A stretch of 64,000 nt of DNA from assembly GCA_025354565.1 (NCBI GenBank), contig JANXMQ010000111.1:1-64000 (forward strand), given 5' to 3'. Below, in pieces: positions 1-64,000 of this stretch (positions are counted from its first letter, which is position 1; the number at the start of each line of letters is the position of its first letter). This DNA comes from Akkermansiaceae bacterium (lineage in GTDB: Bacteria; Verrucomicrobiota; Verrucomicrobiia; Verrucomicrobiales; Akkermansiaceae). Position numbers and translations under genes: made by a program. Below the pieces are notes generated by a model. The model was not told where the DNA came from and made no database searches. It worked only from the letters and a program-made list of their open reading frames with translations.

Positions 1-373
1 ACTTAGCGAGTTAACGCGCTGAGAATCGGCTGTACGTATTTTGATCAACCTGAGTTGGCGTTGAATTGAGAATAGCCCCCCTTAAAACCCACCTTATTGA
101 GACTGGTCGAGTTTTTAGCTCTAAGTCCGACAGGCTGCTAGGGAATCGAACACAGGACGCATTTAATACTTGATCAAGAAACTGTTAGATCGCGAAAAGA
201 TGATGCGCTGGAACCCGTCGCCCGTCGCCCTGTCCGGCACCTACGACGAGAGTGGACACGGCGGAGTCTTAGAACCTGAGCATGTGTCGAAGTTTCAAGC
301 GCGAGAACCGGGAGAGCCTAACAATATCTGCGGCGATGAAACTCCTAAGAGGGGATTCAAAACAGATCGCTGG

Positions 374-1061
374 TTCCACGTCTCCGACGGTAAGGATCAG
401 ATGCACGATGTTAGGCAGTCAGATGGGTCCGTAGTATCGACGAAGTCTGCGAACAAAGATGCCCCTGAAGCATCGGCGGAGTGGACGGAGAAAAGGGACC
501 CAGCCAAGGGAAACACCGACCCCACCAACCCACCCCAGAAGGGTTCTTTGATACGATTGACCATGAATGGTTAATGAAGTTCCTGGAACATCGCATCGGG
601 GATCATCGAGTTCCTCGGTTGATTCGCAAATGGTTGAGAGCCCGAATCATCGAACGAAACGATTGGTCGGAGACAAAAATGGGGAAACCGCAAGGAGCTG
701 GAATCTCACCACTTCTTTCAAATATCTATCTCCACTATGTCTTCGATTTATGGATCGACCCAAGCTACGAAAGCGGATTAACCAACCACTGGGAGAAACC
801 GCCCGGTGGCTCAAACGAGTGGTGCAAGGTTGGCTGAATTATCATGCCGTGCCGGGCAACAGCCACCGGATTGGGCGCTTTGTGGATGAGGTGACTCGCC
901 ACTGGCTATGGACGATTCGCAGGCGTAGCCAGCGAGGAAAGAGCAGTTGGACTTGGGCGCGTATGCATAAGTTAGTTCGGCGACACCTGCCGAAAGCCCG
1001 TATGATCCATCCCTATCCAGAGCAACGCTTTCGCGCTCGACTCAAGGCAAAAGCCGTATGA
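374..1061 (+). pseudogene. Group II intron reverse transcriptase/maturase, doubly deleted
   Basis: Three fragments of one LtrA-type protein can be read. The first (about 374-530) contains SANKDAPEASAEW and KRDPAKGNTD, the usual preface of this protein. A deletion near 542 removes the first RT blocks and joins directly to FFDTIDHEWL, followed by the RLIRKWLRA helix and the block GKPQGAGISPLLSNIYLHY (to about 760). The block with the catalytic YADD motif is missing. The frame then changes and resumes at about 770 in the maturase domain, with VVQGWLNYHAVPGN and the C-terminal HPYPEQRFRARL. Intact relatives have about 420-560 residues, so roughly half is lost. It cannot reverse transcribe, and splicing help is unlikely. 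Confidence 0.8.
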
Positions 1062-1086
1062 GGTAGTTCTTCACGTACGGATCTGC
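1050..1086 (+). ncRNA. Group II intron domain V-like hairpin
   Basis: AGCCGTATGAGG pairs imperfectly with TCACGTACGGAT around a short loop, the arrangement typical of the catalytic domain V just after the maturase stop codon. It supports the intron call and its orientation. Confidence 0.6.
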
Positions 1087-1250
1087 GCAGGGGGCCGCCG
1101 GCAACGACGGTTCCTACCGCAATGCCAGTCCGAGTCTTTCAGATTTCGGTTTCGGCCTTGAACCCGGTTCGGGAGCGACGCCAGTCACACCGACCCCATT
1201 GGTCACCGTCGCGCGTGTGTGCAATCACCTCGCGACGGCTGCCGAAAATC

Positions 1251-1337
1251 CCAGACATCACCGTCCAACGACCCGTCGGCAGCAATGATCCAGATGAGAA
1301 TCCCCTCGATATTAAGTTGACCGGTCTGGGGACATGA
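1251..1337 (+). pseudogene. 3' stub of a choice-of-anchor D repeat protein
   Basis: The open frame ends in SNDPDENPLDIKLTGLGT followed by a stop. This is the typical closing strand of a choice-of-anchor D (ASH-like) immunoglobulin-fold repeat of exported Verrucomicrobiota and Planctomycetota proteins. It is directly preceded by DITVQRPVGS, which resembles the opening strand of such a repeat. Start and end of a repeat therefore seem joined by an internal deletion. No start codon context or body of the gene remains. The stretch 1117-1250 carries no gene I can support. The call rests on motif recognition only. Confidence 0.4.
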
Positions 1338-1363
1338 TCCGGTAAGGGGCCGCCCGCGCTGGC

Positions 1364-2728
1364 TCAGATTTTCTTCAGCGTGGCGGTGGAGTCGCCGAAG
1401 CGTTTGTCCTTCACGCCGAACTCTTCCAACATCCGCAGATAGAGATTGGAGAGCGGCACGTTTTCCCCGAGATCCACATGGCGACCGGGGGTGAAGGCAC
1501 CGCCGGCGTTGCCCGCGACGAGGATCGGGAGGTCATTGTGGTTGTGGCGGTCGCCATCGGAAATGCAGCCGCCGTAAACGATCATCGAGTTGTGGAGGAG
1601 CGACTTGCCATCGGTGTCCTTGGTGGTTTTCAGTTTATCGAGAAAATAGGCGAGTCGCTCCATGTAGAAGTGGTCGATTTTGGCGATTTTCGCCAGATTG
1701 TCCGGTTTGTGCTGGTGATGGGAAATGCTGTGATGACCCTCTGGCACGCCGATGTCCTGAAAGTTGCGGTTGCTGCCATCGTGGGCCATGAGAAAGGTCG
1801 CGATGCGGGTGGAGTCGGTTTTAAAGGCGAGCACCATCATGTCCAACATGAGGTGGAGTTGTTCCTTGTAGCTGCCCGGTTTGCCATCCGGGGCGGGGAC
1901 GCCGGGGTCGCGCGGGAGGCCCATGGCTTCGGCTTTCTCGATCTGGCGCTCGATCTCACGCACCCCCGTGAGATACTCATCCAGCTTGTGGCGGTCGCTG
2001 CGGCCAAGATATTTCTGAAGGGCCTTGGCGTCCTGTTCGACAAAATCGAGAACGGATTTTTTCGAGGCGTAGCGCTGGCCGAGGCTGGCGGCGCGCTCCT
2101 TGGAGCTGCCTGCACCGAAGAGCCGCTCGAAGACCGCGCGGGGGTTGGACTCTGGAGTCATCGGTTGGTTTTCCGAGCGCCAGGAGAGATTGAACTGATA
2201 GGCACAGGAATAGCCGGAATCACACTCGCCGGATTTCCGCACCCCTTCGGCGGAGAGCTCCAGTGAGGGCAGCCGGGTGAGGGCCTGGGCCGCGTGGGCC
2301 GCGACCTGATCGGCGGAAATGCCGAGGCTGATGTCGGAGCCTGCGGTCTTGCGGGCGCGGGCGGAAGTTAGAAAAGTGGCAACGCCGCGGGCATGGTCAC
2401 CCGGTCCGTCACCTCCAGCCCTGGCGTTTTGCTGCTCGAAGCCGGTGAAGATCTGGAAGTCCTCGCGGAAGGCTTCGAGCGGCTTGAAGGTCTCGCCCAT
2501 TTTGTATCCGGTGTTGGTGCCCTTGGGTCGCCAGAGATCCAGGTTCACGCCATTGGGAATGTAGAGGTAAGCCATCCGCAGGGGTGCGCCGCTGGCAGTG
2601 GTGGCGACGGCCTTTTCAATCCCAGCCGCCAGCAGCGGGCGGAAGGAATCCAAGGCAGGCAAGGCAACCGCTGCGCCCAGGCCGCGGAGGAACCCGCGGC
2701 GGTTGGTGCCTGGGAAAAGATGTTGGCT
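1364..2728 (-). CDS. DUF1552 domain exported protein
   Basis: The predicted protein has 454 residues and starts with a twin-arginine signal, NRRGFLRGLGAAVALPALD, so it is likely exported folded. The rest is a DUF1552 protein, a family found next to DUF1592 cytochromes in Planctomycetota and Verrucomicrobiota and of unknown biochemical role. Characteristic segments are MAYLYIPNGVNLDLW, FQIFTGFEQQNA near the N-terminus, and GGCISDGDRHNHNDLPILVA near the C-terminus. I chose the ATG at 2728, not the one at 2806, because it places the Tat motif about ten residues from the N-terminus. Its usual partner, a DUF1592 gene, lies at 8907-11261 on the same strand, so the pair has been split by the island between them. 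Confidence 0.88.
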   Translation of the reverse strand, partial: SQHLFPGTNRRGFLRGLGAAVALPALDSFRPLLAAGIEKAVATTASGAPLRMAYLYIPNGVNLDLWRPKGTNTGYKMGETFKPLEAFREDFQIFTGFEQQNARAGGDGPGDHARGVATFLTSARARKTAGSDISLGISADQVAAHAAQALTRLPSLELSAEGVRKSGECDSGYSCAYQFNLSWRSENQPMTPESNPRAVFERLFGAGSSKERAASLGQRYASKKSVLDFVEQDAKALQKYLGRSDRHKLDEYLTGVREIERQIEKAEAMGLPRDPGVPAPDGKPGSYKEQLHLMLDMMVLAFKTDSTRIATFLMAHDGSNRNFQDIGVPEGHHSISHHQHKPDNLAKIAKIDHFYMERLAYFLDKLKTTKDTDGKSLLHNSMIVYGGCISDGDRHNHNDLPILVAGNAGGAFTPGRHVDLGENVPLSNLYLRMLEEFGVKDKRFGDSTATLKKI

Positions 2729-2798
2729 CATGATGATGGAGATTAGACGACTGGCTTTAGATCTTGGCAATGAATGAACACATTTACGAGCTGGATCC

Positions 2799-2894
2799 TT
2801 ACGCACTGTCAGTAGATTTTACATCTGTATCTTGGAAAAGGCGGTCGATTCGTTTGAGTCCGGGAAATTGAGCCTGTTCTTTTTCAGTGATCAT
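2799..2894 (-). CDS. Possible 31-residue peptide
   Basis: ATG at 2894 opens a 31-codon frame (starting MITEKEQAQFPGLKRIDRLF) upstream of the DUF1552 gene on the same strand. Residue composition looks protein-like, but no clear ribosome binding site is visible and I do not recognise it. It could also be the end of a broken gene. Apart from it, 2729-2936 shows only AT-richer sequence that may hold the DUF1552 promoter. Confidence 0.22.
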   Translation of the reverse strand: MITEKEQAQFPGLKRIDRLFQDTDVKSTDSA

Positions 2895-2936
2895 AGCAAT
2901 TCATTACATATCTGCAGAAGTCAAACGGCTTCTTCC

Positions 2937-3018
2937 ATAAGGAGCGGCGACCTTATTGTCGCCTCTTCATCTTCGTCCCCGCCACGGAAGAAGGGACAAT
3001 AAGGTCCCTGCTCCTTAT
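2937..3018. repeat. Long REP-like hairpin, copy 1
   Basis: An 82-bp imperfect palindrome. The left arm ATAAGGAGCGGCGACCTTAT is matched by the right arm ATAAGGTCCCTGCTCCTTAT, and the inner arms pair GTCGCCTCTTC with GAAGAAGGGAC. Both outer ends read ATAAGGAG inward. Copies 2-4 lie at 4697, 5433 and 8797. Copy 1 is the left edge of the island that separates DUF1552 from DUF1592. Confidence 0.9.
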
Positions 3019-3025
3019 TCATACG

Positions 3026-3114
3026 ACACCTGTCGCTCCACCAGCTTGATCTCATCCTCCGTCAGTCTATAGAGTCATCCACGAAGCGGTCCAATAAAGT
3101 TTGCTCGTGCGCGA
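3026..3114 (-). pseudogene. 3' remnant of a second type IIG restriction-modification gene
   Basis: This stretch is a diverged copy of the last part of the intact RM gene (compare 5549-5665). Both share CTCCACCAGCTTGATCTC, then TCCGT-AGTC-TAGAG, and GGTTTGCTCGTGCG against GTTTGCTCGTGCG. An internal deletion of about 30 bp and single-base changes break the frame. Read on the minus strand its end encodes LTEDEIKLVERQVSYE, against LTEEEIKLVECA in the intact gene, and its stop TAA is supplied by hairpin copy 1. Its position beside a hairpin is the same as that of the intact gene beside copy 3. Confidence 0.7.
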
Positions 3115-3159
3115 ATGCATTACTTGCTTTATGAGTCAATTGGACATTTGAATTCAACA

Positions 3160-3318
3160 ATGTCATCGTCATTCCCCGCAGAACATCCAGAGTGGATCGA
3201 TCTACTGCAAAAACGTGATGCGTTTCACTCGCAAATTGCCGCTGTCATGACCGAGCTTCATGCTTTGTCCGACTCCCAAGCAGTGGTAACCAGCTTCTCG
3301 ACCACTAACACCCCATGA
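3160..3318 (+). CDS. Small hypothetical protein coupled to the HIRAN gene
   Basis: A 52-residue frame starting MSSSFPAEHPEWIDLLQKRD ends in the overlap ATGA with the start of the HIRAN gene, so the two would be translationally coupled. An in-frame ATG lies earlier at 3115; I prefer 3160 because the remnant of the RM gene extends to about 3114. No domain is recognised. The segment looks mostly helical. Moderate to low confidence that it is expressed. Confidence 0.4.
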   Translation: MSSSFPAEHPEWIDLLQKRDAFHSQIAAVMTELHALSDSQAVVTSFSTTNTP

Positions 3319-3719
3319 GCGATTTCGCCCTCACCGCCATCGAACAGCATCAGCTCGCGCTGCTCCACGCCCACTTGCAACGCGGCGGAGGTCTGTCCGC
3401 GCCCTTCGCCAAGGAAATTTTTCTCATCGAAACCCACGTCGCCGGCACCTCGCATGTCCCGATCCGGGAAATCGAAGCCACCCTTACCGCTGGCGATTCC
3501 CTCGTCCTGCGCCGTGAATCAGACAACCTCCACGACCCCCTCGCCATCCTCATCCTCACCGGGAATGGCGACAGACTCGGTTACGTCCCGCGCGACCGGA
3601 ATGAAATCCTCGCCCGCCTGATGGACGCTGGGAAATTTCTCATCGCCCGCCTCGAATCCAAGGAATGGCAGGGCGACTGGCTCCGCGTCGCCGCACGGGT
3701 TTTCCTGCGGGACGTGTGA
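3315..3719 (+). CDS. HIRAN domain protein
   Basis: The 134-residue protein is mostly a HIRAN domain (about residues 35-130). Visible family features are FLIETHVAGTSHV at the start of the barrel, GDSLVLRRE followed by N-x-HDPLAI, and RLGYVPRDRNEILARLMDAG. HIRAN domains bind DNA, notably 3' ends in the HLTF/Rad5 helicases. Bacterial stand-alone forms are found near DNA-processing and defence genes, but their role is unsettled. The N-terminal 35 residues are helical and unassigned. The gene sits in an island with a type IIG RM enzyme and a RAYT transposase, which fits a DNA-related role (inference). Start at ATG 3315 overlaps the stop of the small frame before it. Confidence 0.75.
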   Translation: MSDFALTAIEQHQLALLHAHLQRGGGLSAPFAKEIFLIETHVAGTSHVPIREIEATLTAGDSLVLRRESDNLHDPLAILILTGNGDRLGYVPRDRNEILARLMDAGKFLIARLESKEWQGDWLRVAARVFLRDV

Positions 3720-3722
3720 GCG

Positions 3723-3779
3723 TCAGTCGGGAAACCATTTGGCCGCTTCTTCAACGGTGATTTGCTCAGGTTGACTCAT
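3723..3779 (-). CDS. Possible 18-residue peptide or gene tail
   Basis: The frame starts at ATG 3779 just after the stop of the next gene upstream (3796) and reads MSQPEQITVEEAAKWFPD. It looks like real protein sequence but is very short and without a clear ribosome binding site, so it may be a leftover of a longer gene. Confidence 0.2.
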   Translation of the reverse strand: MSQPEQITVEEAAKWFPD

Positions 3780-3795
3780 GATCTGCTTATATTGT

Positions 3796-4248
3796 TCACC
3801 CATCAAAGTCCGCGGTAATGTCCACCCATTGCCAGCCGTCGATCAACGGAAGTGAGTTTGGATTCGCGCCAAAGGCAAGAAATGCTGCGGTCGCAGTCGC
3901 CAGATCCGGAAAGTACCCGGAAATCCAATTGGCCCGGTCCGGGTCCGTTTTCCCGATGGAGCCTTCCTCATCCGGGCGCATTAGACGGTAGTGGCGGAAT
4001 TCATCGCCTGTCCCGGTAAATAGCCTGATTTCCAGACAATATGTGGCGTCCTCTGCCGCGCGTGCCTGGCAATAGTTAGTATATTCGTCTTCGGACTCGG
4101 GAGCCTCCAGAATCACATAGGGATTTTCCAAATCCGAACGAAGCGCTTCCAACGCGGCCACCACCTGGGCCGCGCCGGGCGACTCCGTCCGGAATTCGCC
4201 TGGAATTTGGCCTTCTATGAGTGTCCAGTCTTTAAATTTTTCGTTCAT
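3796..4248 (-). CDS. Hypothetical acidic protein
   Basis: 150 residues, acidic, with no signal peptide and no membrane segment. I recognise no domain with confidence. The alternation of strand-like stretches (NPYVILEA, YCLEIRLFTGTGDEFRHYRL, DGWQWVDITADF) suggests an alpha/beta fold of the kind seen in immunity or SMI1-like proteins, but no diagnostic motif is present. It lies between the HIRAN gene and the DUF3024 gene, 35 bases downstream of the latter on the same strand, so the two may share a transcript. Its presence between hairpin repeats suggests it is cargo of the island. Confidence 0.6.
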   Translation of the reverse strand: MNEKFKDWTLIEGQIPGEFRTESPGAAQVVAALEALRSDLENPYVILEAPESEDEYTNYCQARAAEDATYCLEIRLFTGTGDEFRHYRLMRPDEEGSIGKTDPDRANWISGYFPDLATATAAFLAFGANPNSLPLIDGWQWVDITADFDG

Positions 4249-4283
4249 AGTTTAGATTTCTTTCGTTAGAGGACAGCCTCACC

Positions 4284-4631
4284 TCATCCCCAAAACAAGC
4301 AGCAGCTATCTTCCTCCACTTCGGCGAGAAACTCGTCGAGAACCGCCGCAGTCGGAAGCAGCGGGTATGAGTGCCATTTCAGATCGGCACGCTGCCAGTA
4401 AATCTTCCATCGGTTCACGATACGAACGTAAGTCGCCTTGGCCACCGGTTCCTCGATCTTCTGGCTGGCGTCCCGCCATGACGGGCGGATGCTGAAGATC
4501 ACCACGCTTTGGCCCTCGATGCGCCAGCCGAGATCCAGTCTGTCGCGGATTTCCTCGGGCGGGCGGCGGCGGGCGAGGAAGTCCGCCATGGCGGTTTCGA
4601 TGTCGGCGGTTTGTCGGGCGGTGAAGGCCAT
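4284..4631 (-). CDS. DUF3024 family protein
   Basis: 115 residues without signal peptide. The family traits are an N-terminal helical segment (RPPEEIRDRLDLGWRIEGQS), a central strand pair with FSIRPSW, and a C-terminal half with WKIYWQRADLKWHSY and FLAEVEEDSCCLFWG. DUF3024 proteins are small proteins of unknown function, widespread and often in accessory regions. The gene is first in a two-gene minus-strand run with the hypothetical protein that follows, and starts 66 bases from hairpin copy 2. The family call rests on recalled motif similarity. Confidence 0.65.
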   Translation of the reverse strand: MAFTARQTADIETAMADFLARRRPPEEIRDRLDLGWRIEGQSVVIFSIRPSWRDASQKIEEPVAKATYVRIVNRWKIYWQRADLKWHSYPLLPTAAVLDEFLAEVEEDSCCLFWG

Positions 4632-4652
4632 GGTTCAGTGGTCGGGGAAATA

Positions 4653-4700
4653 ATGATTAAGTCAATCGACCATTACGGCAAGGAAATCGACTGGCAATAA
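4653..4700 (+). other. Short frame closed by a hairpin repeat
   Basis: ATG at 4653 reads MIKSIDHYGKEIDWQ and stops at the TAA that forms the edge of hairpin copy 2. It reads like the start or middle of a real protein cut by the repeat. It is too short to assign. Confidence 0.2.
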
Positions 4701-4779
4701 GGAGTGGCGACCTTACTGTCGCCTCTTCTTCATCGTCCCGGCCCCCCGAAGAAGGGACAGTAAGGTCCCTGCTCCTTAT
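4697..4779. repeat. Long REP-like hairpin, copy 2
   Basis: Same palindrome as copy 1, with AAGGAGTGGCGACCTTACTG on the left and CAGTAAGGTCCCTGCTCCTT on the right; the A-to-C change in one arm is compensated in the other, which keeps the pairing. It touches the stop codon of the RAYT gene: CCA followed by TAA of the repeat edge. Confidence 0.9.
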
Positions 4780-5378
4780 GGCACTGCGATTGCCCGCGGG
4801 CCTTGCCATAAAGAGAATGTTCCCTCTCGCAACTTCACCGGATTCCGCCGGATATACCGCACCGCATTCGCGAAATGCCCGGCATCGCGAATCAACGTAT
4901 CACGATAGTTCTTCTGCCAGATGCGCCCTTGGCCGATCCGATGGGCGGACGTTCCTTTCCAAGCTTTCATCAGCGTTTCCAGCGGAACCCCCGGCGTAAA
5001 AACCACATGCAGATGATTGGGCATGATCACCGATGCATGATGCTCCACTCGCACGCCTTGGAAACACATCAGCACGTCCTCCACGATTTTCCGGTGACCG
5101 GGATCTTCCAGCAAACAAGAGCCCGCCCCCTCATCCAGCCAGCCCTCCAGCTTCCAGGTGAAGCGTCGGTGATATTCCTTTTCCTGTTCCGGTGTCCACG
5201 GCTTTGGATGGACGGACAACCACATCGCACGTTCTTCTTTCCACTGCCGGAGCTTCGTCGCGGGCATCGCATCGCCAAGGCGGAAGGTGACGAACTGCAT
5301 AACTTCCCCTTGTTGCCAATGCGGCAACTTTGACCCATGTTTCAGGATCTCGCCGAATTCATTCAGAAAATCAGCCAT
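4776..5378 (-). CDS. REP-associated tyrosine transposase (RAYT, Y1_Tnp)
   Basis: The 200-residue protein carries the HUH signature PNHLHVVF (His122, His124) and a candidate catalytic tyrosine in QKNYRDTLIRD (Tyr158), then YIRRNPVK, as in RAYT/TnpA-REP proteins of the IS200-like Y1 family. These single-strand nucleases act on REP hairpins and are thought to spread them. The gene lies exactly between hairpin copies 2 and 3, with its stop codon supplied by copy 2. This is the classic arrangement of a RAYT with its own REP sequences (REPtron). All catalytic residues that I can check are present, so it may be active. Start at ATG 5378 gives the normal family length. Confidence 0.88.
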   Translation of the reverse strand: MADFLNEFGEILKHGSKLPHWQQGEVMQFVTFRLGDAMPATKLRQWKEERAMWLSVHPKPWTPEQEKEYHRRFTWKLEGWLDEGAGSCLLEDPGHRKIVEDVLMCFQGVRVEHHASVIMPNHLHVVFTPGVPLETLMKAWKGTSAHRIGQGRIWQKNYRDTLIRDAGHFANAVRYIRRNPVKLREGTFSLWQGPRAIAVP

Positions 5379-5432
5379 GCCGGGGAAATAACAATCTCCG
5401 CCCCGAATGTCCCGGAAATAACAACTTCTTTG

Positions 5433-5546
5433 TAAGGAGCGGCGACCTTATTGTCGCCTCTTCTTCAAGGAGCCGCGACCTTACTGTCGCCTCTTCTTCA
5501 TCGTCCCGGCCACCGAAGAAGGGGCAATAAGGTCCCTGCTCCTTAT
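5433..5546. repeat. Long REP-like hairpin, copy 3, with extra left arm
   Basis: Same family as copies 1, 2 and 4 but 114 bp: the left arm is present twice in tandem (AAGGAGCGGCGACCTTATTG, then AAGGAGCCGCGACCTTACTG). Only one right arm follows (CAATAAGGTCCCTGCTCCTT). This looks like a slippage or recombination product. It separates the RAYT from the type IIG RM gene. Confidence 0.88.
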
Positions 5547-5548
5547 TC

Positions 5549-8500
5549 TTACGCACACTCCACCAGCTTGATCTCCTCTTCCGTTAGTCCGTAGAGGTCA
5601 TAGACGAGGCGGTCGATCTGCGCGTCCGTGGCGGAAATCTGGCGGTCCAACGCGGTTTGCTCGTGCGGGGTTTTCGCCGCCGCGCGCTGCTTGTGTAGGT
5701 CTAACATCTTCTCTACCAGCGTGACGATGCGGTCGTGGGTGGCGAGGTCGGATTTGTTAGCGGGGTCGATGACGCGGATGGGGAAATTTTCAATGTGCTG
5801 TTTGGTAAGCGCGATCCAACCACCACGAAAAGGCGTGCTGTTGGCCTTGAAGAAGCGATCCGCGAGTTTGGAGTTCAACAGGGCCAGCAGGAACTTTAAA
5901 TCGATCCGCTGGTCGTCATTGAGTCGGATGCCGTAAGCGCCGCCGCCTCCGCTGCCACTACCGGTGAAGAAGTAGTCGCCCATGCTGTCGAGGGCGAACG
6001 CTGCGCCTCGGGCGATCGCCGGGCAGAGGATCTTGGGGCCGACCATCCGCGCATGGTTTTTCCGATAGACATAACCGTGCCAAGAGCTTCCCAACAGCCC
6101 CTTTCCCCGCTTCTTCAATTGTTGCGAGTGATTCATGAGGTATCGGAACGTTCCGGGACAAGCCGCCTCGATGTCCTTCAGCGGGACAACCTCGCCGGGC
6201 GATTCGGGTTGATAGGGGAACAGGAGCCGCTTGCCATCGTCGCGGATCTGATAGCGGTCGAGGTTGACGGAGCCCTTGAGCAACCGTCGCAGGGAGGTGG
6301 ATTCAACCACCACCCGACAATTCGACTCCTTCGAAAACGCTTCGGTTTGCCGGGCATTCTCAACCGCGTCATGGAGGATGAAGATGGCATCGCCGTCCGT
6401 CTGGATGCCCACGAACAATCTCGCGACATCGCCCAGCTTGTTGGGTCTTGCATGGAGTTTGCCCATCAGCTTTGCCAAGGCTCCCACTCCGAAATTCCAT
6501 TCGTCACCACCCAATTCGGAGAGAGGAATGTCGCCGATGGTGACCACAGCGTCCACTTCGGGATTTCCGATTTGATAAACCGCCTCGTCCTCGCGAACGA
6601 CGGAATTTTCCGGCTCCGGGAGATTCATCACCTCATCCATGCGGGTCCGCCACGCGTGGAGATCGTGCACCTTGATAAACGGGCAAGTGATCTTGTAAAT
6701 GCGGTCGAGGAATAGCAGACAGGTGTAGGTGGTCGCGCCGGAGAAGACCTGATGATGCCCGAAGTGAACGATCTGCGACAAATGCCTGCCTTCGGCGATG
6801 ATCTGGCGGAGATTGCGTCCGTAGTGGGCGTTGAAAAACTTGTGAGGGAGGATGAAACCGACACGTCCGCCCGCGTTGATCAAACGGAGGGCCTTCTCTA
6901 CGAACACGACATAGAGATCGTAGTTGCCGGATGCCGCAGAGGCGTATGCCTTCTTGTAAATCTCCACCTCGACTGGAGCCCAGTCCTTCATGGCTTGGAT
7001 GCGGACATAGGGTGGATTGCCGATCACGCAGTCAAAGCCCCCGCGTTCGAAAACTTCCGGGAACGCGGTCTTCCAATCGAAGACGTTGATCCGGTATTGG
7101 CTATCGCCATCGAGCAACAGCATCTGCGGATCGTCGTAAAAATCGGAACCGATGAGCGAGTTGCCACACTTAATGTTATTTCCCAAATCCGGCAGGACGC
7201 GCTGGTGGATAAGCTCGCGCTGGACGCTTTGGGTGGTCTCGCCTTCGAGGACTTTGAGCAGGAGCGAGAGCTTGGTGACTTCCACGGCTTGGCTGTCGAT
7301 GTCCACGCCGAAGATGTGGGCGAGCAGGATGCGCTTGCGCTCGGCGGTGGTGAGCGCCCAGCCGCCGCCTCGGGCGGGGACGAGCACCGGGTTTTTGCCT
7401 TTGGCGAGTTTTTCGGGATCGTGGGAAATGTAATGGCGGTGATACCAGTCGAGCAGGAACTGATAGACGACGATCAGGAACGAGCCAGAACCACAGGCGG
7501 GATCGAGTATGCGGATGGCTTCGATCTGTTTCGGCGTCTTGTCTTCGATGAGCGGGCCGACGGTTTGTTTGACGATGTAATCGACGATATAGCTGGGCGT
7601 GTAGAAGACGCCACCGGCCTTTTTCACCTCCGGCTTGTCCTCGACCACGGCGCGGTGGCCGGCGGTTAGATTGATGACCTTACCAAGAAATTGTTCATAG
7701 ACGGAGCCGAGGATGTCAGCGGGAAGGACGGAGAATTCGTAGGGGCTGTCCGGATAGTAGAGGTGGACGATGATGTCCTTGAGCACCTTGTCATCTAGCA
7801 GGAGATGAGGGGTGAGCGTGTCCGGCTCCTCGGCCTGGCCTTTTTCTTTGGAGAAATGAAAGAGGCCGGAATTGTAGCGGGCATCGGCGGCGCGGAAGAG
7901 TTCTAGCAGGCGCGGATAGGTCTGGGGGCCATTGGCGATGCTGCGGAGTTTCCCATAATCCTCGGTGCCGCGGTCCTCGCAGATGCGCAGGAAAACGAGG
8001 CGGTCGATGGTTTTCTGGACGGCAAAGTTGAGGTCGCGGACGGAGAGCGCGGGATTGCGCAGGGCGAGATTGCGGGCTAACAGGTCACGCCAGCGTTCGA
8101 TTTCCTCAAGGAAGGCGGCATCGACTTCGGCGGTGCCTTTTTTCTTTTTGTTGGAGTCCGCGTATTTGTCGAAGGAGCCTTTGAGGATCGCATCGCGGGA
8201 AAAGATAGCGGCGATCTCGTCCCATTTTTCCGCGTATTGGTCGAAGGTGCAGTAGAAGGTGCGGGCCTTGGAGGAGGGGTCGTTTTTGACCGGCTTGACG
8301 CGGGTGTCGTAGATGGCGAATTCCTCGAAATCCGATAGGATCGAGAGCGGCATCTTGGCGGACCACGCGTAGCGGCGGAGTTGGTAGGCGGGATCGACGT
8401 CGGACTTGATGTTGACGGCGGGCTTTTTCGCTTCGAGGAAAAATTTCCGCTGGCCGTGCAGGGTGAAGGCATAGTCCGGCGCTTTGACATGAACACCGAC

Positions 8501-8701
8501 GCGCAAGGCGTCCTCATGGATTACATCACGGTATTGAGGGGCGAGGCCGGCGGCGTTGTCCATGTCCCAGCCGAGCGCGGCGAAGAAGGGATCGAGGAAT
8601 TCCTTGCGGAGCTGCGCCTCGTTGTAGCTTCCCGAGCGGTAATGATCGCGATGATCGGCGAAGGTCTCGCAAAGCTTCAGGACGGATTCGGGGGCGGGCA
8701 T
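5549..8701 (-). CDS. Type IIG restriction-modification enzyme (fused nuclease and N6-adenine methylase)
   Basis: 1050 residues combine cutting and methylation in one chain. The N-terminal part has a PD-(D/E)xK nuclease signature: Asp76 in KAPDYAF and Glu90/Lys92 in FFLEAKKP. The central part is a gamma-type N6-adenine methylase with FYTPSYIVDYIV, SAM-binding DPACGSGSFL (about residue 400) and catalytic NPPY (about residue 562). The C-terminal third should hold the TaqI-like target recognition domain and ends with coiled helices. I chose ATG 8701 (MPAPESVLKL) over 8770 because the earlier codons read like non-coding sequence. The enzyme is the main cargo of the island; no frameshift is seen, so it is likely active. 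The recognition site cannot be read from sequence. Confidence 0.9.
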   Translation of the reverse strand: MPAPESVLKLCETFADHRDHYRSGSYNEAQLRKEFLDPFFAALGWDMDNAAGLAPQYRDVIHEDALRVGVHVKAPDYAFTLHGQRKFFLEAKKPAVNIKSDVDPAYQLRRYAWSAKMPLSILSDFEEFAIYDTRVKPVKNDPSSKARTFYCTFDQYAEKWDEIAAIFSRDAILKGSFDKYADSNKKKKGTAEVDAAFLEEIERWRDLLARNLALRNPALSVRDLNFAVQKTIDRLVFLRICEDRGTEDYGKLRSIANGPQTYPRLLELFRAADARYNSGLFHFSKEKGQAEEPDTLTPHLLLDDKVLKDIIVHLYYPDSPYEFSVLPADILGSVYEQFLGKVINLTAGHRAVVEDKPEVKKAGGVFYTPSYIVDYIVKQTVGPLIEDKTPKQIEAIRILDPACGSGSFLIVVYQFLLDWYHRHYISHDPEKLAKGKNPVLVPARGGGWALTTAERKRILLAHIFGVDIDSQAVEVTKLSLLLKVLEGETTQSVQRELIHQRVLPDLGNNIKCGNSLIGSDFYDDPQMLLLDGDSQYRINVFDWKTAFPEVFERGGFDCVIGNPPYVRIQAMKDWAPVEVEIYKKAYASAASGNYDLYVVFVEKALRLINAGGRVGFILPHKFFNAHYGRNLRQIIAEGRHLSQIVHFGHHQVFSGATTYTCLLFLDRIYKITCPFIKVHDLHAWRTRMDEVMNLPEPENSVVREDEAVYQIGNPEVDAVVTIGDIPLSELGGDEWNFGVGALAKLMGKLHARPNKLGDVARLFVGIQTDGDAIFILHDAVENARQTEAFSKESNCRVVVESTSLRRLLKGSVNLDRYQIRDDGKRLLFPYQPESPGEVVPLKDIEAACPGTFRYLMNHSQQLKKRGKGLLGSSWHGYVYRKNHARMVGPKILCPAIARGAAFALDSMGDYFFTGSGSGGGGAYGIRLNDDQRIDLKFLLALLNSKLADRFFKANSTPFRGGWIALTKQHIENFPIRVIDPANKSDLATHDRIVTLVEKMLDLHKQRAAAKTPHEQTALDRQISATDAQIDRLVYDLYGLTEEEIKLVECA

Positions 8702-8796
8702 TGGATTGCGCGGAGAGTAGGATTGTGGTGAACGGGTGACAAGGGGATTGGTTTCGAACTCTCCCTGCATCCCATTTAAGTTTACGGTTTGTTTTC

Positions 8797-8878
8797 ATAA
8801 GGAGTGGCGACCTTATTGTCGCTTCTTCTTCATCGTCCCCGCCACGGAAGAAGGGACATTAAGGTCCCTACTCCTTAT
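8797..8878. repeat. Long REP-like hairpin, copy 4
   Basis: 82-bp palindrome nearly identical to copy 1 (ATAAGGAGTGGCGACC at left, CTACTCCTTAT at right). It forms the right edge of the island, 28 bases from the stop codon of the DUF1592 gene. Confidence 0.9.
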
Positions 8879-8906
8879 TCTTTTCGGATCTTGAATTTTT
8901 ATCACC

Positions 8907-11261
8907 TCAATCGTCACCCCGGCGCTTTTGAAACGGTGCGCTTTCGATGATGCCTTGGATGAGTTCCCGCAGCGAGCCACCATTTTTTTCCATGCGTGTG
9001 GTGAGAATGTTGATGGTGGTGGCGTCATAGATTTCCACGCCGCGGCCGATGGCGTAGGTGAGCAATTTCTCGGCCAAGCACCGATGAAAGTCCTGCTTGC
9101 GCTGGCCGGCGAGGAGGGTCTTGAGCGTGGCGACATCGGCGAATTTCTCTCCGGTGAGCAATTTCCCGGATGCGTCGATCGCTTGGCCGCGGTCCTGAGT
9201 GCGGAATTGGCCGAGCGCGTTGAAATTTTCCAGGCCCAGGCCGATCGGGTCCATGCGGGCATGGCAGGCACGGCATTCGGGTTTTTTGCGGTGAATCTCC
9301 ATCATCTCGCGCTGGGTTGGGTTCGGCTTGCCGGCGGCGGCGTCCTCCAATTTAGGCACCCCCGGCGGAGGCGGCGGAGGCGGTGAGCCGAGCAAATTAT
9401 TCAATACATAGAGTCCGCGCTTCACGGCGGAGGTCCGGGTGGGATTGGAGGTGACGATCAGGAAAGTCCCTTGGGTCAGCAGTCCGCCGCGTTCGGGATG
9501 GTCGGTGAGATCGACTGGCTTCATGGCCTCGCCCGTGACGCCGGCGATGCCGTAAAATTTCGCCAAGCGCTCGTTGAGAAAACTATAGCGCGCGGAAATC
9601 AACTCCACCGCCGGGCGATTGTTACGGAGTACGAAGTCGAAGAGCATTTCCGTTTCCCGCTGCATGTCCTGGCGCAGACGAGGATCGAAAATTTGCGCGG
9701 CTTCGCGGTTTGTCGCCTTGCCGAGGATGCTCTTCGCGCTCATGGCCACGGTCTCGACATCACGGGCCTGGAGCCACTGGCCGACGAAATTCTCGACGAG
9801 CCGCTGCGAGCGCGGGTCCTTGAGCATCCGATCCACTTGGGCAGTTAGATTGGTGCGCAGCTTGTTGTTGAAGGCGAGACTGAGCAAATCATCGTCCGGA
9901 ACCGAGCCCCAGATGAAGAACGATAACCGGGCGGCGAGCGAATACTCGTCGAGCGGGACAATCCGCGCAGGATTGTTAGGCTCCGGCTGGATTTCCACGC
10001 GGAACAGAAAACGCGGCGAGGCGAGACAGGTGCCGATGGCTTGCTTGATGCCGTCCTGGAAGGATTTTCCCGGCCGCATGGAAACCTCCTTCACGATAAC
10101 CATGAGGCGGTCGATGGTTTGCTCGTCGAGTGGCTTGCGAAAGGCGCGGCTGACAAAACTACGCATGATCTTGCGGGCATAGCGGTCCTTACCGGTTTCC
10201 TCCTCCGGTGCCGGGCCGTCCACGAATATCATGCGGTAGCCCTTCGCGTATTCCTGCTGCGAGCCACCGAGCGGACCCTGCACAATCACCCGCTGAATTG
10301 TTAGGAAAAGCTCCTCCTCCGCAGGCAATGGACGTTGGGCAGGTGAAAGGTTGATCTCGATCCGCTGGCGGCCTTTTTTCAGCGGCACCTTGCCTGTTAG
10401 CTCGATCACCCGGCGTTGGTCCCAGCCGAGCGTGACGCCGCCGACCTTTTTGCCACCGGCGGAAACCTCAAGCCGCGCCTCATCCGTGGTGGCCTCGGAC
10501 GCGCCGTGAATCGCATACTCGACCTTCACCTGATAGTCGCCGTCCCAACGGATGTCCTGATCCATATTGATCTGCTGGCTTTTCGCGAACGGCAGCCAGG
10601 ATGCGTCAGCCTGCGGATCACTAACAGCCTTGAAGCGCTCCCCCTCGATGTCCACCCGCGGCACCTGCGCCGCCGCACCATCCGGCAGGGCAAGTGCCAC
10701 CACCTCGTCCGCCGCCGCGATGTATTTCTCCATCAGCAGCGGGGAAATCGAGAGCACGTCGCCGATGTTGTCGAAGCCGTAGCCAGTGTCGTCCGCCGGG
10801 AACACCTCGCGGGTGTCGTATTCCACGCCTAGCAGATCGAAGACCGCGTTCTGGTATTCCTTGCGGTTCAGCCGGCGGATGGTGACGCGGCCGGGGTCCG
10901 GGTTGTTAGGATCGAGTTTGAAAACGTCCCGCTCGATCCAGGCGAGCAGTTTTTTTTGCTCGGGTGTGGTCGGCTGGTCCTCGTCGGACGGCGGCATAAT
11001 CTGGCTGCGGAGATTGCGCCAGACGGGGAGCCAATGTTTGCGGTCGTTGAGATGGGTGGACAGATCCGTGAATTTATCCAAGGTGAATTTCCCCTTGGAC
11101 TCGCCATCGCCATGACAGTGATAACAATATTTTTCCAGCAGCGGAACGATTTCGTGCTGATAGGTCAGCGCGGGATCGGCGACGGCGCTGCTGTAAATCC
11201 CCACAAACATCCCGGCGATGGTGAGGCTTACCACGTCGGCACGGAGGAAATGGGCAGTCAC
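8907..11261 (-). CDS. DUF1592 family planctomycete-type cytochrome c protein
   Basis: 784 residues, exported by an N-terminal signal. It begins with a cytochrome c-type heme motif, CYHCHGDGESKGKF (about residues 46-60), followed by the DUF1587, DUF1595, DUF1592, DUF1588 and DUF1585 blocks. Recognisable are GRVTIRRLNRKEYQNAVFDL, SRAFRKPL, ERGGLLTQGTFL, CRACHARMDPIGLGLENF (a second CxxCH) and a C-terminal LTYAIGRGVE. Such proteins are thought to be periplasmic redox proteins that act with DUF1552 partners in polymer catabolism; the reaction is unknown. The gene is 15 bases downstream of the esterase gene, so the two form an operon. Its DUF1552 partner now lies beyond a 6-kb island. Confidence 0.9.
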   Translation of the reverse strand: MTAHFLRADVVSLTIAGMFVGIYSSAVADPALTYQHEIVPLLEKYCYHCHGDGESKGKFTLDKFTDLSTHLNDRKHWLPVWRNLRSQIMPPSDEDQPTTPEQKKLLAWIERDVFKLDPNNPDPGRVTIRRLNRKEYQNAVFDLLGVEYDTREVFPADDTGYGFDNIGDVLSISPLLMEKYIAAADEVVALALPDGAAAQVPRVDIEGERFKAVSDPQADASWLPFAKSQQINMDQDIRWDGDYQVKVEYAIHGASEATTDEARLEVSAGGKKVGGVTLGWDQRRVIELTGKVPLKKGRQRIEINLSPAQRPLPAEEELFLTIQRVIVQGPLGGSQQEYAKGYRMIFVDGPAPEEETGKDRYARKIMRSFVSRAFRKPLDEQTIDRLMVIVKEVSMRPGKSFQDGIKQAIGTCLASPRFLFRVEIQPEPNNPARIVPLDEYSLAARLSFFIWGSVPDDDLLSLAFNNKLRTNLTAQVDRMLKDPRSQRLVENFVGQWLQARDVETVAMSAKSILGKATNREAAQIFDPRLRQDMQRETEMLFDFVLRNNRPAVELISARYSFLNERLAKFYGIAGVTGEAMKPVDLTDHPERGGLLTQGTFLIVTSNPTRTSAVKRGLYVLNNLLGSPPPPPPPGVPKLEDAAAGKPNPTQREMMEIHRKKPECRACHARMDPIGLGLENFNALGQFRTQDRGQAIDASGKLLTGEKFADVATLKTLLAGQRKQDFHRCLAEKLLTYAIGRGVEIYDATTINILTTRMEKNGGSLRELIQGIIESAPFQKRRGDD

Positions 11262-11276
11262 GGAGAAGGCTGAATT

Positions 11277-12239
11277 TTATTGAATTGGATAGCCGTGCCA
11301 AAGCCATTCGAGGGCGGCAGGCAAGGTTTGGCGGGTGACGCGGCCATCGGTGTGGCCGGCCTTTTTTGCGAAGACATAGCGGTAGTCATAGCCCTTCGCC
11401 TTGAGCGCGGCGGCCATGCGCTGGTTGGCCATCACCCAGTTGTGCAATGAGGCTTCATCGCGGTCGTGACCGTTGTCATTCTCACTCACATGCAACCAGA
11501 TGCGGAGTGGCTTTTTCACGCTGCGCTTGATGAGATTTTCATGATACTCCCAAGCTCCGTGTGGCGTCTTGGGGTCCACGGGAAATTGTTGGTTCACGTA
11601 AGTCCCGGAGTAGGTTAGAACGCGCCGATAGAGTTCCGGGTGGAACCACGCCATGGTGAATGCCGCCGCGCCGCCGGAACTGCCGCCCATCGTCGCACGG
11701 CCTTCGGGGTTTTTGGTGAAGGTGATCTGATAGTCCTTGCTGATTTTCGGCAGGACTTCCTTTTCGATGAATTTCGCGTAGGTGTCCGAGACCGTGTCAT
11801 ACTCAAGGCCGCGCTCGCTGCCGAGCGAATCGCCGCCGCCAGAGTTGATCATGATGGCGATCATGACGGGCAGGCGTTTCTGGTGGATCAGGTTATCGAG
11901 CACATGCGGCAGCACGCCCCGGTAGCCGAGGCCGTCCTGGGCGACGATGAAGGGCGCTTCCTGGCCGGGCTTGTATTGCACCGGGATATACACCGCGACC
12001 TTGCGTTGGTAGGGAACCTCGCCGGACTCGGTTTTCGAAATGCCGGGGTAAATTTTGCTTTCATGCGAGTCCATCGTGAACTCGACGATCTTGCCCTGCG
12101 GCACGTCGGGCAGAGCCTTCGTCTCCGGCGCATCCGCATACTCCGGGCCGATGGCGAACTCGGTTTCCTCCGCCGGACAGCGGGCTGGAAGCAGGGGCAC
12201 AAGGCAAGCGCAGATAACGAGACCGGGCGGAATTTTCAT
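11277..12239 (-). CDS. Exported alpha/beta-hydrolase esterase (esterase D/enterochelin esterase-like)
   Basis: 320 residues with a signal peptide (LVICACLVPLLPARCPAEE). The body is an alpha/beta hydrolase of the esterase D type: VAVYIPVQYKPG, then MIAIMINSGGG, the nucleophile elbow GGSSGGAAAF, and a late His in KKAGHTDGR. Relatives in Verrucomicrobiota are annotated as esterases or carbohydrate esterase CE1-like enzymes and cut acyl or feruloyl esters from polysaccharides; the substrate here is unknown. It leads the operon with the DUF1592 cytochrome (15 bases between them) and is divergent from pyc. Confidence 0.85.
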   Translation of the reverse strand: MKIPPGLVICACLVPLLPARCPAEETEFAIGPEYADAPETKALPDVPQGKIVEFTMDSHESKIYPGISKTESGEVPYQRKVAVYIPVQYKPGQEAPFIVAQDGLGYRGVLPHVLDNLIHQKRLPVMIAIMINSGGGDSLGSERGLEYDTVSDTYAKFIEKEVLPKISKDYQITFTKNPEGRATMGGSSGGAAAFTMAWFHPELYRRVLTYSGTYVNQQFPVDPKTPHGAWEYHENLIKRSVKKPLRIWLHVSENDNGHDRDEASLHNWVMANQRMAAALKAKGYDYRYVFAKKAGHTDGRVTRQTLPAALEWLWHGYPIQ

Positions 12240-12271
12240 GAATCATTCCATACTTGCGATTTGTCGGCAAT

Positions 12272-12300
12272 TTGTCGCCGGGTTCGCCAAGTTGGATAAA
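12272..12300 (+). promoter_or_regulatory. Candidate sigma70-type promoter for pyc
   Basis: TTGTCG and GATAAA are separated by 17 bases in the 154-base divergent gap before pyc. The match to the -35/-10 consensus is moderate and such matches arise by chance. Confidence 0.25.
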
Positions 12301-12393
12301 ACCGTGGGTTTTGGCGTAAACTCGGGGTCCAAACGCTGATCCGGTGTTTTCCGCTTCACGAACGGCACGCCGCCCCCTAGAAAGATCGCCGAC

Positions 12394-15300
12394 ATGCCTG
12401 AAACCCAACGCCGTCCCGGAAAACTCATGGCCGCCAACCGCGGTGAAATCGCCATCCGGATTTTCCGCGCGGCCACCGAACTTGGCCTAACAACGGTCTC
12501 GATCTTTGCCGAGGAGGATCGGTTTTCCATCCACCGCTTCAAGGCGGACGAGGCCTATTTGCTGGATTCGTCGAAAGGTCCGGTCGGTGCTTATCTGGAT
12601 GTCGAGGGCATCGTGACGCTGGCGAAACAAAAGGGGGTGACGATGATCCACCCCGGCTATGGCTTTCTCTCGGAAAATGCCGCCTTCGCCCGGGCCTGCG
12701 CCCGCGAGGGGATCGTCTTCATCGGCCCATCGCCGGATCTGTTGGAAAACATGGGGGATAAAACGGCGGCCCGGGCGCTCGCGCATCGTTTCAACGTGCC
12801 AACTTTGCCCGGCACCGAAGAGTCCGTTACCGATCCAGATCAAGCTCTAACAGTCGCGCATGATATCGGTTTCCCGCTCATCATCAAGGCTGCGTTCGGC
12901 GGCGGCGGGCGCGGGATGCGGGTGGTGGAAAAACCGTCGCAACTCCCAGGTCTGTTAGCAGAGGCGCAGAACGAAGCGCTCAACGCATTCGGTAATCCTG
13001 CGGTTTTCCTCGAACGCTATATTTCCCGAGCCAAACACATCGAGGTGCAGATCCTCGGCGACCAGCACGGCAATGTCGTCCATCTATACGAACGCGATTG
13101 CTCAGTGCAGCGCCGCTATCAAAAAGTGGTCGAGGTCGCGCCCGCGATGCACCTTGATCCAAAAGTTAGAAAAGAGCTGTGCGATGCCGCCGTGGCGCTG
13201 GCCAAGGGCATCGGTTATGACAATGCGGGCACCGTCGAGTTTCTCTATGATATGGATCAGAATGACTGGTTCTTCATCGAGATGAACCCACGCATCCAAG
13301 TGGAACATACGGTAACAGAGTGCGTGACCGGTATAGATTTGGTTAGATCACAAATTTTGGTGGCGGCTGGGCATTCTTTATTTAGTGAAGAGATCGCGAT
13401 TCCCCCGCAGGAGCAAATGCCGTGCATCGGCTTCGCGATCCAATGCCGCGTCACCACCGAGGATCCGCAGAAAAATTTCGCCCCGGACTACGGGCGGATT
13501 CTCAACTACCGCTCGGCAGCGGGATTTGGTATTCGGTTAGATGCGGCTTCGGGCGATGCCGGTTCGGTCGTGACGCCCTACTATGACTCGATGTTGGTGA
13601 AGGTCACGGCGATGGGCCGCGATTTCCCGATGGCCTGCCAACGGATGGACCGCGCCCTCCGCGAGTTCCGCATCCGTGGTGTAAAAACGAACATTCCATT
13701 TCTCGAAAACGTCATCGCCGACGATACCTTCCGCAGCGGTCAGGCGCATACCAAGCTGATCGACACCAAGCCGGAGTTGTTCCAGTTCACGCGCCGCCGC
13801 GACCGCGCGACCCGGACACTGTCGTATCTATCCGACATCACGCTCAACGGCAATCCCAGCACCAAGGGTTGGAAACCCGGTGCTGCAATGCTCAAGGCGG
13901 TGGTCCCGGACTCGCTCGTGATCCAACACCATGCCAAAGTGCCGAAGGGCAGTCGTGATGTCCTGCTAGAACTCGGCCCCGAGAAATTCGCCCAATGGAT
14001 TCTCGAAGAAAAGCGCTTGTTAGTCACCGACACGACTTTCCGCGACGCGCACCAATCGTTGATCGCCACCCGGATGCGGAGCTTCGACATGCTGCGCGTG
14101 GCCGAGGCGGTTGCTCATCGGCTGCCTGAGCTTTTCTCGTTGGAAATGTGGGGCGGCGCGACCTTCGACACGGCGATGCGATTTCTCAGCGAGTGCCCGT
14201 GGGAACGTCTTCGCCGCCTGCGCGAAAAGGTGCCTAACATTTGTTTCCAGATGCTCTTCCGCGGCTCGAACGCGGTCGGCTACTCGAACTACCCGGACAA
14301 TGTCGTCGCCGGTTTTGTCAAACATGCGGCGGACTCGGGGATGGATATTTTCCGAATTTTCGATTCGCTCAACTATTTGCCTAACATGCAAATTGCGATG
14401 ACGGCGGTGCGCGACCATGGCAAAGCGGTTTGTGAAGCGGCGATCTGTTATACCGGCGATATCACCAACTCGAAGCGCGATAAATATTCACTTAAATATT
14501 ATATCGAAAAGGCGAAAGAAGTCGAGCGGATGGGTGCGCACATGTTGTGCATTAAAGATATGGCCGGACTGTGCAAACCTCAGGCGGCTTGGGAATTGGT
14601 GAGCGCACTCAAACAGGAAATCGGCATTCCGGTACATTTCCACACGCACGACACCTCGGGCATCAACGCCGCTTCCGTGCTCGCTGCTTCCAAAGCGGGC
14701 GTGGATGTGGTCGATCTCGCGATTTCCTCAATGTCCGGCTCCACCTCGCAGCCAAACCTCAATTCCGTCGCCGCCGCCCTCGCCGGCAGTGGGCGCGATC
14801 CGGGACTGGATTTTGACTCGCTGAATGAATTTTCCGATTACTGGGAACAAGTGTTGGAATTCTATCAACCCTTCGATTCCGCCCCGCGCTCCGGCACTGC
14901 GGAGGTTTATGAACATGAAATGCCGGGCGGCCAATACACCAATCTCCGCGAGCAGGCGAACGCCATGGGCCTCGGCCACCGCTGGCGCGAAATTGCCCGA
15001 ACCTATGCCGAGGTGAACCAACTCTTCGGCGACATCGTGAAAGTCACGCCGTCATCGAAAGTGGTCGGCGACATGTGTATGTTCCTCGTCACCCGCGGCA
15101 TCCGTGCGGCGGATGTGCCGAAGCTCAAACCCGGCTCCATCGACTTCCCGGAGAGCGTGATCGACATGCTCGCCGGCGGCCTCGGCCAACCCGACGGCGG
15201 TTGGCCGGTGGAGGTGCAGAAGGTGGTGTTAGGAAACCGCAAACCCACCACCAAGCGCCCCGGCGAACTCGCGGATCCCATCGACCTCGAAGCTACCCGC

Positions 15301-15873
15301 ATTGATCTAACGAAAAAACTCGGCCGCCCCGCCACGGATGACGATCTTTACTCGCATCTGATGTATCCGCAGGTGTTCGCGGATTTCATGACCTTCCGCA
15401 CGAGATACGACGACCTCAGCGGGCTGCCAACGCCCGCGTTTTTCTACGGCCTGCAAATCGGCGAGGAAATCGAGATCGAGATCGATACCGGAAAAATCCT
15501 CATCATCAAACTCATCTCCATCGGCGAGGCCGACTCAGGCGGGCGGCGGGCGCTATTCTACGAACTCAACGGGATGCCGCGCGAGTCGGTCGTGGCCGAC
15601 AATTCCCTGAAGTCCACCAGCAAGGCCAGCCGTCCAAAAGGCGAACCCGGCAACCCCGCCCAAGCCTGCGCGCCGATGCCGGGAATGGTCACCGAAGTCG
15701 CCGTTTCCACCGGCCAGGAAGTCAAGGCAGGCGACAAGCTCGTCATTCTCGAAGCCATGAAAATGCTCACCACCGTCAGCGCCAGCGCCGATGGCATCAT
15801 CGCTGAGGTCCTCGTAAAAAAAGGCGATCAGGTGGACAGCGATGATCTGTTGGCGAAATTGACGGTCGGGTGA
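12394..15873 (+). CDS. pyc: Pyruvate carboxylase
   Basis: 1159 residues, the usual length of the single-chain enzyme. It carboxylates pyruvate to oxaloacetate using ATP, bicarbonate and biotin, refilling the TCA cycle. The biotin carboxylase domain comes first (MAANRGEIAIRIFRA, HPGYGFLSENA, GGGGRGMR). Next is the carboxyltransferase (TDTTFRDAHQSLIATRMR from about residue 545, with metal-binding HFHTHDTSG). The biotinyl domain is last, with the carrier lysine Lys1123 in LEAMKMLT. The gene stands alone, divergent from the esterase operon. ATG 12394 is favoured because ANRGEIA normally lies within the first 15 residues. It contains about a dozen GTTAG/CTAAC pentamers. Confidence 0.97.
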   Translation: MPETQRRPGKLMAANRGEIAIRIFRAATELGLTTVSIFAEEDRFSIHRFKADEAYLLDSSKGPVGAYLDVEGIVTLAKQKGVTMIHPGYGFLSENAAFARACAREGIVFIGPSPDLLENMGDKTAARALAHRFNVPTLPGTEESVTDPDQALTVAHDIGFPLIIKAAFGGGGRGMRVVEKPSQLPGLLAEAQNEALNAFGNPAVFLERYISRAKHIEVQILGDQHGNVVHLYERDCSVQRRYQKVVEVAPAMHLDPKVRKELCDAAVALAKGIGYDNAGTVEFLYDMDQNDWFFIEMNPRIQVEHTVTECVTGIDLVRSQILVAAGHSLFSEEIAIPPQEQMPCIGFAIQCRVTTEDPQKNFAPDYGRILNYRSAAGFGIRLDAASGDAGSVVTPYYDSMLVKVTAMGRDFPMACQRMDRALREFRIRGVKTNIPFLENVIADDTFRSGQAHTKLIDTKPELFQFTRRRDRATRTLSYLSDITLNGNPSTKGWKPGAAMLKAVVPDSLVIQHHAKVPKGSRDVLLELGPEKFAQWILEEKRLLVTDTTFRDAHQSLIATRMRSFDMLRVAEAVAHRLPELFSLEMWGGATFDTAMRFLSECPWERLRRLREKVPNICFQMLFRGSNAVGYSNYPDNVVAGFVKHAADSGMDIFRIFDSLNYLPNMQIAMTAVRDHGKAVCEAAICYTGDITNSKRDKYSLKYYIEKAKEVERMGAHMLCIKDMAGLCKPQAAWELVSALKQEIGIPVHFHTHDTSGINAASVLAASKAGVDVVDLAISSMSGSTSQPNLNSVAAALAGSGRDPGLDFDSLNEFSDYWEQVLEFYQPFDSAPRSGTAEVYEHEMPGGQYTNLREQANAMGLGHRWREIARTYAEVNQLFGDIVKVTPSSKVVGDMCMFLVTRGIRAADVPKLKPGSIDFPESVIDMLAGGLGQPDGGWPVEVQKVVLGNRKPTTKRPGELADPIDLEATRIDLTKKLGRPATDDDLYSHLMYPQVFADFMTFRTRYDDLSGLPTPAFFYGLQIGEEIEIEIDTGKILIIKLISIGEADSGGRRALFYELNGMPRESVVADNSLKSTSKASRPKGEPGNPAQACAPMPGMVTEVAVSTGQEVKAGDKLVILEAMKMLTTVSASADGIIAEVLVKKGDQVDSDDLLAKLTVG

Positions 15874-15979
15874 TCCCCAACAGAGTCTGGTCTAACATCC
15901 ACATCCGCCCTTTACCGGGAAGCGATGCGAGCTATCTTGCCAGCGTTTCCGCTTTCAGCTATCCTATTGCCAAGTTTCG

Positions 15980-17869
15980 ATGCACCGCAGTTTCTCCCCC
16001 ACTCCATGGCTTTGCACTCCGGCGCTTGTCGCGGGCTTGCTCACCGCTTGTTCGTCCCCCACCGGCCCGCCCCGCGCGGATGCTGCGGGGTGGAACAACG
16101 CGACCCTACGCAGGACCCCGCTGCCGGATTTCATGCCAGATCCCTACGAGCCCGTGAACCGCGCGATGTGGGCGGCGAACAAGGGCATCCTCGTCGGCGT
16201 GATGGAACCCAGCGGTAAAGTTTATCGCACCGTGGTACCCAAGCCAGTCCGTGGTTCGATCAATGATTTCACCCGTAACATCATCTATCCAGGCCGCGTG
16301 GTGAATAACATGTTACAAGGCCGATGGGCCGGTGCGGGCGATGAAACTCTGCGCTTCATCACCAACACCACCGTGGGTGGCCTTGGGTTTTTCGACGTGG
16401 CCAGCAAGTGGAACATCCCTAAGTCCGAGGCGGATTTCGGTCAGACTTTTGGCAAATGGGGCTGGCAGCCGCATTCCTATGTGGTCCTGCCGTTTTTCGG
16501 CCCGAGTGATGACCGTCATGCCATCGGCCTAGCCGCTGATGAGTTCGCCGAGCCATGGAATTATAAATATCCATACACCCTGGCTTCTTACGGCACGACC
16601 TACAATCAGGTGACGGACAAAACTGCGGACGCTCTCCGGCTCAATCGCGTCGAGTCGGATTCCTATTCCTTGGTCAAATACGCGTGGACCTTTGGCAGCA
16701 TGGATCAGCAGCCGGACTGGCAACCGAATGGCCGACCCGACATCGCGACTTTGCAAACGCTCGGAGTCACCCGGTTTGCCTGTCAGGATCCGGAATTCCC
16801 CAGCAACGGACAGGAAATCAGCGTCCGCATTCCCAGCACCGGGCGAAACTTGAAATTCAATTACTGGCTACAAAAAAACCCCGCCCCGCTGGTCTATATT
16901 TCACCTGGCCTCAGTTCGCATCGGCTTTCCATGCAGACTCTGATTGTTGCTGAAAACCTCTATCTCAACGGTTTTTCAGTGGTTACCACCACCAGCGTGT
17001 TTCACCCGGAATTCATGGAAAATGCCTCCACCACCGCGCTCCCGATCTATCCGCCGGTGGACAGCCGAGATCTGTTAGTCGCGCTCACCGCCGCAGATCA
17101 CGCGCTGACAACCAAGTATCCCGGCAGGCTCGGCAAGCGTGCACTCGTCGGCTGCTCGATGGGCGGTTTTCTCACACTCCGCCTCGCCGCCTACGAAAAA
17201 TCCGCACCGCCAGAATTACTTCGCTTCGACCGCTACGTCGCCATTGATGCACCCGTGGATCTCATCCATGCAGCACGCCAAGTGGATGCCTTCCAGAACG
17301 CCCCCATGGCCTGGCCCGCTGCGAAACGCCAAGCCCTCGTGAACAACACCCTGCACAAGGCGACCCTGAGCGGAGCCCTGACATCACCTACCAACGCCGC
17401 GCCGCCATTCAGTGGAATCGAGTCAAAATACCTGATCGGCCTCACCTTCCGCGTCACGTTGCGGGACATCATTTTCAGCAGCCAGATGAGAAACAACATG
17501 GGCGTGATTCAAACTCCGCTGTCCACATGGCACCGGGAATCCGCCTATCAGGAAATCATGAATTATTCCTACAAAGACTATTTCTTCAAACTGGCCGTGC
17601 CATACTATCAGAAACAAGGACTGACCCTCGCGGATGTGACCCGCGAGGGCAATCTCAGGTCCTACGGCGACAAGCTACACGCCCAGCCCAAGCTCCGCCT
17701 GCTGGCCAATCGCAATGATTTCCTGCTCCCCGCCAAGGATCTCGCATGGCTGAAATCCACGTTTCCCGCCCCGCGCCTAACGGTTTTCCCTGATGGTGGA
17801 CACCTCGGAAATCTCAATGCCCCCGCCGTGCAAAACGCGATCCTCACGTCGCTTTCCGGCTTGAAATGA
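15980..17869 (+). CDS. MlaA-type lipoprotein fused to an alpha/beta hydrolase
   Basis: 629 residues. A lipoprotein signal ends at LTAC, so the protein is probably anchored in the outer membrane. Residues of about 50-250 are MlaA/VacJ: DPYEPVNRAMW, DFTRNIIYPGRVVNNMLQG, RFITNTTVGGLGFFDVA, FGQTFGKWGWQPHSY and VLPFFGPS. MlaA removes phospholipids from the outer leaflet. From about residue 285 an alpha/beta hydrolase follows with a full triad: Ser393 in GCSMGGF, Asp580 in ANRNDFL and His608 in DGGHLG. Normal MlaA has about 230-280 residues, so the fusion is unusual. A lipid esterase acting on lipids delivered by MlaA is an attractive inference. The frame is continuous. Confidence 0.88.
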   Translation: MHRSFSPTPWLCTPALVAGLLTACSSPTGPPRADAAGWNNATLRRTPLPDFMPDPYEPVNRAMWAANKGILVGVMEPSGKVYRTVVPKPVRGSINDFTRNIIYPGRVVNNMLQGRWAGAGDETLRFITNTTVGGLGFFDVASKWNIPKSEADFGQTFGKWGWQPHSYVVLPFFGPSDDRHAIGLAADEFAEPWNYKYPYTLASYGTTYNQVTDKTADALRLNRVESDSYSLVKYAWTFGSMDQQPDWQPNGRPDIATLQTLGVTRFACQDPEFPSNGQEISVRIPSTGRNLKFNYWLQKNPAPLVYISPGLSSHRLSMQTLIVAENLYLNGFSVVTTTSVFHPEFMENASTTALPIYPPVDSRDLLVALTAADHALTTKYPGRLGKRALVGCSMGGFLTLRLAAYEKSAPPELLRFDRYVAIDAPVDLIHAARQVDAFQNAPMAWPAAKRQALVNNTLHKATLSGALTSPTNAAPPFSGIESKYLIGLTFRVTLRDIIFSSQMRNNMGVIQTPLSTWHRESAYQEIMNYSYKDYFFKLAVPYYQKQGLTLADVTREGNLRSYGDKLHAQPKLRLLANRNDFLLPAKDLAWLKSTFPAPRLTVFPDGGHLGNLNAPAVQNAILTSLSGLK

Positions 17870-17948
17870 ACCCGCGCAGCGCCGGGAAATTTCTTTATGC
17901 GTCTTCGGACTTCCAAAAACCGCCCCCGCGCCTACGCTCGCTGGACTG

Positions 17949-19139
17949 ATGATGAAATTCACCCTGCTTTTCACGCTTTTCACCTGCCTTAGCGCTTGGG
18001 CGCAAGACGTGGCCACACCACCCGCCTCCGCCACCCCACCTGTCCCCGTCGCCCCGCCAGTGGTGATTCCCGACGACGGCATCCGTGTTTCGATCCTCGG
18101 CTATCACGACATCGCCGAGAAACAGCCGGAAACCGCGATGCGGATCCACACCTCGAAATTCCGCAAACAAATGGAGACCATCCAACAGCTCGGCTACAAG
18201 GTGATCTCTCTCGACGAGTTCAACGCTTGGAAAAAAGACGGCAAAACCATTCCCGCGAAGTCGCTCCTCATCACCTTCGACGACGGCTGGAAATCCGTTT
18301 ACACCGAGGCCTTCCCGGTTCTCAAACAACTCGGATTCCCGTTCACTATCTTCCTCTACAAAAACTACGTCGATGGCGGTGGCAAGGCGCTCACCACGCC
18401 GATGATTCAGGAAATGTTAGCCTCCGGCATTATGTCGATCGGCAGCCATTCGGTAAGCCATCCCTTTCCGATTGCGGTGAAGAATGCACAGAAAAAAGGC
18501 CCGGTCGTTTTCGATACCTATCTGCGCAATGAAATGGGCGAGTCGAAGCTGTTTCTTGAATCCAAATTTCCCGGGAAAATCACCACTTATGCCTTCCCCG
18601 GTGGATTCTATACTGAAGAAATGCTCAAACTCGGCAGCGAGTTGGGGTACAGTTATATGTTTACCGTAGTGCCTGGAAAAATCAAACGCGATCAGGCAAA
18701 CGAAACCCTCCACCGCTACATCGTCCAAGGAAACTATGACAAGATCTTTGAAATGGCCACCAGCTTCCGCGAAGGAGCCAGCGGCACCGAGCCGGTCGGA
18801 ATACTGCCCGGTCAGGTCCAGACCACTCCCTACCCCGTGCTGCCGGAAGCCGGAGCCGTCATCAATTCACGCCTCCCGGAAATTTCCGCAGATCTATCGA
18901 AAGTCGAGAAACTCAATCCCGCAACCCTCACCATGAAAATTTCCGGCTTCGGTGAGGTTCCCGCCAACTTCGCCGTGGCGTCAAAAAAATTCTCCTGGCA
19001 AGTCAATCGCCCCCTGCGCCAACCGTCATGCCAAGTCTCTATCACCTGGAAAGACAGCGCCGGCAAGGCTCCCGAAACTCCTCTCCACTGGACTTTCCAA
19101 ATCGACCGCGAATCTGCCTATTTGCCCGATGGAGAATAA
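17949..19139 (+). CDS. Exported polysaccharide deacetylase (NodB, CE4-like)
   Basis: 396 residues with a signal peptide (LLFTLFTCLSAWAQD) and a proline-rich linker. The NodB domain shows ILGYHDI, the catalytic TFDDGW, the metal-binding HSVSHP (H-x3-H) and YAFPGGFYTEE. Such enzymes remove N- or O-acetyl groups from cell wall or other polysaccharides, using a divalent metal. The last 100 residues form an unassigned beta-rich domain. ATG at 17949 is directly followed by another Met codon at 17952; either may be used. It precedes ffh by 26 bases on the same strand. Confidence 0.88.
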   Translation: MMKFTLLFTLFTCLSAWAQDVATPPASATPPVPVAPPVVIPDDGIRVSILGYHDIAEKQPETAMRIHTSKFRKQMETIQQLGYKVISLDEFNAWKKDGKTIPAKSLLITFDDGWKSVYTEAFPVLKQLGFPFTIFLYKNYVDGGGKALTTPMIQEMLASGIMSIGSHSVSHPFPIAVKNAQKKGPVVFDTYLRNEMGESKLFLESKFPGKITTYAFPGGFYTEEMLKLGSELGYSYMFTVVPGKIKRDQANETLHRYIVQGNYDKIFEMATSFREGASGTEPVGILPGQVQTTPYPVLPEAGAVINSRLPEISADLSKVEKLNPATLTMKISGFGEVPANFAVASKKFSWQVNRPLRQPSCQVSITWKDSAGKAPETPLHWTFQIDRESAYLPDGE

Positions 19140-19165
19140 TCTCAAATTTCAAATCATCAATTTAT

Positions 19166-20542
19166 ATGTTCTCTTCTCTATCAGACAGTCTCGACAAAAC
19201 CTTCCGCAACCTTCGTGGCGTCGGACGCATCTCGGAAAAAAACATCGCCGATGCGCTTCGGGATATTCGCATTGCCTTGTTAGAAGCCGATGTCGAATTC
19301 GGTGTGGCCAAGGATTTCATCGCGAAGGTGAAGGAGAAATCCCTCGGCGAGGATGTCCTCAAGTCGATCAAACCCGGCGAGCAAATCGTCAAAATTTTCC
19401 ATGACGAACTCGCGGCCCTGTTAGGCGGCGACCGGATCCCGCTCGACCTCAACCCGCCCGCCCGCATCCTCATCTGCGGCCTCAACGGTGCCGGTAAAAC
19501 CACCACCTCCGCCAAGCTCGCGAACCGGTTGAAAAAGGAAGGCCGCCGCCCGCTGCTCATTGCTTGCGACCTTTACCGCCCCGCCGCCATTGATCAGTTG
19601 GCGCTGCTCGCAAAACAGATCGACGTCCCGTGCTACACGCCGGAAGCCACGGAAACGGATGTCGTGAAAGTAGCCAAAGACGCTCTCATCTGGGCGGAAA
19701 AACAACAAGGAACCGTCCTCATTTTTGACACCGCTGGCCGTCAGGAAATCGACGAGCGCCTCGTTGCCGAACTCAAGCGCCTCCACGATTTCGTCAAGCC
19801 CAAGGAAACCCTGTTAGTCGCCGATTCCGCCACCGGCCAACAAGCCGTCTCGGTGGCCCAACACTTCAACGATGCCGTCGGCATCACCGGCATTATTCTC
19901 ACCAAACTCGACGGCGACGCCCGTGGTGGTGCGGCCCTCTCGATGCGCGCCGTCACCGGCAAGCCCATCAAATACGCGGGCGAGGGCGAGAAGTTAGATC
20001 AACTTTTCGAGTTCCACCCGGACCGTATGGCCGACCGGATTCTCGGCATGGGCGACATCGTCGGCATGGTCGAGCAGGTCGCCGACAAGGTGAACGAGGC
20101 GGACGCTATGCGCTCGATGAAGCGGATGCAGGAAGGAAAATTCGATTTCACCGACTTCCTCGATCAGATGAAAATGATCCAGAACCTCGGTCCGCTGGAA
20201 GGGCTGTTAGGCATGATGCCCGGCTTTAGCAAAATCAAAAAGCAGCTCCCCGCCGGTGCCTTCGATACGAAAAAAATCAAACGCACCGAGGCCATCGTGC
20301 TGTCGATGACGTTGCACGAACGCACCCGTCCGGAGATCATCAAGGGCTCCCGCCGCCAGCGCATCGCCGCCGGTTCCGGCACCAGCATTATGGAGGTCAA
20401 CCAGCTCATCAAACAATTCGGCGAAATGCGCAAAATGATGAAATCGCCTAACAAAATGAACGCCATGATGAAACAAATGGGCGGAGCGGGCGGCATGAAG
20501 GACATGATGAAAGGCCTCGGCGGGGGCAAGTTTCCGTTCTAA
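19166..20542 (+). CDS. ffh: Signal recognition particle protein Ffh
   Basis: 458 residues, normal for the SRP54 GTPase that binds 4.5S RNA and delivers membrane proteins to FtsY. The N-domain starts FSSLSDSLDKTFRNLRG. The G-domain has the P-loop GLNGAGKTTTSAKLA (from residue 105), DTAGRQ and TKLDGDARGGAAL. The Met-rich M-domain has GGAGGMKDMMKGLGGGKFPF at the end. I chose ATG 19166 over the longer frame from 19028, because the N-domain begins there and the extra residues only overlap the deacetylase in another frame. Confidence 0.97.
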   Translation: MFSSLSDSLDKTFRNLRGVGRISEKNIADALRDIRIALLEADVEFGVAKDFIAKVKEKSLGEDVLKSIKPGEQIVKIFHDELAALLGGDRIPLDLNPPARILICGLNGAGKTTTSAKLANRLKKEGRRPLLIACDLYRPAAIDQLALLAKQIDVPCYTPEATETDVVKVAKDALIWAEKQQGTVLIFDTAGRQEIDERLVAELKRLHDFVKPKETLLVADSATGQQAVSVAQHFNDAVGITGIILTKLDGDARGGAALSMRAVTGKPIKYAGEGEKLDQLFEFHPDRMADRILGMGDIVGMVEQVADKVNEADAMRSMKRMQEGKFDFTDFLDQMKMIQNLGPLEGLLGMMPGFSKIKKQLPAGAFDTKKIKRTEAIVLSMTLHERTRPEIIKGSRRQRIAAGSGTSIMEVNQLIKQFGEMRKMMKSPNKMNAMMKQMGGAGGMKDMMKGLGGGKFPF

Positions 20543-20993
20543 CCGGAGCGAGGCATTCATTCCTCCCGAAGCATGAAAAAATCCGCCTCCGGTAAAAAAT
20601 CCGCAGTTTCCACCAACTCTCGGCGAGCCGTCTCGATAGTTTTCACTCCAGATCTCTGGTATCACGAATCAAAGTCGCCATGCTCGAAAGGGATGGAAAT
20701 CACAATCCAGCGTCCAGCCCTATGCCATCCTCTTTTCACCCGGCGGCGATACATGCTCTCGGTCCCTTCCGCATTTCGACAGCGATCTGCCCGCTCGCTG
20801 CACTCATCGAGTTTTGTGTATGGTTCACGGATGACACATCAGTCATCTTGTGAGACTGCGGGGACTGGTACCCGAGAGATTCAACTGCATCGACGGGCTC
20901 AGCCCCAACTAACTGACATTCGCAGATTTTTTTCATCACACCCACCCGATCTCCAAGATTGACAACTCCACCAAAAACTGTTCGCATGAACTC
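20543..20993. other. Gap after ffh with the left edge of the second island
   Basis: No gene is supported. The plus-strand frame at 20573-20962 has no recognisable content and runs through a REP copy. The minus-strand frames are likewise unconvincing. The only clear element is the REP copy at 20847. Confidence 0.5.
20847..20867 (+). repeat. REP element of the second family, copy 1
   Basis: CTTGTGAGACTGCGGGGACT followed by G. Identical core to the copies at 22981 (inverted) and 24036 (same orientation). It marks the left side of the RM island. Confidence 0.85.
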
Positions 20994-22118
20994 GTGACCA
21001 CCAGCCCTCCAACCTTCGTCGATTTCTTTGCTGGCAGCGGCCTTGTCACCCAAGGAGCCAAGCACGCCTGCACCCCCGTTTGGTCGAACGACATCTGCTC
21101 CAAAAAGGCCGCCAGTTACATCGCCAATCACGGCGACGATCATTTTCACCTCGGTTCCATCGAGCAGGTCAGCGGAGCCACCATCCCCCACGGCGACATC
21201 GTCTGGGCCAGCTTCCCCTGCCAGGACCTCTCCCTCGCTGGCAAAATGGGCGGCCTTGCGGCCTCCCGCAGCGGCATGTTCTGGGAATGGCTCAGGGTTT
21301 TGGACGAAATGCCTGTCAAGCCGACTGTCATTGCCTTGGAAAATGTCGTCGGTCTGCTCTCCGCCAATGGCGGCGAGGATTTCCGTCTGCTCCACCAGGC
21401 CCTGCGCGAGCGTTCCTACAAGGTCGGCCCCATGCTTCTCGACGCCCGGCTCTGGGTCCCCCAATCCCGCCCCCGCGTCTTCGTCGTCGCCGTCCTCGAT
21501 TCCATCGACACCACCGCCCTCGAAGACCACGGCCCGAACTGGCTTCACCCCGAGGTAGTCCTTAAAGCCATCGCCCCGCTCGACGACGCTGTCTTCTGGT
21601 CCATGCCGCGTCCCAAAAAACGACCCAAGACCTTGTCCGAGATCATCGATTGGGAGGCTCCGGTTTTCGATGACCAGCGGAAACGCGAACTAATGTCGCT
21701 GATCGCCCCAAACCATAAAGAGCTGCTCAACAGGCTTCCTCTTCAGCAACGAGCTGTCTTTCCCGGCTATCGACGGACCCGCAAAGGCAAACAGACCCTC
21801 GAACTTCGCTTTGATAACACCTCCGGCTGCCTCCGCACCGCCGAGGGCGGCAGTAGCCGCCAATTTCTCATCCTTCACGATCAAGGCAGATGGGATGCCC
21901 GTCTCATCACCACCCGCGAAGCCGCCCGCCTGATGGGAGCTCCGGACAACTTCCGCCTTTCCCAATCTTATAACGAAGCCTACAGCGCCATGGGGGACGC
22001 CGTCGTCGTCCCCGTTGTGAAACACCTTGTAGAGCATCTGCTTTATCCCCTTGCAAGGCAGAATGGGAAAGCCATCCCAAATGGCAAAATTGGAAGCCTT
22101 CAAAGGCTTTTGTTGTGA
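20994..22118 (+). CDS. DNA (cytosine-5) methyltransferase of a type II RM system
   Basis: 374 residues with the C5 methylase motifs in order: FVDFFAGSGLVTQG (SAM binding, motif I), catalytic Cys76 in ASFPCQDLSLAGK (motif IV), Glu116 in ALENVVGLL (motif VI), QSRPRVFVV (motif VIII), a variable target recognition region, then a C-terminal motif X with YNEAYSAMGDAV. It protects host sites from the nuclease encoded downstream. I take GTG 20994 as start because no in-frame ATG lies near motif I; this is the weak point of the call. The stop codon overlaps the C-box that controls the next two genes. No GTTAG/CTAAC pentamer occurs in it, unlike the surrounding genome. Confidence 0.92.
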   Translation: MTTSPPTFVDFFAGSGLVTQGAKHACTPVWSNDICSKKAASYIANHGDDHFHLGSIEQVSGATIPHGDIVWASFPCQDLSLAGKMGGLAASRSGMFWEWLRVLDEMPVKPTVIALENVVGLLSANGGEDFRLLHQALRERSYKVGPMLLDARLWVPQSRPRVFVVAVLDSIDTTALEDHGPNWLHPEVVLKAIAPLDDAVFWSMPRPKKRPKTLSEIIDWEAPVFDDQRKRELMSLIAPNHKELLNRLPLQQRAVFPGYRRTRKGKQTLELRFDNTSGCLRTAEGGSSRQFLILHDQGRWDARLITTREAARLMGAPDNFRLSQSYNEAYSAMGDAVVVPVVKHLVEHLLYPLARQNGKAIPNGKIGSLQRLLL

Positions 22119-22143
22119 CTTAAAGTCCGTGGACTGCAAGACG
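22117..22143 (+). promoter_or_regulatory. C-box operator of the RM controller protein
   Basis: Left half-site GACTTAAAGTC, spacer CGTG and right half-site GACTGCAAGACG form the two-operator C-box with the central GTCCGTGGAC typical of controller proteins such as those of PvuII and AhdI. It lies 27 bases before the controller gene and overlaps the methylase stop codon. The left operator is more symmetric than the right, as expected for early activation and late repression. Confidence 0.8.
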
Positions 22144-22170
22144 TCAAGAATGTGATGCTTCACTCCAGAA

Positions 22171-22401
22171 ATGGATGAAGCCCTGCTCCTATCGAATTTT
22201 GGTAATTGCGTGAGAAATTCGAGGCTCGCCCTCGGTCTTTCCCAAGAAAAGCTCGCCTTTGATTGCGGTTTGGATCGCACCTACATCAGCAGTGTCGAGA
22301 GAGGAAAGCGCAACGTCAGCCTGATCAATATTTACAGGCTTGCCGGAGCGCTCGGCATTCCAGCCACGGAACTTCTCCCAGCAAAGGGAGGTTCCAAGTG
22401 A
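22171..22401 (+). CDS. XRE-family controller (C) protein of the RM system
   Basis: 76 residues, almost all a helix-turn-helix domain: SRLALGLSQEKLAFDCGLD, then RTYISSVERGKRNVSL and a C-terminal helix GIPATELL. Size, position and the adjacent C-box identify it as a controller protein. Such proteins activate their own gene and the endonuclease gene, delaying cutting until the new host is methylated. Its stop overlaps the GTG start of the nuclease gene by four bases (GTGA), so the two are translationally coupled. Confidence 0.9.
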   Translation: MDEALLLSNFGNCVRNSRLALGLSQEKLAFDCGLDRTYISSVERGKRNVSLINIYRLAGALGIPATELLPAKGGSK

Positions 22402-22943
22402 AGAGCCTCCATTATCGCGCCGCCTTTGATTTCTACAAAACGCACATCAATCGTTCCGATTTCTTCGCACTCCTCAAAGAGCACAATTTGAAGACGAGCG
22501 GCTCCGTCCCGTCAATCACTTGGGAGCTGTTCGGTTCCATTCTGACGGGGCAGAAAGGTAAGGGTGGCTACGGTGCTGACCTCGAAGGCATTGAAATCAA
22601 ATCTGCCATTGCAGGGAGCTCATTCGAATATCAATACCACCTCAACACTGGCCTTGATAAATTGAAAGAAGATCAGGTAGTCGATCATTTCTTCTGCTCC
22701 TATTCCGCTGACTACCAGTCATTTCAAGTCTATTTCGCGGACGGAAAATCGTTGTCGCCATTTTTCAGCAACTGGATTCCCCAATACCTTAAAAACTACA
22801 ACAAGGCCGAAAATGCCACTTCAGTGGAAGCCAGTGAACGTCGACAGCGTTTCCGACGATCAATACCCTTCGGTTGGGTATCAAAAAACGCGCGACTGGT
22901 CATGGAGGTAAAAGATGGAAAGCTTGTTCTTCCCCACCTCTAA
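22398..22943 (+). CDS. Type II restriction endonuclease, PD-(D/E)xK
   Basis: 181 residues starting at a GTG that overlaps the controller stop. The segment GYGADLEGIEIKSA gives Asp61, Glu66 and Lys68, a good D-x4-E-x-K active site. The flanking ITWELFGSILTGQKGKGG resembles the front of several short type II nucleases. It presumably cuts the site methylated by the upstream enzyme. I cannot name the specificity. The frame is complete and shows no damage. Confidence comes mainly from the M-C-R gene order and the C-box. Confidence 0.82.
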   Translation: MKSLHYRAAFDFYKTHINRSDFFALLKEHNLKTSGSVPSITWELFGSILTGQKGKGGYGADLEGIEIKSAIAGSSFEYQYHLNTGLDKLKEDQVVDHFFCSYSADYQSFQVYFADGKSLSPFFSNWIPQYLKNYNKAENATSVEASERRQRFRRSIPFGWVSKNARLVMEVKDGKLVLPHL

Positions 22944-22951
22944 GTTTGCCT

Positions 22952-22980
22952 CGTTGGGGTCGTTGGGGTCTCGTTGGGGT
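22952..22980 (+). repeat. Short tandem repeat before the REP copy
   Basis: CGTTGGGGT occurs three times (22952, 22961, 22972) and runs into the inverted REP copy. The GGGGT of the last unit is part of the REP consensus, so these look like partial REP duplications. Confidence 0.7.
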
Positions 22981-23000
22981 CAGTCCCCGCAGTCTCACAA
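22974..23000 (-). repeat. REP element of the second family, copy 2 (inverted)
   Basis: TTGGGGTCAGTCCCCGCAGT followed by CTCACAA, the exact reverse complement of the copy at 24036-24062. It sits 40 bases before the transposase start, so the two copies are inverted flanks of that gene. Confidence 0.88.
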
Positions 23001-23040
23001 AATGATTGACGTGTGATGATGTGAAACGCATTGTACCCCC

Positions 23041-24042
23041 ATGGCTAGGGCGCTACGTTTCGAATATCCTGGGGCGATTTATCATGTGATGGCTCGCGGG
23101 GACGGGGGGAAGACGGTTTTTGAAAACAAGGACGATTGCGAGGTGTTTCTTCATCGTCTCGGAGAAGCCTGCGGCAGTTGCGGGTGGCGGGTGCATGCCT
23201 GGGTGTTGATGGGCAACCACTTTCACCTGCTCCTGGAAACACCCCAAGCGAATCTGGTGGCGGGCATGAAATGGTTGCTGGGTGTTTTCAGCCAAGGCTG
23301 GAATCGAGCTCGCGGCCGCAAGGGGCACGTGTTCCAAGGTCGCTACAAATCGGTGCCGGTGAGCGGGAGCGACACGGATCGATATTATTTCCGCACTTTG
23401 GCGGATTACATCCATCTCAATCCCGCCCGCGCAGGGCTGGCCGGTGGACGGCACGGCAAACTGGCTGACTACCGTTGGAGCAGTCTGGCGTCGTATGCGC
23501 GGGGCACCGGGCCGGAATGGCTGGAGATGGGCCGCGTGCTGCAATCCTTCGAGCTGGCCAAAGACGGCAGGGGCAGGCGCGCCTATGTGGCATGGCTGGA
23601 GGCGAGAGCGGAAGCGGGAGGGGAAATCGGCGAGCAGGCCCAGGCTGCCATGAAGCGTGGGTGGTATTTGGGAGAAGACAGTTTCAAGGATCAGTTGCTA
23701 GGGCTGATGGAGAAATTGAAAGGCGGAAAAAGAACAAGACCGCGCAAAGGCACGGCGGAGAGTTGGCGGGATCACGGCGAGAGGGATGCCGAGGACTTGA
23801 TCTCACGTTATGCACCGGAGTTGGATTTGCCCACTGTCGGCAAGGAACTGAAGACCTTGCGCAAGGGGGATGAGCGCAAGGCGCTGCTGGCGGCTTTGCT
23901 GGTTCGGAAAACGACGGTGAGCCGGGAGTGGTTGGGGCAACGCTTGGGAATGGGGCATCCGGGATCGGTCAGCCGTATGCTGGGTGAGGTGAAAAGAAAT
24001 CGGAAACTGGCAAAACGGCTCAATGAACTCGATAACTTGTGA
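23041..24042 (+). CDS. Y1_Tnp (RAYT-like) transposase with C-terminal extension
   Basis: 333 residues. The N-terminal half is a Y1 transposase: RFEYPGAIYHVMARG at the start, HUH motif GNHFHLLLE (His60, His62), candidate catalytic Tyr102 in FQGRYKSV, and DYIHLNPARAGL. The C-terminal half (about 190-333) is charged and helical with VSREWLGQRLGMGHPGSVS, probably a DNA-binding helix-turn-helix. It is longer than and only distantly related to the RAYT at 4776. It is flanked by inverted copies of the second REP family. The frame is intact. Its last 20 bases contain the start codon of miaA. Confidence 0.88.
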   Translation: MARALRFEYPGAIYHVMARGDGGKTVFENKDDCEVFLHRLGEACGSCGWRVHAWVLMGNHFHLLLETPQANLVAGMKWLLGVFSQGWNRARGRKGHVFQGRYKSVPVSGSDTDRYYFRTLADYIHLNPARAGLAGGRHGKLADYRWSSLASYARGTGPEWLEMGRVLQSFELAKDGRGRRAYVAWLEARAEAGGEIGEQAQAAMKRGWYLGEDSFKDQLLGLMEKLKGGKRTRPRKGTAESWRDHGERDAEDLISRYAPELDLPTVGKELKTLRKGDERKALLAALLVRKTTVSREWLGQRLGMGHPGSVSRMLGEVKRNRKLAKRLNELDNL

Positions 24043-24910
24043 GACTGCGGGGACTGACCCCAAATTGTTTTTTATCTGCGGCCCCACCGCCTCGGGAAAA
24101 TCTGCCCTCGCCTTGGAGATGGCGGCGAAGCTCGATGGAGAAATCGTCAACGCCGACGCCTTCCAACTTTACCGAGGCTTGGAAATCATCAGCGCCGCGC
24201 CATCCGCCGGGGAACGGGCGCAAGTTCCCCATCATCTTTACGGCGTGTTAGATCCAACCGAATCCGCCGATGCCCAACTCTATGTAAAACTCGCTAAGCC
24301 TGTGATTGCAGAAATCCAAGCCCGTGGCAAAACCCCGGTCGTCACCGGCGGCTCTGGACTCTATCTAAAATTTCTAACACACGGCGCGGCCACACTGCCC
24401 ACTGGCGATGCCACTCTGCGGGCGGAGATGGACGCGCGTCCGCTCGAAGATCTCGTCGCCCAACTCACCGCACTCGATCCGATGGAAGCCTCACGCACCG
24501 CGCTGCAAAACCGTCGCTTCGTGTCCCGCGCTTTGGAAATTTGCCTCCTCAGCGGGGAAAAAGCCTCTGCCTTGCGTGACCGGTGGGAAGCGAGAACCGT
24601 TGAGATTTCCTCACAACTGCGCGGCCTCGTCATTCACCGCAGCCGCGCCGATCTCCACGCCCGGATTACCCTCCGCACACGCACGATGCTCGACAGCGGA
24701 GCACTTGAAGAAGTCGCCGCACTAACGGAAATTTCCACCAACTGCGAGAAAGCCATCGGTTTCCGCGAGATCCGCTCGCTTCTAACCGGAGACACCGAGC
24801 GCGCCACCTGTGAGGCTCTCATTAACGCCGCCACCCGCCAATATGCGAAGCGCCAGGAAACCTGGTTCCGTCGGGAAAAATGGCTGGAGCCGCATGTCGC
24901 CACCCGCTAA
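24023..24910 (+). CDS. miaA: tRNA dimethylallyltransferase
   Basis: 295 residues. MiaA transfers a dimethylallyl group to A37 of tRNAs that read UNN codons. Visible are the P-loop GPTASGKSALALEMA (residues 20-34), the pocket DAFQLYRGLEIISAAPS, TGGSGLYLKFL and the C-terminal AIGFREI with RQYAKRQETWFRR. The start is odd: ATG 24023 lies inside the transposase gene, and the first residues (MNSITCETAGTDPK) are encoded by its end and the REP copy. Native codons appear to resume at LFFICGPTASG. The P-loop is intact, so activity is plausible. Translation may be coupled to the transposase, whose stop is 20 bases downstream of this start. Confidence 0.93.
   Translation: MNSITCETAGTDPKLFFICGPTASGKSALALEMAAKLDGEIVNADAFQLYRGLEIISAAPSAGERAQVPHHLYGVLDPTESADAQLYVKLAKPVIAEIQARGKTPVVTGGSGLYLKFLTHGAATLPTGDATLRAEMDARPLEDLVAQLTALDPMEASRTALQNRRFVSRALEICLLSGEKASALRDRWEARTVEISSQLRGLVIHRSRADLHARITLRTRTMLDSGALEEVAALTEISTNCEKAIGFREIRSLLTGDTERATCEALINAATRQYAKRQETWFRREKWLEPHVATR
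24036..24063 (+). repeat. REP element of the second family, copy 3
   Basis: CTTGTGAGACTGCGGGGACT followed by GACCCCAA. Same orientation as copy 1 at 20847 and inverted relative to copy 2. It includes the transposase stop codon and codons 5-13 of miaA. Confidence 0.88.
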
Positions 24911-24921
24911 GAATTCGTTGC

Positions 24922-25260
24922 ATGGCTCCACCACCACTCATCATCGTCACCTCAGGAAACGATATCGCAGGGCATGACATCGTTGGTTATCTTGGAATTG
25001 TCCGGGGCATCATCGTCCGGGCGACCGGGATCGGGCGCGGGTTCGTCGGTGGACTGCGTTCCATCGTCGGCGGCAATATTCCGGAATACGCGGCGGTTTG
25101 CGAGGAGGCCCGCGACCATGCTTATCAAATCATGCTCCAGCACGCGAAAGAGCACGGAGCGGATGCGGTGATCGCGTTTCGCTACGACGCCACCGAGTTC
25201 ATGCCAGGTTCGACCGAAGTGTTGGCCTACGGGACCGCAGTGAAAATCAGCCGCCGGTGA
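24922..25260 (+). CDS. YbjQ/UPF0145 family protein
   Basis: 112 residues matching the YbjQ (DUF74) fold: IIVTSGNDIAGHDIVGYLGIV, the glycine-rich GRGFVGGLRSIVGG, EEARDHAYQIMLQHAKEHGADAVIAFRYD and a closing TEVLAYGTAVKI. These small proteins form pentamers; the function is unknown, with heavy-metal binding proposed from structure. ATG 24922 is chosen over 24880 because the family begins right before this strand. The gene follows miaA by 11 bases and may be cotranscribed. Confidence 0.88.
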   Translation: MAPPPLIIVTSGNDIAGHDIVGYLGIVRGIIVRATGIGRGFVGGLRSIVGGNIPEYAAVCEEARDHAYQIMLQHAKEHGADAVIAFRYDATEFMPGSTEVLAYGTAVKISRR

Positions 25261-25449
25261 ACGCGCCGAGGAATTCCCATAACGCCTTCTGTACATTTTG
25301 AAATCATCGCGCTTGGGGCACCGCAACCATCGGCGTCCACGGCAATTTTCTTGATAGATAACCGCAGGCAAAGGAAACTTCGCCACTTCCGCATTCCGGC
25401 AGTTTCCCTTGCCCACGGCCCGCTAGCTGCTTATCTCGATCAAGCCAGC

Positions 25450-27057
25450 ATGAAGAAGTCCATTCTCCTCCTTTCCGCCGCGATTTTCCTGCTTGTCCCG
25501 TCCCACGCCCTTGCGTCTGCAGGGCATGACCCGGAACCTGCGTTCGTCACCGAGATGGGGAAATTTCCCGAAATGGAGACCGCCAAAGGCATGACCACCG
25601 TTGGGGAAAAACTCGTGTTCCGCGCCCATGAGCAGCCCTTTCTGTTGGTGGCCACGATCATTTTCCTGCTAGCCATTCTTCATACCTTTTTCGCAATTCC
25701 GATCACTAAATACGCGCACAAAGTTCAACACGACTACGACGCGGAAGTCCGCCGTTCGCGGGATGCCGAAGGCCAGGCAACCCATGCCGGCGACATGGTC
25801 TGCTTCAAGGCGACGATCCTGCATTTCTTCGGCGAGGTGGAGGCCGTGTTCGGGATTTGGGTGCTCGTTCTCATCGTCGCGATGGCCTGCTTCAACGGCA
25901 TGGGCGCGGTCAAGGGATACTTCATGGGCGTGAATTTCACTGAACCGATGTTCGTCGTGATCATCATGGCGCTAGCCTCGACGCGGCCGATCCTGCACTT
26001 TGCCGAGAGCTGCCTGAGTTTCTTCGCCCGCTTCGGAAAACAAACTCCGTCCGCTTGGTGGCTTGCGATCATGATCGTCGCACCGCTGTTAGGTTCATTC
26101 ATCACTGAGCCCGGAGCCATGACCATCGCCGCCATGCTGCTGGCCAAGAAATTCTATCCGCTCAAGCCATCGCCCAAATTCGCTTACGCCACCTTGGGCC
26201 TGCTGTTCGTGAATGTTTCCGTCGGCGGCGTGCTCACCAATTTCGCCGCGCCACCGGTGCTGATGGTTGCCGGGAAATGGGGCATCACCACACCAGACAT
26301 GCTGCTGCATTTCGGCGACAAGGCCTTCACCGCCATCGTGATTTCCAGCGTGATCTACTTTTTCTGTTTCCGCAAAGAGCTGATAGAAATGGCCACCCGT
26401 GCCGCTGATCACAACGGCGATGGAGTGGGCGACCTCATCACCGTGGAGCGCAAAGTCCCGTTTTTCATTACCCTGACGCATCTCGCTTTCATGGCGTGGA
26501 CTATGGCCTTCGCCCACTATCCGCCTCTGTTCATCGGTGGCTTCCTATTTTTCCTCGCCTTCTCCCAAGCCACCGAACACCACCAGCATGAGAACAACCT
26601 GCGCGGACCGATCCTCGTCGGCTTCTTCCTCGGTGCGCTCGTCGTCCACGGCGGACTCCAGGGCTGGTGGTTGGGACCGATCATTTCCAGCCTCTCGGAA
26701 ATGCCATTGTTTATTGGTTCCACCATTCTAACATCGTTTAATGACAATGCCGCGATTACCTTTCTCGCCAGTCAGGTCGAGGGCCTTTCGCCGTATTTGA
26801 AATACGCCGTGCTTGCCGGGGCCGTGACCGGGGGCGGCCTAACAGTTATCGCCAACGCTCCGAACCCAGCCGGTCAGGCGTTGCTCGGTCGCTTCTTCGG
26901 TGAGGGCGTCTCGCCGCTCAAGCTCGCCCTCGGCGCGATCCTGCCGACGCTCATCGTAGCCGCCTGCATGAACCTCTTTCCCGACCGTGGGATTGAGGCC
27001 ATGTTCGCCCCACCATCTCCTAACACCCAGCCCGGAGAAATCCCAGCCAAGCCCTGA
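25450..27057 (+). CDS. Putative Na+/H+ antiporter, multi-pass membrane protein
   Basis: 535 residues, with a possible signal (LLLSAAIFLLVPSHALAS) and about ten or more hydrophobic segments, for example FLLVATIIFLLAILHTFFAI, GIWVLVLIVAMACFNGM and MFVVIIMALAS. Conserved polar stretches such as GSFITEPGAMTIAAMLL and GGVLTNFAAPPVLMVA, and a repeat-like FNDNAAITFLAS later, match the putative Na+/H+ antiporter family (Na_H_antiport_3 type) of Chlamydiae and Verrucomicrobiota. It should exchange cations at the inner membrane; the transported ion is not proven. ATG 25450 is preferred over 25351 because the preceding residues are non-hydrophobic and look non-coding. Confidence 0.82.
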   Translation: MKKSILLLSAAIFLLVPSHALASAGHDPEPAFVTEMGKFPEMETAKGMTTVGEKLVFRAHEQPFLLVATIIFLLAILHTFFAIPITKYAHKVQHDYDAEVRRSRDAEGQATHAGDMVCFKATILHFFGEVEAVFGIWVLVLIVAMACFNGMGAVKGYFMGVNFTEPMFVVIIMALASTRPILHFAESCLSFFARFGKQTPSAWWLAIMIVAPLLGSFITEPGAMTIAAMLLAKKFYPLKPSPKFAYATLGLLFVNVSVGGVLTNFAAPPVLMVAGKWGITTPDMLLHFGDKAFTAIVISSVIYFFCFRKELIEMATRAADHNGDGVGDLITVERKVPFFITLTHLAFMAWTMAFAHYPPLFIGGFLFFLAFSQATEHHQHENNLRGPILVGFFLGALVVHGGLQGWWLGPIISSLSEMPLFIGSTILTSFNDNAAITFLASQVEGLSPYLKYAVLAGAVTGGGLTVIANAPNPAGQALLGRFFGEGVSPLKLALGAILPTLIVAACMNLFPDRGIEAMFAPPSPNTQPGEIPAKP

Positions 27058-27063
27058 CCCTCC

Positions 27064-27660
27064 ATGTTCACCGGACTCGTTGAAGCCACTGGCACCGTCG
27101 CCCAACTCGCCATCTCAGGAGATCAAGCCCGGCTGGTATTGGGAATCCCCTTCGCCCACGAGCTCGCCTTGGGTGACTCCGTGGCCGTCAACGGCTGCTG
27201 CCTAACCGTCGCCGAACTGACCGAGAAACAAGCCGCGTTCGATCTGTTAGCCCAGACTCTTCGGATCACCGCATTGGAAAATCTAACGGTCGGCTCCACG
27301 GTCAATCTCGAACGCGCGATGCTTGTCGGCGACCGCTTCGGTGGTCATTTCGTCCAAGGTCATGTCGATGGCGTTGGGAAACTGACACGGCTTGAAGCTA
27401 ACGGGCAGGACCATATTCTGGGCATTTCCCTGCCTCCTGAAATCCACCGACTTTGCATCGACAAAGGCTCGCTCTGCATCGACGGCATTTCTCTAACCAT
27501 CGCGGAACTCACCCCGGACGGCGCGGTATTCTGGATCACCCCGCACACTTGGACCCACACCCAGCTCCACCTCGCGGAGGTCGGCCAGTTGGTGAATCTT
27601 GAGGTCGATCTGCTCGCGAAATACGTGGACAAGCTGCTGGTCGGCCGCGGTCTTGGTTAA
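27064..27660 (+). CDS. ribE: Riboflavin synthase alpha subunit
   Basis: 198 residues, the normal length. The enzyme joins two lumazine molecules into riboflavin and has two similar barrels: MFTGLVEATGTV with VAVNGCCLTV in the first, and FVQGHVDGVGKL with GSLCIDGISLTI in the second. The C-terminal helix has LEVDLLAKYVDKLL. It starts six bases after the antiporter stop. No other rib gene and no FMN riboswitch-like leader is seen in the window. Confidence 0.96.
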   Translation: MFTGLVEATGTVAQLAISGDQARLVLGIPFAHELALGDSVAVNGCCLTVAELTEKQAAFDLLAQTLRITALENLTVGSTVNLERAMLVGDRFGGHFVQGHVDGVGKLTRLEANGQDHILGISLPPEIHRLCIDKGSLCIDGISLTIAELTPDGAVFWITPHTWTHTQLHLAEVGQLVNLEVDLLAKYVDKLLVGRGLG

Positions 27661-27879
27661 ATGAGCCGCGTCTGCGGGTATCACTCATGGGGCGCAGTGC
27701 GGGAATGTTTGTCCCGAGCTTTTTCGGCCAAATTTCGTTTGAATTGCAGCGCGGCGTTGCGCAGCTTACTTCCTGAAACCTAATAAGTCGCGAAGCTTGA
27801 TGAAGGGTGAGGAGAATTTCCGACCCGCCACCGAAGGCACCTCCCGCAGCGACACCTACCCACCAATAACCCAGACTCC

Positions 27880-28167
27880 ATGAACGCATCCGCCGTACTC
27901 AACCCCGGGATCTTGCTCGGTAAAACCTATCGCAAACGCCACGCCGCCCAACTGGAATGTATCCGCTTTGTCAGCCTCACTGAGTTCTGGTATCAAATTA
28001 AGGGTTCCGAGTGGTCCGTCCGTCCCTACCGCATCCGTCACGACGGCTTCGAACTCGACTGGGGCAACGGCGACGTGAATCTCTGCATCTACATCGCGTC
28101 CAGTTCGCAATTTCTCGAACTCAACCCCCAGCAGATGAGCTACTGGGAACCCGTCACGGACGCCTGA
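27880..28167 (+). CDS. Hypothetical protein
   Basis: 95 residues starting MNASAVLNPGILLGKTYRKR, with aromatic-rich strands (SLTEFWYQIKGSEWSVRPYR, DGFELDWGNG). No signal peptide, membrane segment or known domain is recognised. GC content and codon use match the neighbours. It is alone on the plus strand and convergent with the ThuA gene. The gap before it (27661-27879) shows nothing I can name. Confidence 0.6.
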   Translation: MNASAVLNPGILLGKTYRKRHAAQLECIRFVSLTEFWYQIKGSEWSVRPYRIRHDGFELDWGNGDVNLCIYIASSSQFLELNPQQMSYWEPVTDA

Positions 28168-28203
28168 TGGCAGCCGCCACCCGGGAGGTTTCGCGCACTA
28201 ACA

Positions 28204-29157
28204 TTATTCGGCGATGGCACCGGTGGTCCCTGCCACCGGGTCTTTCACTGCCACTTCGTAGTCGCCCAGCGCCCATTGCATTCCTGCTAGGAAATGCAGC
28301 AGCACCTTGGGGTTCTCATAGATCTCATGGTTATGTCCAAGTGAGCTGTAAAACACCCGACCCTTGCCCCAGTGCCGCGCCCATGAGATGCCGAAGTCAC
28401 CGTCGGTGCGCTTGATGTCCTTGCTGGTCATGTCGGTTTTCGTCACGTCAAGGCGCAACAGCATGTGGACGGCCTTGGAATCGTAGGGTTCCTTGAATTG
28501 ATAGATCTCCTCGGGAAACTCGATATTCTCACCATGGAACATCGCCGCCAAGGGATGCTTTTCCTGGCCGGGTTCTACCTTGATGCTCACTTGCTTGTTC
28601 GCATGCCACGGATGGCCGTTGAAGTAACCGTTGATCATTTTCCCATACTCCGGCCACTCGTAAAACGAATCCGTCGCCGAGTGAATGCCGATGAAGCCGT
28701 GACCGGATTTGATGAAGGCCATCACGTTCGTTTTCAGGCGCGCGTCCCGCTCGGCGGCGGTTTGCTTCTGCGCATCGGTTAGGGTTTTCTGCTCATTCTT
28801 GTCGGGTGAGAACGCATTCCCGGTGGTGCTGAGAAAACAAATCGCGTCGAATTTTTTCAAGGCATCCGTCTCGAAATTCGCCAGATCATCGCTGATGACG
28901 ACCTGATAGGCTCCGGTCTTTTTGCCCATTTCCTGGAGTGCTAGCTTACCCGTGGGGATCGACGCGTGGTGGAAGCCGTTGGTCTTGGCAAATATCAAGA
29001 TCGTCCGTTCGTGCTGCGGTTTCGCGAAGGCCTTTTCCGGTAAGGCTTGCGTGATTTTTTCCAAGGCCCCGGCAGGCGGCTCCTCGGCGGCGGAGGTTTG
29101 CGGGATTGCGATCAGCGCCAAGGCGCTTGCCAAACAGGTAGGAATGAATGAGTGCAT
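28204..29157 (-). CDS. Exported ThuA domain protein
   Basis: 317 residues with a signal peptide (SALALIAIPQTSAAEE). The ThuA domain, a class I glutamine amidotransferase-like fold of unknown reaction, is seen from ILIFAKTNGFHHASI through FDAICFLSTTGNAF, HGFIGIHSATDSFYEWPEYG and ISWARHWGKGRVFYSSLGHN. It is linked to sugar metabolism in trehalose-utilisation operons and is very common in Verrucomicrobiota. ATG 29157 is chosen so the signal peptide is N-terminal; the longer frame overlaps the next gene upstream. Confidence 0.88.
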   Translation of the reverse strand: MHSFIPTCLASALALIAIPQTSAAEEPPAGALEKITQALPEKAFAKPQHERTILIFAKTNGFHHASIPTGKLALQEMGKKTGAYQVVISDDLANFETDALKKFDAICFLSTTGNAFSPDKNEQKTLTDAQKQTAAERDARLKTNVMAFIKSGHGFIGIHSATDSFYEWPEYGKMINGYFNGHPWHANKQVSIKVEPGQEKHPLAAMFHGENIEFPEEIYQFKEPYDSKAVHMLLRLDVTKTDMTSKDIKRTDGDFGISWARHWGKGRVFYSSLGHNHEIYENPKVLLHFLAGMQWALGDYEVAVKDPVAGTTGAIAE

Positions 29158-29249
29158 CAGGTTTCGGCGCGGGAGGCTGTCCCGCCAGAAATTCGATACC
29201 CCATGAGGCGGGAAATTCTTACAAAGCCGAGCCTCGCCTCCGTGAATCC

Positions 29250-29705
29250 TTAAAAATCCTTCTGCCCCGGTGGGCTGATGCCGAGCGCTTTCCACACATC
29301 ATCCATCAGGCGCAGGGCGAGCGCGGTGGTGAGCTCCTTTTCCTTGCTCTTGCCAGTGACGCCGATGTTGATCGATGGGACTTTGCCAACCTTGCCGTCC
29401 GTCTCACCGACTTTGACGAACAGGCGTCTCGCGATTTCACTGGCCGCAGCCTCATCAGAGCTCAGGTGCCATTTTTGGGCGAGCCCGAGATCCTTGCTGA
29501 CTCGGATCAGAGCTGCCCGGTCCTGCAATTTCCCCTTCAAATCCTTCGCCATCTCATCCCGCTTCTCGACGGGCATCGCCGGATTGATCGTCAACGGCAC
29601 CCACACCGGCTGCGGACGATTCTGTTCATAAATGCGATGGGCGTAATATCCACCACCGAGCAATAGCACCATTGCCACGACACCCAATGCGATCCAACGT
29701 TGCAT
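29250..29705 (-). CDS. Membrane-anchored hypothetical protein
   Basis: 151 residues starting MQRWIALGVVAMVLLLGGGY, so it has a single N-terminal membrane segment and a periplasmic domain. The latter has LKGKLQDRAALIRVSKDLGL and KEKELTTALALRLMDDVW, resembling the periplasmic part of chain-length determinant (Wzz-like) proteins, but there is no second membrane segment. Function unknown. It lies divergently next to the M16 peptidase gene, with 45 bases between starts, and 92 bases upstream of the ThuA start on the same strand. Confidence 0.65.
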   Translation of the reverse strand: MQRWIALGVVAMVLLLGGGYYAHRIYEQNRPQPVWVPLTINPAMPVEKRDEMAKDLKGKLQDRAALIRVSKDLGLAQKWHLSSDEAAASEIARRLFVKVGETDGKVGKVPSINIGVTGKSKEKELTTALALRLMDDVWKALGISPPGQKDF

Positions 29706-29750
29706 CCCCAACGCATATACGGCATCCACCCCTCGCTCCAAGCCAATTCC

Positions 29751-32258
29751 ATGGAATATCCACCCACCGCAGCCACCGTCGAAACCCTACCTAACGGCTT
29801 CACCCTGATCCTCGATCCCGATCCCGCCGCGCCGGTTGTCAGCACGCAAATCTGGGTTCACACCGGCAGCATGCACGAAGACAGCCACCTCGGCGCAGGA
29901 CTTTCCCATTTCCTCGAACACATGGTTTTCAAGGGTACGCGCGACTACGATGCGGACACCCTCGCCGACACCGTGCAGGCGGCGGGCGGGCATTGGAACG
30001 CCTATACCAGCTTTGATCGCACGGTGTATTACATCGATGGCCCGGCCGCTTCGTTGCCCGTGTTTCTGCAAACGCTGACGAACCTCGTGTTCTTCCCGAC
30101 CCTACCGGAATCCGAGTTCGAGAAGGAAAAAGACGTCATCCGCCGGGAAATCGACATGGGGCTTGACGATCCTGACAACGCCGCCTCCCGCCTGTTGTTT
30201 TCCACCGTCTTTACGCTGGACCCACGCCGCCACCCGGTCATCGGCCACCGCCATCTCTTCGATGCCATTCGCCACGACGATCTCACGGCCTACCACCGCG
30301 CCCGCTACACGCCGGACCGCTGCTTCGCCGTGGTTTCCGGGGACTTCGATCCAGACGTGGCGCGGGAAATGTTAGCCTCATTGACCGCCGTCGTCCTCCC
30401 CGGCGGCGGGCGTGAGCCACTGGTCGCCCTCGATGCGCCGCAGCTCGGGCCACGGCGGGCACGCGGTACCTTTGCCATCCCCACCAGCCGGATATCCCTC
30501 GCTTGGAAAACCCCCGCTCTCGACCACCCGGACGCCCCCGCCTTCGACGCGCTCGCTGGCATTCTCGGGCGTGGCCACGCCTCCCGCCTCCACCGCAGTC
30601 TGCGGGAGGAACAGGAACTCGCGCTGGAAATTTCCGCCTTCTCATGGACCGGTCCCGGACGCGAAGGGTTGCTCGGAATCTCCGCCGATGCCGAGCCCGC
30701 CAAACGCGACGCGCTGATCGAAGCCATCCTAACGGAAGTCGCCGCCGTCGCCGCCAGCGCTTTGGACGAGGATCTAGCGAAAGTAAAACGCCAGATCGCC
30801 GCCAGCCAATTTCGCAGTTTGACCACCGCCTCGGGCCGGGCTGCGGACCTGGCCTCAAATTGGCACGAGGCCCGTGATCTCGATTTCACCCGCCGCTACC
30901 TTGCCGCCATCCAGGCCGTCACCATCGCCGACATCCGCCGCGTGGCCCTCACCCTCGAGGACGAGCGCCAAACTCTCACCGTCCTCGATCCGCTCGACGC
31001 CCCGGCCCCGGCCCGCATCGCGAAATCCGCTCGTTCCCGCGAGGAAATCCAGACCTACACCCTACCCAACGGCCTCACCCTCGCGCTCATCCCAGATCAC
31101 CGCGTCCCGCTCGTCCACCTCCAAGCCGCCGTCCGTGGCGGCCTGCCTGCGGAAACCCCTGCCACCAGCGGCCTGAATCAACTCCTCGCCGCCACCCTGG
31201 CGAAAGGCACCCTCACCCGTAGCGCCCAGGAAATCGCCTTCACCCTCGAATCCCTCGGCGCATCGATCAGCGCGGGCACCGGCAACAACGCGCTGCTCGT
31301 CCAAGCCTACGGCCTCAGCCCGGACCTTGCCACTATTGCCGATGTTTTCGCCGAGGTCATCCTCGCCCCGGCCCTCCATGGCGATGCCATCCAGCGGGAA
31401 AAAGCAAGCCAGCTCGCCAGTCTGGAAGAAGCCCTGCAAGACCCGCTGCACACCGGTTTCCGCGCACTGCGCGATGCGGTTTTCGGCGGCACCGGCTACG
31501 GCCTCGACGCCCTCGGCTCCACGGATAGCCTGCCGTCCCTCGACCGGCTTGCCCTCAGCGCCCACCACTCCCGCCATTTCAACGCTTCTAACATCACGCT
31601 CGCCATCGCCGGGGACTTCGATCCTGCCGCCACGCTCGATCTCCTCACCGCGAAATTTTCCGCCCTCCCTCAAGGCCACCCCTGGTCCGCCCCCGCCAGC
31701 CGGATGGTCCCCGGCTCGGATCTAACGCGCCATCTTCCCAAGAAACAAGCCGTGCTCACCATCGGTTTCCCCGGCACCACCGTCAGCGGCACGGACCGCC
31801 ACGCCCTCGCCATGATCCAAGAATATTGCACCGACATGGCCGGTCCCTTGTTCACCCGCATCCGCGAGGAACTCGGCCTCGCCTATCAGGTCGGTGCCAC
31901 CCAGTTTCTCGGCTTCGATGCCGGACTGTTCACCTTTTACCTCGCCACCGCACCCGACCAGGCAGACCTCGCTCGCCGGGAATTGCTCGCGGAGATCGGG
32001 AAAATCGCCGCCGCCGGGATCCCGGCTGCCGCCTTCGACCGCGTCCGTTCCACCGTCCTCAGCGGCCTCGCCATCCAACAGCAATCCCCCGCCGCCGTCG
32101 CCCGCCACGTCGCGTTGGATCTCCTGTTCGGCCACCCTGCCGATGCACACCGCCGCCTGCCCGCGGCTTACCACGCCCTCACCATGGATCGCGTCAGCGA
32201 AGTAGCCGCCCGCATCTTTGCAGTCACCCCCACCGTCGTCACGGTGTTGCCGGAATAG
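29751..32258 (+). CDS. Tandem M16 zinc metallopeptidase (insulinase/pitrilysin family)
   Basis: 835 residues with two M16 units. The first holds the inverted zinc motif HFLEH (His53, Glu56, His57) and the downstream EKEKDVIRREIDMGLDDPDN helix that supplies a further ligand. The second unit, starting about residue 440 (TYTLPNGLTLALIPDHRVPL), lacks HxxEH: its equivalent reads SGLNQLLAATLAKGT. This gives the usual one-active, one-inactive arrangement within a single chain, with LAYQVGATQFLGFDAG near the end. It degrades peptides or processes proteins. No signal peptide is visible, so it is probably cytosolic. ATG 29751 is chosen over 29700. Confidence 0.92.
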   Translation: MEYPPTAATVETLPNGFTLILDPDPAAPVVSTQIWVHTGSMHEDSHLGAGLSHFLEHMVFKGTRDYDADTLADTVQAAGGHWNAYTSFDRTVYYIDGPAASLPVFLQTLTNLVFFPTLPESEFEKEKDVIRREIDMGLDDPDNAASRLLFSTVFTLDPRRHPVIGHRHLFDAIRHDDLTAYHRARYTPDRCFAVVSGDFDPDVAREMLASLTAVVLPGGGREPLVALDAPQLGPRRARGTFAIPTSRISLAWKTPALDHPDAPAFDALAGILGRGHASRLHRSLREEQELALEISAFSWTGPGREGLLGISADAEPAKRDALIEAILTEVAAVAASALDEDLAKVKRQIAASQFRSLTTASGRAADLASNWHEARDLDFTRRYLAAIQAVTIADIRRVALTLEDERQTLTVLDPLDAPAPARIAKSARSREEIQTYTLPNGLTLALIPDHRVPLVHLQAAVRGGLPAETPATSGLNQLLAATLAKGTLTRSAQEIAFTLESLGASISAGTGNNALLVQAYGLSPDLATIADVFAEVILAPALHGDAIQREKASQLASLEEALQDPLHTGFRALRDAVFGGTGYGLDALGSTDSLPSLDRLALSAHHSRHFNASNITLAIAGDFDPAATLDLLTAKFSALPQGHPWSAPASRMVPGSDLTRHLPKKQAVLTIGFPGTTVSGTDRHALAMIQEYCTDMAGPLFTRIREELGLAYQVGATQFLGFDAGLFTFYLATAPDQADLARRELLAEIGKIAAAGIPAAAFDRVRSTVLSGLAIQQQSPAAVARHVALDLLFGHPADAHRRLPAAYHALTMDRVSEVAARIFAVTPTVVTVLPE

Positions 32259-32266
32259 GCTGACCC

Positions 32267-32809
32267 TTATTCCTTGACGGCCAGCGCCTTTTCCACCGCA
32301 CCGGTTAGCTCCGGGCTATCGGGCTTGGTGGTGGGTTCGAAGCGGGCAATCGCTTTGCCATCCTTGCCGATGAGAAATTTCCCGAAGTTCCACCGGACAT
32401 CGCCGGGGAAAACCCCATCCTTGCCGGTGAGGGCCGCGTAGAGCGGGTGCTGATCTTTGCCCTTCACGCTGATTTTATCCATGATCGGAAACGTCACGTC
32501 ATACTCCGCTTTGCAGAATTTCTGGATTTCCTCGATGGTGCCGGGTTCCTGTTGGCCGAAGTCATTGCAGGGAAATCCAAGGATCACGAAGTTCTCGCTC
32601 TGGTGTTTTTTGTAGAGCGCCTCAAGCGCGGTGTATTGCGGCGTGAGGCCACATTTTGAAGCGAGATTGACGAGCAGGACGACCTTGCCCTTGTAGTCCT
32701 TGAGCGAGGTAGCCTTGCCCGCCGCCGTGGTGAACGGGATTTCGATGAGATCGCCAGCGAAGGCGGAGGCAGTCATGACGAAGGCGGGGATGATGATTCG
32801 GAGGAGCAT
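32267..32809 (-). CDS. Exported glutathione peroxidase-family thiol peroxidase
   Basis: 180 residues with a signal peptide (IIPAFVMTASAFAGD). The peroxidatic cysteine is in NLASKCGLTPQY, followed by the conserved ILGFPCNDFGQQEPG with the Gln of the catalytic tetrad and VRWNFGKFLI with the Trp. It is a Cys form rather than a selenoprotein and likely uses thioredoxin-like partners in the periplasm. ATG 32809 is chosen because the longer frame covers a remnant of another gene and has no signal peptide. Confidence 0.93.
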   Translation of the reverse strand: MLLRIIIPAFVMTASAFAGDLIEIPFTTAAGKATSLKDYKGKVVLLVNLASKCGLTPQYTALEALYKKHQSENFVILGFPCNDFGQQEPGTIEEIQKFCKAEYDVTFPIMDKISVKGKDQHPLYAALTGKDGVFPGDVRWNFGKFLIGKDGKAIARFEPTTKPDSPELTGAVEKALAVKE

Positions 32810-32829
32810 GGGCGGAGCGTAACACGGAA

Positions 32830-33000
32830 TCATAGCGGCGCAAACATCCGCTGCGCATCGACCGGGATGCGATCCCCTGGTCCTACGATGACGATGTCGC
32901 CGACGACTGCCTCTGTGACCGGCACGGAAATATTCTCTTGGCCGCGGCGGCTTGCGCGCTGATTTTGCCAAAAGGATTCCAGACGACGGTCGGGATTTGG
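32830..33000 (-). pseudogene. Fragment of a P-type ATPase
   Basis: Read on the minus strand in one frame, this stretch gives ENISVPVTEAVVGDIVIVGP, then GDRIPVDAQ, and soon a stop. VxxxDIVxVxPGDRIPVD is the actuator-domain signature of heavy-metal and cation P-type ATPases. A stop precedes it at about 33005 and no other ATPase motif (DKTGT, TGD) follows, so it is an isolated relic between the peroxidase and DUF1501 genes. Confidence 0.5.
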
Positions 33001-33011
33001 TCAACTTCCCG

Positions 33012-34463
33012 TCACGCCAGAATCTTCTTCATCACATGTGCGGGTTCCACGCCGGTGAGCTTTTGGTCGAGGCCGCGGTAGGGGTAGGTGAGGCGTTTGT
33101 GGTCGATGCCGAGCTGGTGGAGAATGGTCGCATTGAGGTCGCGGATGTGATAAGGATCTTGCGTAATGTTCCAACAGAAATCATCCGTTGCGCCGACGAC
33201 GGAGCCGCCTTTCACACCGGCACCGGCCATCCAGATGGAGAAGCAGCGGCCGTGGTGATCACGACCGGCGACGGGCGATCCGAGATTGCCTTGTGAGTAA
33301 ACGGTGCGACCAAACTCACCGCCCCAAATGACGAGGGTATCCTCTAGCAGACCACGTTGTTTTAAATCCAGAATAAGAGCGGCGGAGGGTTGATCGGTGT
33401 CGCGGCACTGGTTAGGAAGCTGCTTGGTGATGGCGATGTGCTGGTCCCAACCGCGATGGAAGAGCTGGATGAAACGGACGCCGCGCTCGGCGAGGCGGCG
33501 GGCTAATAGGCAGTTTGCGGCGAAGGTGCCAGGCTTGCGGGATTCCGGGCCGTAGAGTTCGAAAGTGGCGGCGGACTCGTTAGTTAGATCCGTTAGTTCG
33601 GGCACGGAGGCCTGCATGCGGAAGGCCATTTCGTAGGCATGGATCCGGGCGACGGTTTCCGGATCGCCGACGTCATCGGCAAAGCGTTGGTTGAGAATTT
33701 CAAGTTCGCTGAGTTGGGCGCGGCGCTGCTCGCGACTGACGCCGTTCGGGTTGTCCAGATAGAGCACGGGATCGGCCCCGGCGCGGAGAATGACGCCTTG
33801 ATGTTGGGAAGGAAGGTAACCGCTGCCCCAGAGGCGGGAGAAAATCGGCTGGTCGGGATTTTTTCCGGTGCCTTGGGAAATGAGCACCATGTAGGCGGGG
33901 AGGTTCGAGTTGTCGGTGCCGAGGCCATAACTGACCCAAGCGCCGGCGGAAGCGTGGCCGAGCTGCATCGAGCCGGTGTTGATGAGCGTGATGGCGGGGT
34001 CGTGGTTGATCGCCTCGGTGTGCATCGAGCGGATGACGCAGATCTCGCCAGCAATTTTCTGGGTGTGCGGGAGCAGGTCGGAAAGCCACACGCCGGACGG
34101 GCCGCAGAGTTGTCCCGGGGCGATGGGTTGGACGACCGGGAATTTCGACTGCCCGGCGGTCATGCCGGTGACGCGTTGACCGCCGCGCACGGAGTCGGGG
34201 AGGTCGCTGCCGTGGAGTTTCTTAAGGACGTCCTTGCCATCGAAGAGATCGACATGCGACGGCCCGCCGGATTGGAAGAGATAGATTACCCGTTTCGCTT
34301 TCGGCGCGATGGTACGGAAGGCGGCCATGTTTTCCTCGTTCGGTTGCTCGCCGCGCGCGATCTTCGCTAGCGAGGGCAGGAGCAGCGCGGAAAGCGCAAC
34401 GTGCCCGAGGCCGTTGGCGGACTTTCCCAAAAAGGCGCGGCGGGAGAAGATGAGGGGGTTCAT
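33012..34463 (-). CDS. DUF1501 exported protein (pair 1)
   Basis: 483 residues with a Tat signal ([19 protein letters not shown]). DUF1501 is a sulfatase/alkaline phosphatase-like fold of unknown reaction. Typical segments are [66 protein letters not shown] and [17 protein letters not shown]. In this phylum it is paired with a PSD1 cytochrome, as here (34588). The proteins probably act together in the periplasm, and export of this one in folded form suggests it binds a cofactor or metal. A tandem repeat separates it from its partner. Confidence 0.92.
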
Positions 34464-34488
34464 GGGAGAGGTTGGGGATAGGGGATAA

Positions 34489-34533
34489 GAGATTTGAGAT
34501 TTGAGATGTGAGATGTGAGATGTGAGATGTGAG
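34489..34533 (+). repeat. Heptamer tandem repeat
   Basis: GAGATTT twice, then GAGATGT four times and a partial GAG, without interruption. It lies in the 124-base gap between the PSD1 and DUF1501 genes of pair 1. Copy number may vary by slippage. Confidence 0.95.
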
Positions 34534-34587
34534 TAAGAAAAAGAAGAGGTTTAGAACTACATTCTCCTATCTCCTATCTCCGATCCA

Positions 34588-37500
34588 TTATCGACGCGTC
34601 AGCGTCTCTGATAGGTTAAATAGCGTGGATGCGAGCTGCGTCCAGGCGGCTTGTTCGGCGGGTGGGGCGGTGGTGGTTTGTTCGAGTTCGCCGATGGCGA
34701 GGAGTTCGCGGGCGGCGGGTTCGTCGGACTGGTAGCGCTGGCGCTCGCGCTTCAGGGCGGATTCGAGGGTGGCAAGTTCCTGGCTGACTGGCGGGCGGGA
34801 GGTGATGGATTCGAAACCGGCGGCGAGGCGGTCGCGATCGCTGGGGTACGACATGCCTAGTAGTTTTGTGGCAAAAGCACGGGAGGCCTCGACGAACTGC
34901 GGGTCATTCAGCGTGACCAGCGCTTGGAGCGGGGTGTTGGTGGGCAGGCGGCCGATCGAGCAAATTTCCCGGTTCGGCGCGTCGAAGGTGGAAAGGTTGG
35001 TCGGAGGCAGAGTGCGTTTCCAGTAGGTGTAGAGTGAGCGGCGATGGAGTTTTTCGCCGTGGTCTTGAACGAAAGTCTGCGAGGTGGCGGGGCTGGAGCC
35101 GTAGTGGGAAACCTGCCGCCAGAGGTCGCCGGGCTGATAGGGTTTCACACTGGGACCGCCGAGCCGCTCAACTAACAGGCCAGCGGTGGCGAGTGCTTGA
35201 TCGCGGATTTGTTCGGCAGTTAGACGGAAGCGCGGGCCGCGGGCGAGGAGCTCGTTGCGGGGATCTTTGGTGAGGAGTTCGGGAGTGGTGTTAGAAGATT
35301 GGCGATAGGTGCGGGAAGTGAGGATGAACTTGATGAGGCGTTTCCGGTCCCAGCCGTTTTCGCGGAAATCGACGGCCAGCCAGTCGAGCAATTCCGGGTG
35401 CGATGGCCACTGGCCCTGCGACCCGAGGTCGGCAGTGGAGGCGGAAAGCCCGCGACCGAAGAAGTGTTCCCAAAGCCGGTTCACGGCGACGCGGCTGGTG
35501 AGCGGGTGGTCGGGACGGGTCAGCCATTTCGCGAGGTCGAGACGATTGGCCGGACGGTCGCGGAAGGTGCCCGTGGCCTTGTCGAACGTGGGATCATCCG
35601 AGAGTGGCGGCAGGGCGGCGGGACTGCCGGGTGTGACTTCGTCCTTCGGCGCGGAGTAAACGCCGCGCTCGAGAATATGGGTTACGCGGGGTTTCGGCGC
35701 GGTGTTCATGACGAGAACCTGATGCTTTTCGGTGAGCATCGAAAGGCGCTCTTCTAGGTTCTTGATCTGGCTGCGTAACTCGGCTTTTTCCGGGGCGATC
35801 TGGTGGAAATAGTCGCGAAGTTTCGCGGTTTGCTCCGGCGAGCGGGTGGCGGGATCGGCAGTTAGAATTGCGGTGATCTCGGCGGGATGCGGCGAGCCAT
35901 CGTCATTTCCTGAAAGCGCGAAGACTTGGAAGTGGGCAGGCGAGGTGTTCTGGCCGTAGTTGAAAAGGATCTCGGTGGTGAGGTAGGGGGTGGCGCTCGG
36001 TTGGATTGGGGTGGCGAAGGTCAGCGTGAGGTGCTGCGGTTCGGTGCTGCCAGTGGGCGGGGACCATCCGACGAGCGGGTCGGTGATGAGGGCCTTGCGG
36101 GGTTCGAAGCCGGGCTGCTCGCCGCTGGCGCTGAGGCGGAAAACCGGCAGGATCGCGTTGAGATCGACATTTCCAGCCGGAAAGGTGGAGACGGAGGTGG
36201 TGATGGAACTGAGCATGAAATTGCCCTCCAGCCCTTTGGACCCGCCGTAGCCGAGCTTGCCCTTCGACTTTTCGCCAGGAGAAAACACCACGCGGATGCC
36301 ACGGATCGGTGGGCCGCTGACGGGGAGTTTTGTCAGGATGTTGTAGGCCGCAAAGTCGCCACCGGCGATGGTGACGGACTGATCGGGCTGGACCTTGATC
36401 CGGTCCGGGCTGCCGTTCGGCGCGGTGGCGGAGACGACTTCGAGTGGTGTTAGAACGAGGTTCTTGCCGCGTTGGGCGAGGTCGGCTCGCTGGTCGATTT
36501 CCCATTTCGCCTGGGCCTTGGGGATGGGAGCGGCGAAGACGTGCTTGGCGGTGTCCAGCTCGTGGCGGACGCTTTCCGCTTCGGCGGGGGTGGCGAGACA
36601 AGAAGCGGCGTTGATTGCGGGCGCGGCGTTGATGCCTTTGTCACCCGCGAGTCCGGCGTCGCCGAGGGTGTTGAAAAAGGCGAAGAAGCGGTAGTAATCG
36701 CGCTGGGTGAAGGGGTCGTATTTGTGATCGTGGCACTGTGCGCAGCCGAGGGTCAGGCCGAGGAAGGTTTCGGAAGTCGTCTTCACGCGGTCGGCGACAT
36801 AGTTCGTTAGATTTTCCTCGGGGATAGTGCCGCCTTCATGGGTGATGGCGTGATTTCGGCTGAAGCCGGTGGCGACGATCTGCTGCTCGGTGGCGTTCGG
36901 CAGAAGGTCGCCGGCGAGTTGCTCGGTGAGGAATTGGTCGTAGGGCTGGTTGTCGTTGAAGGATTTGATCACCCAGTCGCGCCAGATCCACTGGTCACGG
37001 CCGCCGTCGATCGAGTAGCCGTTGGTATCGGCATAGCGGGCGGCATCCAGCCATGAAACGGCGAAATTTTCCCCGAAACGAGGCGAGGCAAGCAGGCGGT
37101 CCACCAGCGATTCATAGGCCTGAGGGGATTTATCCTCGATGAAGGCTTTAACGTCTACTGCTGACGGAGGCAGGCCGGTGAGGTCGAAGGAAACACGGCG
37201 GATCAGGGTGTTGCGGTCGGCTTCGGGTGAAAAAGCGAGGTTCTCTGTTTTCAGCCGGGCGGAAACAAAATGATCGATGGCTCCGAGAGCAGGGTCGGTA
37301 AAAGCGGCCTTCTTCGGAGTCTGAAACGCCCAATGGCCCTCATAGACTGCGCCTTCCTTGATCCAGCGGGTGAGTTTTGCCGCGTCTTCGGCAGTGAATT
37401 TCATGTGTGCCTCCGGCGGCGGCATGACTTCGTCCGGGTCCTTGCTATTGATGTGTTCCACCACCAGCGACTCCTCGGGTTTTCCGGGAACGATCGCCGG

Positions 37501-37698
37501 CTTCTTCGATTCGCCGCCGAGCAAGGCCCGCTCGCGGAGGTCGAGACGGAGCTCGGCTTTCACGGCGGCGGCGTCGGGTCCGTGGCAGGTGAAGCAGGTC
37601 TTCGAGAGGATCGGCCGAATGTCGCGATTGAACGCCAGCGGCTCGGCGGCTCCGAGGGGGAGCGCAAGTGCGACTGAGGCAATCACGAAGCGAATCAT
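34588..37698 (-). CDS. PSD1/planctomycete cytochrome c protein, DUF1549-DUF1553 (pair 1)
   Basis: 1036 residues. Signal peptide (FVIASVALALPLGAAEP), then a cytochrome c-type CxxCH heme site in SKTCFTCHGPDA and PAIVPGKPEESLVV. DUF1549 follows ([61 protein letters not shown], which is a second CxxCH). A beta-rich middle is next, and DUF1553 ends the protein ([47 protein letters not shown]). Such proteins are likely periplasmic redox partners in polymer catabolism; the reaction is unproven. ATG 37698 is used because GGGG lies seven bases before it; ATG 37704 is possible. DUF1501 is downstream. Confidence 0.92.
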   Translation of the reverse strand: MIRFVIASVALALPLGAAEPLAFNRDIRPILSKTCFTCHGPDAAAVKAELRLDLRERALLGGESKKPAIVPGKPEESLVVEHINSKDPDEVMPPPEAHMKFTAEDAAKLTRWIKEGAVYEGHWAFQTPKKAAFTDPALGAIDHFVSARLKTENLAFSPEADRNTLIRRVSFDLTGLPPSAVDVKAFIEDKSPQAYESLVDRLLASPRFGENFAVSWLDAARYADTNGYSIDGGRDQWIWRDWVIKSFNDNQPYDQFLTEQLAGDLLPNATEQQIVATGFSRNHAITHEGGTIPEENLTNYVADRVKTTSETFLGLTLGCAQCHDHKYDPFTQRDYYRFFAFFNTLGDAGLAGDKGINAAPAINAASCLATPAEAESVRHELDTAKHVFAAPIPKAQAKWEIDQRADLAQRGKNLVLTPLEVVSATAPNGSPDRIKVQPDQSVTIAGGDFAAYNILTKLPVSGPPIRGIRVVFSPGEKSKGKLGYGGSKGLEGNFMLSSITTSVSTFPAGNVDLNAILPVFRLSASGEQPGFEPRKALITDPLVGWSPPTGSTEPQHLTLTFATPIQPSATPYLTTEILFNYGQNTSPAHFQVFALSGNDDGSPHPAEITAILTADPATRSPEQTAKLRDYFHQIAPEKAELRSQIKNLEERLSMLTEKHQVLVMNTAPKPRVTHILERGVYSAPKDEVTPGSPAALPPLSDDPTFDKATGTFRDRPANRLDLAKWLTRPDHPLTSRVAVNRLWEHFFGRGLSASTADLGSQGQWPSHPELLDWLAVDFRENGWDRKRLIKFILTSRTYRQSSNTTPELLTKDPRNELLARGPRFRLTAEQIRDQALATAGLLVERLGGPSVKPYQPGDLWRQVSHYGSSPATSQTFVQDHGEKLHRRSLYTYWKRTLPPTNLSTFDAPNREICSIGRLPTNTPLQALVTLNDPQFVEASRAFATKLLGMSYPSDRDRLAAGFESITSRPPVSQELATLESALKRERQRYQSDEPAARELLAIGELEQTTTAPPAEQAAWTQLASTLFNLSETLTRR

Positions 37699-37843
37699 AA
37701 TCATGCCCCATATACGGGCATCAACCTGCTGTTGTATCGGGCAAACTCCCTGTTGCAGAAGCACAGGCGAGGTCATGCGAAGACATCGAGACTGAGGATT
37801 CCATCGAGTCCTCGGACAACGCATGATTTTTCTAACAGTGCGC

Positions 37844-38374
37844 TCAACCCCGAGGAGCCAAGGCATCCCACGCGGCCTTTTCCGCCTTCGCCTTCTGATA
37901 CTCCATCATAATTTTCCAAGCGCCCTGCTCTTTCACTAACAGCGCCTCGAACTCGACGTATTCCGGTTTGGCCTCACCTCCGGCATCGCGCGACGTGTAG
38001 AGAAAAAATCCCGACTCGTGCGCCGTGGTTGCATCACCATAGCGATGGACAAAACGGAACTCCACGGAGGATTGCCTTTGCCCCGCTCGGGTATCGTCGA
38101 ACTCTTTCTTCCAGCGCGCAAGGGCCTGGCTGAGCGGGTAGCTGATGCGCTTCGTGCCCGAGACGAGGACGGCCTTCTGATGGCATCCGGCTTGGTAAGC
38201 GGCGAAGTCTCCCGCTTTCACCGAGCGTGAAACTTCCGCCCAGTAGGCATCGAGCTCGGCCAGTCGCGCCACGTCCGGGTCCGGAAGCGGGGGCACTTGG
38301 ATCTGAGCCGGAGAGGTTCCGGTAAAAATTGCGGAAACGATGAGCGCCAAGCCGACGCATGAGGCAGCGGGCAT
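37844..38374 (-). CDS. Exported SnoaL/DUF4440-like protein
   Basis: 176 residues with a signal peptide (GLALIVSAIFTGTSPAQ). The body (ELDAYWAEVSRSVKAGDFAAYQ, AVLVSGTKRISYPLSQAL, EFRFVHRYGDATTAHESGFF, FEALLVKEQGAWKIMMEYQ) has the helix and curved sheet pattern of NTF2-like DUF4440/SnoaL proteins, which bind small ligands or act as simple enzymes. Function cannot be specified. ATG 38374 is chosen for the signal peptide. It lies upstream of the pair 1 PSD1 gene on the same strand, 145 bases away, so cotranscription is uncertain. Confidence 0.7.
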   Translation of the reverse strand: MPAASCVGLALIVSAIFTGTSPAQIQVPPLPDPDVARLAELDAYWAEVSRSVKAGDFAAYQAGCHQKAVLVSGTKRISYPLSQALARWKKEFDDTRAGQRQSSVEFRFVHRYGDATTAHESGFFLYTSRDAGGEAKPEYVEFEALLVKEQGAWKIMMEYQKAKAEKAAWDALAPRG

Positions 38375-38464
38375 TTTTTTAATTTCGGTCAACCGCGCAC
38401 GAGTCTTTGAAATGATGCGAAGTTCTAGCGTGGAGTCGTATAGCAACTGAGTGAAGAAATGCAT

Positions 38465-38815
38465 AATGTGTTTTCGGTTAGTAAAAATTCGGGGGCCTGC
38501 GGAGTGGGGTGTTGAGTGAATTTTCGGACGGTCTCAGCAGTGTTATAAATCTACGCTTACCACGACGCCTTTCGCACGCCACTTGTTTCATCATTGGCCG
38601 ATCAAAAATCAGCAATCATCAATCGTCATTCATCAATCCTGTTGTGGGGGCTGACCCAGCGGCGGCGCATTGATTGCCGATTGATGATTGAGGAACTTTG
38701 ATTTTTGATTTTCTGAAGATTTCTCAATCCACACCCAGAATGCAGGCCCACCATTTTCATTGAACCGCGCTGCGCAGGCTGGACAGCGCGGATCTCTGGC
38801 AACACGCTGGTCGCC
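38465..38815. other. Divergent gap with an inverted repeat
   Basis: No gene is supported here. An inverted repeat is present: ATCAAAAATCAGCAATCATC at 38601 pairs with GATTGATGATTGAGG and TTTGATTTTTGAT at 38679-38709 across about 55 bases. The arms are AT-rich against a GC-rich background. It may be a remnant of a small mobile element or a bidirectional terminator. Promoters for both flanking genes should also lie here but are not clear. Confidence 0.6.
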
Positions 38816-39625
38816 ATGATTTCACTTCAACATCGTTTCAGCGGCACTCTTCGTATGCCCATCAAGCTGTCTTTCACCGCCACGGGCATTGCCACGGCGC
38901 TACTGATCTCGGGTGGATTTGCCTTATCACAAACTCCTGTGCCAGCGCCGGTGCCACCTAGCGCAGCCCCGGTGCAAACACCGCCCGCGAAGAAGGTCCA
39001 GGATTGGGCGGGCCTCGGACGCTATCGCGAGGAGAACGCACAACTCCCTGCTCCGGCCGCCGGGGAGAACCGCGTGGTATTCATGGGTGACTCGATCACC
39101 GATGCTTGGAAACAAGAGGGCCGCCCGTTTTTCCCGGGCAAACCCTATGTCAACCGCGGCATCAGCGGACAGACGACGCCGCAGATGCTCATCCGGTTCC
39201 GCCCGGATGTCATCGACCGCAAGCCCAAGGTCGTGGTAATCCTTGCGGGAACCAATGATCTAGCAGGAAACACCGGGCCCATGACCCCCGAGGAAACCTT
39301 GGGCAATCTGATGTCGATGGCGGAACTCGCGCAGGCCAACGGCATTCGCGTGGTGCTCGCCTCCGTGCTGCCTTCCATCAAATTTCAATGGCGTCCTGAT
39401 ATGCCAAATCCTGCCGACCGAATCATCGCCATGAATGCCATGATCAAGGACTACGCAGTGAAACATGGATTGACGTATCTCGACTACCACTCGGCCATGG
39501 TGGATGCGGAAAAAGGTCTCAAGCACGAGTATGCCGAGGACATGGTCCATCCTAACCAAGCCGGCTATGACGTCATGGCACCGCTGGCTGAGAAAGCGAT
39601 TGCTCAGGCCCTGAGCCAACCTTAA
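38816..39625 (+). CDS. Exported SGNH/GDSL hydrolase
   Basis: 269 residues with a signal or anchor (TGIATALLISGGFALSQ) and a proline-rich linker. The SGNH blocks are present in order: VVFMGDSITDAW (nucleophile Ser), NRGISGQTTPQML (Gly), VILAGTNDLAG (Asn) and HPNQAGYDVM (His). Relatives are acetyl or acyl esterases working on carbohydrates. A later start at ATG 38855 would give a shorter, more usual signal peptide; neither start has a strong ribosome binding site. It is convergent with the sialate esterase-like gene. Confidence 0.9.
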   Translation: MISLQHRFSGTLRMPIKLSFTATGIATALLISGGFALSQTPVPAPVPPSAAPVQTPPAKKVQDWAGLGRYREENAQLPAPAAGENRVVFMGDSITDAWKQEGRPFFPGKPYVNRGISGQTTPQMLIRFRPDVIDRKPKVVVILAGTNDLAGNTGPMTPEETLGNLMSMAELAQANGIRVVLASVLPSIKFQWRPDMPNPADRIIAMNAMIKDYAVKHGLTYLDYHSAMVDAEKGLKHEYAEDMVHPNQAGYDVMAPLAEKAIAQALSQP

Positions 39626-39706
39626 CCAAGAAGTCCCAACTCACATTGCACGTCATCCAATGGAGAATTTCTTGAGTAAAATGTCGGTGATGATTTGAGC
39701 CAATTT

Positions 39707-40861
39707 TTAACGCGTGGTGGCCAGTTGCTTTTCCAACCACGGACTGATAGATTCTGCCCAAAGTCTGCCGTGTAATTGAAGGCCGAGCGCATTAAAATGA
39801 ACACCTGTGCGATACTCGGCGCGCAACGCATCGGTATCAGGTCCTACGTGCGAGACACCACGATCCCAGAGTGATTTTTGCGCAGCGCGAAACTCGTCGT
39901 CACTCGGGTCATTCTCGCTGTGATAACTGACCCGGGCGGTGAACCACGGAATTTCCCATCCGGCGTGCTTGCTTGTCGCATGGATCAGTTTTTCCATGTA
40001 AATGCAATATTGCTCGCCGCTGATCTGGCGGTCCGCAGGATAACCGCTGCGCGCCTGTCCGGCGTCCGATTCGCCCTGATGCCAAAGAATCGCGCGGATG
40101 CCTCGCGGGCCGCATGCGGTGATGCGGCTGGAGAGGTTTGCAAAATGATCGCCGATGACTTCCCACTCGCCGGGACCGACGGAGCGCAATCCATTGCCAG
40201 TGGTCGTCTCCTGTTGCACTCGCTCGCCTTTCGGCAGCCATTCGCGCACGCTGGTCGAGCCGACGCCAACCGCAACGATGCCGATCGGCACATGAAATCT
40301 TGTTACCATTAAATCGCCAAAAGCCGGCATGAAGCTGCCTCCGGCTCCGGTCGCACCGGGTTGCGGATCACTCGCGAGTTGCCACTTTGTGCCGCTGAAA
40401 GCCGCGACGAGTCCCGTTTGAGTGAGTTGCTTTTCCGAACCGTGATTTGCAGAGTTCGATTGTCCAGCAACGACAAAGACCTCGCCGATTCCGACGTGAT
40501 CGACGCTTGTTGAGGTCAGAGTTCCGTCATTTCTAATCGCACGCACTTCAAGTCCAAACCAGCCACCTGCATCGCCGTGCAGTTCCGCAGAAAAATCGGA
40601 CTCGCTGATTTTTGCGGCAAGTGGTTTCCACTCCGGTTGATTTTCGGCGTTGCTTTTAGCTTCGACAATGCGCGCTTCAATTTTCGCATCGGGAGCGGGC
40701 AACTTTCCTGCGATGCGTATCGTGCCATGTTCCCGCGAGTCGCGCTGAAAGACCTGATAGTCGAGTGGCGAATCGAGCGTGAGCGGCGCGAACTCTGCGG
40801 CGCGTGCTTGAAAAACAACCGGTACCAGCACGCTAAAGATGGAGAGAGTCAGTGACTTCAT
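39707..40861 (-). CDS. Exported sialate O-acetylesterase-like protein (SASA)
   Basis: 384 residues with a signal peptide (SIFSVLVPVVFQARAAE). After an N-terminal beta-rich domain comes the SGNH-type SASA domain: VFVVAGQSNSANHG (nucleophile Ser), GIVAVGVGSTSVREW, ILWHQGESDA and the final VHFNALGLQLHGRLW with the catalytic His. Family members remove acetyl groups from sialic acids or plant polysaccharides such as xylan. It lies near the DUF1501/PSD1 pairs, consistent with polymer degradation. Start ATG 40861 places the signal peptide directly at the N-terminus. Confidence 0.88.
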   Translation of the reverse strand: MKSLTLSIFSVLVPVVFQARAAEFAPLTLDSPLDYQVFQRDSREHGTIRIAGKLPAPDAKIEARIVEAKSNAENQPEWKPLAAKISESDFSAELHGDAGGWFGLEVRAIRNDGTLTSTSVDHVGIGEVFVVAGQSNSANHGSEKQLTQTGLVAAFSGTKWQLASDPQPGATGAGGSFMPAFGDLMVTRFHVPIGIVAVGVGSTSVREWLPKGERVQQETTTGNGLRSVGPGEWEVIGDHFANLSSRITACGPRGIRAILWHQGESDAGQARSGYPADRQISGEQYCIYMEKLIHATSKHAGWEIPWFTARVSYHSENDPSDDEFRAAQKSLWDRGVSHVGPDTDALRAEYRTGVHFNALGLQLHGRLWAESISPWLEKQLATTR

Positions 40862-41004
40862 TATGCCGCAGTCGTCTTATTGATTGTTTGTTAGAAGTTC
40901 GTTTTTACCGCGAAACTGTCCCAGGCAGCCGCGGGGTAGGTCTTCGCGATGCGTCGCCCGTTCAAGGCCGATCGGATGGGCGAAAAAAGTCGGTGAGCGC
41001 AGGG

Positions 41005-42468
41005 CTACGCGAAAAGTTCTTTGACGACGCGGGCGGGTTCGACGCCGGTGAGGCGTTGGTCGAGGCCTTGGTACTTGAACGAGAGTCGCTCGTGTTCGAT
41101 GCCCAGGCTGTAGAGGATGGTGGCGTGGAGGTCGCGGATGTGGACGGGGTCCTTGACGATGTTGTAGGACATTTCATCGGTTTCACCGTAAACTTGACCG
41201 CCTTTGATCCCACCGCCAGCCATCCAGAGGGAGAAGCAACGAGGATGGTGATCACGACCGTAATCGGTGGCACTGAGCGCGCCCTGAGAGTAGATGGTGC
41301 GGCCGAATTCGCCGCCAAAGACGACGAGGGTGTCCTCTAACATTCCGCGTTGTTTGAGGTCTTGAATGAGTCCGTAAATGCCTTGATCGACGTCCTTGCA
41401 TTGCGAGGCGAGGTCGCGCGGGAGGGATCCGTGCTGATCCCAGCCGCGATGGAAGATCTGGACGAAGCGGACGCCACGCTCGAGCAGGCGGCGGGCCATG
41501 AGGGTGGAGTTGGCGAAGGTGCCGCGCGTTTTACTCTCCGGGCCGTAGAGCGAATAGACATGCTCGGATTCGCTGGAAAGGTCGGTGAGTTCGGGGACGG
41601 AGGCCTGCATGCGGAAGGCCATTTCATATTGCTGCATGCGGTTCTTAATCTCGGGGTCGCCGACGTCTTCGTAGGAGCTCTCGTTGATCTGGTTCAGGCC
41701 ATCGAGCATCTTGCGGCGCATGTCGCGGGAGACGCCGGGGGCATCTTTGAGAAAGAGTACCGCATCGCCAAGCGAGCGGAGGGCGACGCCAGCGTGTTTT
41801 CCCTCCAGAAAACCGGAACCCCAGAGGCGGGAGGAGATGGCTTGGACGTTAGAAAATGGCGAAGAGTGGGTGGCGTGGAGGACGACGAAGGACGGCAGAT
41901 CCTGATTCATCGAGCCGAGGCCGTAGGAGAGCCAGGAGCCCATGGAGGCTTTTCCGTTCTGCATGGAGCCGGTGCAGATGAGCTGGTTGGCGGGCTCATG
42001 GTTGATCGCGTCGGTGTGCATCGACTTGATGAGGCAGATGTCGTCGGCCATTTTGCCGGTCCACGGCAGCAGTTCGCTGATCCATGTGCCGGCTTTCCCG
42101 TGCTGGTTGAATTTGAAAATACTGGGCGCGAGTGGGAAAGTGGCTTGGCCGGAAGTCATGCCGGTGAGGCGCTGGCCTTGGTCCTTGAGCCACTGGTTGA
42201 GGTCTTCTTTGAATCGCTTGGTGAGGTCCGGCTTGTAGTCGAAGAGGTCGAGCTGGGATGGCGCTCCGATGAGAGAAACGTAGATCACGCGTTTCGCCTT
42301 GGGGGCGATCTGCGGGATGCCAGCCATCAATCCGCTGAGATCCTGTGAGCCCGCGAAGACGGGTCGGTCGAGGAGGGAGGCGAGTGCGGCAGCGCCAAGT
42401 CCGGTGCTGGTTTTCCGGAAGAACTGTCGCCGGGTGAGGGCGTTGTTATAGGTCTCTAAGGGGTTCAT
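41005..42468 (-). CDS. DUF1501 exported protein (pair 2)
   Basis: 487 residues, with a Tat-like signal (LTRRQFFRKTSTGLGAAALAS). DUF1501 segments are [68 protein letters not shown] and GRDHHPRCFSLWMAGGGIKGG. It is more like the pair 1 protein than the pair 3 protein by eye. Six bases separate it from the upstream PSD1 gene, so the pair is one operon. It holds few GTTAG/CTAAC pentamers for its length. Confidence 0.93.
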   Translation of the reverse strand: MNPLETYNNALTRRQFFRKTSTGLGAAALASLLDRPVFAGSQDLSGLMAGIPQIAPKAKRVIYVSLIGAPSQLDLFDYKPDLTKRFKEDLNQWLKDQGQRLTGMTSGQATFPLAPSIFKFNQHGKAGTWISELLPWTGKMADDICLIKSMHTDAINHEPANQLICTGSMQNGKASMGSWLSYGLGSMNQDLPSFVVLHATHSSPFSNVQAISSRLWGSGFLEGKHAGVALRSLGDAVLFLKDAPGVSRDMRRKMLDGLNQINESSYEDVGDPEIKNRMQQYEMAFRMQASVPELTDLSSESEHVYSLYGPESKTRGTFANSTLMARRLLERGVRFVQIFHRGWDQHGSLPRDLASQCKDVDQGIYGLIQDLKQRGMLEDTLVVFGGEFGRTIYSQGALSATDYGRDHHPRCFSLWMAGGGIKGGQVYGETDEMSYNIVKDPVHIRDLHATILYSLGIEHERLSFKYQGLDQRLTGVEPARVVKELFA

Positions 42469-42474
42469 GACGGA

Positions 42475-45400
42475 TTAGCGGGTGAGGGTTTCGTCGAGGT
42501 TGAGAATCTGGCTGGCAACCATGGTCCATGCGGCGAGTTCCGGGGCGGGGATAGCGGGTAGCGGCGTCTCGCCAACGGTGAGGAGTTTGGCGGCGTCCTC
42601 GGGCTTCGCGGTGAAGGCGGCGAGGAGTTCGTCAATGGAGCCATGGATAATCTTGCGCTCTTTGGTTCTTGCCACGCGGTCTAGCAGGCGTTTCGTGAGG
42701 TAGTCGATGCGTTGATCGACGTCTGAGGACGAGGCGATAGCGTGGGCGGCGAGCTGGCGCGAGGCCTCGACATACTGCGGGTCGTTCAGCACGACGAGTG
42801 CCTGGAGCGGCGTGTCGGTGCGGTCTCGGCGGACGCAGAAAACCTCGCGGGTCGGTGCGTTCATGATCTCCATGGAAGGCGGCGCGGCGGTGCGTTTCCA
42901 GAAGGTGTAAAGCGAGCGACGGTAGAGTGACTGACCCTTGTCTTGGATGTAGTCCTTCGTGTTCGACTCCTTCATGGCGACGTCGCTCCAGATGCCCTCC
43001 GGTTGGTAGGGCCGGACGGAGGGGCCGCCGAGTTTTTCAACCAACAGACCGGAACTGGCGAGGGCCATGTCGCGAAGCTGCTCGGCATCAAGTCGGTTTC
43101 TGGGAGCTCTCGCCAGCAAGCGGTTCGTCGGGTCCTTTTCAAGCTTCTCGGGGGTGACGGTGGCGCTCTGGCGGTAGGTGTGTGAAGTGACCATCAACTC
43201 GATCATGTGGCGGTAGTTCCACTTGGAGTCGATGAATTCGGAGGCGAGCCAGTCGAGCAGTTTCGGATGGCTGGGCCGCGCGCCCATGACGCCGAAGTCC
43301 TCGGTGGTCTCTACGATGCCGGTGCCGAAGAAGTAATACCAGGTGCGGTTCATCGTCACGCGGGCAGGCAGCGGGTTGGCGGGATCGACGAGCCACTTCG
43401 CAAGGCCTAGACGGTTCTTCGGTGCGTCGGCAGGCATGGCGGGAAGGACGGCAGGCGTAGCGGCTCCGACCTTGTCGCCCTTTGACGAATAAACGCCGCG
43501 AACGAGAATGTTTGCGAAGGGTTCACCGGGCTTTTCCTCCATCACGAGACTTACCGCTCCGGTCGCACGGATTTCGGATTGTTCGCTCTTGAGTTGGTCG
43601 AGCTTGTCGTCGAGCTGACGAGAGGGCGCATCGAACTGGGCGAGGAAGTAGGGGAAGAGTTTGTCCTTTTGTTCCGTCGTACGCTGGGCTTCCGGGATGG
43701 CAACAAGCCCGCGGATAATGGCATTGCTGGCGATGGCTCCGATTTCCGCTGCGCCAAGGATGCGACGGTAAAAGCGGAAGTCCTGGAGTGCGACGGGGCC
43801 GTTGAGCTTCGAGTCGCCCGCGTCACGGCTGCCTAGCTGGAACGGAACCTTGGTTTCAATGTTAGGCCCGACGGTGCTGGTCGTGTAGGTGACCTTCTGG
43901 GCAACGCCATCGACGTAGAGCATCATTGACTTTTTGGCGGGCTTGGTGCCATCGAAGGTGACCATGACGTGGGTCCATTTTCCGGTCTCCAGGACATTCG
44001 GCGCGACGATCTTGTTGGCATTCGCAGGGAAGTCGTCGATGACGTGCGAGGCGGGCTTTCCAGCCTCCAAATAGAGGTCCCAGCCCTTATAGACCTCGGC
44101 CTTGTTCATGCGGGCGAAGACAGCTCCGGTGGGTTCACCCTCGATGCGGATGAAGCCGCCATAGGTGACGCGTTCCTTGCGGTTGAAGGAGGCGATGTCG
44201 CCGATGTTGATCGGGGTGTCACTGACGACGACCGCTTTGCCGAGCGGGCCATCAATGCGGTTCGGAGTGACAGGCCATTCTTGGGGCTGGCCTTTCACGA
44301 TGCCGTGGATGGTGCCTGCTGATTCGTTGAGCGGGAGAGCGATTTCAAGGGTGGGTTCGGTATCCGCTTTGAAATCGACGGTGGCGTTCGGTAGCCATTT
44401 CTCGAAATCCGCGCGTGCGATGGTTTTACGCTCGGCGAGCTGCTTCTCGGTGTTGGCGATTTCTCCGGCGAGTTGATCCCAACGGGCGCGATCCTTGGTC
44501 GGCGGCACAAACACATTCGGCGGATGCTCGGCGTTATTGCCATCCAGCGAACTCATCGGGGTGTTGCGGAAAAAGGCGGTCATCGAGTAGAAATCTTTTT
44601 GAGTGATCGGGTCGAACTTGTGATCATGACAGGCCGCGCAACCGGTGGTCAGACCCAGCCAGATCGCGGAGGTGGTATCGACACGGTCCTTGGCATAGAT
44701 GGCGTCGTATTCCTCCCCGATGGCTCCACCCTCGCCAGTGGTGGCGAGGCAGCGGCTGAAGCCGGTGGCGACTTGTTGATCGAGCGTGCGGTTCGGCAGG
44801 AGGTCGCCGGCGATCTGTTCGACGGTGAATTGGTCCCACGGCATGTTCGACTTGAAGGCATTGATGACCCAGTCGCGGTAGGGCCAGATCGAGCGGTAGT
44901 TGTCGATGTGGATGCCGTGCGTGTCAGCGTAGCGGGCAGCATCGAGCCAATGTCTCGTGAGGTGCTCGGCGTGTTCGGGGGTGGCCATCATCGCCTTCGC
45001 TTCTTCCGAAACGGCCTTGTCGGCATCCGCTGCATAGCGTGTCACGAAGGCATCGGTGGATTCCGGGGAGGGGGGGAGTCCGGTCAGATCGAAGGAGAGC
45101 CGGCGGTGAAAGCGTCGAGCATCCTCAGGCGGGTTCATCTTGAGCCCGGCGGCATCGAGTTTTTCGGTGATGAAATGATCGATGGGGTTGCTCGCCTCCG
45201 GGGCAGCCTGCGGCACTGGCGGGCGGGTCAGTGCGACAAACGACCAATGCGGCTGATACTTGGCACCCTGCTTGATCCATTTTTCCAAAAGGGCGATCTC
45301 GCGCGGGTTGAGGGTCTTGTGGGTTTCCGGTGGTGGCATCACCTCCTTTTCGTCGGTGCTGTGGATCCGCTTGATCAGCTCGGAGGCCGCCGCGTCACCT

Positions 45401-45720
45401 TGGATGATGACGGGCTTGCCGTTTTCACGCACCTTGAAGGCCTCCGTGGGACGATCGAGGCGGAGAGGTTCGTCCTTCGGTTTGCGGGTGCCGGAGTCCG
45501 GGCCGTGGCAGTGGTAGCAATTCTCCGAGAGGATCGGCTGGATGTGCTCATTGAAGCTGATCTCGTCCGGTAGTGAGACAGGAATGGCAGCCGGTGGCTC
45601 CGCTGTCGCGCCAGACGTGGGTGCAGCGGGCTTCGCTTGTGATGCGGGGCGATCACAACTGGTGGCGAACAGGGCGGCGGAAGCCACCAGACAAGCGAGA
45701 GAATAAATTTTGAACGTCAT
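42475..45720 (-). CDS. PSD1/planctomycete cytochrome c lipoprotein with LamG-like insert (pair 2)
   Basis: 1081 residues. The signal ends in a lipobox (SAALFATSCDRPA), so this member is probably a lipoprotein, unlike pairs 1 and 3. Cytochrome c motif in SENCYHCHGPDSGTRK, then DUF1549 (LSFDLTGLPPSPESTDAF, HWLDAARYADTHG, CAACHDHKFDPITQKDFY). A laminin-G/concanavalin-like domain is inserted (about residues 480-680: GGFIRIEGEPTGAVFARM, THVMVTFDGT, FRFYRRILGAAEIGAIAS), and DUF1553 ends it (MNRTWYYFFGTGI, TDTPLQALVVLNDPQYVEAS). The insert suggests carbohydrate binding. Only one GTTAG/CTAAC pentamer is seen in its 3.2 kb. Confidence 0.92.
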   Translation of the reverse strand: MTFKIYSLACLVASAALFATSCDRPASQAKPAAPTSGATAEPPAAIPVSLPDEISFNEHIQPILSENCYHCHGPDSGTRKPKDEPLRLDRPTEAFKVRENGKPVIIQGDAAASELIKRIHSTDEKEVMPPPETHKTLNPREIALLEKWIKQGAKYQPHWSFVALTRPPVPQAAPEASNPIDHFITEKLDAAGLKMNPPEDARRFHRRLSFDLTGLPPSPESTDAFVTRYAADADKAVSEEAKAMMATPEHAEHLTRHWLDAARYADTHGIHIDNYRSIWPYRDWVINAFKSNMPWDQFTVEQIAGDLLPNRTLDQQVATGFSRCLATTGEGGAIGEEYDAIYAKDRVDTTSAIWLGLTTGCAACHDHKFDPITQKDFYSMTAFFRNTPMSSLDGNNAEHPPNVFVPPTKDRARWDQLAGEIANTEKQLAERKTIARADFEKWLPNATVDFKADTEPTLEIALPLNESAGTIHGIVKGQPQEWPVTPNRIDGPLGKAVVVSDTPINIGDIASFNRKERVTYGGFIRIEGEPTGAVFARMNKAEVYKGWDLYLEAGKPASHVIDDFPANANKIVAPNVLETGKWTHVMVTFDGTKPAKKSMMLYVDGVAQKVTYTTSTVGPNIETKVPFQLGSRDAGDSKLNGPVALQDFRFYRRILGAAEIGAIASNAIIRGLVAIPEAQRTTEQKDKLFPYFLAQFDAPSRQLDDKLDQLKSEQSEIRATGAVSLVMEEKPGEPFANILVRGVYSSKGDKVGAATPAVLPAMPADAPKNRLGLAKWLVDPANPLPARVTMNRTWYYFFGTGIVETTEDFGVMGARPSHPKLLDWLASEFIDSKWNYRHMIELMVTSHTYRQSATVTPEKLEKDPTNRLLARAPRNRLDAEQLRDMALASSGLLVEKLGGPSVRPYQPEGIWSDVAMKESNTKDYIQDKGQSLYRRSLYTFWKRTAAPPSMEIMNAPTREVFCVRRDRTDTPLQALVVLNDPQYVEASRQLAAHAIASSSDVDQRIDYLTKRLLDRVARTKERKIIHGSIDELLAAFTAKPEDAAKLLTVGETPLPAIPAPELAAWTMVASQILNLDETLTR

Positions 45721-45728
45721 GGATCGAA

Positions 45729-45955
45729 TCAGGATGATCTACAGGATAGCCTCTCGATACAAGCTGGCAAGGACGGGTCTTTCGGATGTCTCCCATTCGC
45801 GTGAGGCCATTTTCCCAATTCAGCCGCAGGTCGCATTTCTGGCAGGTAACGAATCTCAGGCGGAGTGACCTCTGCTTCCGCATGGACCGACAATGCCGCA
45901 GCAAGGCCAAGCAGCAGGGAAAAAATGGGGCCGACGGATGTGCGAGGATTTCATG
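45729..45955 (-). pseudogene. Frameshifted start of an exported protein
   Basis: On the minus strand ATGAAATCC at 45955 is followed, one base out of frame, by a clear signal peptide reading PIFSLLLGLAAALSVHAEAE and then VTPPEIRYLPEMRPAAELGK. The frame stays open to a TGA at 45731-45729, just before the pair 2 PSD1 gene. One inserted base thus separates the start codon from the signal sequence, and no body domain remains. It looks like the abandoned front of an exported gene. The protein family is not recognised. Confidence 0.4.
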
Positions 45956-45966
45956 GGTAAGCTGTA

Positions 45967-48693
45967 TTAACTTTCCGGTGCTTTCCAAATCAACCGCACC
46001 GCATCCAGTCGGACGCGGGCCTCGCTGATGACTGTGGCGAGGGCGTTTTCCCGCTCCTCCAGTAAGGCAATATCCTGCGGTCGGATGTGGTCGTTGATCT
46101 CCGCGAGGTCGCGTAGGCGGGTGATTTCCATAGCCATTTGCTGGTGCATCGATGACAGGGCATCCGCGATGACGGTCTTGCTGGCCGCCATCCCGAGCAC
46201 CCGCGTGTGCTCTAACATTTCCGGGAGCAGCTTGCGTTTCACCGCCTCGTTTTTCATCAGTCCGGGGGCGTTGCCGCAGCGGAGTTTTGCCTTGGGTAAA
46301 TTCGTGTCCTCGGTGAGATTCGCGCCCTTGTGATTAACCACCACGCGCAGTGGCGTCTGCGGCAGGAAGCGCTCGGCGTGCAACTCCGCCGGGGCCACGC
46401 ATTCCACCACCAACCATGATTCTAGCAGGATTGTTTTGTCGCCCGGCGTGGGCCAGACCGCGAATGACGCGTTGCCCGCCTCCGAGCCGAGCAGCAGATC
46501 CAGCGCCCCGCGCACCAGCGGGTGATCCCATGTTAGAAAAGCTTCTTGCTCGCGTTCTAAGGCCCGCTGTCTATCGAGCGTCGCGGTCATTCCCTCATGC
46601 GGCAGGGCGGGGAAGGCGTCCGATTTCAAATTCCCCGGCAGCAGGAAATAGCGTCGTGCTCCCAGCTCCTCAATGGTCACACCTGAGTATTCTAACAGTC
46701 GTAGTAAAAAGTCCTCGAACTCCACGCTCTCATCGCACTCACGGATGTGCCCCACCAGCCACTCTGAGCGCTCTGGACGATGCGAGCTTCTTTCTAACAA
46801 GCGATCCTGCCCATGCGCCAGCCGCTCCGCCACACGCTTGCGGCAGGCAAGAGTTTTTTCAATCAGCCCCTCTGTCAACTCCGGTTCCGAGAGTGCTTCG
46901 TCGAGATCCTGTTCCAGTTCGCGTTGGATTTCCGCCGCGCCGGGCGGGCTGGCACGGAAGGCGTCCAGACCCTCTTCCAGCCAGCGCACGCGGACTTCTT
47001 CTTCGGTGTTGGTGAAATACGGCACATGCACCTGGATCGTGCCGCGCTGGCCGATGCGGTCGAGCCGTCCGATCCGTTGCTCTAACAAGTCCACATCCTC
47101 CGGCAGATCATATAACACGAGATGTCGGGCGAATTGGAAGTTTCGCCCCTCGCTGCCGATCTCCGAGCAAACCAACAGCCGCGCACCGTCAGGCTCGGCG
47201 AAAAATGCCGCATTGCGGTCGCGCTGGAGCAGCGAGAGATCCTCATGGAACAGCGCCCCGATCACGCCAGTGGTATCGCGCAAGCGCTCTAACACTTCTT
47301 CGGCCAACTCGCGACTGCGCGTGATGACCAGTATTTTTTCCTCGCCCAGCTTTTCCAACAAGGCGCTCAGCCATGCGAGTTTATCGGACATGGGAGCCAG
47401 CCGTGGTTCGCGCACGGGAAAGCCGCCAAGCTTTACCCGTGTGTTGCGAAACATCACCCGACCGACGCCGAAACTATCCAGCAGATCCGAGATCAGGCGT
47501 TCGCGCGCGGCTGGCTGGTCAGCGATCAAATCCCGCACGGCGCGCTCCAATCGCCCGCGTCCGGCGACGAATTTTTTCAACCGCGCATCCGCCGCGCCGC
47601 CCGCATCAAGTGCCTCGACGATGTCCGCCACTTCCTGGTAATGTTGGGTTTCCTCGCGGTATTTTTCCAAATCTGAATGCCGTTCCGGGTCCAGCAGTTG
47701 TAAGCGGGCGAAATGTCCTTCCGGTCCGAGTTGTTGCGGTGTGGCGGTGAGCAAAAGCAGCCCTGGCGTGACTTCCGCCAAGCCGCGCACCACTTCATAA
47801 GCCGGCCCCGGCGCACCCGGCGACCACTCGAGATGATGCGCCTCATCCACCACCAGAATGTCCCATCCTGCTTCCCTAGCCTGCGCCGCACGGACCGGGT
47901 TTTCTGCGAGAAAATCCACCGCTGCCAACACCCATTGGCTATCGAGAAACGGATTGCAATCGGGATCACCATACTCAATCGCTTCGCACCGGCCCTCGTC
48001 GAAAATGCTGAAGGCAAGCTGAAATCGCCGCAGCAACTCAACGAACCATTGATGCACCAGCGGCACCGGCACAAGAATGAGCACGCGTTGCACTCGCCCT
48101 GTTAGAATAAGCCGGTGCAGGATCAAACAGGCTTCGATGGTTTTTCCCAGCCCCACCTGATCGGCTAACAGGACTCGCGGGCGCGGGCGATTCGCCACTT
48201 CATCAGCAATGAAAAGCTGGTGCGGGATCAAGTCCATCCGCGCCCCCGTCAGCCCGCGCACCGGTGAGCGGCGCATCTCCGCGCGGCGGCGCAGGGCCTC
48301 TCCGCGCAAGTCGAAGTCCGTGAATGCATCAAGCCTGCCGCCGAACAAGCGGTCCTGCGGTTTGCTGAAACTGATCGAATCCGCGAGCTCGGCTTCCTGG
48401 GTTTCACCGATCTCCGTCTGATAGATGAGCAGGCCGTTTTCCTCGCGCACGCCGACCACGGTGGTTTCTTCGCCAGAGTGGATTTTGATCCGGTCGCCGG
48501 GCATGAATTTCACCCGCCGCAGGGGCGCGGAGGCGATGGCGAAGCAGCGATTTTCATCCACTGCCGGGAAGCGGATGTCCACCCGGCCATCGCCACTGCC
48601 AGTGACGATGCCGAGGCCAAGCTCGGGCTCACTGTCACTCACCCAACGCTGCCCACACGTCCATGTGTTCTCCTCCTTGCTTTGTTCCGCCAT
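45967..48693 (-). CDS. rapA: RapA-like SNF2 helicase (RNA polymerase-associated)
   Basis: 908 residues. The N-terminus has a Tudor-like beta region (CGQRWVSDSEPELGLGIV, MPGDRIKIHSGEETTVVGV) as in RapA. The SNF2 ATPase core has ADQVGLGKTIEACLIL (Walker A), VVDEAHHLEW (DEAH), LLLTATPQQLG, VRVMFRNTR-like spacing, and motif VI in EQRIGRLDRIGQRG. The C-terminal third with repeated charged helices is the RapA spacer region. RapA releases stalled or backtracked RNA polymerase after transcription. ATG 48693 (MAEQSKEENT) is chosen; the longer frame begins with unlikely residues. E. coli RapA has 968 residues, so the size agrees. Confidence 0.9.
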   Translation of the reverse strand: MAEQSKEENTWTCGQRWVSDSEPELGLGIVTGSGDGRVDIRFPAVDENRCFAIASAPLRRVKFMPGDRIKIHSGEETTVVGVREENGLLIYQTEIGETQEAELADSISFSKPQDRLFGGRLDAFTDFDLRGEALRRRAEMRRSPVRGLTGARMDLIPHQLFIADEVANRPRPRVLLADQVGLGKTIEACLILHRLILTGRVQRVLILVPVPLVHQWFVELLRRFQLAFSIFDEGRCEAIEYGDPDCNPFLDSQWVLAAVDFLAENPVRAAQAREAGWDILVVDEAHHLEWSPGAPGPAYEVVRGLAEVTPGLLLLTATPQQLGPEGHFARLQLLDPERHSDLEKYREETQHYQEVADIVEALDAGGAADARLKKFVAGRGRLERAVRDLIADQPAARERLISDLLDSFGVGRVMFRNTRVKLGGFPVREPRLAPMSDKLAWLSALLEKLGEEKILVITRSRELAEEVLERLRDTTGVIGALFHEDLSLLQRDRNAAFFAEPDGARLLVCSEIGSEGRNFQFARHLVLYDLPEDVDLLEQRIGRLDRIGQRGTIQVHVPYFTNTEEEVRVRWLEEGLDAFRASPPGAAEIQRELEQDLDEALSEPELTEGLIEKTLACRKRVAERLAHGQDRLLERSSHRPERSEWLVGHIRECDESVEFEDFLLRLLEYSGVTIEELGARRYFLLPGNLKSDAFPALPHEGMTATLDRQRALEREQEAFLTWDHPLVRGALDLLLGSEAGNASFAVWPTPGDKTILLESWLVVECVAPAELHAERFLPQTPLRVVVNHKGANLTEDTNLPKAKLRCGNAPGLMKNEAVKRKLLPEMLEHTRVLGMAASKTVIADALSSMHQQMAMEITRLRDLAEINDHIRPQDIALLEERENALATVISEARVRLDAVRLIWKAPES

Positions 48694-48904
48694 TTTGCCC
48701 AAACGAACTGCTTTCAGGAAAAAAAGAAAGCACAAACGTGAGCGAGGTCAAAATCGACTGAAAGTGTTGGGCAGTTTGATGTGGAAATCACCAACTTTCA
48801 GTTGTGTCAATACAGTTCTCATTATTTGGGTTAGGGTAACACGAGAATTACCAGTCAAACTATAATTCCAATATATGCATTTACCAAGCATGAGGTAAAC
48901 TTTG

Positions 48905-49906
48905 TCATTTTTTGATTCCGAAAAGACGTTGGCTGAGTCGCTCTGGACTTTGTATGGTTTCGACAAGACCCGCTATTTGATCACCATCTACTACACCTGA
49001 CATCACTGGTGTAATTGAAAATCGATAGACTCCATTTTTCATAACTTCTCTGAATTTTGTCTCATTTGCTGGTTCTTTAAGAAGGATTTCTAATGAACCG
49101 CCGTTTTTGAGATACATTGCTAAAGCTGGTAGCAAAGACTCATGCATCACCTGCACCGACCCATAGTGAAAAATCAATGAGCTGAGATCTTCCCTAGAAA
49201 TAATTTTCCCAAGAAAGTCAAAACGAAGACTCACAGCTTCATTAAATTTTTTCCCCACAGTCGTTTCCTCAAGTTCGATTTTTCTGATTGCCGCAATTAT
49301 TTCTAACCACGTATTCCCTCTTGCTGGCGTATCAACGAGCAATTTATCCAAGCCAGATTCTGAGAGATCTGTATTTTCTGGAATCATCGCAACGAACAAA
49401 CTGAGCATATCAACTGCATTGGGGACTTTAAAAACGTCGGGGCGTTGTGGCCCCAGTTTCTCACCACGAGAGACGACGACGATTTTTCCGCAACGATGGG
49501 ATGCGAGATCGCAGCAAATCAAGGATAATACCCGATTTCTATATCCATCCGCTTTCCAAAATTTCTCACTAAGCGCAAAAAGTAATTTGGCCTCGGATTC
49601 TAGAACCTCGATCTCTGATGAAGGTTCCGCTTCAGATCGATCTCGAAGTAAGCTAACGAGACGATCCGATAACGCCACCAATTCCTTTTGATTGATTATT
49701 TTGTTTTTAGTCGCAAATGAATCTGTTGTGATACGAGGCCACTTTCCGCCAGCTTCCAAATAAGAGTTAACGCCAGCCAGCCCGCCTTTTTCGATAGCCT
49801 CAATCAAAGGCTTTAGTGGTGATACGACGGCACTGGCAGATTGTTCTTCCGCAACAGCAAAAAAAGTGAAGCTTAAAAAAATCAGTGAATTTAAAACAGG
49901 TTTCAT
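48905..49906 (-). CDS. Exported hypothetical protein, AT-rich gene
   Basis: 333 residues with a signal peptide (LNSLIFLSFTFFAVAEEQ). No domain is recognised; the sequence is helical (LKPLIEAIEKGGLAGVNSYL, EIEVLESEAKLLFALSEKFW) and has a Cys-rich spot (LICCDLASHRCGKIVVVSRG). The gene is clearly richer in A and T than its neighbours, with codons such as AAA, ATT and TTT frequent, which suggests transfer or weak expression. The following gap (49907-50056) has a stem-loop. Confidence 0.65.
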   Translation of the reverse strand: MKPVLNSLIFLSFTFFAVAEEQSASAVVSPLKPLIEAIEKGGLAGVNSYLEAGGKWPRITTDSFATKNKIINQKELVALSDRLVSLLRDRSEAEPSSEIEVLESEAKLLFALSEKFWKADGYRNRVLSLICCDLASHRCGKIVVVSRGEKLGPQRPDVFKVPNAVDMLSLFVAMIPENTDLSESGLDKLLVDTPARGNTWLEIIAAIRKIELEETTVGKKFNEAVSLRFDFLGKIISREDLSSLIFHYGSVQVMHESLLPALAMYLKNGGSLEILLKEPANETKFREVMKNGVYRFSITPVMSGVVDGDQIAGLVETIQSPERLSQRLFGIKK

Positions 49907-49953
49907 TTTTAGTTAGCGTATTTAATTTTCCAGACAAACTGACCCACCATCAG

Positions 49954-49975
49954 CCGCCAGCGGGATGACTGGCGG
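49954..49975. terminator. Stem-loop between two exported-protein genes
   Basis: CCGCCAG, loop CGGGATGA, CTGGCGG: a perfect 7-bp stem. No T-run follows on either strand, so a terminator role is uncertain. Confidence 0.35.
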
Positions 49976-50056
49976 TGCGGAGCGACGATCTTCGGGCCAG
50001 GAGACGACCTAATAAGTTTATCGACGCGGTTTGATGTCATGTAAGTGATAGAAAAA

Positions 50057-50939
50057 TCACGGCATCAGGACTTTTTCGAAGGACTTGGAAGGATTCGCAA
50101 GGTTGCGTTTGGTATCGAATTCGATGTTCCTGTCATTGACGGTTGGGTTGAAGTAATAAGCCTCCGCTTTGATGAAATCGAGGAACTCGAAGTTGCCGTA
50201 GATTTTTCCGTAATTCGCCCTGATGACGTTTCCTTTCTCATCAAGCTTGGTACGGGTCCTAAGGTAATAGTTGCTTCCTGGTTTCGAGTCGTTGAGCCAT
50301 TGCGAGGACTTCTGTTCGTATAGGGCTTTTCTTCTGAGAACCAATGACGGCTTGTAACCCGACTCTGGTGCAAGGTGGTCTGAGCGAAGTGCGCTGCCGA
50401 CCTCGTATGCACCCTCGAATATGACAAGACCATGGCCTTCATTCGGAAAGCTGATTTCAAGTCTCAGATCATGTTCGCGGGAACTTTTGAGAGTTCCACT
50501 GATTTGAAAGATCATCTCGGCGAGAAGGGTGTTACGTTTTTGCGGCGGAGAGGCGTAATCGCTTCCGTTCGGACCCAGTAGATTGGCGATGTCGGCAGGT
50601 GCATTTCCAAGTGTTTTGATGGCGCGGGGTGTTGAACTGTTGCGGAATGCTGCCCACGGGAATCGGCGCATCGGTGTCGATGGGTGGCGGCAGGTCGATG
50701 GGCTTGATGCGGTTGATGGTCACGGTGCTGCCATCATCGAGCTGGTGGGTGGTGCTTTCGAGAACATCTTTCGCGGGGACGACGAATTCGGGCACTGGTA
50801 TGGTTGGTGTTGGTGTGCCATCGGGGATTTCGCCGATAATGCGGGCGGTGATTTCCTCGGCTTGGGCGGGCTGCTCTTGGGAGAGGATGGGGGCCGCAGT
50901 CGCAAGGAGAGTCAGAAGTGCTATTTGAGTCTCTTTCAT
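50057..50939 (-). pseudogene. Exported hypothetical protein broken by a frameshift
   Basis: Two frames form one protein. The first (from ATG 50939) has a signal peptide (IALLTLLATAAPILSQEQPA) and a proline-rich region (TPTIPVPEFVVPAKDVLEST, PIDLPPPIDTDAPIPVG). The second continues with KTLGNAPADIANLLGPNG, LLAEMIFQISGTLKSSRE and SNYYLRTRTKLDEKGN to the stop at 50057. The shift is at the run GGGG (50626-50629 on the plus strand); one base fewer restores a single frame of about 293 residues. It may be a real mutation or a sequencing error in the run. The family is unknown; the C-terminal half is beta-rich. Confidence 0.7.
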
Positions 50940-50983
50940 GGTAAGTTTGGGAATTAGGAGACTTTCCAGAAGCTACTCAACAA

Positions 50984-51142
50984 AGGGCGCGGACTTGACC
51001 GCGCCCTGCGCTAGGCACCTGCAAGCGCCCCCCAAAAAGACGCGACAAGCCGCGCCGATTGGCACGACAGCCCTGTCTTTTTCGGGCCATTGAAACTTGC
51101 AGGTTTTAGTGCAGCCCAGTAGCTTTTGTTGGTCGCAAAAGC
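50984..51142 (-). ncRNA. Candidate structured RNA or 5' leader
   Basis: Three paired elements sit in the gap before the frameshifted gene. The middle one is nested: ACCTGCAAG (51017) with CTTGCAGGT (51096), and inside it AAAAAGAC (51034) with GTCTTTTT (51075). The flanking hairpins are AGGGCGCGG/CCGCGCCCT (50984-51007) and GCTTTTG/CAAAAGC (51122-51142). On the minus strand this would be the leader of the gene starting at 50939. Strand and function are inferred. I match it to no known RNA family. The rest of the gap to 51407 shows nothing. Confidence 0.4.
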
Positions 51143-51407
51143 AGTTGTGTTTGTGTATTGATTCTGTGATAGAAGTCATTACGAATAATTGGTATCTTAT
51201 CTCAAAATCCTGATCGCTTTGGCAAGGGGAAAAATTAAAAACGCCATCGGGCGACGATCATTATCCTCAGCCGCCATCAGAAAGCCTTGCAAACGCGACG
51301 AGAGATCGTAATCTCCAGCCACACTTCATGATTTTTCCGCAGGTAGGATTCCGTGTTTCATGCCTCTAGTTGCCATCATGTGGTATGAAAAATTTCATAA
51401 CATCATC

Positions 51408-54400
51408 ATGCGGCGCTCTGCTTACATACGCATCCTCCTCGTTCTGCCATCGGTAGTCGCCAGCGCCAAAGCGGCCGAGCCGTCATTCAGCCGCGATGTG
51501 CGGCCGATTCTATCAGACAACTGTTTCAAATGTCACGGTCCTGACGACAGCGCCCGCAAAGGCAAACTCAAACTCAGCGAGCTCGAATCGGCATTCAAAG
51601 GCGGCAAGTCCGGGAAAGCCGCGATCGTTCCCGGAAAACCCGCCGAAAGCGAACTGGTCGCACGCCTCCACTCGGACGACCCGGAAGAGCGGATGCCGCC
51701 GGAAGCCACCAAAAAATCGCTCAGCCCCGAACAAATCCGCGTCCTCGAACAATGGATCGCCGCAGGTGCGAAATATGAAAAACACTGGGCATTTCAAGCG
51801 CCCGTGCCGCAGCCCGTGCCAAGTGGGACCGCCACGCATCCCATCGACGCATTTGTTCAAGCGACTCTTGCGGAGTCAGGCTTGAAACCCTCACCGGCAG
51901 CCGATCCGGCCACTCTACTGCGCCGGGTGACATTTGATCTCATTGGCCTGCCACCGACTCCGGCTGAAATTGCAGATTTTCTAGCAGATAAATCGCCGCA
52001 AGCCTACGACAAGGTGGTGGATCGTTTGCTTGCATCCCCGCATTATGGCGAACGCTGGGCACGCAAGTGGCTCGATCTCGCCCGCTATGCCGATACTAAC
52101 GGTTACGAAAAAGACCGCAACCGCACGATCTGGCCATACCGTGATTGGGTGATCAAGTCACTCAATGATGACATGCCTTTCGATCAGTTCACCATCGAGC
52201 AAGTCGCCGGCGATCTGCTGCCCAACGCCACCAGCGCACAGCATGTGGCAACCGGATTTCACCGCAACACGATGCTCAACGAAGAAGGTGGGATCGATCC
52301 ACTGGAATACCGCTTCCGCGCGATGATCGACCGCGTCGCAACCACGGGAGCCACGTGGCTGGGCCTAACACTTCAGTGTTGTCAGTGCCACACCCACAAA
52401 TACGATCCGATTCCCCACAAGGAATACTACTCCATGATGGCGTTTCTCGATAATGCCGACGAGCCAGATTTTATTCTAACAGACGGAAATCAGGAGCGTG
52501 CCGCAGTCGAACGCGAGGCCAAGGCAAAACAACTTTTATTATCCCTGCCCGCCAAATGGCACGGCGGCACGCAATCGCTCAAGTGGACCAATCCACAGCC
52601 CTCGGTTGCCACTGACCCTGCGGAAGCCAATCGGATTCTAGCAGATGGCTCGGTTCTCTTCGCGGCACCAGGTCCGGCCAAATCCACGGCGACCCTAAAA
52701 TTTCCCGCGCTCAAGGGAAAATTCACTCACCTTCGGGTCGAGGCACTCACGGACAATTCGCTGCCCGGCAAAGGTCCCGGTCGTACGCCAAACGCCAATT
52801 TTGTCCTCAGTGAATTGGAAGTCCTCGTGGCCGGAAAACCCGTGAAATTCACTCTGCCAGCGGCCAGTGCGGAGCAATCTGGCTATCCTGTGACTGCTGC
52901 CATCGACGGCAAAATTGACACCGGATGGGCCATCGAAATTCCCGGTCGCGACAACCACGAAAACCAATCCGCGACCTTCGACTTCGAGCAACTGATCGAA
53001 GCAAATGGCGACGTCACGGTGGTCGTGAAACAAGCCTATGGCAAAAACCACACCATCGGTCGGCTTGCGATCCGTTTCGGCAACTTGGCCGCATCCGGCA
53101 GCGATCCCGAAGCCAAAGCATCGCTCGCCAAAGCCTTCGACAAGTGGCGCGATCAGGAACGCACGCGCACGGCAAATTGGCAGGTCGTCACGCCCACCAA
53201 AGCCACTTCAAATCTCCCGCTCTTGACGATCCAAAAGGACTCCACGGTCTTCGTCTCCGGTGACATCACCAAGGCCGACACCTATCAGCTCGATTTTTCC
53301 AAACTACCACCGGGCATCACCGCCGTCCGCCTCGAAGCCCTGCCCGATCCGCGCCTGCCGGCATGGGGGCCGGGGATGGCCTACTACGAGGGACCGAAGG
53401 GGGATTTTTTGTTAGGCGAATTTCAACTCCGTGCGCAGGGACATCCTGTAAAAATCAGCCAAGCCACCGAGAGCTACGCCAAGAACAATTTCGGGCCGAA
53501 TGCCAAGGCGCAACTCGCCATCGACGGTGATCCCGAGACGGGTTGGAGTTGCGCGGAAGGTCAGGGGCGTTCACACGAAGCGGTCTTTAAATTGGAGAAA
53601 CCGTTAGGCGCTACGGACCTCCATCTCACCATGATGTTCGGTCGCCACTATGCCTGCTCGCTGGGGAAATTCCGCATTTCCGTCACCACCGAGACCGGCA
53701 CCGTGGTCGCCAGCCAGCTTTCGGCGGATGCACAACTCCTGCTCCACAAGGCAAATCTAACGGGAGATCAACTGCTTTCACTCCAAGGTGAATTCATGCT
53801 CAGCACGCCGGAATTTGCCTCTGTCCGTGATGAAATTGCCAAACTGCGCCTCCCACCCACCGGACAAACTTCGCTGGTCCTCCAAGAACGTCCGCCCGAA
53901 AACCCCCGCCACACATTCATCCATCATCGTGGCGAATGGACCCAGCCCGAGGAGCAAGTCGAACCCGCCGTCCTGTCCATTCTCAATCCCCTTCCCGCCG
54001 GCGCTCCAAAGAACCGCCTCGGCTTCGCTCGCTGGCTTGTCTGCCGGGAAAACCCGCTCACCGCACGCGTTGTGGTGAACCGCGCTTGGGCCACGTTCTT
54101 CGGACGCGGCATCGTCAAAACTCAGGATGACTTCGGTTTCCAAAGTTCGCCGCCGACTCACCCGCAACTGCTCGACTGGCTCGCCATACGCTTCATGGAC
54201 GACGGCTGGTCCTTCAAAAAACTCCACCGCCTGATCGTCACCAGCAGCACCTACCAACAGTCCAGCCATTCAAGCGCCAAAGGTGAGGAAACGGACCCGG
54301 AAAACAAGCTGCTCTGGCGTGGCCCGCGCCTGCGACTTGAGGCCGAGCAGGTTCGCGACGCAGCACTCGCCAGCGCTGGAATTCTCTCTCAGAAAATGTT

Positions 54401-54935
54401 TGGACCCAGCGTATTTCCACCCCAACCGCCAAGCGTCACCACCGAGGGCGCGTATGGCGCGTTGACCTGGAATGTCAGCAGCGGCGAGGATCGTTTCCGA
54501 CGGAGCCTATACACCTTCGCCAAGCGCAGCACGCCCTTTGCGTTCGCCAATACGTTCGACGCACCCACCGGGGAGTCCTGCATCGTAGCGCGGGATCGCT
54601 CTAACACCCCGCTTCAGGCTCTGAGCATGCTCAACGACGTCACCCTGATTGAGGCTTCTCAGTCCCTTGGCAAACATCTGGTAGAAAGCGCGGCTTCACC
54701 GGAACAATGCGTGAGTGAAATCTTTGTCCGCTGTTTCTCGCGGCCACCAGATGCTGATGAGCTTCAATCCGTGCTCGCGTTCTATCAAAAACAACAAGTC
54801 CGCTTCACCACCGCTCCCGAGACGGCCAAGCAACTTGCTGGCAGCGGTCCGGATGACTCAGTCGTCGCTCGCGCCGCATGGACCGCCGTCGTCCGTGCCT
54901 TGTTAAACATGGACGAATTCGTCAATAAAAGCTGA
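51408..54935 (+). CDS. PSD1/planctomycete cytochrome c protein, DUF1549-DUF1553 (pair 3)
   Basis: 1175 residues. Signal peptide ([19 protein letters not shown]), cytochrome c motif in [23 protein letters not shown]1549 ([58 protein letters not shown]). A long middle region (about residues 430-790) carries two similar halves with [20 protein letters not shown] and [17 protein letters not shown], each followed by AIDGxxxTGW, a discoidin-like repeat that probably binds carbohydrate. DUF1553 closes the protein ([39 protein letters not shown]). ATG 51408 is chosen for the signal peptide. The DUF1501 partner starts 15 bases after the stop. Confidence 0.92.
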
Positions 54936-54950
54936 TCCACTCACCCCATC

Positions 54951-56387
54951 ATGCACCCGTTTCAACATCGCGCCCTCGACATCACCCGCCGCCATTTCCT
55001 GCGCGACTGCGGCATCGGTGTCGGAAAAATGGCCCTTGCCGGTCTGCTTGCCGAACAGCTCGGTGCGCAAATTTCCACCGCTCCAGCCGATCCGTTAGCT
55101 CCCCGCGCCGGGCATTTTCCGGGCAAGGCCAAGGCCGTGATCCATCTCTTCATGGCCGGTGCTCCAAGTCATCTGGACCTCTTTGACTACAAGCCGGACT
55201 TGATCAAAATGGACGGCAAGCCATTGCCCGCATCCGTCACCGAGGGCCAGCGCCTCGCCTTCATTCGTGCCGACGCCGCCGTGATGGGGCCGCAGTTTAA
55301 ATTCGCCCGCCACGGCCAGTCTGGCATGGAAATTTCGGAGGCCCTTCCCTATCTATCAAAAATTGTCGATGACATCTGCCTGATCCGTTCGTGTCACACG
55401 GAGCAGTTCAATCATGCGCCAGCCCAGACATTTTTCCAAACCGGCTTCGCGGTTCCTGGCAGGCCCAGCCTCGGCTCATGGGTCACCTATGGCCTCGGCT
55501 GCGTCACCCGCGACCTCCCCGCGTTTGTCGTTCTCAGCACCGGCAGTGGCATCAGTGGCGGCTCCGCTTTGTGGTCAAGCGGGTTTCTCCCCACCTCCTA
55601 CACCGGTGTGCGCTTCCGCAATCAAGGCGATGCCATCCTCGATGTCTCCAATCCCGGTGGCATCGATCCGGCCCTCCAGCGCGAGACCATCGACCTCGTC
55701 AGCCAACTCAACCGCAAACGTCTCAGTGCCACCGGCGATCCCGAAATCGCCACCCGCCTCGCCAACTATGAAATGGCGTTCCGCATGCAAACGTCCGCCC
55801 CGGAACTGCTGGATCTGAGTGGCGAAACAAAAGAAACACTGGATCTCTATGGCTGCGATCCCAAGGTGCCGTCCTTCGCGCGGGCCTGTCTGTTAGCCCG
55901 TCGCATGATCGAGCGCGGAGTGCGGTTCGTGAATATTTTCCACGAGGGCTGGGATGCCCACAGTGATGTCGTGGGCAATCACCGCAAGAATTGCAAGGAA
56001 ACCGATCAAGCCAGCGCCGCACTCGTCACCGACCTCAAGCGCCGCGGGATGCTCGACGAAACCCTCGTCGCCTGGGGCGGTGAATTTGGCCGCACGCCGA
56101 TGGTGGAAAGCAATGCCGCGCTCGGTCGCTCGCGCGGCCGCGATCACCACCCAAAAGCCTACACCACCTGGATGGCGGGCGGAGGGTTCAAAGCCGGCCA
56201 CATCCATGGTGCCACCGACGAACTCGGTTACAATATCGTCCAAGATCCCGTCCACGTTCACGACATCCAAGCCACACTGCTTCATTGTCTGGGCTTCGAT
56301 CATGAGCGTCTCACCTATCGCACGCAGGGCCGTGACTTTCGCCTAACAGATGTTAGTGGTAAAGTCATTAAGGAACTGCTTATCTAG
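54951..56387 (+). CDS. DUF1501 exported protein (pair 3)
   Basis: 478 residues, with a Tat-type start (LDITRRHFLRDCGIGVGKMA). DUF1501 segments are [68 protein letters not shown] and GRDHHPKAYTTWMAGGGFKA. The Gly-Trp-Asp-x-His and Gly-Arg-Asp-His-His clusters are likely metal sites by analogy with related sulfatases (inference). It forms an operon with the upstream PSD1 gene. Its 3' end overlaps the convergent rhomboid gene by eight bases. Confidence 0.93.
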   Translation: MHPFQHRALDITRRHFLRDCGIGVGKMALAGLLAEQLGAQISTAPADPLAPRAGHFPGKAKAVIHLFMAGAPSHLDLFDYKPDLIKMDGKPLPASVTEGQRLAFIRADAAVMGPQFKFARHGQSGMEISEALPYLSKIVDDICLIRSCHTEQFNHAPAQTFFQTGFAVPGRPSLGSWVTYGLGCVTRDLPAFVVLSTGSGISGGSALWSSGFLPTSYTGVRFRNQGDAILDVSNPGGIDPALQRETIDLVSQLNRKRLSATGDPEIATRLANYEMAFRMQTSAPELLDLSGETKETLDLYGCDPKVPSFARACLLARRMIERGVRFVNIFHEGWDAHSDVVGNHRKNCKETDQASAALVTDLKRRGMLDETLVAWGGEFGRTPMVESNAALGRSRGRDHHPKAYTTWMAGGGFKAGHIHGATDELGYNIVQDPVHVHDIQATLLHCLGFDHERLTYRTQGRDFRLTDVSGKVIKELLI

Positions 56388-57336
56388 TTTCCTTAGGCAA
56401 GTGATTCTGGCAATACTCTTCGCCGTCGGAACCCACTCTGAACTCCATGTCTTCGTCGTGATCTTCCGTCGTTCCGCAGACCGAGCAGCGATGAATCGTT
56501 CCCGGGCTGACACTGACCGCGCGGCGGAACTCGTAGCGGCGCTTTTGAGTCTTCCATCCACCACTGAGCAACGCATTCCCGGCACCGATGGCCCCTCCTG
56601 CTAGAAGACCGAAGACGTGTGCCCAGTTCGCGACCGGGCCGACAACTCCCGTGAAACAAACGACGAGCCAGATGAGCATGTAGCGGACGGTTCCCGGGTT
56701 CATCTGAAGCCCGCCCATGGGGTGGAGTTTGCCATGCACAATCACGAAGCCAAACAGTCCGTAAACGACGCCTGACATGCCACCGAAGTTTGTGCCCCCA
56801 GCGGATGCCTGAGCGATGTTAGAAATCACCGCGATGGCGACAAACAGCAGCACGAATTTTACCTTACGCAGATAGGTTTCGAGCATACTACCCAGGGTCC
56901 ACAACCACATCATGTTAAAAATCAGATGGACCGCTCCGAAATGAAGGAAAGCAGGTGTTACCAACCGCCAGACTTGACCACCGATGATCTGATCAAACGG
57001 TTTCGTGATAGGACGCGTGGCTTGCTCGTACTCGTTGATTGCTTGCCGATATTCCGTAGTATCCTCGCCTCCAGCCTGCTCGATCGCATCGAGCGTGGCT
57101 TGCAGCTTATGTAGCAGTTCTTTTTGCGGTTGGTCGGAAAAGTATAACCAAGCAACGGGTTGGGTTTTGGATCCTAACTGACTGAGCAAGGCGCGACTAC
57201 GACGCACACCGTGATGAGAAAAATAGTAATCGGACAACCCGACCAATGGATCGGCATTTGCCGGTAGCGAGCTTGGCGTGGATTCGGTGGGCCGGACGAC
57301 TTTGTGTTCATGATGGAGGTTAAGGTTTTTTGGCAT
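56380..57336 (-). CDS. Rhomboid family intramembrane serine protease
   Basis: 318 residues. A soluble N-terminal part of about 110 residues is followed by about six membrane segments with GGQVWRLVTPAFLHFGAVHL, the catalytic Ser in NFGGMSGVVYGLFGF and the catalytic His in NWAHVFGLLAGGAIGA. It cuts membrane proteins within or near the bilayer. The C-terminal tail holds HRCSVCGTTEDHDEDMEFRV and a later CQNHL, a small zinc-binding cluster not typical of rhomboids. ATG 57336 is chosen because the first 17 codons of the longer frame overlap the next gene upstream. Confidence 0.9.
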   Translation of the reverse strand: MPKNLNLHHEHKVVRPTESTPSSLPANADPLVGLSDYYFSHHGVRRSRALLSQLGSKTQPVAWLYFSDQPQKELLHKLQATLDAIEQAGGEDTTEYRQAINEYEQATRPITKPFDQIIGGQVWRLVTPAFLHFGAVHLIFNMMWLWTLGSMLETYLRKVKFVLLFVAIAVISNIAQASAGGTNFGGMSGVVYGLFGFVIVHGKLHPMGGLQMNPGTVRYMLIWLVVCFTGVVGPVANWAHVFGLLAGGAIGAGNALLSGGWKTQKRRYEFRRAVSVSPGTIHRCSVCGTTEDHDEDMEFRVGSDGEEYCQNHLPKETR

Positions 57337-57352
57337 ACAACTTTGACCCACA

Positions 57353-57877
57353 TCACTTCGCATCGAGAACAAGCCTTGATTTTCCACCCGGATCCTTCGC
57401 GGGGTCCGGGGCCCACGTCAGCGTGAAACCATCGCGCAGCGGGCGGGGCTTGGAATTGGCCAGCCGCATCGCCGAATTCGCGGTGGCCTCCGCCTCGAAC
57501 CGGTGGTCCTGATAGGAATCAAACTCGACCTGTGCCTTGGCGATTCCGGGTCCATTGAATTCTGGGGCACCCGCGTCCACCGAATCCGTCGTCGAGGATT
57601 TGACCCGCTTGCCGTCGGGCAGGGTTTCTTCGATCACAAAACTACCCTCAATCGTCAATTTCTGCCCCACCGGATCACCCTTCTTGCTGATCATCCGGAA
57701 ACTGGCTTTGCCGTCGGTGGCAGTGCCAAACCGCATGTGTTTGGTTTCGAACCCTTGGAAAAATCCCAACCATTTCGTCTCTTGCATGGACGGCAATTGC
57801 GCAGCCACCGGCATGATCATCAATCCCGCCAGCACTGGCAGTAACGACCACCTCAGTTTGCATTTTTGAAATTTCAT
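57353..57877 (-). CDS. Exported hypothetical protein
   Basis: 174 residues with a signal peptide (LLPVLAGLMIMPVAAQLP). The mature part is beta-rich (ASFRMISKKGDPVGQKLTIE, AQVEFDSYQDHRFEAEATAN) and unassigned. ATG 57877 or 57883 may be used. It precedes the rhomboid gene by 16 bases on the same strand and may be its cotranscribed partner or substrate (inference). Confidence 0.7.
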   Translation of the reverse strand: MKFQKCKLRWSLLPVLAGLMIMPVAAQLPSMQETKWLGFFQGFETKHMRFGTATDGKASFRMISKKGDPVGQKLTIEGSFVIEETLPDGKRVKSSTTDSVDAGAPEFNGPGIAKAQVEFDSYQDHRFEAEATANSAMRLANSKPRPLRDGFTLTWAPDPAKDPGGKSRLVLDAK

Positions 57878-57981
57878 CTCCAAAAATCAACCGCACTACT
57901 CCACGATAGGCGAGTGAAAAAAGCGCAATTTCCAGTAAAGATATGTCATGACGGCGGGCAAGACCACCAGTCAGATAGGGT

Positions 57982-58632
57982 TCACGGTGCCATCGTGTTT
58001 CCAGATAATTGAAACAGCGCCTCATACCAAGGAGTTGTTCTAAGGCCTTCATCGATCACGAGAACGAAATCCGGAATGCTTCGTTCTCCCCAGTGCTTGT
58101 AGTCGATGGTGATGTGGGCCTGCTGGTAGCCGTGCCGATGGTAAAACTCCTCAAGCTCATCGCGCGCGGCCATCACCTGGGTTTCCGTGATCGGGTTCTT
58201 GATTACTGACTTTAACACTAACCCGAGTTTCAGATCTGAATAGGCAGCGTTGCCGATAATACTGAAATTATTAGGGCCGCATCCCGGGTCGTCTTTAATC
58301 TCAAAGATTATTCGAAGCGCTTGCCCGTCTTCCTCAGCAAGCAATCGGGCATCGTCCACATAGCCACTTTCATAGAGGCTTCGAATGTCGTGTTCCGCCA
58401 ATTCACTCGAGTATGGGATACCTGTTCGGAGTTTCATGTAGCTACGAAGATGACGGTCCCATTCATGAGTGGCTCGTTCCTGCATGCTGTGGCGGATGAC
58501 CACGCTGGAAATGAGTTTTCCCTCAAGTATGTTAGATTTCGGATCAACTGCGCAAGAACACAATCCTGCGAACAGGATCAGGGTGTGCAACCAGCCAAAG
58601 CAAGGGGCAAGAAAGGGAAACCTGTTTTGCAT
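57982..58632 (-). CDS. POTRA-like lipoprotein
   Basis: 216 residues. The signal ends in LFAGLCSCAVD, with Cys residues placed for lipidation. The mature part has the POTRA pattern of BamA-type proteins: GIPYSSELAEHDIRSLYESG, VDDARLLAEEDGQALRIIFE, then LGLVLKSVIKNPITETQVMA and EEFYHRHGYQQAHITIDYKH. That suggests one and a half to two POTRA domains without a beta barrel. Such modules bind unfolded outer membrane proteins or partner proteins. It starts seven bases after the alpha-2-macroglobulin stop, so the two should work together. ATG 58632 is chosen over 58851 because the longer frame overlaps that gene. Confidence 0.75.
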   Translation of the reverse strand: MQNRFPFLAPCFGWLHTLILFAGLCSCAVDPKSNILEGKLISSVVIRHSMQERATHEWDRHLRSYMKLRTGIPYSSELAEHDIRSLYESGYVDDARLLAEEDGQALRIIFEIKDDPGCGPNNFSIIGNAAYSDLKLGLVLKSVIKNPITETQVMAARDELEEFYHRHGYQQAHITIDYKHWGERSIPDFVLVIDEGLRTTPWYEALFQLSGNTMAP

Positions 58633-58639
58633 GGGTCGT

Positions 58640-61600
58640 TCAATATGCCTTCTGGATCTGCACACCTTTGCTTTGGTTCTGGCGGCGTTGTTGGTTCCAG
58701 CCATCGTTGTTGAGCCGTTGGATGTCGCCATTTTGCTGCAACAGATTGCCTTGATAATCGACGCTTGGCTGGTCCGATTGTGATTTTTGCGGTGGCTGAT
58801 TCGGCACGTTTTCCGGCGCTCCAAGCCACGTATTGCCACGGAAAAACGCATAACGTGAATTGCCCTCGCGGGCGATGACAGTGGCCTTGCCGCGCAGGTT
58901 GTCGGCGATGAAGAGGCCGCGCAGGTCGGTCTCGCCGGAGTGGAACTCGTTTTCCGCGCTGCCGATGGCCTTCACGTGGACCTCGGGACGATAGCCACCT
59001 TTTGCGGTGTCGAGGACATTGGCGCGCACACGTCCGCTTTGGATGTCTTCCTGCATCTCGATCTTGAGCGGCGTGATGAGGACCATGCCGCTGGTGAAGA
59101 GATCGTCGCCACGGCAAATGACGAGATAGGCGGCCTCATCCTTGAGCGCGAGCGGGATGGCGCGTTCCTTTTCCACGTAGTCCTTGCCGTTACCAAGAGT
59201 GATGGTTTGTTCGGACTCCGGCTTGATCCCTGCGAGTTGCACGCTGGTGATGGCGCTAAGATTTTTCTGTTGGAGATAGAGTTTCATGAGATCCACCCGA
59301 TAGACTTGAACGAACGCTTCCTTGATGTTGCGGTATTTCAAGTTCAGCGCAACTGGTGCGCCGGGTTTCACCACGGTTACTTCCTCTAGGCCGATACTTT
59401 TTTTCTCGAAATAGGCGATGGCTTCGGCGGCATCCGGATAGAGTTGCTTGACCTTGCCATACCAGTCGATGGCTTCCATCGGCTTGCTCTCGGCATGGTA
59501 AATTTGGCCAAGGATGTAGCGGGCAAAATCGCGGTCCTTGCTATCGCCATCCGCTACCACACGGGCGGCGGCAAGCGCCTCGCCATATTGATTCTGCCAG
59601 AACAGGCCGAGGGCCGTCATGTATTGGAAACCCGGTGCGAAATCGCTTTCTGCATGGCGTTTGGAAAACTCGCGGCTGAGCGTCACAACGCGTGGGTAGT
59701 CCTTCAGATCGAGCATGTCATTGCAAAGGCTGAAGGCAGCATCGTCTGCCAGCGGATCATTCGGATAGAGGGCGAGGAACGAGAGCAGAAGTTCCGCCGT
59801 GTGTTTTAGCATTGCGACTTTCTCGGGCTGGATGCCGTCCTCTTTCGGCAGCTTTTGGGCATCGGGTGCTTTCTGATAGAGAAGCTGCGAGAGTACGAAG
59901 TAACTCGATACCACCTCCGCCGTGTCCGGGTATTCGCGCCAGACACGTTGTTGGAAGTCGATAGATCCGAGGAAACGGCCCTCATCTTCTAACACGGCAC
60001 TGATCCCGGCGTCGTTGATGAAGCTGGCGGAGATCACCGCACGATAGACCAGCCAGGCGCGCTCGTGTTCATTGATGTCGCGGTAGGCCTGGCCGACGAC
60101 GAGCAGTTTATCGAAGGGAATTTCCAAGGTCGGATAGCGTTCGCGCAGGATTTCGAACATCTGCACGATCTTCTTCGCATCGTAAAATCCGGGCTTGGTG
60201 TAAATCCAAAGCAACATCCGCGCGAGTTCGCTTTCGTTGTATTTTGGATTCTCGGTGAAGACAGCAGTTAGATATTCAAGAGCCTTGGCATCTTCGCCAT
60301 CGTTGAAATAAAGTGTGCCGAGCGCGTAACGTTCGCTGATGTTCAGGTCATAAGCGTCTGGAGATTTCTCGCCCTGCGCGAGCACCGTAAGCGCCGGGGT
60401 AGGGCCCACGGATAGGAAAGCAGGGTTGCCGATTTCACGGATGGTCGTGGGTAGAATCCGGAAATTTCCGGGTGCATAGCCGCTCAATTCGTAGCTGACA
60501 TGCGGGCAGCGGTTGACGAAATAAGTCCGGATGAAAGTTGGATAGATTTCAAATCGCTCCTTGTTGTTCACCGTGACCGAGCCATCTACCAGACGGGCAC
60601 CGGCTGGCAGTGGAATATCGAGTACGAACCAGCGACCTTGAAACCAATGCCCGTTTTCACTGAGGCTTACGCTGACACGCTGGCCGTTTTCCAGATTCTT
60701 TACCGGTGATGAACTACTCACACCAATCGGCTTACCGCGATATTCGATTTGCGAATGCAGGTATTGCCATGATGAGACCTGCGGATTGACGTTCGCATTG
60801 TTGCTTGCAGTATCTTTGGAAAATCCAGTTAGAGTGGCGGCATAAGTGTAACGCCCACGGCCGTGCATCTTGAACTCGACGACGTTTTTACCCGCTTTGA
60901 GTGCTTGCGAGGGAACTTCTAACAACGTGAGGTCAAGCGATTTCACGGCTTTCACCATGCCGACCTCAGTGCCATTCACCTGCACGGCGATTTCCAGATC
61001 GGTCGCTTGTTCCTTGCCCTTGGCAAACCATGCGGACAAGGCGGCCACCGCCGGGCCACGGGCACGATCGGTGGGAAATCCGAAGCAGCCGCGCGATCCT
61101 AACAGCGACTGCGCGGCGGCATCGGCGATCTTTGAGTCCGGTTTGGACTCGGCGAGTGCCAACAACACGAGCGCTGTGGTTTCCGGCGTGTCGTTGAGCC
61201 AGGCGGCTTTGTAGCCGGACTCCCAGATGACTGGCTGACCGGGATCGGATTTCGCTTTGCCTTCGAGAATGCCGGCGAGTTCCAGCGCGATTTCCTTGCG
61301 GTCGATGTTGTAAAACGCGCGGGTCAGATAGGCGAGCGTGGAGGAACCGAGGCTGTTGCGGTCCCGATAGAGGCGGTTGCATGCGGCGAAGTCGGCCCGC
61401 TTGTCGCATGACAGCGCGTGCAGGACGATGGCTTTGCTGTCGTTGTCATTGGCATCGAAGCTGGCGAGTTGATTGAGCAGATAGGCGGCGGCTTTTTCGA
61501 TGCTGTCCTTGTTCACGGCGATACCGGCATCGCGAGCGGAGACCAGCGCCCAGAACACGCGGGCCGTGGTGTAGCCGCCGATGACCGTGCTGTTCCAACT

Positions 61601-64000
61601 GCCGTCCGCGACTTGTGTGGAAACGAGTTCTGCGACCAAGGAGCGGGCGCGATCGGAAAGTTGGCGCTGATAGATGACGTTCGGGTTGCCGCTGTTTGCA
61701 TAGGCCAGTGCGGAGGAAACAGCGAGCAAGTCGTTGCTCGGATGGCTGCCCCACGATGGCGGCATGAGGCGGGCCATGTCATAGAGCGGGCCGTAGTGGC
61801 TCAAGGCCATGTCGAGCACCGAGGTTCTAACATCCGGGCCGATGGAGAGCGTCATCCAAGCGGAACTGTATTCGCGGCCTTCCGGCAGGCTGATCACCGT
61901 GGCGGTGTCCGCATCCGTGACACCACCGGCGTGGGCAACGTACGGCAGGCCCCAGGGCTGAACTGGGACGGTCAATTCCAGCGCGTCCTTTTGCTCACCG
62001 GCGCTGCCGGAAAGCTCGAAAACCACGTTCAGGGTGTTAGGAATGGTGAATGAATCGAAAGTGATCTCCGCTCCGCCTTTGGCTGGGATTTCGACGGTCT
62101 TCTCACGGGTGGCAAGCACTTTGGATTTGTCCTTGGCATCCAAGATACGCAGCGTCAACGGCACCTTGCCGGCAAAGTCTGTCAGGTTGTGGACCCTGGC
62201 GACTGCGCGCAATTCGTCGCCTTCCCGCAGGAAGGATGGGGTTTTCAGCTCCACGAAGAAATCCTTGCGGGTGAGCGTGTTGGCCGTGGCTTGGCCGACG
62301 AGCGTTTCCACGCCGCAGCCGCGTGCTGTTAGGCGCCATGCGGTGGTGGTTTCCGGCAGCTTCAGCGTGACTTCGGCCTTGCCGTTGGCACCAGTGATGA
62401 CTGATGGCAACCAACGTCCCTCGCCACGGATTTCTTGGCGGGGTGGGGCCGCTTTTGCGGCGGTCGCGTCACCGAGGCCGAGACCTCCGCCAAATGCCGA
62501 AGCACCGTTCAGACTCAGGGTTCCAACGCCAGCTCGCCTTAATCCTGATTCTTCCTTAAGCTGGCGCAGCTGTGTCTGTACCTCGCCAGCATCTCTATCA
62601 GATCGAAGTTTATCGTCTGCTTGTTCACTCGGTGCGTTCACGGATGGCTCTGCAATCATCCCGCTAATCGACCCGCGCGCTTTTTCAAGCAACGAGTTTA
62701 CTTCCTCGGACCTAACGAGACGGTTTTTCTCATCGGATAGCGCCTTGGCGACCGCACGGGTGATTCCGTTGTAACGAAAAGCACAGGTCGCTCCGGTGTG
62801 AAACTCGGCGAAGCGTCGCGCGTCCTTTTGGAAAAAATCGAGGATGGGAACCGTGTTGTCCGGGCAGACGGCGTAGAGCGCCTCGTTGACCAGCGCGAGG
62901 CTGAGTTCCGCTTCGATCGGCTGGCCGATCTGGTCGGTGACGGCGATCTCGAACTTGCCTTCCTCACCGGGCAGGAATGCTTCCTTGAGCGGCTTCAGCG
63001 TGACCTTCAGCTCGCGCTCGACGTTGAACTCCTTCGCCGTTTCGCGCAAACTGCGGCCATCGATGGCAGTCGCTGCTAGGCGGAAATTCGGGAATAGCTC
63101 ATGGCCGACCTTGAATGCGATGTCGTTGTAATCCTTGTGCAGATCGACAATCTGATAGCGCAGAATGGTTTCACCCTCGTAGGTCAACAGGGCGAGTCCC
63201 TTGGTCAGGCGCGAATGCAGGCGGACCTTGGCATCTTGGCCGACCTTGAGGGTGGCACTCTCGGCGAAAATCCGGAGTTTGTTAGCATCTTGGTCGTCAG
63301 AAACTTCAACGGCGGTTTCGGTGGAAATGGGTTGGCCGAAGCGATCCGTGCCCGTGACCCGCAGCCGATAGAGTCCGCCCTTTTCCAAAGTCAGAGGCAC
63401 GGTAGTTTTCCCGGTGGTGTCGGTTTTCGCATCGAGCTCGGTCACCTTCACCTCGGCGGAGGGTGGTGCCGCCAACTCCTCCCAAGGCAACAGTCCGAGG
63501 ATGCGGCTGGTCTTCGGCTTTTCGATGCGCAGGACGCTCACCTTGAGCGCTTCAACACTCGGTTTGCCGTCAGCCGACAAAGTTTCTAACATTACATCAA
63601 GCGATTCGCCTGCGATGACCAACGGCTGGCTGGGCTTTGCTGAAATCATAAACCCGAGACGGGCGAGCGCTAGCGTTTCGGTGGTGGTCACGTTGTCGCC
63701 ATCCAGATAGGCCGTGAATCCTAACAGCGATCCGGGCGTCATGCCGGTGGTGTCGAATTCCAATTTCGCCTTGCCCTCCTGATCCGTGGTGACCACTTGG
63801 CTGCGGCGATCCGGCAGCACGCAGCGCAGCACCCGATTCGCTAACGGCTCGCCCCAATAATAGGATGCTTGGAGGCTGGCCTCGATTTTTTCACCCCGGA
63901 ACCACACGCGGCGCGGGAACTCCATGGCCAGTTTGATTTTTTCTAACTTGAATTCGCGGACCTCGAAGCTGCCTTGGAAAACCAGCGCCTCCTTGCCCTT
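58640..64000 (-). CDS. Alpha-2-macroglobulin family protein, partial (5' end outside the window)
   Basis: At least 1786 residues; the frame stays open to the window edge, so the N-terminus is missing. MG domains come first (KIKLAMEFPRRVWFRGEKIE, DVMLETLSADGKPSVEALKV), then the MG/bait region with LSLALVNEALYAVCPDN, the segment FFVELKTPSFLREGDELRAV, and the helical thioester-domain region with LLAVSSALAYANSGNPNVIY. The thioester CxEQ motif is not present: its place reads PPSWGSHPSNDLL. A TPR-like stretch follows (SERYALGTLYFNDGEDAKAL). The C-terminus is beta-rich with an Asn/Gln-rich tail. Bacterial members trap or sense proteases in the periplasm; without the thioester this one cannot crosslink covalently. 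Confidence 0.85.
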   Translation of the reverse strand, partial: KGKEALVFQGSFEVREFKLEKIKLAMEFPRRVWFRGEKIEASLQASYYWGEPLANRVLRCVLPDRRSQVVTTDQEGKAKLEFDTTGMTPGSLLGFTAYLDGDNVTTTETLALARLGFMISAKPSQPLVIAGESLDVMLETLSADGKPSVEALKVSVLRIEKPKTSRILGLLPWEELAAPPSAEVKVTELDAKTDTTGKTTVPLTLEKGGLYRLRVTGTDRFGQPISTETAVEVSDDQDANKLRIFAESATLKVGQDAKVRLHSRLTKGLALLTYEGETILRYQIVDLHKDYNDIAFKVGHELFPNFRLAATAIDGRSLRETAKEFNVERELKVTLKPLKEAFLPGEEGKFEIAVTDQIGQPIEAELSLALVNEALYAVCPDNTVPILDFFQKDARRFAEFHTGATCAFRYNGITRAVAKALSDEKNRLVRSEEVNSLLEKARGSISGMIAEPSVNAPSEQADDKLRSDRDAGEVQTQLRQLKEESGLRRAGVGTLSLNGASAFGGGLGLGDATAAKAAPPRQEIRGEGRWLPSVITGANGKAEVTLKLPETTTAWRLTARGCGVETLVGQATANTLTRKDFFVELKTPSFLREGDELRAVARVHNLTDFAGKVPLTLRILDAKDKSKVLATREKTVEIPAKGGAEITFDSFTIPNTLNVVFELSGSAGEQKDALELTVPVQPWGLPYVAHAGGVTDADTATVISLPEGREYSSAWMTLSIGPDVRTSVLDMALSHYGPLYDMARLMPPSWGSHPSNDLLAVSSALAYANSGNPNVIYQRQLSDRARSLVAELVSTQVADGSWNSTVIGGYTTARVFWALVSARDAGIAVNKDSIEKAAAYLLNQLASFDANDNDSKAIVLHALSCDKRADFAACNRLYRDRNSLGSSTLAYLTRAFYNIDRKEIALELAGILEGKAKSDPGQPVIWESGYKAAWLNDTPETTALVLLALAESKPDSKIADAAAQSLLGSRGCFGFPTDRARGPAVAALSAWFAKGKEQATDLEIAVQVNGTEVGMVKAVKSLDLTLLEVPSQALKAGKNVVEFKMHGRGRYTYAATLTGFSKDTASNNANVNPQVSSWQYLHSQIEYRGKPIGVSSSSPVKNLENGQRVSVSLSENGHWFQGRWFVLDIPLPAGARLVDGSVTVNNKERFEIYPTFIRTYFVNRCPHVSYELSGYAPGNFRILPTTIREIGNPAFLSVGPTPALTVLAQGEKSPDAYDLNISERYALGTLYFNDGEDAKALEYLTAVFTENPKYNESELARMLLWIYTKPGFYDAKKIVQMFEILRERYPTLEIPFDKLLVVGQAYRDINEHERAWLVYRAVISASFINDAGISAVLEDEGRFLGSIDFQQRVWREYPDTAEVVSSYFVLSQLLYQKAPDAQKLPKEDGIQPEKVAMLKHTAELLLSFLALYPNDPLADDAAFSLCNDMLDLKDYPRVVTLSREFSKRHAESDFAPGFQYMTALGLFWQNQYGEALAAARVVADGDSKDRDFARYILGQIYHAESKPMEAIDWYGKVKQLYPDAAEAIAYFEKKSIGLEEVTVVKPGAPVALNLKYRNIKEAFVQVYRVDLMKLYLQQKNLSAITSVQLAGIKPESEQTITLGNGKDYVEKERAIPLALKDEAAYLVICRGDDLFTSGMVLITPLKIEMQEDIQSGRVRANVLDTAKGGYRPEVHVKAIGSAENEFHSGETDLRGLFIADNLRGKATVIAREGNSRYAFFRGNTWLGAPENVPNQPPQKSQSDQPSVDYQGNLLQQNGDIQRLNNDGWNQQRRQNQSKGVQIQKAY

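What the first reader, a model, noticed from the sequence alone, without database searches (positions are those of the whole stretch)
15980..17869. MlaA lipid-transport lipoprotein fused to an alpha/beta hydrolase with a full catalytic triad
MlaA normally works alone as a channel-like lipoprotein pulling phospholipids from the outer leaflet. Here one chain continues into a hydrolase with Ser393, Asp580 and His608. A single protein that extracts a lipid and then cuts it, or modifies lipids at the outer membrane, would be a new variation of lipid asymmetry maintenance. No mlaB-F genes are nearby.
Basis: partly seen in the sequence, partly recalled or inferred. Interest (0 to 1): 0.7.

Follow-up and report, generated by a model that had tools for sequence, protein, structure and literature searches.

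The report
Fused lipid extractor and lipid cutter
This bacterial gene joins, in one protein, a channel that pulls misplaced lipids out of the outer membrane and an enzyme that probably cuts them; Pseudomonas uses a similar pair as two separate proteins, and in this phylum the pairing appears to replace the usual pathway that carries lipids back inside.

Summary
Window 15980-17869 is one uninterrupted 629-codon ORF: signal peptide with lipobox (Cys24), MlaA domain (PF04333, E 1e-53, residues 54-237) and an alpha/beta-hydrolase domain with Ser393, Asp580 and His608. It is not a frameshift artefact: fusions recur in many Verrucomicrobiota assemblies, and the triad is invariant in 56/56 sequences, including 10 loci where MlaA and hydrolase are separate adjacent genes.

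The hydrolase belongs to the family of Pseudomonas aeruginosa MlaY (PA3238), a periplasmic lipase encoded beside the MlaA paralogue MlaZ (PA3239). The window triad aligns with MlaY Ser187/Asp388/His415. MlaZ is proposed to extract outer-leaflet phospholipids and pass them to MlaY for degradation, so extract-then-cut was already proposed for a two-protein system. The window protein is best read as a single-chain MlaZ-MlaY, in MlaA-hydrolase order.

What seems new is its role across the phylum. Among 388 genomes the hydrolase occurs in 106, all with MlaA; the lipid carrier MlaC occurs in 47; only one genome has both. Hydrolase-coupled MlaA thus appears to stand in for MlaC-dependent transport, whereas P. 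aeruginosa carries both. Enzymatic activity, and the direction of the active site relative to the MlaA channel, are untested.

The parts
15980..17869 (+). whole ORF, 629 aa: MlaA (MlaZ-like) domain fused to MlaY-like alpha/beta hydrolase
   Evidence: homologous fusions
15980..16048 (+). predicted signal peptide, residues 1-23, ending in lipobox LTA|C
   Evidence: sequence read directly; no signal-peptide program was run
16049..16051 (+). lipobox Cys24, likely lipidated N-terminus; Ser at +2 is compatible with outer-membrane sorting
   Evidence: sequence read directly; sorting rule from general knowledge of the Lol pathway
16139..16690 (+). MlaA domain, residues 54-237
   Evidence: Pfam PF04333 E 1.4e-53; matches solved MlaA chains 8i8r and 5nuo, E 3e-16 and 7e-15
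16691..16762 (+). linker between the two domains, residues 238-261
   Evidence: between domain limits
16763..17866 (+). MlaY-like alpha/beta hydrolase domain, residues 262-629
   Evidence: P. aeruginosa MlaY 25% identity over 352 columns, E 2e-24; AF2 pLDDT mostly 80-97
17156..17158 (+). Ser393 codon, nucleophile in G-x-S-x-G
   Evidence: invariant in 56/56; aligns with MlaY Ser187
17243..17674 (+). mostly helical insertion between core strands, about residues 422-565, lid-like
   Evidence: AF2 secondary structure, model residues 399-542; role as a lid is inference
17717..17719 (+). Asp580 codon, acid of the triad
   Evidence: invariant in 56/56; aligns with MlaY Asp388
17801..17803 (+). His608 codon, base of the triad in GGHLG
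   Evidence: invariant in 56/56; aligns with MlaY His415

Best explanation
The protein is a single-chain version of the P. aeruginosa MlaZ-MlaY pair. The N-terminal MlaA domain sits in the outer membrane, anchored by the lipidated Cys24 and the MlaA fold itself, and lets glycerophospholipids that have strayed into the outer leaflet pass through its channel towards the periplasm. The C-terminal hydrolase, tethered at the periplasmic exit where MlaC docks in E. coli, cuts an acyl ester with its Ser393-Asp580-His608 triad. The lipid is degraded on the spot rather than carried to the inner membrane by MlaC. Shown here: the fusion, its conservation, homology of both halves to MlaZ and MlaY, the invariant triad, and near-complete exclusion of MlaC. 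Inferred: membrane location, phospholipid as substrate, direct hand-over, direction of transport, and fate of the products.
For: One intact ORF with both domains. Fusions in many Verrucomicrobiota. In all 38 loci with complete context among those fetched from hydrolase-candidate MlaA genomes the same hydrolase is present, fused (28) or as the next gene (10), and the separate hydrolases begin with what look like their own signal peptides, so they are likely exported. Triad invariant in 56/56. In 388 genomes the hydrolase occurs only with MlaA (106/106), and hydrolase and MlaC co-occur once; that genome, G173, carries one MlaA of each kind. A tblastn of the hydrolase against 72,556 plasmid records returned only 6 records; in all four regions inspected an MlaA-family gene is adjacent. 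The P. aeruginosa one has Ser187, Asp388 and His415 exactly where MlaY is reported to have them. MlaYZ is reported to remove and degrade outer-leaflet phospholipids, and PldA-deficient E. coli is reported to be rescued by MlaY with MlaZ (PMC11977310; PMC11131202). No PldA was found in any hydrolase genome.
Against: No activity, substrate or location has been measured for any Verrucomicrobiota member. Identity to MlaY is only about 25%. In the tree the Verrucomicrobiota hydrolase-linked MlaA domains do not group with MlaZ (held together: p-AU 0.0495), and the gene order is reversed (MlaA then hydrolase), so the pairing may have arisen separately with a different detail of function. The AF2 model of the MlaA part is poor (pLDDT below 50 over much of it), so whether the active site faces the channel was not tested.
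Confidence: 0.82

Rival explanations
1. The MlaA domain acts mainly as an outer-membrane anchor and the hydrolase acts on something other than a lipid delivered by the channel, for example periplasmic esters, acylated proteins or environmental lipids.
For: Alpha/beta hydrolases are versatile and the Pfam and NCBIfam matches are unspecific. The substrate is untested.
Against: MlaA residues are well conserved across the fusions (many invariant columns in the MlaA half), more than an anchor needs. The same hydrolase family pairs with MlaA as a separate, apparently exported gene product in several lineages. The P. aeruginosa homologue is tied genetically to outer-leaflet lipid removal (PMC11977310, PMC11131202).
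Confidence: 0.1
2. The hydrolase works as an acyltransferase or lipid remodeller, moving an acyl chain from the extracted phospholipid to another acceptor rather than to water.
For: Some serine alpha/beta hydrolases catalyse acyl transfer (general knowledge). Fold matches include deacetylcephalosporin C acetyltransferase, rank 49.
Against: Most fold matches and the MlaY precedent are hydrolases. No acceptor-binding feature was identified.
Confidence: 0.06
3. The product is still handed to an MCE system (MlaFED-like) for recycling, so the fusion is an added cutting step in front of a carrier-free Mla route and not a full replacement. (Compatible with the best explanation up to the cutting step.)
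For: The own genome and most hydrolase genomes keep MlaE. In G288 the fused gene lies beside an MlaE-ATPase-MlaD cluster, and G326 also has MlaE on the same contig about 4 kb away.
Against: MlaE is common in genomes with no MlaA at all (361/388 have it), and at least seven hydrolase genomes have no detectable MlaE, some 94-97% complete, so the link is loose.
Confidence: 0.25
4. Artefact: two neighbouring genes joined by a sequencing error.
For: In some relatives the two are separate adjacent genes.
Against: Many independent assemblies carry the fused form without stops.
Confidence: 0.01

Closest known systems
MlaYZ of Pseudomonas aeruginosa (PA3238 MlaY lipase, PA3239 MlaZ MlaA-family channel; Guest et al. 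2023, PNAS 120:e2302546120, as described in PMC11977310 and PMC11131202)
   Same: Same two protein families, same catalytic triad, MlaA-family protein coupled to the hydrolase
   Different: Two separate genes in the order hydrolase-MlaA, coexisting with canonical MlaA and MlaC. Here one fused chain in the order MlaA-hydrolase, usually without MlaC. MlaA domains fall in different branches of the tree.
Canonical Mla system of E. coli (MlaA-OmpC, MlaC, MlaFEDB)
   Same: MlaA domain
   Different: No MlaC in the genome; MlaA is coupled to a hydrolase instead of a periplasmic carrier
PldA / OMPLA outer-membrane phospholipase A (PF02253)
   Same: Proposed outcome: destruction of outer-leaflet phospholipid
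   Different: Unrelated beta-barrel enzyme of the outer membrane. Absent from the own genome and from every hydrolase-bearing genome of the survey.
Carrier-free Mla of Veillonella parvula (long MlaD bridge, no MlaA or MlaC; PMC10665443)
   Same: An Mla variant without MlaC
   Different: Veillonella lacks MlaA and uses a transenvelope MlaD; here MlaA is kept and fused to a hydrolase. That paper reports that the beta-barrel form of MlaD is absent from the PVC group.

Membership tests
MlaA / VacJ (PF04333) | Match to the MlaA profile over its full length | tested here: met
   E 1.4e-53, profile positions 3-189 of 195
MlaA / VacJ (PF04333) | Outer-membrane lipoprotein signal | tested here: met
   Lipobox LTAC with Cys24 read in the window sequence; not conserved in all relatives, some show signal-peptidase-I-like sites
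Canonical Mla pathway (MlaC-dependent) | MlaC present to receive the lipid | tested here: not met
   No MlaC in the genome; MlaC and hydrolase co-occur in 1 of 388 genomes
MlaY (PA3238) lipase family | Sequence homology over the whole domain with the Ser/Asp/His triad | tested here: met
   25% over 352 columns, E 2e-24; Verrucomicrobiota profile finds MlaY at E 3e-73; triad aligned
MlaY (PA3238) lipase family | Genetic pairing with an MlaA-family gene | tested here: met
   106/106 hydrolase genomes have MlaA; fused or adjacent in all 38 loci with complete context
MlaY (PA3238) lipase family | Phospholipase activity in the periplasm | not testable with these tools
   needs biochemistry
MlaZ (PA3239) branch of MlaA | MlaA domain groups with MlaZ proteins in a tree | tested here: inconclusive
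   MlaZ rows form their own clade (100/97) and Verrucomicrobiota hydrolase-linked rows form another (97/70), not sisters in the best tree; forcing them together is only borderline rejected (p-AU 0.0495)
PldA / OMPLA | PF02253 beta-barrel | tested here: not met
   No PF02253 match in the own genome; the domain is an alpha/beta hydrolase

The most novel reading that the evidence does not exclude
In much of the Verrucomicrobiota the MlaC-dependent return of stray lipids has been replaced by extraction and destruction in one protein. The MlaY hydrolase family was coupled to MlaA at least twice independently: once in hydrolase-MlaA order as separate genes in Proteobacteria and Fusobacteria, and once in MlaA-hydrolase order in Verrucomicrobiota, where the genes then fused.
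Probability: 0.45. Interest if true: 0.7.

Novelty: new variant of a known kind. Interest (0 to 1): 0.58.

Why it matters
A natural fusion is strong evidence that an MlaA channel and a MlaY lipase act on the same lipid, which so far is a proposal from genetics in one species. If the fusion restores the barrier without MlaC or an ABC transporter, it gives a one-protein tool to study how MlaA passes lipid and in which direction. The survey suggests a general rule: in this phylum MlaA is coupled either to a carrier (MlaC) or to an enzyme (MlaY-like), almost never both. That offers a clean comparison for the long argument about retrograde transport by Mla, because degradation at the outer membrane only makes sense for lipid leaving the outer leaflet.

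Tried and rejected
Frameshift or chimera: rejected, fusions recur in independent assemblies. Hydrolase as a generic esterase with no link to Mla: rejected, it occurs only in MlaA genomes and its distant relatives also sit beside MlaA. Idea that the fusion replaces the E. coli-type MlaC-recruiting tail of MlaA (PMC10719372, PMC10245069): not supported as a distinguishing feature, because most MlaC-linked MlaA proteins of this phylum also end soon after the last helix. Conserved gene neighbourhood: only close relatives keep the pyruvate-carboxylase, polysaccharide-deacetylase and ffh neighbours, so no functional partner was found that way. L014, L018, L019 and L011 were left out of the AF2 alignment (unclear frame, partial, broken frame, Ns). 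Phage records: no relative. Three MlaA genomes with neither MlaC nor hydrolase were checked: G269 is cut by a contig end and groups with the fusions; G272 has an MlaA followed by a long permease-like ORF; G312 has a lone MlaA.

Full report
The observation. Window 15980-17869 (+) is one open frame of 629 codons. It begins MHRSFSPTPWLCTPALVAGLLTACSSP, a signal peptide ending in a lipobox (Cys24). Pfam places MlaA at residues 54-237 (E 1.4e-53) and a weak alpha/beta-hydrolase match in the C-terminal half, which passes the Abhydrolase_6 cut-off when scanned alone. The MlaA part matches solved E. coli-type MlaA chains.

Not an artefact. A scan of 84,980 species genomes with exact peptide seeds found 20 loci, all labelled Verrucomicrobiota, most covering both domains at 34-68% identity. 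In 16 of them plus the window (alignment A1) the two domains align end to end with many invariant columns in both halves. Because the scan needs exact short peptides, it says nothing about absence in other phyla.

Phylum survey. In 388 genomes of the phylum, MlaA (PF04333) was found in 153, MlaE (PF02405) in 361 and MlaC (PF05494) in 47. The MlaA open frames fall into two broad classes, about 250-460 aa and about 600-850 aa. I fetched 40 loci: one from G173 and 39 from genomes without MlaC. Of the 38 with complete context, 28 have one fused ORF and 10 have two adjacent ORFs, MlaA followed by the hydrolase. In those ten, both proteins begin with what look like signal peptides (by eye). A profile of the hydrolase (alignment A2) then found it in 106 of the 388 genomes. 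Every one of the 106 has MlaA; hydrolase and MlaC occur together in one genome only; three MlaA genomes have neither. The one genome with both, G173, carries two MlaA genes: a short one in the MlaC-linked part of the tree and a fused one. Of the three with neither, G269 is cut by a contig end and its MlaA groups with the fusions. Fisher's test gives p about 1e-33, but genomes are related and the number overstates the independence. The hydrolase spans 13 families of the phylum.

Catalytic residues. In 56 hydrolase sequences, fused and separate, D361, G391, S393, G395, Y534, D580, G606, H608 and G610 are invariant. AlphaFold2 with 17 sequences models the hydrolase domain well (pLDDT mostly 80-97). 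The serine (model residue 370) lies directly after strand 361-369, the aspartate (557) after strand 549-554 and the histidine (585) after strand 577-580, which is the standard order; a mostly helical insertion lies between. Foldseek against the PDB returns alpha/beta hydrolases at E 1e-7 to 1e-9. The MlaA domain is poorly modelled, so the orientation of the active site to the channel is open.

What family the hydrolase is. Searching 72,556 plasmid records with the hydrolase by tblastn gave six records only: Skermanella (2), Fusobacterium (1) and P. aeruginosa (3), at about 25-33% identity. In the two Skermanella records and in the P. aeruginosa record inspected the next gene is annotated 'VacJ family lipoprotein'; in Fusobacterium, which has no annotation, the next ORF is MlaA by Pfam. 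The P. aeruginosa protein has Ser187, Asp388 and His415 at exactly the positions reported for MlaY, PA3238 (PMC11977310), and its neighbour fits PA3239, MlaZ. BLASTP of the window protein gives E 2e-24 to MlaY and E 4e-22 to MlaZ. The Verrucomicrobiota profile finds MlaY at E 3e-73. According to PMC11131202 and PMC12569750, MlaZ is thought to remove stray phospholipids from the outer leaflet and pass them to MlaY, which degrades them. PMC11977310 also cites rescue of E. coli lacking PldA by MlaY together with MlaZ. The original paper (Guest et al. 2023) is not in the library, so I cannot say whether it mentions fusions. Searches of the held library for MlaYZ and MlaY/MlaZ returned six relevant papers at most; in the passages I read, none mentions a fusion.

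How it likely works. In E. [quoted passage not shown] A C-terminal hydrolase would therefore sit near where MlaC otherwise docks. The likely sequence is: stray phospholipid enters MlaA from the outer leaflet, passes to the periplasmic side, and is hydrolysed there. The structural step is inference from the E. coli complex. Absence of MlaC, and of PldA in all hydrolase genomes, fits a self-contained route; the PldA point is weak because PldA is rare and clustered mainly in one family.

Evolution. A tree of MlaA domains puts all hydrolase-linked Verrucomicrobiota proteins, fused and split, in one group (97/70, one side of a branch in 96% of bootstrap trees), apart from MlaC-linked ones. MlaZ proteins of Proteobacteria and Fusobacteria form a separate group. 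Forcing the two hydrolase-linked groups together is borderline rejected (p-AU 0.0495). With the reversed gene order this hints at two separate pairings of the same two families, but the root rests on a single E. coli sequence and the point is unsettled. Within Verrucomicrobiota the split pairs lie inside one of the two main hydrolase-linked branches, so at least one extra fusion or fission occurred.

Verdict. Real, widespread and conserved; best described as a fused MlaZ-MlaY-type protein. The mechanism was proposed before for two proteins. The fusion and the either-MlaC-or-hydrolase pattern are the new parts, as far as the held literature shows.

Noticed in passing
L109 / L110 (genomes G326 and G288): In G288 the fused MlaA-hydrolase gene lies next to an MlaE-ATPase-MlaD cluster on the opposite strand; in G326 an MlaE match lies on the same contig about 4 kb away.
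   Followed up: partly
L106 6138-9360 (genome G272): A third arrangement: a lone MlaA without MlaC or hydrolase, directly followed by a long ORF whose start looks like an RND/MMPL-type permease (not scanned against a profile).
   Followed up: no
G000 contig 162, 2978-4003 (loci L114-L116): The own genome has a 568-codon frame with three MCE (MlaD) matches, PqiB-like, besides a single-MCE protein on contig 200 close to the MlaE gene.
   Followed up: no
window 20994-24042: C-5 cytosine DNA methylase (PF00145), followed by a 226-aa ORF with no Pfam match that might be its restriction partner, followed by an IS200-like (Y1_Tnp) transposase gene.
   Followed up: no
window 8907-12239: Planctomycete-type cytochrome/PSD multidomain protein and a putative esterase (PF00756) upstream on the minus strand.
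   Followed up: no
genomes of genus g2 in the own family: The listed genomes of this genus lack MlaA and also the hydrolase, although most have MlaE; G255, a one-contig genome of the own genus, also lacks both, which suggests secondary loss.
   Followed up: no
alignment A2, one member: One hydrolase sequence matches a VPDSG-CTERM sorting motif.
   Followed up: no
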